A stretch of DNA of 20,698 nt from a virus: positions 1-20,698 of IMG/VR virus record IMGVR_UViG_3300048928_000250. One strand, given 5' to 3'. Each line of letters opens with the position of its first letter. The stretch's first letter is position 1. Below the pieces are notes generated by a model that was not told the DNA's origin, did not search any database, and worked only from the letters and a program-made list of their open reading frames with translations. Of this stretch, positions 1 to 20,698 are shown one piece after another. The position numbers and the translations under genes were made by a program.

Positions 1-927
1 CGAGGTAATGCCCCGGTCCACCGCCCACTTGTGGCCGTACAGAATTGCGTCCATCACCATGTCCATGGTCCGCACGCGGGTGACGAACGCCCATTTCGAA
101 TCGCTCGACAACGTGCGGTTGCCCCACAGGCGGAAGCCGTCGTCGCGGATGATGGTCGCGATATTGGCGTTGTTCAGCAGGTTGGCCCGGCACGTCTCGT
201 CGCCGTCCAGGTACTCGATGGCACGGGTGGTGCCGGTGATCCCGACGAATTCCTTGTTCGACGGCGACGACCAGAAACCGTACTGGCTATCGGTCCAGGC
301 AAACATGCCTGCTGCCCAGGCCGAGGCCGGCGCGTCTACAGTCGCGCTGGTAGTGGTGTCCCACATCTGTACGCCGGGGTCGACCATGTACAGGCGCTTG
401 GAACCGAACAGCTTGGCGTAGGTTGTGGCCGCCTCGTCGGTGGTATTGGGGCCGTCGATGATTGCCACGGCGCGCAGCTTGGCCGCAATCGAATCCATCG
501 CGGTAGCCACGGCCTGGGTCGCGCTGTGCTTAGGCGCAATGATCAGACGCGGCTGGGCGTTGAAACGGCTTTTGCCATCGAGCAGCGCCTGCAGGCCGGT
601 CCGCTTACCGCTGGCCTGCACGCCGCCAATGATCGCTGAAGTCTGCGCGGCTGCGTCGGCGCCCTTGGCCACGCCAGTGGCGACGATCACCGCCTTGGAG
701 CGTGCATAGATGGCCTGACAGGCCTTGGTGATGGCAGCGCCAGCGCCGAACGCGGCGACGGCCTCGCGCTCGTTGGTGATCAGCACTACGTCGCCGGCCT
801 TGGCCGTGACGGTCGCACCCTCGGTGAAGGTGTCGACCAGGCCAATGATCGAGGACGACGGCAGCGAGACGTTGCGCGCGCCCGTGTCGACGTTCGTTAC
901 GGTAACGCCGTGAAAGAATCCAGCCAT
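1..927 (-). CDS. Contractile tail sheath protein (P2 FI-like), 3' end outside window
   Basis: Forms the contractile sheath around the tail tube and drives injection. The reading frame is open from the ATG at 927 to the window edge (309 codons seen, no stop), so the gene is partial; P2 FI is about 396 residues. Recognition rests on the N-terminal start MAGFFHGVTV, the sheath-like core with VAIIDGPNTT around residue 155 and DPGVQMWDT near 180, then WAAGMFAWTD and the GFWSSPSNKEFVGI segment, and late in the visible part GFRLWGNRTL, a hallmark of phage sheath proteins. The start has a GGAG ribosome binding site 9 bases upstream. Two hairpins separate it from the preceding tail gene, so it may have its own transcription start. 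Sheath assignment is firm; the C-terminal third cannot be judged. Confidence 0.9.
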   Translation of the reverse strand, partial: MAGFFHGVTVTNVDTGARNVSLPSSSIIGLVDTFTEGATVTAKAGDVVLITNEREAVAAFGAGAAITKACQAIYARSKAVIVATGVAKGADAAAQTSAIIGGVQASGKRTGLQALLDGKSRFNAQPRLIIAPKHSATQAVATAMDSIAAKLRAVAIIDGPNTTDEAATTYAKLFGSKRLYMVDPGVQMWDTTTSATVDAPASAWAAGMFAWTDSQYGFWSSPSNKEFVGITGTTRAIEYLDGDETCRANLLNNANIATIIRDDGFRLWGNRTLSSDSKWAFVTRVRTMDMVMDAILYGHKWAVDRGITS

Positions 928-946
928 GGGATAACTCCAAATGAAA

Positions 947-965
947 GGGCCGCACGCGGCGGCCC
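947..965 (-). other. Hairpin in sheath gene leader
   Basis: A perfect 7-bp stem (GGGCCGC with GCGGCCC) and 5-nt loop lies just upstream of the sheath gene's ribosome binding site. On the minus strand it is followed by TTTCATTT, so it could be a second weak terminator, an RNA processing site or a translational control element. The function is not decidable from sequence. Confidence 0.45.
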
Positions 966-975
966 AACAGAAACG

Positions 976-997
976 AAAACGCCCCAAAATCGGGGCG
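976..997 (-). terminator. Intrinsic terminator after the tail fibre genes
   Basis: A 6-bp perfect stem CGCCCC/GGGGCG with a 6-nt loop is followed on the minus strand by TTTTCG. It begins 23 bases after the stop of the 151-aa tail gene and precedes the sheath gene, so it would separate the baseplate/fibre unit from the sheath/tube unit unless read through. Confidence 0.7.
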
Positions 998-1020
998 CTC
1001 AAGGGAAATCGGGGAGAGGC

Positions 1021-1476
1021 TCAGACGACCCCGGGCACACTCGCGCGGATGGCGTTGATGGCCGAATCGGCCATTACCTCTGCCTCGGCATGACTGCCAG
1101 CCTTGAGCACCGTCTGCTTGCCTTTCAGCCGTGCTGCGCGGATCTGGCACAACGCGGTGCGCCAGGTCGCGGCCTCGCTCAGAATGCTTTCAGCGGCCTG
1201 CTGCGGGGTGACGCCCTCGGCGTCCACCGTGGCCTGTACGGTCAGCGGCACCTCACCTTCGAAACCGGCAGCCTGAAAGGCTGTGGCCTCGCTCTCGGCC
1301 ATTTCGTACTCAACCACGCGCAGCGCGTCACCAACCACGCTGGCCCGCGCCTGATCGGCGGTCAGGTCAATCTGCTGGACAGCCACCTGCAGGGCTGCAG
1401 GCAGCGGCAAGGCCTCGAAGTTGAAGCCGTTGAAGACGGTGTCACCGTAGGTGATCGTCAGGTTTTGCTTTTGCAT
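1021..1476 (-). CDS. Unknown phage tail protein, tail fibre assembly position
   Basis: Encodes 151 residues that I do not recognise as a named family. It starts MQKQNLTITYGDTVFNGFNF, is acidic and alanine-rich, and has a predicted helical C-terminal half. It has no signal peptide or membrane segment. It begins with AAGGA 6 bases upstream and lies directly after the fibre genes and before the sheath. In P2 that slot (after H, before FI) is held by the fibre assembly chaperone G (about 175 aa), so a chaperone or fibre-associated role is an inference from position only; no G-type motif is visible. It could also be a small structural component of the fibre tip. Confidence 0.7.
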   Translation of the reverse strand: MQKQNLTITYGDTVFNGFNFEALPLPAALQVAVQQIDLTADQARASVVGDALRVVEYEMAESEATAFQAAGFEGEVPLTVQATVDAEGVTPQQAAESILSEAATWRTALCQIRAARLKGKQTVLKAGSHAEAEVMADSAINAIRASVPGVV

Positions 1477-1485
1477 AGGGAATCC

Positions 1486-2220
1486 TTACAGGGTGGCCAG
1501 GTTAGAGACGACGTTGCCGAGGGTGTTGGACGCAGTGCCGCCCGCCACACCCATGACATAGCGGCCGGCAAAGCCGGACGGGGTGCTGGTCGAAATCACC
1601 TCCAGCACCACACCGTTTGCCGAGCCCGGCATCAGGAAGCCCACGAAGTCGGCAGGTGCCTGGACGTCGCACGAATCCAGCTTAAGGGCCAGCATGGTGA
1701 CAATCGAGGCGCTATAGGTCTTGATTACCGAGTTGGCCGAGCCCGACGGGGTCGGCACAATGCCGGCCGGGCTCGGCAACACCAGCGTCACATCGCGCAG
1801 GCCAAAAGAGCCCCAGCTTGGCAAGCCGATGCCGGACAGGTAAGACGAGGTGCCATCAGTCTGATAGGTCAGCGTCAGCTTGCGCTTCACGCCGGTGGTG
1901 TCGGTCATGATGTTGACCACACGCTGCGCCGCGACAATCGCCGTCGAATGCAGGTAGTCCGCCTGCAGGCGGATCAGGCAAGAACCACCCGCCGGGGTAT
2001 TGGCAACGGCCTTGTCGATGGTTTTCAGCGGCGCAGCGGCCGTGCCGGCGGCGGTATCGTCGCCGGTCTGCTGGTTGACGTACCAGGTCCGTTCCAGGTT
2101 CGGCACGGCAGCGATGGCGAGGGCCACTGCCTGCTCAATGCCGCCCTTCCGGGTTTTGAAGTAATCGAGCAAAGCATTGGTTTGCGTTACCAGGTTGGCA
2201 ACATCGCTTTCGAGACTCAT
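1486..2220 (-). CDS. Tail fibre distal protein with beta-structured C-terminus
   Basis: Encodes 244 residues. Residues 1-40 form a likely coiled coil (LESDVANLVTQTNALLDYF) ending in an alanine-rich helix. Residue 45 onward reads RTWYVNQQTGDDTAAGT followed by AAPLKTIDKAV, the typical opening of a right-handed beta-helix or pectate-lyase-like fibre domain. The rest is rich in beta-branched residues, Ser, Gly and Thr, as in receptor-binding tips. It lies 5 bases after the collar-domain protein at 2226-2912, so the two may form a split tail fibre. Expected role: host surface recognition at the baseplate. The family is inferred from sequence style and neighbours, not from a catalytic motif. Confidence 0.75.
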   Translation of the reverse strand: MSLESDVANLVTQTNALLDYFKTRKGGIEQAVALAIAAVPNLERTWYVNQQTGDDTAAGTAAAPLKTIDKAVANTPAGGSCLIRLQADYLHSTAIVAAQRVVNIMTDTTGVKRKLTLTYQTDGTSSYLSGIGLPSWGSFGLRDVTLVLPSPAGIVPTPSGSANSVIKTYSASIVTMLALKLDSCDVQAPADFVGFLMPGSANGVVLEVISTSTPSGFAGRYVMGVAGGTASNTLGNVVSNLATL

Positions 2221-2225
2221 GGCTC

Positions 2226-2912
2226 TTAGGCTCCGTAGAGGTGTTGGACGAATTGAGATTGCAGGTAGATAACCGCCGAGGCGTTGGCAATTGCCGCACT
2301 CAGCAGGCCGTCATGGTCAGTGTCTTGGCGCAATTCGGCGGCCTTCATCCGGGCCAGCAAATTGGCTACCTGCTCGCCGGTGATTCGCTGCTGATCGGTT
2401 TGGCTGTCCAGCTGGTCCTGCTGTTTCAGGTCGCGGAACTGGGCAGCCACCTGGGCGGCGGCCAAAGCGGCCAAGGGCGCCGCCAAACTCAGATTGAGCC
2501 CGGCGCCGGTGCTATTGATGGTGACGCTATTGGCAGGCAGGGCCGCTAACGACAGGTCATAGGCCAGCAACAGGTCGATACCTGCCGCCTTGTAGGCGAG
2601 CACCTCAGTAGTGCTCGACCACACCGCGAATAGGGTTCCATCACTCAAGAGGAACCCGATTTCGCGCACATAGAACGCTGATTCACCGTCAGCGACAGCG
2701 GTCAGGTGCAACAGGGTGCTGGACAGCTTTTCGCCGCCGGCAATGGGGTACTTCGCCAACTGGCGGCCAAGCACGATCTGGTCGGCGCTGGGGGTATATG
2801 CCCGGTCCCCAAGCACCACATGGGTAATCTCGGCTACCAGGCCGGTACGGGTAGCGTTGAACACTGCCGCCAGGCCGGCCTTGGTGATTACAGGCTGTAA
2901 AGCGGTACTCAT
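2226..2912 (-). CDS. Tail-collar fibre protein (P2 H-like N-terminal part)
   Basis: Encodes 228 residues. The N-terminal 150 residues match the phage tail-collar fibre domain (DUF3751 type) in pattern: MSTALQPVITKAGLAAVFNA, then THVVLGDRAY and later FYVREIGFLLSDGTLFAVWS. This domain attaches the fibre to the baseplate. The C-terminal part (about 150-228) is a helical, coiled-coil-like stretch rich in Gln and Ala. P2 H is 669 residues, so this protein is only the attachment module; the distal part appears to be supplied by the next gene. GGAGG lies 7 bases before the ATG, and the start overlaps the end of the I-like gene by 4 bp, indicating translational coupling. Confidence 0.85.
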   Translation of the reverse strand: MSTALQPVITKAGLAAVFNATRTGLVAEITHVVLGDRAYTPSADQIVLGRQLAKYPIAGGEKLSSTLLHLTAVADGESAFYVREIGFLLSDGTLFAVWSSTTEVLAYKAAGIDLLLAYDLSLAALPANSVTINSTGAGLNLSLAAPLAALAAAQVAAQFRDLKQQDQLDSQTDQQRITGEQVANLLARMKAAELRQDTDHDGLLSAAIANASAVIYLQSQFVQHLYGA

Positions 2913-3631
2913 AGAACTGCCTCCATCGTGCCGCGCACGACTACCAGGGTGCGGGCCGCACTGGCGAACCCGACTCCCGATTCAGAGTTGATTGGGGCGC
3001 ATTGCACGTCGGCGCTACGGCGAGAAACGCCCAGCGCGGCAGTGGCATTGGCCAGCAACAGGGTTTGTGTCGAGGTGTCGACGGGAACCCCTTTGGCCTC
3101 CAGGGTGCGCCGCTGCAGTGCCAGACCCTGCGCGGCGTTACCCATAACGAGGCCGCCATCAAAGCGCGCGCCCAGCCGGAACTCGTAGTGGCTGCGCTCG
3201 TTCTTCGCCGCGTCGACCAGGGCACGCAGGCGCGCGCCCAGCTCGGGCGAGATGATCGAGCCCTCACCCGCCCGGTTTTCGTTCGCCCAGGCCGTGACCT
3301 GGAACGTGTACGGTGCGGCGTTCGGGATCTGGTGCCATTCCTTGAACTCCGCGTTGACCCGCACCGCCCTCAGCACCCGCCGGATTGCGCCGACAGTGCC
3401 CTTGGTCTTGTGAACCGGGATCGCCTCGCGGTTCAACTGGCGCCGCTGGTCGTCGGTGTAAGCGGCTTCCCAGCCCTCGACCTTGAGCGCCCATCCCAGC
3501 CAGGGCAGGAAGTTGGGCGGGCAACGCGCCGAGTCGGCCACGCCCCGGATGATTTCCGGGTCCACGCCCAGCTCGCCGGCGCGCTCCAGCGAGCGCTCCA
3601 GCAGCGTGGCGTTATGCGGTAGCAGGCTCAT
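2909..3631 (-). CDS. Baseplate/tail protein I (P2 gpI family)
   Basis: Encodes 240 residues, against 176 for P2 I. The N-terminal half carries the family pattern: LLPHNATLLERSLERA at the start, CPPNFLPWLGWALKVEGW around residues 37-54, a QRRQLNREA segment, and the HKTKGTVGAIRRVL motif around residue 74. The C-terminal 100 residues are an extension containing LGARFDGGLVMGN, which is beta-rich and may contact the fibre. The protein is a baseplate wedge component between J and the tail fibre. AAGGTGG precedes the ATG, and the start overlaps the J gene stop by 4 bp. Confidence 0.9.
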   Translation of the reverse strand: MSLLPHNATLLERSLERAGELGVDPEIIRGVADSARCPPNFLPWLGWALKVEGWEAAYTDDQRRQLNREAIPVHKTKGTVGAIRRVLRAVRVNAEFKEWHQIPNAAPYTFQVTAWANENRAGEGSIISPELGARLRALVDAAKNERSHYEFRLGARFDGGLVMGNAAQGLALQRRTLEAKGVPVDTSTQTLLLANATAALGVSRRSADVQCAPINSESGVGFASAARTLVVVRGTMEAVL

Positions 3632-4608
3632 GTGACCACCTTGGTGGTCAGGGCAATGGATGTGGCACGCGGGTAATGCCGCTTGTCACACACCACCCCT
3701 TCCACCGGCTTGGCCAGGTCGACGCGGCTAATCCCCGTTACGTGTAACGCCGCGTAGATGGCCGAAACGGGCAGCTGCCCCTCAAGGCGGCGAGCATCGG
3801 CAATGGCGGCATCCAGGCTTTTCCGCGCCGCCGCCAAGACAACGTCAGGGTCTGGCCCGTCCTCTACCCACAGCACCGCCTCCACCTTGAAGTCGGTCGG
3901 GATACCGCCCTGTACACGCGGCCTGTCGGTCACTGGCCGCACATCCTCCCCCGACAACGCCTTGAGGACAGTGGCCACCAGCTGGGCCTCGGGTACGGTG
4001 CTGGTCGGCCTTGCCAGTGCCGCCAGCGACACGTCGCCGGGCAGCGGGTTGGCTAGGCCGGCGTCGTAGTCACAGACCACGACAATGGCCCCGGCGGGCA
4101 GCTGCGCTTTAACCGCGGCTGGCACCGCCACCCCGGAAAACCGGGGCGAATCGACCGAAATGTGCACCAGCTCGGCCGACGAACTCAGCGCGTGATACTC
4201 ATACGCGCCGCTGCTGCCAGCGGCCGACAGCGCCTCTAGCGACAACCGCGTGCGGTAGCGCAGCGCCTCGTCACTTTCCATCAGCGCTGTAACCGGCGGC
4301 ACCGCGTCAGGATCTGCTGCCCGGATGGTCAGCCGTTGCACGCCGTAATCGGCGGCGCGGTTGTCCAGGTCGGCGCCCTTGGCGTAGGCCAGCAAGCTGG
4401 CCTTGGCCGCCGCGTTGACGCGGGCACGCACCATAAGCTCACGGTAGGCCATGACTTCCATCAGCTTGACCACCGGATCGGACTCCAGAACAGCGGTCCA
4501 CTGGTCGCCCATATGGGCGCGGAAGATGCCTAGCACCTCCTGATACAGCGTCTCGAAATCCAGGGTTTCCACCACATCGGGCGGGGGCAGCAAAGACAGG
4601 TCAATCAT
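3628..4608 (-). CDS. Baseplate assembly protein J (P2 gpJ / Baseplate_J)
   Basis: Encodes 326 residues (P2 J is 302) of a baseplate wedge protein homologous to T4 gp6. The N-terminus DLSLLPPPDVVETLDFETLY and the ELMVRARVNAAAKASLLAYA block leading to GADLDNRAADYGVQR (about residues 60-100) are typical of the family, as is the later SLEALSAAGSSGAYEYHAL region. A strong GGAGGT lies 6 bases before the ATG. The start overlaps the upstream W gene stop and the end overlaps the I start, so W-J-I are translated as a coupled block. Confidence 0.93.
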   Translation of the reverse strand: MIDLSLLPPPDVVETLDFETLYQEVLGIFRAHMGDQWTAVLESDPVVKLMEVMAYRELMVRARVNAAAKASLLAYAKGADLDNRAADYGVQRLTIRAADPDAVPPVTALMESDEALRYRTRLSLEALSAAGSSGAYEYHALSSSAELVHISVDSPRFSGVAVPAAVKAQLPAGAIVVVCDYDAGLANPLPGDVSLAALARPTSTVPEAQLVATVLKALSGEDVRPVTDRPRVQGGIPTDFKVEAVLWVEDGPDPDVVLAAARKSLDAAIADARRLEGQLPVSAIYAALHVTGISRVDLAKPVEGVVCDKRHYPRATSIALTTKVVT

Positions 4609-4931
4609 GCACTCACCTCCACGACGGCCGAGTTGCCCAGGTACTTGCCTGTCAGCTGCAGGCCTATCTGGCCGTCGAGCACCGACACGACCTTGACCCG
4701 CTCCAGCTGCAGGCGCGGCTCCCAGCGACCCAGCGCGCGGGCCACCTCGGCCTGTACCGCGCTTTTCCAGCCCTCGTTAACCGGCAGGTCGACAAAGCGG
4801 CGCAGGTTGCAGCCGTAGTCCGGCCGCATGCGCCGGCTGCCCAAGGGGGTGGTCAGAATGTCCCCAATCGACTGTTTCAGATGATCGAGGCCGGTGGATT
4901 GCTGGCCGGTCATGCGGTCCAGGCCAATCAT
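4605..4931 (-). CDS. Baseplate wedge protein W (P2 gpW / T4 gp25 family)
   Basis: Encodes 108 residues; P2 W is 115. The conserved family core is visible near the N-terminus: LKQSIGDILTTPLGSRRMRP followed by DYGCNLRRFVD (about residues 19-50), then helix VQAEVARALGRWEPRL and a beta C-terminus. This lysozyme-like-fold protein joins the wedge to the central hub. It overlaps the J gene by 4 bp and starts 2 bases after the stop of the 90-aa gene upstream. It should not be confused with the lambda-type head protein W encoded at 11756-11971, which is unrelated. Confidence 0.92.
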   Translation of the reverse strand: MIGLDRMTGQQSTGLDHLKQSIGDILTTPLGSRRMRPDYGCNLRRFVDLPVNEGWKSAVQAEVARALGRWEPRLQLERVKVVSVLDGQIGLQLTGKYLGNSAVVEVSA

Positions 4932-4933
4932 GC

Positions 4934-5206
4934 TTAGCCGTCCAGCTGCTGCAGGTCGGCATGGCCACCCAGGAACGCCAGCGCTTCGGCGTCGTCAGCC
5001 TGGACGGTCACGCGGCCGGCCAGCACCTTGAACTCGCGCAGGTCGTCACCGGCCTGCAGGAACAGTGAGCGCGAGGTGAAGGCGCGGTCGATGAAAGTCA
5101 CGCCGGGCGGCGCAGTCTCCACAACGGCGCCGTCGGCACCCGATACAACGGCGGATTCGTCCGCACTCGCTGCCGCGTCAGTCGCGGCGGTTTTCTTGAC
5201 TGCCAT
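4934..5206 (-). CDS. Hypothetical phage protein inserted between V and W
   Basis: Encodes 90 residues that I do not recognise. The first 35 residues are low-complexity and Ala/Ser/Asp-rich after a basic MAVKKTAATDA; the remainder (FIDRAFTSRSLFLQAGDDLR onward) is a short mixed domain ending LQQLDG. GGAG lies 8 bases before the ATG. It sits between the spike gene V and wedge gene W, where P2 has no gene, and immediately downstream of an intrinsic terminator at 5221-5247. A baseplate accessory role is a guess from position. Its continuous spacing with gpW (2 bases) supports it as a real gene. Confidence 0.75.
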   Translation of the reverse strand: MAVKKTAATDAAASADESAVVSGADGAVVETAPPGVTFIDRAFTSRSLFLQAGDDLREFKVLAGRVTVQADDAEALAFLGGHADLQQLDG

Positions 5207-5220
5207 AAGTGATGCTCCAG

Positions 5221-5247
5221 AAAAGACAAAGCCCGCGAGTGCGGGCT
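5221..5247 (-). terminator. Intrinsic terminator inside the baseplate operon
   Basis: A perfect 7-bp GC-rich stem (AGCCCGC, loop ACTC, GCGGGCT on the minus strand) is followed by TTGTCTTTTC. It lies 2 bases after the V stop and upstream of the next baseplate gene. It would cut the baseplate operon unless transcription is antiterminated or restarts. Confidence 0.75.
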
Positions 5248-5248
5248 G

Positions 5249-5830
5249 TCAGTGTTTGTGGTTCGCCGAGTTGCCGGCGGTATCCATGATTGTTCCAAGG
5301 CCGAGAATGTTGCCCGTTACGCGTAACGGCCCGACTATCTCCACGCTGCCCTGCAGGGTGATGGTGGCCGCCTTGGCCGTAATCGCGGCCGACTCGGCGT
5401 TGATCGCGGCGTCGGTGATTGTCGCCTTGCTGCTACCGACCTCGATGTTGACCGTGCCGGTGGGCAGCTTGATGGTGTAGCTATTGGCCGCCCAGTCGTA
5501 GACCAGGGAACCGCCATCGTCGAAGCGCCAGACCTCGACATGGTCGCGATTGTCCGGTGGTGCACCCGCGTTGCCATACAGCCCAGGAACGAACGTCCCC
5601 TGCGCCGGCTCACCGCTCGGGCTCACCAGCACGCCCTGTTCGCCCATGCTCGGCGCACGCCAGTGGCGGGCCTTGCCGGCGGCCTGCGCGTGCCAGCGTA
5701 CCCAGGCGCTTGTCCAATCGCCGCCATCAGAAACCCGCACCCTGGCGGCGACCAGATCCACCCCAACCACGTAACAGGGAATCAACAGGCCGGCCAGCAT
5801 GCGGTCGGCCTGCGCGGCCGCGTAACTCAC
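5249..5830 (-). CDS. Baseplate spike protein V (P2 gpV-like) with HxH tip
   Basis: Encodes 193 residues (P2 V is 211) of the central membrane-piercing spike. An N-terminal OB-fold-like part (about 10-100) contains MGEQGVLVSPSGEPAQGTF and GLYGNAGAPPDNRDH, typical of gpV. It is followed by a repetitive beta stretch (ITAKAATITLQGSVEIVGPL), consistent with the triple-stranded spike. The last residues are NHKH, so residues 191 and 193 make the HxH motif that holds iron at the apex of known P2-type spikes. The GTG start at 5830 overlaps the upstream stop by 4 bp, with GAGG 7 bases upstream. Confidence 0.9.
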   Translation of the reverse strand: MSYAAAQADRMLAGLLIPCYVVGVDLVAARVRVSDGGDWTSAWVRWHAQAAGKARHWRAPSMGEQGVLVSPSGEPAQGTFVPGLYGNAGAPPDNRDHVEVWRFDDGGSLVYDWAANSYTIKLPTGTVNIEVGSSKATITDAAINAESAAITAKAATITLQGSVEIVGPLRVTGNILGLGTIMDTAGNSANHKH

Positions 5831-6357
5831 GCCAGGGCCTCGGGCGATTGATACAGGCCTTCATTGCCTGGGCCACTGTCCGGGTCGAAGGCGAACTTCA
5901 ATGGGCCGGGCTCTCGGGGCCATGGCCACTCCTCCTCGCCCAGGTAGATAACCTGAGTCCATTCGACGACCCAGACCGCAAAGCTGTCCAGTTCTGGCCG
6001 GCTCCAGTCCCGCTCTGCCCGTACGAACTGAGCAAACTCTACTGCCAGGCCCCAGGACTGCATGCGTAACAGTACCGCCAATTGAGCCGCGGCGAAGGCC
6101 GCCACATGCAAGCAGTTGGGCTCATCCACCCCAACGATCACACGCGCCTCGAAACGAGCATCTACGGGAGTCTCACCAGTACCAGGATCGTTGCCCGTGC
6201 TCTCAAGGCCTGCCAGCTCCAGCACTACCGCCGGCACCGGCACGACCTCGATCCCGTCCGGCATCGTGCCGACATAAGCGAGGCCCGGAATGGCATCGCT
6301 GATGTGTTGCTCGATTGCGGAATAGATCTTAGCGAGGGGTATTGGGTCATCAACCAT
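5827..6357 (-). CDS. Putative tail completion/terminator protein
   Basis: Encodes 176 residues from the ATG at 6357 (MVDDPIPLAKIYSAI), chosen because GGAG lies 8 bases upstream; a longer frame to 6390 lacks that signal. No named family is certain. Visible features are VPAVVLELAGLE near residue 45, FEARVIVGVDEPN near 72, a helix LHVAAFAAAQLAVLLRM and a WVVEWTQVIYLGEEEWPW block at about 128-145. This alpha/beta layout, the size, and the position after Z and before V (where lambda has tail terminator U) suggest a tail terminator or completion protein. It overlaps the Z-like gene by 8 bp and the V gene by 4 bp. Confidence 0.75.
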   Translation of the reverse strand: MVDDPIPLAKIYSAIEQHISDAIPGLAYVGTMPDGIEVVPVPAVVLELAGLESTGNDPGTGETPVDARFEARVIVGVDEPNCLHVAAFAAAQLAVLLRMQSWGLAVEFAQFVRAERDWSRPELDSFAVWVVEWTQVIYLGEEEWPWPREPGPLKFAFDPDSGPGNEGLYQSPEALA

Positions 6358-7012
6358 TGCCTGTTCTCCGCAAATACTTATGCAGCTCAAAGTTCAGCTC
6401 TTGCTCAAGGACTACCTTCAATCGTTCGTGAGCTCGGTTGGTCCAGGCTTCAAAATGCGGTCGAACGTCATCCAGGGAGATCTTCGCCTTGGCCAGTGGA
6501 AAGCGGCTGTCATTCTCTGAAACCCAGCCAGAGCGACGACCACCGCTACCCGATACGTCGCTTTCCGGGTAGTCAGCGGCGTCGAAATGCTTACTGGAAG
6601 TACGAATCCAGATGTCGGGTTTGCCCCCGTACACTTGTCGGTAGAACGCCCCCTGATAACGACGCCCCGCCACCGATACACCTGTGCGGGTTTGCCGGGG
6701 GCGCCCAGCCCGACTGGCTTCAATGGGACGAATACCGAACCACAACTTGCCTTGCCCACTGCTCCCCATTGGGAATGCCTTGAGCCGCTGCCTCACAGCT
6801 GCGATGGCGATTCGTTCTTGCCGCCCGACCTCTCGCGCAATCTGCCCGCGAAGCCAGCGCAGCGTCTTGTTGATAGCCCGCCGCTGGGCCGCAGCCATGG
6901 CCTTGGGCACAAGCTTGGCAAAGTCCTCGAAGCCTTTGACGTCCTGCGGGCTCATTTGCAGGGTGAGCAACCCTGCGCTGGCCGACACTTTGTGATAACT
7001 GCCAACACTCAT
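6350..7012 (-). CDS. Minor tail protein Z-like (lambda gpZ family)
   Basis: Encodes 220 residues (lambda Z is 192). The central helix FAKLVPKAMAAAQRRAINKT followed by LRWLRGQIAREVGRQERIA (about residues 30-70) is the signature of prophage minor tail protein Z: a pore-lining type helix followed by a basic, Arg-rich stretch. GKLWFGIRPIEASR and the GAFYRQVYGGKPDIWIRTSS region follow. In lambda, Z sits at the head-proximal tail and is needed for DNA positioning. GAGGT lies 6 bases before the ATG, and the gene overlaps the FII-like gene by 4 bp. It is the last lambda-type gene before the P2-type tail block. Confidence 0.85.
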   Translation of the reverse strand: MSVGSYHKVSASAGLLTLQMSPQDVKGFEDFAKLVPKAMAAAQRRAINKTLRWLRGQIAREVGRQERIAIAAVRQRLKAFPMGSSGQGKLWFGIRPIEASRAGRPRQTRTGVSVAGRRYQGAFYRQVYGGKPDIWIRTSSKHFDAADYPESDVSGSGGRRSGWVSENDSRFPLAKAKISLDDVRPHFEAWTNRAHERLKVVLEQELNFELHKYLRRTGNG

Positions 7013-7338
7013 GCACGCACCTCACGCAGTGTCAGGTTGATCCATCCGGTCCCATCCGGCTTCCTGCCAGCTATGACGTATCGCCCACCACCATCTTCGG
7101 CCGCGAGCTTGATCACCAGATGCATTCCTTCCTTGATGCCATTCGCATGGGCGATGCGAACCGCAAAGACGGGCTCGCGCAAACCTGTATTGATCTGGCC
7201 AAGCTTGGGCTGGAGCCAGGGGGCCGAAAAGAACCCCGGTACCGGATCGGCTACGCCTTCGATTTCCGCCTCGTCACCCAGGACATCCAGCAGCGCTCTG
7301 TCCATGAACGCCACTTGGTCACGGAAGTCCACGATCAC
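7009..7338 (-). CDS. Head-tail joining protein FII-like (Phage_attach)
   Basis: Encodes 109 residues (lambda FII is 117). It starts at a GTG that overlaps the previous stop (GTGA), reading MIVDFRDQVAFMDRALLDVL. The middle has VPGFFSAPWLQPKLGQINTG and the end has GRYVIAGRKPDGTGWINLTL, the usual pattern of this connector family. FII binds the completed head and provides the tail attachment ring. Its place directly after the major capsid protein and the small FI-position gene, and before Z, matches lambda order and supports the call. Confidence 0.85.
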   Translation of the reverse strand: MIVDFRDQVAFMDRALLDVLGDEAEIEGVADPVPGFFSAPWLQPKLGQINTGLREPVFAVRIAHANGIKEGMHLVIKLAAEDGGGRYVIAGRKPDGTGWINLTLREVRA

Positions 7339-7517
7339 TCGCCGTCGTCTTGTTCGTCCTTGCTGGGCAGCTTGCCGCGAGGAGCAATCTTTCGCTCTTC
7401 GATAAGCAGCTCCAGCACCTCCTTGTCGGACGTCATGAAGACCTCGCCTTTTTTGACGACCTTAGCCCCATCCTGAATGCAGCCGTCCACCACCACGTAC
7501 TCGATCTTGGCAGCCAT
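7335..7517 (-). CDS. Small hypothetical protein in the FI position
   Basis: Encodes 60 residues: MAAKIEYVVVDGCIQDGAKV and a short beta-rich body, then a charged tail ending KDEQDDGE. It starts 1 base after the capsid gene with AAGGTGG upstream, and its stop is overlapped by the next start (4 bp). The position between E and FII is that of lambda FI (132 aa, DNA packaging accessory), but this protein is half that size and I see no certain homology. It may be a reduced packaging accessory or a head completion factor. The coding call is secure from tight coupling on both sides. Confidence 0.8.
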   Translation of the reverse strand: MAAKIEYVVVDGCIQDGAKVVKKGEVFMTSDKEVLELLIEERKIAPRGKLPSKDEQDDGE

Positions 7518-7518
7518 G

Positions 7519-8547
7519 TCACACCACCTTCGCGAAGAGGAAGGCGTTCGGCTCCAGCAAGCCAGGCAACGGCGCTGCCTGAACCTTCAGCCAGCGCTGG
7601 CTTGGCTCCTGGGTGACCCAGCTCTTGGGGAAGCGTGCGGCTTCGACCAGGCCGCTTTCGATAGCTTCAAGATCTTGAATCGCCGCGTACAGCATGGCGT
7701 TGCGGGTGGCGGTAGAGCCAAGGATCAGGCCCCCGGCAGGAATCATTGGCTTTTCACCAGCCTCATCGTCGAGGTACCACTCGTCGTACGCGTAAAGGTC
7801 CACACCCGGATCATTGAGGTAGCCGAGGTAAGTCACGCCGTCCGGGAGCTCTTCGGGTTTGATCAGGCCCAGGTCAACACGGCGGGTGTTCAACTGCTTG
7901 AGTACCGCATCGTTGTTCTGGAAAGCATCCTGTGCTTCCGCGCTCAACACCGCGACGTTGGCCGAACGGCCCGAGTCTTTGGCGATCAGGCGCCGCCACT
8001 GACGCAGGTTACCGATGGGATCGGATCCGGCGGTGTTCCAACGGCCAGTGGCCAGAGATACCTTGTGGGTGTCTTCCATCAGGAAGTCGATGGTGTCATC
8101 AACCCCATCGCCGACAACCCGGATCCGGCCAGTGGTCAGGGCTTGAGAACACATCCATTCCTCGCGGCGAATGATCTCGCCCTCAAGCTCCACCAGGTCA
8201 CGGCCAAGCCGCTCTCCCGCTCGCTGAAGCGCGGTGCGCGTCGAGAATGGGGTTTCACCTGCGCTGCGTTTCAGGATCTGATCTGCCCGGGTGACACGCT
8301 TGGGCTGAATGTACGGCGGCTGGTAAGTCGACGAGGCAAAGCCGGTACGCTGTGACACGCTGCCGGGCAGGGTCGGATGAACAAAGGGCGCCATCTTGCG
8401 CTGCCCCTTCACGATGTCGATTGTCACGGTCTCGGTGGGGAAGGTTTCCGGGGCACCGGCATTGAAGAAGGTATTCATGAGGAAGCGGCGCGGCGTCGCC
8501 AGCTGCTCGACGGCTTCCAGCATGGTCAGGGTGTCGAAGATATCCAT
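7519..8547 (-). CDS. Major capsid protein (lambda gpE family)
   Basis: Encodes 342 residues, essentially the lambda E length (341). Family features run the full length: N-terminal DIFDTLTMLEAVEQL, the STYQPPYIQPKRVTRADQIL segment (lambda has an equivalent TPGYVKPKHE block), and a C-terminal RFPKSWVTQEPSQRWLKVQA followed by APLPGLLEPNAF, which parallels lambda's ARYPKNWVT and APLMLLADPDEF. It builds the icosahedral shell on the scaffold encoded within the protease gene and is stabilised by the decoration protein encoded just upstream. GGAG lies 5 bases before the ATG. Confidence 0.95.
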   Translation of the reverse strand: MDIFDTLTMLEAVEQLATPRRFLMNTFFNAGAPETFPTETVTIDIVKGQRKMAPFVHPTLPGSVSQRTGFASSTYQPPYIQPKRVTRADQILKRSAGETPFSTRTALQRAGERLGRDLVELEGEIIRREEWMCSQALTTGRIRVVGDGVDDTIDFLMEDTHKVSLATGRWNTAGSDPIGNLRQWRRLIAKDSGRSANVAVLSAEAQDAFQNNDAVLKQLNTRRVDLGLIKPEELPDGVTYLGYLNDPGVDLYAYDEWYLDDEAGEKPMIPAGGLILGSTATRNAMLYAAIQDLEAIESGLVEAARFPKSWVTQEPSQRWLKVQAAPLPGLLEPNAFLFAKVV

Positions 8548-8558
8548 GGGTGCTCCAA

Positions 8559-8909
8559 TTAACGAACGAAGAGGCAGAGAGGACGCAGGGCTGCTTTCGC
8601 AGCCGCTAGGGTCAGGCCCTCACCAAGGGTCAGCTGGCTTCCCAGCACCTGGCCCGTCAGGCGAATCGGCGCGCTTTGGGCGCCATCGGTGGTGTCAACA
8701 GCGCGGTCAAGGATCGCCCTGGGTGTCTGAGACCCGTCCTCGGCAGCTGCTTTGCACAGCAGGTATTCACCAGAGGTGGTGACCTGGCCCAGCACTGCAC
8801 CGCGCTGCAGCTGCTGGCCAGCAGCAATGACGCCGGAATCCATAACAATGGGGAAGTCGCCCGCCTCAAGCTGGGAAGACGTAAAGGTATGGGTAACAGG
8901 ATTTGGCAT
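8559..8909 (-). CDS. Head decoration protein (lambda gpD family)
   Basis: Encodes 116 residues from the ATG at 8909 (lambda D is 110); the longer open frame upstream overlaps the protease gene and is not coding. AGGAG lies 7 bases upstream of this ATG. Typical features are FTSSQLEAGDFPIVMDSGVI, a GAVLGQVTTSGEYLLCKAAA segment and DGSQTPRAILDRAVDTTDG. D trimers clamp the expanded capsid at its threefold axes. The order C-D-E is as in lambda. Confidence 0.93.
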   Translation of the reverse strand: MPNPVTHTFTSSQLEAGDFPIVMDSGVIAAGQQLQRGAVLGQVTTSGEYLLCKAAAEDGSQTPRAILDRAVDTTDGAQSAPIRLTGQVLGSQLTLGEGLTLAAAKAALRPLCLFVR

Positions 8910-8922
8910 GAGGAGCTCCTGG

Positions 8923-9312
8923 TTAGCGGCGCGTGGCGCCAGAAACGATTGCGCTGACGACCGCCTTGCGTTCGCCAGCCTTGCCGCCTTCCAGCGGGGT
9001 GGTACCGGTGACGCCTTGCGCATCACCCTTGATGCCTGCGAGAGAAATGCCGCGATCCTGCGAGGCCTTGAACAACACCAGTGCCGTCGCCTCGACCGAG
9101 CTGCCGTCATCAATCGCCGCGCCGATTTCTTTCTCGAAGCCTTTGACGGCCAACGCATTGATGCCCTTGATGCGCTCACGCTCGGCAGTGGCGGCCTCGG
9201 TGCGAATCGCGGCGGTATCAGGCTGATCGGCTTGGGCAATCTCGATAGTGTTGGGATCAGTGCCTGCTGCAATGGCGGTGCGCAGTTCTGCCGTGGTCTT
9301 GACGGTGGTCAT
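8923..9312 (-). CDS. Nested capsid scaffold (Nu3-like), internal start in protease gene
   Basis: The codon Met278 of the protease frame (ATG at 9312) is preceded by AAGGA with 8 bases to the ATG, as good a signal as at the bona fide starts here. The product would be 129 residues, starting MTTVKTTAELRTAI, helical and charged with little hydrophobic core, ending GATRR. In lambda, Nu3 scaffold is translated from an internal start within C in the same frame; gene order and domain boundary agree here. Expression as a separate protein is inference. Confidence 0.65.
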   Translation of the reverse strand: MTTVKTTAELRTAIAAGTDPNTIEIAQADQPDTAAIRTEAATAERERIKGINALAVKGFEKEIGAAIDDGSSVEATALVLFKASQDRGISLAGIKGDAQGVTGTTPLEGGKAGERKAVVSAIVSGATRR

Positions 9313-10143
9313 GGTGTTTGTCCTTGGGAAGGTAGTGGCCGGCTTGGCCAGTTCAGTGATCAGGGATTCCAGCGAGCCCACGCGATGGGCCAGGCCGTGC
9401 TTGACGGCGTCAGCGCCGACGCGGATGCCGCCGTTGTCGCCCATTGCGGGTACCTTCTCGGCCGCCATGCCGAGGTTGCGAGCAACCTTGCCCACGAAGA
9501 CCTCGGCCATCGCGTCGATGGTCTCGCCCACCTTGGCGCGGCCCTCTTCAGTGCCAAGGTCGGGTCGCTTGTTCGGCGCGTTGCGACTGACGATCTGGTA
9601 GCGGGTGCGCCCGGTCTTCTTTTCATCCTCTATCACAGCCTCGACAACGACGCCGATGCTGCCCGCCAGACTGGCCTCATCAATGACGATCTCGCTCGCC
9701 GCCGAGGCGATCCAGTAAGCGGCGCTGGCTCCGATCCCACCGATGTAGGCAACAATCCGTTTCCGGTCCCGACCGGCATAGATCATCTCGGCCAGTTCGT
9801 TGATGCCCGAGGCCACGCCTCCTGGGCTGTCGATGTTGAGTACGATGGACTTGACCTTCGGGTCGTCCAACGCGCGCTGGATGTCGGTCGCCAGGATCTG
9901 GGTGCTGGTGGCACCGCTGATCTCGGTGAACAGGTTGGCGTACCGGAAGATCGGGCCGGTGATGGGCACCACCGCCACACCGCCGCGCATGGTGACTCGC
10001 CGGGTTTCATCCAGCCGCTCGCCGCGCTTGGTCGCCAGCGCCACCGGATCGCCCATGCGGTCGGAGATGGTCAGCAGGTTGTCCAAGGCGTCGGGCATCA
10101 TCAGCCAAGGCTGCGAGGCAGCCAGCTCAAGTGCTCGAGGCAT
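8923..10143 (-). CDS. Prohead protease, S49 family (lambda gpC-like) with fused scaffold
   Basis: Encodes 406 residues (lambda C is 439). The S49 core spans about residues 55-260: VAVVPITGPIFRYANLF, VLNIDSPGGVASGINELAEM, and VAYIGGIGASAAYWIASAA with candidate nucleophile Ser140. Lys192 in RNAPNKRPDL is the likely general base; the 52-residue Ser-Lys spacing is like that described for lambda C. Residues 278-406 are a helical, charged region that acts as scaffold in lambda-type phages. An internal ATG at 9312 with its own ribosome binding site probably yields this part separately. GAGGA lies 6 bases before the ATG, which follows the portal stop by 2 bases. Confidence 0.93.
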   Translation of the reverse strand: MPRALELAASQPWLMMPDALDNLLTISDRMGDPVALATKRGERLDETRRVTMRGGVAVVPITGPIFRYANLFTEISGATSTQILATDIQRALDDPKVKSIVLNIDSPGGVASGINELAEMIYAGRDRKRIVAYIGGIGASAAYWIASAASEIVIDEASLAGSIGVVVEAVIEDEKKTGRTRYQIVSRNAPNKRPDLGTEEGRAKVGETIDAMAEVFVGKVARNLGMAAEKVPAMGDNGGIRVGADAVKHGLAHRVGSLESLITELAKPATTFPRTNTMTTVKTTAELRTAIAAGTDPNTIEIAQADQPDTAAIRTEAATAERERIKGINALAVKGFEKEIGAAIDDGSSVEATALVLFKASQDRGISLAGIKGDAQGVTGTTPLEGGKAGERKAVVSAIVSGATRR

Positions 10144-10145
10144 TC

Positions 10146-11753
10146 TTATTCCTCTTTGGGGTTGGATTCAGGCGCAGACTCAAGCCCGCTCTTTGGCAGG
10201 GCCTGCATGTTGTGCTCGCGCCGGTAGGTAACCTCGCGGGTGCGCTGACGGATAACCTGCTGCCAGGGCTCGCCGGTCATGGCCGCCGTTTCCAGCGTTT
10301 CGTTGCTGACGCCGATCTCGATGCGCTTACCAGCCGCGTTGGCTTCTTTGAGCTCGTCAATCGCGCCTCGGGCCGGGCCAATCCAGATTGCCTGGCAATA
10401 GGCCTTGCGCTTGGCTGGGTCGCTGTAACCCGGTAGATCGACCAGGCCCCGAGCAACTGCCTCGTCGATGACCAGCTCGCGGCTTGGCTGGCAGAAGTCA
10501 CAGGCCAGCCACCAGCGGCGCAGGCTGTAGAAGCGCCAGGCTTGGAGCATCGCTGCACGAGCGGCGCTATAACTGCTGCTGTAGTGCAGCAATAGCTCCT
10601 CCAGGGGCAGCTCCAGAGCAGCGCCAATTTCCTTCACCACTGCGGTGAAGAACGGGTCAAACTGGGCGTTGGGCCGGCTGGGGTTGGCCACCACCGGCTC
10701 CTCCCCCACGCCCAAGTCAACGATGGCCCCTTCGCCCAGTGCAATTGCACCGTCGGAGGTGTCATCACCGCCCGGCTGCTCTTCCGTCAATGCAGACATG
10801 GGCAGGTTGTTATTGTTGAAGTTGTCGCCCTTCTTGATGAACACGGTGAACATCGCCGAGATCACCGCCGCCATCAGCTCTGCGCTGCTGTATCGCTCCA
10901 GCTTCTGCAGCGGCTCAAGCACCGGCGACAGGTACGGTGCACCGCGCTTTTGCCCCGGCCGCTCTTTGTCGGCCATGACATGCAGCACTCGACGACGACC
11001 AGTTCCAGCGCCGAATACCGTTAACCGCTCCCACTGCAGCGACTTGCCCAGCACATGCTCACCGGGGTAGCCGGTGCATACGTGGTAAGCCACTGGCGCA
11101 CCCAATCCGTCGAACTCCACGCCCTCTACCAAGTCCGCCCGGTCCATTCCGCCGTTCGGGTTGCCAACACGGTCGGACTCAATCAACTGCAGGCGCGTGC
11201 TGAAGATGCACCCAGGCCGCTCTTGATCGGGGCTGGCAACAAATACGTCACCGGCCACCATCGACGAGACAAGCACCAGGGCCTGCAGTTGGTAGTGATT
11301 GAGGGATGCTTCGGCATCGCACTCTAGTGGATCGTCGGCGTACAGGGACCACAGCCGGTCCAGCTGGCTGTTGAGCTGCTCGGCCTCCTCTTCGGTCAGC
11401 CCCAACGCCTCATGATCGACCTGGGCACGACAGACCAGCCCGGTACCCACGACGTTGGTTCGCAGCCTGGTGATCGCCGCTCGGGCGATCAGGTGGTTAC
11501 GCATGGCATCGCGGGAGCGGGCCACCAGCATGCGGCGCTCGCTGTGGTTGAAGTCACGCCGAGGGCTGCCTAGGCCAGGTATCCAGCTGGCAACGCTACG
11601 CAACACCCGAGAGGCGCCACGCCAGCGGGTTTCGACGCCACCGCCGCCGCCTTGGGCGACAATCTGTTGCCCGTCGACCGATGCCCTGGCCACGCGAATC
11701 GCTTCCGACATCAGCTGCTCGGCAGCCGAGTCCCGTTTTCGGAACGGCCACAT
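10146..11753 (-). CDS. Portal protein (lambda gpB family)
   Basis: Encodes 535 residues, matching lambda B (533). Recognisable blocks are MWPFRKRDSAAEQLMSEAI at the N-terminus; a middle region with ARSRDAMRNHLIARAAITRL and TNVVGTGLVCRAQVD; the QLDRLWSLYADDPLECDAEA segment; and in the second half ALELPLEELLLHYSSSYSAA with RAAMLQAWRFYSLRR, which is characteristic of lambda-type portals. Twelve copies form the DNA entry and exit channel. GGGGAT precedes the ATG. It lies between the head-tail joining protein W and the protease, the lambda order W-B-C. Confidence 0.95.
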   Translation of the reverse strand: MWPFRKRDSAAEQLMSEAIRVARASVDGQQIVAQGGGGGVETRWRGASRVLRSVASWIPGLGSPRRDFNHSERRMLVARSRDAMRNHLIARAAITRLRTNVVGTGLVCRAQVDHEALGLTEEEAEQLNSQLDRLWSLYADDPLECDAEASLNHYQLQALVLVSSMVAGDVFVASPDQERPGCIFSTRLQLIESDRVGNPNGGMDRADLVEGVEFDGLGAPVAYHVCTGYPGEHVLGKSLQWERLTVFGAGTGRRRVLHVMADKERPGQKRGAPYLSPVLEPLQKLERYSSAELMAAVISAMFTVFIKKGDNFNNNNLPMSALTEEQPGGDDTSDGAIALGEGAIVDLGVGEEPVVANPSRPNAQFDPFFTAVVKEIGAALELPLEELLLHYSSSYSAARAAMLQAWRFYSLRRWWLACDFCQPSRELVIDEAVARGLVDLPGYSDPAKRKAYCQAIWIGPARGAIDELKEANAAGKRIEIGVSNETLETAAMTGEPWQQVIRQRTREVTYRREHNMQALPKSGLESAPESNPKEE

Positions 11754-11755
11754 GG

Positions 11756-11971
11756 TCAGATCCCCACGTACGAAACGCGGTTACGGCCACGACCCTGACG
11801 CGCTGCCGTCTCCGCAGCGACTTCAGTGGCGTACTGTTTCTCCAGCAAGCGCAAGCTGTTGAGCTCGGCCAGCTGGATTTCTCGGTCCTGACGGCGCAAG
11901 CGCTGACCGTTTCTCAGGACGTTCGAGATCGCCGCCCGGACCTCGTCGAGACGTTGTTGTGCATCTGTCAT
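11756..11971 (-). CDS. Head-tail joining protein W (lambda gpW family)
   Basis: Encodes 71 residues (lambda W is 68). An N-terminal helix DAQQRLDEVRAAISNVLRNG, a basic turn RLRRQDREIQ and a second helix LAELNSLRLLEKQYATEV give the two-helix layout of the family; the tail is RGRNRVSYVGI. W plugs the filled head and is required before FII can attach. GAGGT lies 5 bases upstream of the ATG, and the gene is between the terminase and the portal as in lambda. Confidence 0.9.
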   Translation of the reverse strand: MTDAQQRLDEVRAAISNVLRNGQRLRRQDREIQLAELNSLRLLEKQYATEVAAETAARQGRGRNRVSYVGI

Positions 11972-11983
11972 GGTGAACCTCGG

Positions 11984-13990
11984 TTAGCTGACGCGGCTTC
12001 GAGTGCCTCTGCCGCGCGAAACCGCACGACGGGGTACCGGCGCCACCGCCTGCTCAGTTGTGAAGAGGGTGGGCTGAAGCAACTGTTGCTCCAGCTGGTC
12101 CCATTCGTGATCACGCAGCAGGTGCGTCTTTAGGCTGCGGGCTGCGTGCAAGGCGTACACCTCGCAGTCCAAGGCTTCGTTGCGCCGGCCTGCCTTCTTC
12201 TGCCAGACCATCTTGCTGGGGTTGCGTGGGTGCGGCGCCAGCACCTCGTTGGTCACTTGCTCGTAGTAATCCGAGCGGATCTCGCTGTACCAGTGCATTC
12301 GCCCTGGCCCTGCACCCTTGAGCTTCATCCGCCCATCGATCAGCGTTTTGGCCTTGTGGGTACCGACGATGAACACGCGCAGTCCGTACTTCGACGCCTT
12401 GGTGTTGTCTTGGCTGGTGTCGGCAGACTGGGCCGGCTTGGTGAAGATCTCCCGGTCCCGGCTGTCGATGGACGCGCCCTTGATCGCCATGATGTTGAAG
12501 CGCTGACGATCTCGAACGTAGGTGTACACCGCATCGCTGGTGTTACCGTCAGAGCTGTCGATGCTGACTGCTGACACGGCAAGCTGCGCACCGCTTTCGG
12601 TGGGTATGGGCGTTGCGATGATCTTGTCGAGCTCAGTCCATACAGGGTCGTGCGGATCGATGGGATTGCCGGGCAGTTCGCCCCAGTACAATCGCCAGGA
12701 CTCCTCGCCTCTCCCCCAACCAACCATGACCAGGGCGAGACGGTCGCCTTGGACGTCGACACCAACCGTGACCATCAGCGTTCCCGTCGGGGCTGTCAGC
12801 TCGGCATAGGGCTCGGCGCGCTTCTCCAGCTCGTCCGTCTTGGGGGCGTCGCTCTTGTACTCGTAGCTTTCACCCATTGAGCTGTTGGTGAAGGCGATCA
12901 TTGGGCCGATGTTGCCCTGCCGCGCGGCGTACTCAGCCTGCAGCTTTTTCTCGATCAACACCTCGAAACGGGAACCGTGGAACTTGGCATACAGCTCGTT
13001 GAGGATGTAGCCAGCGATACCACGAAACTCAGCCGTCGCCTCCCAGCGACCATGCGCCAGGTTGGCGTTCTTCTGATGGTCATCCCAGATCTCGCCGCAG
13101 TGCGGGCACGCGTAGTAAGCCGTTTCCGGTCGGCGCTTGCCGTACACCTCGTGGAAGTAGTGTTCGTCTTCGTCGCAGTGCAGATGATCGAAACTCAGCG
13201 CGTGCGATTGCCCGCAGCCGTGGCACGGCACCAGACCAACACGCTTGTCGGATAGCTCAAGCTCTGCGTCGATGGCAGAGAGACCCTTGATGGTCGGTGT
13301 GCCACCAATGATGATTTTCGACCGGCGGAACGTCTTGAGACGTTCCTTCGCCAGCTTGATGCTGTCCCCCTGCCCCCGCAGGTTCAGGTTGCAGTCGTCA
13401 GGTTCTTCGATAGCGACCCGTGGTACTGGTGTGGACTTCACGCTGGCCGGGCTGTTGGAGCCCACCATTTTCAGAAAGCCCCCAGGGAACCGCTTGAAGT
13501 CCTGGCGCTGCTGCAACTTTCGACTGCGCAGGTCGACCTTCTTCCGCAGTCGCTTGGTCGCCTCGATCATCGGCTCCAGTTTTTCAGCGACATACTGCTT
13601 GGCCGCTTCAGCCTTGGGGAACAGGATCAGAATCGGCGAGGGGTCCAGATCGATCCACTTGCCAATCGCGTTACCCAGTACGCCCGACGTCCAGGCCACC
13701 TGGGCCGACTTGCGCCCTACGATCTCGAAGATATTCGGGTCGTCCAGCGCCTCGAGCGGGCCGCCTGGCCAGATCAGATGTGGGGTCATCTCGAAGCGAT
13801 ACTTACCTGGCGCAGCCGACTCTTCGGGAGCGAGCCAGCGAAACCTGTCGGCCCACTCGATGATGGTCATTCTCGGCGGGGGCGCCCACTTGCGGCAGAC
13901 CCGCCCCATCGCTTTACTCGCCGTCTTCTTCAGAGCCCTCCTCGTCGTCCGGCTCGTCAGAATCCCCAGCGAGATCGTCGTCCTCGTCAT
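11984..13990 (-). CDS. Terminase large subunit (lambda gpA family)
   Basis: Encodes 668 residues from the ATG at 13990 (lambda A is 641). The ATPase part has a deviant Walker A around VGRKSAQVAWT (Lys94) and an acidic RVAIEEPDDCN Walker B (about 191-201). Two Cys pairs at 256/259 and 295/298 look like a zinc site. The nuclease part includes VGVDVQGDRLALVMVGWGRG with Asp412, parallel to lambda's GIDSQLDRYEM, and RRNEALDCEVYALHAAR near the end. The 13990 start has AGGAGG 10 bases upstream but overlaps the small subunit gene by 77 bp. An ATG at 13909 (Met28) would remove the overlap but has a weaker site. Confidence 0.93.
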   Translation of the reverse strand: MTRTTISLGILTSRTTRRALKKTASKAMGRVCRKWAPPPRMTIIEWADRFRWLAPEESAAPGKYRFEMTPHLIWPGGPLEALDDPNIFEIVGRKSAQVAWTSGVLGNAIGKWIDLDPSPILILFPKAEAAKQYVAEKLEPMIEATKRLRKKVDLRSRKLQQRQDFKRFPGGFLKMVGSNSPASVKSTPVPRVAIEEPDDCNLNLRGQGDSIKLAKERLKTFRRSKIIIGGTPTIKGLSAIDAELELSDKRVGLVPCHGCGQSHALSFDHLHCDEDEHYFHEVYGKRRPETAYYACPHCGEIWDDHQKNANLAHGRWEATAEFRGIAGYILNELYAKFHGSRFEVLIEKKLQAEYAARQGNIGPMIAFTNSSMGESYEYKSDAPKTDELEKRAEPYAELTAPTGTLMVTVGVDVQGDRLALVMVGWGRGEESWRLYWGELPGNPIDPHDPVWTELDKIIATPIPTESGAQLAVSAVSIDSSDGNTSDAVYTYVRDRQRFNIMAIKGASIDSRDREIFTKPAQSADTSQDNTKASKYGLRVFIVGTHKAKTLIDGRMKLKGAGPGRMHWYSEIRSDYYEQVTNEVLAPHPRNPSKMVWQKKAGRRNEALDCEVYALHAARSLKTHLLRDHEWDQLEQQLLQPTLFTTEQAVAPVPRRAVSRGRGTRSRVS

Positions 13991-14435
13991 ACGCGGACAA
14001 CCTCCTCAGTATTGATTCGATGGGCTCGCGGATCAGCTGGTCATCGACCTGCACGCCGTACTTGGCCGACAAGGTCGCCGCCAGCTCATCAGGGAAGGTA
14101 TTGAGCAACTCGATCTTCGCGGCGGTGATTACCGCCTCGAACCGCTCAACCATTTCTGCCTCGATCACCACCTCGCCCAGCTCACGAGCCAGCGCAATTT
14201 CTTCGCGGTCACCACGCAGACGGTCAAGGCGGTCCCGCGTCGATTCCTTTTTGCCGTTCAATGCGGCCTGACGCATCAGCCACTCGATCACCACTTGGGT
14301 GTCGTATTGGTTTTCGTTGCCACGGCCAACGCCGAACTCGATTACTGGCATGCCGTCCTTCTGCCAACGGCTCAACGTCCGCTCGTCACGGCCGACAATC
14401 TCGCCCAGCTCGAACTTGCTGACTGTCCTGCCCAT
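13914..14435 (-). CDS. Terminase small subunit (lambda Nu1-like)
   Basis: Encodes 173 residues (lambda Nu1 is 181). The N-terminal winged-HTH part reads GRTVSKFELGEIVGRDERTL followed by SRWQKDGMPV and the NQYDTQVVIEWLMRQ helix, which is typical of Nu1 proteins that bind cos. The middle is a helical dimer/large-subunit contact region (RDRLDRLRGDREEIALAREL). The last 25 residues are extremely acidic (DEPDDEEGSEEDGE). The ATG at 14435 is preferred over a GTG one codon earlier because AAGGA is then 7 bases upstream. The 3' end overlaps the large subunit gene. Confidence 0.9.
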   Translation of the reverse strand: MGRTVSKFELGEIVGRDERTLSRWQKDGMPVIEFGVGRGNENQYDTQVVIEWLMRQAALNGKKESTRDRLDRLRGDREEIALARELGEVVIEAEMVERFEAVITAAKIELLNTFPDELAATLSAKYGVQVDDQLIREPIESILRRLSAYDEDDDLAGDSDEPDDEEGSEEDGE

Positions 14436-14460
14436 CACTAAGTCCTTGAAAAGACGGACA

Positions 14461-14535
14461 TCCCTGCAGGGATTTCAGCTGCAGAGAATCCGCGAGTCTG
14501 CGCACCCGTGTAGGGGGCGGCCCGGGGGGAGGACC
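14461..14535. other. Possible cos region upstream of the terminase
   Basis: The 142 bases between the holin stop and Nu1 hold a perfect 12-bp palindrome TCCCTGCAGGGA (14461-14472) and a G-rich segment, TAGGGGGCGGCCCGGGGGG, at about 14510-14528. In lambda-type phages cos lies just upstream of Nu1, with the lysis genes on its other side, exactly as here. The cut site itself cannot be assigned from this sequence; this is inference from position and G-richness. Confidence 0.3.
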
Positions 14536-14536
14536 C

Positions 14537-14559
14537 AAAAATCAGCGGGCGCCGCCTGA
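14537..14559 (-). terminator. Intrinsic terminator after the holin gene
   Basis: On the minus strand, TCAG and CGG pair with CCG and CTGA (7 bp with one bulged G, 3-nt loop), directly followed by TTTTT. It lies 18 bases after the holin stop and ahead of the terminase genes, so it separates the two or is overridden by antitermination. Confidence 0.6.
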
Positions 14560-14577
14560 CCCGGCTCTCGGCGGGGA

Positions 14578-14925
14578 TCACTGACCCGCCTCGCTACCGG
14601 CCGGCGGCTCCTGGCCCAGTCCCAGGCGCTTGGCGGCCCAGCGCATGTAGAGGTTGATCGCGACATCGGCACCGGCCATCGCAGCCAGGCACCCAACCGC
14701 TGCCGCCGCCCATACCGAAACGCCGAGGGCGTACAGCAGCATGTTGGTCGAAAGCCCGCAGGTCACACAGGCACCAGAGCGCAACGCCAGCCGGCGAATC
14801 AGCCCCCAACCGCGAGCGCCCGCCATGTCGGCCCGCCACATCTCTCCCGAAACACCGCCGACCAGGGACAGCACGATCACCATCCAGATCGGCAGTTCGG
14901 CTAACGTTTGTTGCTCGCTGTTCAT
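14578..14925 (-). CDS. Phage holin (LydA-like)
   Basis: Encodes 115 residues from the ATG at 14925 (GAGG upstream); the open frame extends further but without a good start. Three hydrophobic stretches are visible at about 12-27 (PIWMVIVLSLVGGVSG), 47-68 (including CVTCGLSTNMLLYALGV) and 71-93. A charged, Gly/Arg-rich link RADMAGARGWGLIRR between the first two is typical of LydA-type holins. The C-terminus is hydrophilic. It would form membrane lesions that release the endolysin at lysis; no endolysin or spanin gene is in the window. Its place just before the terminase genes is common in Pseudomonas prophages. Confidence 0.8.
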   Translation of the reverse strand: MNSEQQTLAELPIWMVIVLSLVGGVSGEMWRADMAGARGWGLIRRLALRSGACVTCGLSTNMLLYALGVSVWAAAAVGCLAAMAGADVAINLYMRWAAKRLGLGQEPPAGSEAGQ

Positions 14926-14960
14926 GTAAGCCTCATTGGCAAAGCACGGCGCCGGAAATA

Positions 14961-14985
14961 GAAAACCCCGCCGGGTGGCAGGGTT
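14961..14985 (-). terminator. Intrinsic terminator upstream of the holin
   Basis: A 9-bp stem (one G-U pair) with a 4-nt loop is followed by TTTTC on the minus strand. It lies 36 bases before the holin start and after the putative antiterminator gene. This is the position expected for a late-leader terminator that a Q protein would override. Confidence 0.7.
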
Positions 14986-15091
14986 CTCGATGCACCGATA
15001 GGTCGGAGCGGGTTGCACAGCACAGTGCTTGTAGGGGAAGCGCCTAAGCGCACTTTTCATATCGTGACGCCTTTGTACATGCCACCGGAAA

Positions 15092-15116
15092 AACCGAAAA
15101 GGCCCTATTTACGGTT
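15092..15116 (-). terminator. Weak terminator-like hairpin after the Q-like gene
   Basis: A 5-bp stem AACCG/CGGTT with a 15-nt loop runs into a TTTTT tract on the minus strand, 14 bases after the stop of the upstream gene. The stem is short, so the call is tentative. Confidence 0.35.
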
Positions 15117-15129
15117 CTCCGCTTCGACG

Positions 15130-15681
15130 CTACTTCGGCGCATCTTCGGCGCACACTCGGCGCATATTGACCCGACGAACGGTCTGCTGCCTCACTCGCC
15201 CAGCGCGAGCAGCCAGGATGGCAAACACCTGCAGGTGCAGGGCCTTTACCCAGTTCCGGTAGGTGCGATCTGCATCCTCAGCCAGCCCAACTTCGCGCAT
15301 CTGTATCCGCACCGGTGTGCCGAAGAGGTATCGATGGTGAGCCAGCTTGGCCAACGTGGCCCCCCGCGCGTCGCGTCGCTCCAACTGGGCCACCGCGGCG
15401 TCAACTTCAGCCGCAGCGTGGTCGAGACCTGCACCCGAGACCAAGATCCGCGAACCTGACGAGCCGCCGCGTGGCGCTGAGCCCTTCCATTCCATGATGG
15501 TGCCCATCTGGCTACCCAAGCTGGCCTCCAGCCCAAGCTGGGAACGCTGCTCCCCCCAATGCTTCATCAGCTCGCCAACCAGACGCAGGCGCTCGGCCTG
15601 GTCGATGAGCGCCGCCATATCCATGCGATGCAGTGCGAGGTCCACCTGCTGCTGTAGGCGCAAACCTTGATCATTCCTCAT
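15130..15681 (-). CDS. Putative late antiterminator (Q-like) or phage regulator
   Basis: Encodes 183 residues from the ATG at 15681, chosen because GGGAGG lies 6 bases upstream; a GTG 18 bases earlier lacks a signal. No certain family is seen. Features: an N-terminal helical part (LRLQQQVDLALHRMDMAAL), a MEWKGSAPRGGSSGSRI segment near residue 63, helices AAAEVDAAVAQLERRDARGA and LAKLAHHRYLFGTPVRIQM, an HTH-like tract, and a basic C-terminus. This W-x-G, SR, then two-helix layout resembles phage Q/RinA-type late activators. The position between the replication genes and the late-gene leader with its terminators supports that role. The function remains inference. Confidence 0.6.
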   Translation of the reverse strand: MRNDQGLRLQQQVDLALHRMDMAALIDQAERLRLVGELMKHWGEQRSQLGLEASLGSQMGTIMEWKGSAPRGGSSGSRILVSGAGLDHAAAEVDAAVAQLERRDARGATLAKLAHHRYLFGTPVRIQMREVGLAEDADRTYRNWVKALHLQVFAILAARAGRVRQQTVRRVNMRRVCAEDAPK

Positions 15682-16009
15682 CGCCAGCCTCCCGATCACT
15701 ACCCAACACGCATTTAGTCAAACCCAACACAACCCCAACACACTCGAAAGCCAATGAATTCAATGGATTAAGCGAATGTGAGTTGAGTGTGTTGGGTGTG
15801 TTGGGTTTATCGAGGTTCGCATAAGGATTTTTCTCACCTTCGGAATCACTGTTAAACAAAGCGCGCATGCGCGCGCGCGTGCACAAACCCAACACACCCA
15901 ACACACATGCCATCCACGCCACGGAATTCGGGGCTCTAACCTGTGTTGGCTTACCGAAACCAACCCAACACAAACCCAACACACCCAACACACTTGCCGA
16001 CGGAATCAT
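15671..16009 (-). CDS. Dubious ORF across the octamer repeat region
   Basis: A 112-codon frame starts at an ATG that overlaps the primase stop (ATGA), has AGAGG 8 bases upstream and ends 11 bases into the next gene, so its placement looks like an operon gene. The product is odd: VLGVLGLC occurs twice (near residues 7 and 36), produced by the CCCAACAC DNA repeats, and the middle (NPYANLDKPNTPNTLNSH) reflects the same repeats in inverted orientation. It has no recognisable domain. The frame may be incidental to a DNA element, or may encode a small protein only in part. Confidence 0.3.
   Translation of the reverse strand: MIPSASVLGVLGLCWVGFGKPTQVRAPNSVAWMACVLGVLGLCTRARMRALFNSDSEGEKNPYANLDKPNTPNTLNSHSLNPLNSLAFECVGVVLGLTKCVLGSDREAGDEE
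15702..15991. repeat. CCCAACAC octamer array, possible replication origin
   Basis: Ten exact copies: plus strand at 15702, 15723, 15734, 15888, 15897, 15964, 15975 and 15984; inverted (GTGTTGGG) at 15789 and 15798; a near copy lies at 15943. Neighbouring copies within clusters are 9 or 11 bp apart, iteron-like. The segment between the clusters holds an AT-rich stretch near 15757-15780 and a 25-nt alternating GC tract. The array lies directly downstream of the replication protein gene, as phage origins often do. The DNA pattern is seen directly; the origin role is inference. Confidence 0.55.
15861..15885. other. Alternating purine-pyrimidine tract
   Basis: Twenty-five consecutive bases alternate purine and pyrimidine, almost all GC, and include the palindrome GCGCGCATGCGCGC (15861-15874). 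Such tracts can adopt Z-DNA or cruciform form under supercoiling. It sits between octamer clusters. Confidence 0.6.
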
Positions 16010-18768
16010 GCTGCAAGCCTCTTAATGTGGTCCCAGCCGTCCACGTTCCATCCAGCCAGCTTTGCCCGGGCACGCCATTCGACGACGTTCTTGCCCAGCT
16101 CGGCCGCTACTGCGGATGGGGGCAGGGAAGGATCGCCGTCACTGGGGAAGAAGAACGCCGCGAACCGTCGGTTGTTACCGTCTGACCAGGGGATGGCTCT
16201 TGTCTTCTCCACCTTCGCACTAAACATCAACGAGAACTTGGTGTGGCTCATTGAGTTCTCCTTGTTGTGGGAACACCACTCCAAGAACATCGCGTAGACG
16301 TCCGAGGTCAGGCAGCAGCCCCATAGGCCATGCCCCAGCTCGCCGGCTCGCCAGAGGTAGAAGAAGGTCTGCCAGGCCGTGCGGCTCAGCTCGACCAAGC
16401 GCTGGCGGGCCTCAGTCTCCGGCGGGCGTGTGCGCTGGTTGAACTCACCCAGCTCGACGTCCAACAGCCAGCCGTACAGCGCCGCGACGCCACCGCTGGC
16501 CAACTCACGGGCGATTGCCTTCTGCCGTTCGGGCGGCAACGTCTCCAGCGGCCACATCACCAACATTCGCCGGTCGCTCTCGCTGATCGGCCAGGGCATG
16601 ATCTCGTTGCTCAGGAACACCGAGTTCATGTGGTTGGCCTCTTCCCAGCCGTTGATAAACTTTGACTCCATGCGCACCGTTTTGCCGGTGATCATGTGCT
16701 TGATCTTGCCCACCTGGTTGTAGCGCTGATCGCGGCTGACAACTTCTTCGAACACCGCCCACAGCTTGCCGCTTTGCCAAGCGTTGAAGTTGCCTTCGAG
16801 CTGGGTCTGACCAACCGTTGCGCCGTACCGGCCGTACAGCTCGCCCATGATGTCCGCGAACAGCAAGCTCTTACCTGAGCCTTCCATCGTGGAGTGGAAC
16901 AACACCGCAGTGTCCATCTTGGCGCCCATGTGCTGCAGCGGGTAGGCAAGCCACTTGACCAGCCAGTCCAGAGCCACCGCGTCGTGGTTGCACAGGAACG
17001 AAATCAGCCACCGCAGGTTCTCGCAGGCAGCGTCATCCCGTACCGGCACAAGCGGTAAGCCCTCGAAGGTGTTGATGTAGATTGCAGGGTCCTTTGTCAT
17101 CGTCGGGTCGAACACGATGTGGTCGACGTCGACTACCCGGCGACTTGGGCTGTTCAGCCAAAGCTGGTAGGCATCCCCCAAAGCCATCTTCACGCTGCCC
17201 TCGGGCAGGCGCCGTTTCTTCTCCCGATCCCAGGCTTCCTTGGTACCGTCGATGTACACATAGCGGTCGAGCGGTGCGAGGTTCAGCGCCCCGCCCTTCT
17301 TGCTCGACATTTTGCGGGCCTGCTCCAGTTCCTTGACCTGCTCGGAAGAGACCAGCTTCTTGTCGGTGCTCTCCATCCACTGCTTGGCAAGAGGTTTGCC
17401 GACCAGGGCTTCGAAGCCTGACCGCTTCATCGACTGGCCCTTGTCCATGTCCCACACGTTCGTGGTGCCCTCGACCAGAGCGAACCGGCGCTTTGCGCTT
17501 TTCAGGACCAGACCTTCTCCCCCCTGCCCCCCGTCGACCGAGGAGGCGGCCGTGCCGGGCTCATCCAGACGGCCCTCGACATCGGAATGTTCATCAAGGC
17601 CGACGGCCGCCTCGGTCTGTTCGGCCGGCTCGACCACCGTTGGGGAACGGGGAAGTTCGCCCAGCGGTGGCGGAGCCGAAAGTCGTGACTTGGCGTCAAT
17701 GCCCAGGATCTGCGCAGCCGCTCGGGTGGCTGCCCGCCGGTCATCGTTGTGCATCAATATGCAGAACACATCGAATGCATCGTTCTTGTGTCCGTTAGCC
17801 AGCGGGTCGGACGTGTGGTGCGAGTACAGCTTTTTGTCGTCGGTAATTGTGACACCAGGAAGTCCCGAGCTGCTCTGCGGGCACAACCACTTGCTGCCAA
17901 CCCTCTTGTAGCCATGCGCCTCGATCATCGTGGCGATGTCGTGAGTGCGGTTGAACTCAGGAATCACCTCGGGCAGTGGATCTCCAGACCGGGCCGCTAC
18001 GGGCCGGGGAGAGGCAGCATGTCTACTCACTGGAACAGCAGGCTGAGGCCTCCACGGGCACAACGCCTCGCCATTCGGTTTGAACTCTTCCCAACCCTGC
18101 CAAATTGCCAGCAGCTCTCCAGGCAGATCAGGCAAACCGCTTGCGTCCGGTGCATTTCGCCACGTATACGGTTTGCCAGTACCCGGATGGATCGACGGAG
18201 GCAATACGTCCTGCACTAGACCAGCACGAAGCTCGAAAACGGTGAGCTTTTTGAATGGATCAGCGGCCATGCGGAGTGCCGCCTCCCTGACTTCATCTTT
18301 TGCATCGACTGCAGCCCTTACCTGAGCCATCAGCCCCTTGTGAATAATGCCCTCGGGGTCATTCTTGTTCGGCCATACAAGCGCATGCTTCTTCAGCTCT
18401 ACGCCATCAGGAACGCGGAACATGATGCGGAATCGTGCGGGATTGCCCACAGAGGTAGGGTATGACTCCGCGAGCGCATCAACGTCGATGCCATGGGTCT
18501 GCCGAAGCACCAATCGAGTGAACTCAACGTCGTCAACATCAAGGGAGCAGACACGGCTCGGGCCGAGTACAACGCCCAGGTTGTGACTCGGATTTGCGGC
18601 CCAAAACTGCTCGGCGCTTGCGACATCAGTAAAATAGCCACCGGGCTTATTCCAGCCTTCTTGCGTCGGCCCCTTCGTGCCTGGCTCCATAGGAACCAAG
18701 GCGAGATTGAAGGTTTGAATGTAACGCCGCGCCCAATCAGCTGTGGTAGGAATTGGGCGCTCGTTCAT
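16006..18768 (-). CDS. Replication protein: Prim-Pol primase fused to SF3-type helicase
   Basis: Encodes 920 residues from the ATG at 18768, which overlaps the previous stop (ATGA) and has GGGAG 8 bases upstream. The N-terminal Prim-Pol domain (about 10-230) has VCSLDVDD with the catalytic acidic pair Asp77/Asp79 and the PPSIHPGTGKPYTW motif with His194. A middle region (285-355) contains YKRVGSKWLCPQ and HHTSDPLANGHKNDAFDVF. After an acidic linker (about 375-420) comes a D5/DUF5906-like helicase: Walker A MEGSGKS (Lys633), Walker B KLWAVFEEV (about 668-676) and motif C NSVFLSN. It would prime and unwind phage DNA, like P4 alpha. It is the key replication gene and is coupled to the upstream regulators. 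Confidence 0.92.
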   Translation of the reverse strand: MNERPIPTTADWARRYIQTFNLALVPMEPGTKGPTQEGWNKPGGYFTDVASAEQFWAANPSHNLGVVLGPSRVCSLDVDDVEFTRLVLRQTHGIDVDALAESYPTSVGNPARFRIMFRVPDGVELKKHALVWPNKNDPEGIIHKGLMAQVRAAVDAKDEVREAALRMAADPFKKLTVFELRAGLVQDVLPPSIHPGTGKPYTWRNAPDASGLPDLPGELLAIWQGWEEFKPNGEALCPWRPQPAVPVSRHAASPRPVAARSGDPLPEVIPEFNRTHDIATMIEAHGYKRVGSKWLCPQSSSGLPGVTITDDKKLYSHHTSDPLANGHKNDAFDVFCILMHNDDRRAATRAAAQILGIDAKSRLSAPPPLGELPRSPTVVEPAEQTEAAVGLDEHSDVEGRLDEPGTAASSVDGGQGGEGLVLKSAKRRFALVEGTTNVWDMDKGQSMKRSGFEALVGKPLAKQWMESTDKKLVSSEQVKELEQARKMSSKKGGALNLAPLDRYVYIDGTKEAWDREKKRRLPEGSVKMALGDAYQLWLNSPSRRVVDVDHIVFDPTMTKDPAIYINTFEGLPLVPVRDDAACENLRWLISFLCNHDAVALDWLVKWLAYPLQHMGAKMDTAVLFHSTMEGSGKSLLFADIMGELYGRYGATVGQTQLEGNFNAWQSGKLWAVFEEVVSRDQRYNQVGKIKHMITGKTVRMESKFINGWEEANHMNSVFLSNEIMPWPISESDRRMLVMWPLETLPPERQKAIARELASGGVAALYGWLLDVELGEFNQRTRPPETEARQRLVELSRTAWQTFFYLWRAGELGHGLWGCCLTSDVYAMFLEWCSHNKENSMSHTKFSLMFSAKVEKTRAIPWSDGNNRRFAAFFFPSDGDPSLPPSAVAAELGKNVVEWRARAKLAGWNVDGWDHIKRLAA

Positions 18769-18968
18769 CTGCGCCGCTCCCGTAGCTCCTGACAACTGGT
18801 GCAGGTTTCGCAACCCGCCACCATTTGCTGCCGCTTCATCGGAATTGGCTCGCCGCAGTCATCGCAGAACTCCGAACTGGGCTTTGTCACGGGACGAGGA
18901 CGACGCTGAAGAGCCACTTGAAGGTGGTAATCGGCTTGATCATTGGCTACATCGATCACATCAACCAT
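18765..18968 (-). CDS. TraR/DksA-type C4 zinc-finger protein
   Basis: Encodes 67 residues from the ATG at 18968; GGAGG is 9 bases upstream and the longer frame has no such signal. The N-terminus MVDVIDVANDQADYHLQVAL is helical. The C-terminal half has two Cys pairs, CDDCGEPIPMKRQ and CETCTSCQELRE, giving the C-x2-C ... C-x2-C finger of the TraR/DksA family. Full TraR is of similar size (about 73 aa) and binds RNA polymerase through its secondary channel, altering promoter choice. A role in tuning host or phage transcription is likely. It overlaps the CII-like gene by 8 bp and the primase by 4 bp. Confidence 0.88.
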   Translation of the reverse strand: MVDVIDVANDQADYHLQVALQRRPRPVTKPSSEFCDDCGEPIPMKRQQMVAGCETCTSCQELRERRR

Positions 18969-19449
18969 GGGTGCTTTCCTCCATGGCCTGGCGAGCGCCC
19001 GCCATGATAGCCAGCACCTGGCGGATAACATCCATGCCCCGCTGCTCCAGGTCGACCACCTCTACCGGCGTCCAGACGTTGTCTGCGGCCCCATCATGCA
19101 GGCTCCCGACAAACTCGCTGGACTCCTCAAGGAGCTTTGCAACCGCCTGCAGCGCCTCATTGGTCGCTGGCACTGGTTCAGGGCGGTACCAGACTGCACC
19201 GGCTGGACGCACCAAGGCATCAAGCAGACGCGGACTTGCAGTCAACTGAACGATCTCTTCAAGCTCGTCGGGAGTGGGCCAGCGGCGCTCTTCGTTGTGG
19301 TTGAGCTTCTTTTGAAGCGTGTCCACATCCAGCCCCATGTCGAAGGCCAGCCTGGTCATTCCGCCGTGATAGTCACGACCTGCGCGATAGAGCGCCTGCC
19401 GCAAGGTGAGCACCGGGCCTGCACCCGGCAATAGATCAATGCGACTCAT
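18961..19449 (-). CDS. CII-like phage regulatory protein
   Basis: Encodes 162 residues. The N-terminal region LTLRQALYRAGRDYHGGMTR and LAFDMGLDVDTLQKKLN (about 15-50) is an HTH of the kind seen in the phage regulatory protein CII (CP76) family, followed by RRWPTPDELEEIVQLT. The C-terminal half is helical (EALQAVAKLLEESSEFVGSL) and likely oligomerises. Family members help establish lysogeny. Its place directly downstream of cro and a structured leader, and upstream of the replication genes, is that of cII in lambdoid phages. GAGGA is 9 bases upstream of the ATG but lies in the loop of a hairpin (19451-19473), which may limit translation. Confidence 0.85.
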   Translation of the reverse strand: MSRIDLLPGAGPVLTLRQALYRAGRDYHGGMTRLAFDMGLDVDTLQKKLNHNEERRWPTPDELEEIVQLTASPRLLDALVRPAGAVWYRPEPVPATNEALQAVAKLLEESSEFVGSLHDGAADNVWTPVEVVDLEQRGMDVIRQVLAIMAGARQAMEESTHG

Positions 19450-19450
19450 A

Positions 19451-19473
19451 ACCGTAAATCCTCGGTTTACGGT
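19451..19473 (-). promoter_or_regulatory. Hairpin with the CII ribosome binding site in its loop
   Basis: Perfect 8-bp inverted repeat ACCGTAAA/TTTACGGT separated by 7 bases. In the minus-strand mRNA the loop is CCGAGGA, which contains the GAGGA used by the CII-like gene, and the stem ends one base before the ATG. This could modulate translation, or be a DNA operator; the sequence alone cannot separate the two. Confidence 0.55.
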
Positions 19474-19563
19474 GTAGTCACAGGGCTTTCAACGTCCTAT
19501 CCTGTGAATACGACCGGTGTGTTGTGCTTTGCGTGCTGTGCGGGCATTTCACGCGGTTTTAGT

Positions 19564-19671
19564 CATCCGTCGGATCTTGTGGTGAGAGGCGACCGGATGG
19601 CGGGGTACATCGGCGCTATGCGCCGTTCACGCTGAGCTAGGGGATTCTTGTGGTGAGAGGCCCTAGCTCAG
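19564..19671. ncRNA. Twin hairpins with shared loop: candidate structured leader or antisense RNA
   Basis: Two inverted repeats have unrelated stems but the same loop. At 19632-19671 an 11-bp perfect stem (CTGAGCTAGGG with its complement) encloses the loop GATTCTTGTGGTGAGAGG. At 19564-19599 a 6+3 bp stem (CATCCG, TCG; one bulge) encloses GATCTTGTGGTGAGAGG. A small 6-bp hairpin (CGGCGC-TAT-GCGCCG, 19611-19625) lies between. In the cro-cII transcript (minus strand) the loops read CCUCUCACCACAAG, complementary to a GGUGAGAGG-type ribosome binding site. C4-like antisense RNAs and HK022 put-like antiterminators are the two known phage elements it most suggests; no family match was tested. Confidence 0.5.
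19576..19661 (+). repeat. 15-bp direct repeat CTTGTGGTGAGAGGC
   Basis: Exact copies lie at 19576-19590 and 19647-19661, 71 bp apart. They form the loops of the two hairpins described for 19564-19671. Confidence 0.8.
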
Positions 19672-19693
19672 TCGTCCTTACTTCTGCTGTTTT

Positions 19694-19873
19694 TCAGCAA
19701 TCTTTTTTTTGCTCTTCATAGAACAGCTCAATAGCCTTACCCACCTCATAGCGGACAGCTGCGCCCTTTGTGGCGCGGTAGATCGTTGGCTGTGTCACAC
19801 CGACACGATCTGCAATCGCGCGCTGCGAAAAGCCCAACTCAATCAGTTTTTGAAGCATCTCTTGAATGGTCAT
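19694..19873 (-). CDS. Cro-like HTH repressor
   Basis: Encodes 59 residues from the ATG at 19873; a GTG three codons earlier is possible. Almost the whole protein is one HTH domain: MTIQEMLQKLIELGF, SQRAIADRVGVTQPTIYRAT (about residues 16-35), then a short C-terminal helix GKAIELFYEEQKKDC. It diverges from the CI-like gene, with promoter and operators in between, the arrangement of cro/cI in lambdoid phages. It would repress the repressor gene and set the lytic course. The ribosome binding site (GGTGGG) is weak. The A-rich lysine codons near the end make the 3' part AT-rich compared with neighbours. Confidence 0.88.
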   Translation of the reverse strand: MTIQEMLQKLIELGFSQRAIADRVGVTQPTIYRATKGAAVRYEVGKAIELFYEEQKKDC

Positions 19874-19882
19874 TGCACCCAC

Positions 19883-19900
19883 CGATGCGTTATCGAATTG
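19883..19900 (-). promoter_or_regulatory. Candidate operator OR (weakest match)
   Basis: CGATGCGTTATCGAATTG matches 11 of 16 defined positions of the motif CAATAC-NN-AAACGAATTA shared by the other sites. It lies around and just downstream of the predicted start of the cro transcript. Confidence 0.35.
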
Positions 19901-19909
19901 GAAAGATAA
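19890..19909. repeat. Inverted repeat TTATC-N10-GATAA
   Basis: A 5-bp perfect dyad spanning the -10 region and start point of the cro promoter. It may be a second, distinct protein site (for example for Cro) or a chance match. Confidence 0.3.
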
Positions 19910-19934
19910 TACCCAAACGAATTATGCGTGGCAA
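19906..19934 (-). promoter_or_regulatory. cro promoter (PR-like)
   Basis: On the minus strand TTGCCA (19934-19929) and TATTAT (19911-19906) are separated by exactly 17 bp; each hexamer matches the sigma70 consensus at 5 of 6. Transcription would start near 19899, about 26 bases before the cro ATG. The operator at 19907-19924 covers the spacer and most of the -10. Confidence 0.75.
19907..19924 (-). promoter_or_regulatory. Candidate CI/Cro operator OR site
   Basis: TAATACCCAAACGAATTA shares ATAC-NN-AAACGAAT with the sites at 19943 and (inverted) 20675. It ends one base short of the end of the cro -10 hexamer, the same geometry as the 20675 site relative to its promoter. Confidence 0.65.
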
Positions 19935-19940
19935 TACAAT
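19935..19940 (+). promoter_or_regulatory. Possible -10 of the cI promoter (PRM-like)
   Basis: TACAAT matches the -10 consensus at 5 of 6, with no good -35 at 16-18 bp, as is usual for repressor maintenance promoters. Transcription would start near 19947, about 25 bases before the GTG at 19972; the operator at 19907-19924 would cover the -35 position. Confidence 0.35.
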
Positions 19941-19942
19941 TC

Positions 19943-19960
19943 CGATACGAAAACGAATCA
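19943..19960 (-). promoter_or_regulatory. Candidate CI/Cro operator OR site
   Basis: CGATACGAAAACGAATCA shares ATAC-NN-AAACGAAT with the other sites. It lies 36 bp from the 19907 site, upstream of the cro -35 and over the likely start of the cI transcript, so it could serve negative autoregulation. Confidence 0.6.
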
Positions 19961-19971
19961 GAGCAAAGGCC

Positions 19972-20631
19972 GTGATAGGAAAGCGCGTAGCACAGCGAAT
20001 GCATGAACTTGAGTGGTCCGAGGGGGAATTGGGAAGACGGTCAGGCGTCCCCCAACCGACGATCCATCGGATCCTTACGGGTACCTCTGCCAGCCCTCGC
20101 CAAGCCAACGTTGAAAAGCTGGCAAAAGCCTTGGGCGTTACGAGTGAGTGGCTGTGGAAAGGCGGCGAAGCGCCTGAGATCGTCACTGGACCTAACTCCA
20201 ATATCGAACCAGGGCCCCGTATTCGCGGATTCGTCCCGCTGATTTCTTGGGTACAAGCGGGATCGTGGTGTGAAATGCAGGATGTGCTTGAGCTACAGGA
20301 TGTAGAAAACTGGTTGCCATGCGCTGTATCCCATAGCAGCGCGACGTTCGCACTGCGGGTACGCGGCTTGTCGATGTTCAATCCCCACGAACGACGGTCG
20401 TTCATGGAGGGGGACATCATTTATGTCGACCCCAATAAAGACTACGAGAATGGATCGCTTGTGATTGCCAAGCTCGCCGACAGCAAGGAAGCGACCTTTA
20501 AGCAAGTTGTCTTTGAGGGAGCACGACGGTTCCTCAAGCCGCTTAACCCGTCCTGGCCTGACCCTATTATCGAGCTACCCGAAGACGCATTAATCTGCGG
20601 CGTGGTCATCTCCAAGCTGGAAATCTTCTAA
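19972..20631 (+). CDS. CI-like repressor, XRE HTH plus S24 autocleavage domain
   Basis: Encodes 219 residues from the GTG at 19972. HTH at about residues 14-37 (SEGELGRRSGVPQPTIHRIL). The LexA/S24 domain follows: cleavage site VQAGSW with Ala96-Gly97, nucleophile Ser134 in RVRGLSMFNP, and general base Lys177 in EATFKQVV. It maintains lysogeny by binding the operators on both sides and is cut by RecA-stimulated autoproteolysis on DNA damage. The frame is open upstream, with ATGs at 19924 and 19885, but that stretch uses codons rare here (ATA, AGA, CGA), contains an operator and lacks ribosome binding sites. An ATG at 19999 would truncate the first helix. It is the only plus-strand gene in the window. 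Confidence 0.93.
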   Translation: MIGKRVAQRMHELEWSEGELGRRSGVPQPTIHRILTGTSASPRQANVEKLAKALGVTSEWLWKGGEAPEIVTGPNSNIEPGPRIRGFVPLISWVQAGSWCEMQDVLELQDVENWLPCAVSHSSATFALRVRGLSMFNPHERRSFMEGDIIYVDPNKDYENGSLVIAKLADSKEATFKQVVFEGARRFLKPLNPSWPDPIIELPEDALICGVVISKLEIF

Positions 20632-20649
20632 CCTACCGCCCATACGGAT

Positions 20650-20667
20650 CAATACGAATAGGTATTG
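20650..20667. promoter_or_regulatory. Candidate CI operator OL site (palindromic)
   Basis: CAATACGAATAGGTATTG is a perfect 6-bp inverted repeat with a 6-bp centre. Its half-site CAATAC is shared with the site at 20675. It overlaps the start of the -35 of the promoter at 20665. Confidence 0.6.
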
Positions 20668-20693
20668 ACCATCTAAATTCGTTTAAGTATTGT
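20665..20693 (+). promoter_or_regulatory. Promoter downstream of cI (PL-like)
   Basis: TTGACC (20665-20670) and TATTGT (20688-20693) are 17 bp apart on the plus strand. It directs transcription out of the window, away from cI, presumably into the other early operon. Operators overlap both hexamers. Confidence 0.65.
20675..20692 (+). promoter_or_regulatory. Candidate CI operator OL site
   Basis: AAATTCGTTTAAGTATTG; its complement CAATACTTAAACGAATTT contains ATAC-NN-AAACGAAT as at 19907 and 19943. It ends one base before the end of the -10, identical in position and orientation to the 19907 site at the cro promoter. Confidence 0.65.
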
Positions 20694-20698
20694 CTGGA

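Follow-up and report, generated by a model that had tools for sequence, protein, structure and literature searches.

The window analyzed here is the whole 20,698-base contig of an IMG/VR virus record, the right part of which hosts a primase gene, a DksA-like zinc finger, CII, cro and a CI-type repressor gene (+ strand). The CII-like gene is of the CP76 type (Phage_CP76, phrog_101) and was annotated at 18961..19449 on the (−) strand, while the Cro-type HTH gene occupies 19694..19882 on the same strand. The C-terminus of the latter (positions 19694-19720) is frameshifted by one extra A relative to a close relative, L034: the window has eight consecutive A where the frame of L034 implies seven, so that EEQKKIAEKQQK in the implied frame becomes EEQKKDC. 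Either a genuine frameshift or a sequencing error would explain this difference. Between the two genes lie two hairpins, described here on the (+) strand. H1 (module 2; 19632..19671) adjoins the cro stop codon and has fully complementary arms (19632-19642 and 19661-19671; 11/11) around an 18-nt loop, GATTCTTGTGGTGAGAGG, and H2 (module 1; 19564..19599) has 9 pairs and one bulged C (arms 19564-19572 and 19590-19599) around a 17-nt loop, GATCTTGTGGTGAGAGG. The stems of H1 and H2 show no sequence relation, and the two hairpins share a perfect 16-nt repeat, TCTTGTGGTGAGAGGC, in copies 71 nt apart. The exact arms and this repeat bear out the original prediction of two hairpins with different stems and an identical loop. 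That description had overlooked a small third hairpin (CGGCGC-TAT-GCGCCG; 19611..19625, + strand), which forms the head of module 2 between H2 and H1, as well as copies of the loop core in the leftward operon of relatives.

Next, we examined how the element is distributed. A search of IMG/VR viral contigs for the two-loop pattern yielded 104 stretches, 100 of which have the same layout, i.e., a Cro-type gene followed by one to three hairpins and then a CP76-type CII gene (the four outside it being L013, L040, L065 and L072); because of these counts, the pattern is far from chance. Hairpins usually begin no more than ~20 nt from the cro stop codon, and CII follows ~110-140 nt past the last loop. 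An unbiased sample, 80 loci retrieved solely through the CII protein, also had hairpins between cro and CII in one, two or three copies, including a compact form, GGGA-CUCUCACC-UCCC, and the distant Pseudomonas aeruginosa phage Lodos has a cro-CII hairpin too. The named hosts of true double-loop matches were Pseudomonas species; the remaining matches of that scan resemble chance. Three unrelated metagenome contigs (L251, L258 and L265) contain several TGGTGAGAGG repeats, apparently as repetitive sequence and not as the cro-CII element. The Cro-type genes beside the hairpins are of several unrelated kinds, with at least five non-homologous ones in the same slot beside the otherwise conserved element among L003-L106, and this variety at the hairpin boundary is modular exchange. 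In the cro sense, the loop core common to these hairpins reads CUCUCAC; RsmA/CsrA, Hfq/Crc and anti-Shine-Dalgarno mimicry were dropped as explanations because the conserved core does not fit the known motifs. We found no earlier description of the element in the literature searched, which had most subscription journals outside its reach.

The stems vary freely in sequence and yet keep their pairing, as expected from the proposal that they are under selection as RNA structure, and the homologues revealed neither stems that had come unpaired nor loops that had diverged. The imperfect pairs indicate the strand on which this selection acts. Read in the cro sense, the cro-adjacent hairpin, with 87 unique stems of 12 bp, has 887 Watson-Crick cells, 14 G.U and 104 A.C (14 versus 104, binomial 3.6e-18, relatedness ignored), and the stem changes between T-A and C-G and between G-C and A-T go via A.C, which is G.U on the opposite strand. 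Single and middle hairpins have the same wobble bias, whereas neither strand is preferred in the CII-proximal hairpin (18 G.U, 14 A.C) and a strong hairpin in the left operon is free of the bias (biased versus unbiased groups, Fisher 6e-9, relatedness ignored). The wobbles are thus G.U on the strand opposite cro and CII, and the structure is therefore best read as an RNA opposite to cro, an assignment that these sequence comparisons support well.

On that opposite strand, 34 single-hairpin phages share one conserved RNA of ~65-85 nt, with two back-to-back stem-loops of ~30 and ~40 nt (SL1 and SL2) and a fold that begins at the predicted first nucleotide. In an alignment of the 34 distinct antisense RNAs from these phages (A3), 98.6% of the cells are paired and double changes occur in 9 of the 22 pairs (35 cells), both of which exceed all 500 shuffles and all slid controls. 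The G.U excess is evident in both elements, with 240 Watson-Crick, 87 G.U and 0 A.C cells in SL1 and 368, 33 and 3, respectively, in SL2. RNAalifold on A3 yielded −31.85 kcal/mol for the antisense strand versus −22.33 kcal/mol for the cro-sense strand. The global fold energies of the two strands were set aside, since even at an unstructured left-operon site (site ii, below) the purine-rich strand gave the better fold. The SL1 loop presents UGUGCUGUG (in and beside the loop) and the SL2 loop GGUGAGAG, and their respective complements, CACAGCACA (box 2) and CUCUCAC (box 1), recur at gene starts of the PL operon. Longer forms of the RNA have SL2 repeated, partly together with SL1. The complement of box 2 returns in module 3 of most three-hairpin phages and is missing from module 2 of two-hairpin phages (75/75), including the small third hairpin of the window clade. 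For the window itself, a two-module RNA is predicted at 19510..~19687 on the (+) strand (both ends being predictions), starting with ACGACC as in nearly all homologues and folding at −79.1 kcal/mol. R1, a covariance model built only from the antisense RNA, matches its second module (19598-19682, + strand; E-value 5.7e-5). The region complementary to the CACAGCACA box (GUGUUGUGC...GUGCUGUGC) lies at 19516..19541 (+), and its left-operon partner is weaker in the window clade than in single-hairpin relatives.

Comparison of leaders revealed a candidate promoter for this RNA, with a predicted −35 hexamer, TAGTCA, at 19475..19480 and a predicted −10 hexamer, TATCCT, at 19498..19503 (both + strand), the latter being found at a nearly constant place in 127 of 150 leaders. 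The full pattern, TAG(C/T)CA-17-TATCCT, is present in 120 of 150 unique leaders with a spacer variable in sequence and fixed in length, and the RNA start, ACGACC, follows six nucleotides past the second hexamer. A generic sigma-70 scan did not find this promoter, which is a poor match to the consensus. Just upstream of the CII start lies a palindrome, CCGTAAA-N7-TTTACGG (19452..19472), conserved in 147 of 150 unique homologous leaders, of which 137 have arms of the CCGTAAA-TTTACGG type and 10 of the CCGTTAA-TTAACGG type; elsewhere in complete relatives there is at most one further one-mismatch match. The palindrome may bind an activator or repressor of the leftward promoter, or it may form a hairpin that encloses the Shine-Dalgarno sequence of CII.

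In phage lambda, PRE at the start of CII gives rise to a leftward antisense transcript across the cro-CII region, and here the conserved hexamers adjoin the palindrome at the CII start. The leftward RNA might be only the structured 5′ leader or attenuator of a CII-activated cI message of the PRE type, with the left boxes unrelated or bound by something else. The promoter does point at cI, and the T-rich stretch after H1 possibly resembles a terminator: a terminator-like element, TGCTGTTTTTCAGCA-ATCTTTTTTT, is found downstream of H1 at 19685..19709 (+), but it is weak, with 0.8 such elements expected by chance, and the U-tracts after H1 are likewise weak and 3-5 nt off the stem. A leader of this kind leaves unexplained both the amplification of the loop to two or three copies and the recurrence of the same loop and box-2 sequences where left-operon genes start in relatives, and we consider it quite unlikely.

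Further analysis of the leftward operon showed that CUCUCAC(C) recurs there in the mRNA sense in nearly all relatives with enough sequence, and that the box-bearing genes are the first PL gene, in its 5′ leader, plus one or two more. Three sites can be told apart: (i) within a hairpin in the 5′ leader, 19-23 nt before the ATG of the first PL gene (phrog_13491); (ii) 22-36 nt before a DUF2303 gene, with box 1 only and no strong stem; and (iii) in a hairpin rich in GC, 40-50 nt ahead of a small membrane-like gene. Box 2 follows box 1 at sites (i) and (iii), although at PL it is degraded in many two-hairpin phages, and another gene start has box 2 without box 1. The sequence CAGCACATG occurs 135 times in the left-operon sense, compared with 3.5 on average when the sequence is permuted, 10 in the left antisense and 20 in the right sense, the 135 occurrences not being independent, as the genes form homologous families. 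The product of the first PL gene matches no Pfam family and has no known domain, and its predicted structure is of low confidence (pLDDT 71, pTM 0.46).

The window contig stops inside the expected PL target: positions 20665..20698 (+) contain the PL promoter (TTGACC-17-TATTGT) and the first 5 nt of the PL leader hairpin, and the remainder of the predicted target would lie just beyond the contig end, where the sequence of L034 goes on as ...tattgtctggaccgcaaccCTCTCACCaccgaggtccagaaATG. A scan of the window placed GTGAGAG inside the two hairpins alone and found no CTCTCAC on that strand. As these two loops are the only GTGAGAG copies, we rejected base pairing of the cro-sense loops to GGUGAGAGG motifs elsewhere, and the GGUGAGAGG ribosome binding sites named in the original prediction give way to CUCUCAC and CACAGCACA at PL-operon gene starts as the apparent targets.

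The box complements stand in the antisense RNA in an order fit for antiparallel pairing. When duplexes with the RNA were ranked over ~56 gene starts per phage, site (iii) took first place in 61 of 69 phages, site (i) fell within the top three in 59 of 104, and site (ii) was not favored; the ranking is partly circular, in that the shared sequence had defined the sites. In an own-versus-swapped test of box 2, 0 of 2000 swaps overall and 132 of 2000 within length classes reached the observed value, i.e., the result is significant overall only. Compensatory change between RNA and target showed no clear covariation, that of the seed being only suggestive, and L139 has CTCTGACC in the cro-adjacent hairpin yet keeps CTCTCACA at PL.

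Two observations concern the surroundings of the boxes. In seven relatives (L004, where it lies 3.26 kb left of CII, L022, L046, L158, L165, L187 and L290), a left-operon start motif, GGCACAGCACATG, has no CUCUCAC upstream, and the genes starting with it are apparently unrelated (MSKARPFIDTLRDIEAGG... and MKATDTNDF.../MKPTDTAEF...). In L158, L165 and other single-hairpin loci, the ATG of the box-2 copy is in frame with CII, giving an extension MHIGRGRRIG..., and this frame is closed in L281 and the window clade; the conserved upstream peptide HIGRGRRIG... was rejected as coding owing to the in-frame stops in the window and L281.

The same sites can be read as acting in the sense transcripts. 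The original prediction had offered put-like antitermination as an alternative, and in a nut- or put-like reading the CUCUCAC hairpins in both early transcripts would give terminator readthrough, either unaided or helped by a phage protein, for instance the first PL product. The lambda nut site combines boxA with a boxB hairpin and works with a cognate N protein; the loop core here resembles boxA only loosely. The same loop does lie in the sense of both the PL and PR transcripts. The first PL gene occupies the place of lambda N, and the positions fit remarkably well those of HK022 putL, which directly follows PL, and putR, which lies ~270 nt downstream of the PR start (PMC9378689). The proposal fits the position, in the PL leader and after cro, but conflicts with the wobble pairs, which lie on the opposite strand, and with the boxes at gene starts, where more copies stand at fixed short distances before internal start codons (one of them stemless) and box 2 occurs alone at another gene start. 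Moreover, the sequence close downstream of the elements showed no conserved intrinsic terminator, and we regard antitermination as unlikely.

The fixed distance to start codons, together with a core that is invariant across phages without compensatory change, would also suit a phage- or host-encoded RNA-binding protein that recognizes CUCUCAC/CACAGCAC in sense messages and controls translation of the early regulon. Such a protein would not account for the strand of the wobble pairs at cro-CII, the cro-CII copy has no close start codon to control, and no candidate emerged, the first PL product being the domainless, low-confidence model described above; we judge this reading to be improbable.

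We then returned to the antisense RNA and used R1 on bacterial genomes. Hits came from 28 of the 299 Pseudomonas genomes sampled, and 145 other genomes of the same order gave none. Nine prophage regions were fetched by R1 alone, eight of which were oriented by script and scored; all eight had the PL-leader site at the usual distance and leftward promoter-like hexamers, two of them with at least one changed base. The antisense RNA family would thus be widespread in Pseudomonas prophages.

Taken together, we propose, with a probability of about 0.6, that the cro-CII hairpins are part of a C4-like, multi-target antisense RNA that restricts translation of the left operon. Comparison among phages shows a conserved structure, its strand, the promoter-like hexamers and the presence of both boxes at left gene starts; transcription, pairing in trans, the direction of the effect and control by CII are inferences. 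The RNA would be made leftward, on the (+) strand of the window, from the promoter beside the CII start and opposite to the cro-CII message. Its SL1 and SL2 loops would pair with the CACAGCACA and CUCUCAC boxes, respectively, at translation starts of the PL operon, always including that of the first PL gene, and pairing would most likely block translation of the left-operon genes, in the way that ant is blocked by C4 and sar RNAs. The location of the promoter next to CII suggests that the RNA is probably used during the establishment of lysogeny. A more specific version is tentative: a CII-switched RNA with one to three loop modules may silence several genes of the leftward early operon in trans at the commitment to lysogeny, constituting a multi-target regulon internal to one phage and an inverted copy of its own target leaders. 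This would link the lysogeny activator to the shut-off of early lytic genes.

Most of what is known about antisense RNAs in temperate phages comes from a few enterobacterial models, in which each RNA has one target. Judging from the conserved features above, many temperate Pseudomonas phages probably encode, opposite cro and CII, a small RNA that is a new virus-made antisense regulator, which would differ from known phage antisense RNAs in acting on several genes of the opposite operon, in its repeated modules and in a promoter located next to CII. C4 of P1/P7, the best analogy, is a structured RNA of 77 nt that is complementary to the region around an mRNA ribosome binding site (PMC12197685). 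The RNA described here is, likewise, a short structured phage RNA with complementary stretches probably held in loops, its GGUGAGAG and UGUGCUGUG being complementary to CUCUCAC and CACAGCACA, respectively, where left-operon genes start. The C4-type antisense action proposed originally thus holds as an analogy but not in its direction, as the functional RNA would run opposite to cro with the loop GGUGAGAG. C4 represses a single target, ant, and controls immunity, whereas the predicted targets here are phrog_13491, DUF2303 and small membrane-like genes, i.e., several genes of the opposite operon, and the RNA would have its own promoter, lies antisense between cro and CII and carries its modules one to three times. 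A C4 covariance search, which the original prediction had suggested, gave no match in the window region (Rfam, E-value up to 5) or in relatives; across seven loci nothing reached the Rfam gathering score, and a typical single-hairpin locus searched at E-values up to 10 gave only chance microRNA matches at high E-values and none to C4. Because it does not match the C4 model, we do not file the RNA as C4. The sar RNA of phage P22, also a small antisense RNA, prevents a lytic gene of the phage from being translated (PMC12197685); it acts on ant, unlike the RNA described here, any sequence relation having been compared through Rfam only. The aQ and OOP RNAs provide antisense control of the lysis-lysogeny choice (PMC12197685), but these and the PRE transcript act in cis on overlapping genes, whereas the complementary boxes here lie in trans, in the PL operon. 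Finally, the arrangement is similar to HK022 putL and putR in having stem-loops just after PL and after cro, but put acts in cis, in the sense transcript, on RNA polymerase and suppresses termination without the help of phage proteins, whereas the cro-CII structure is conserved on the opposite strand, and the covariance model separates this antisense RNA from put- and nut-type hairpins.
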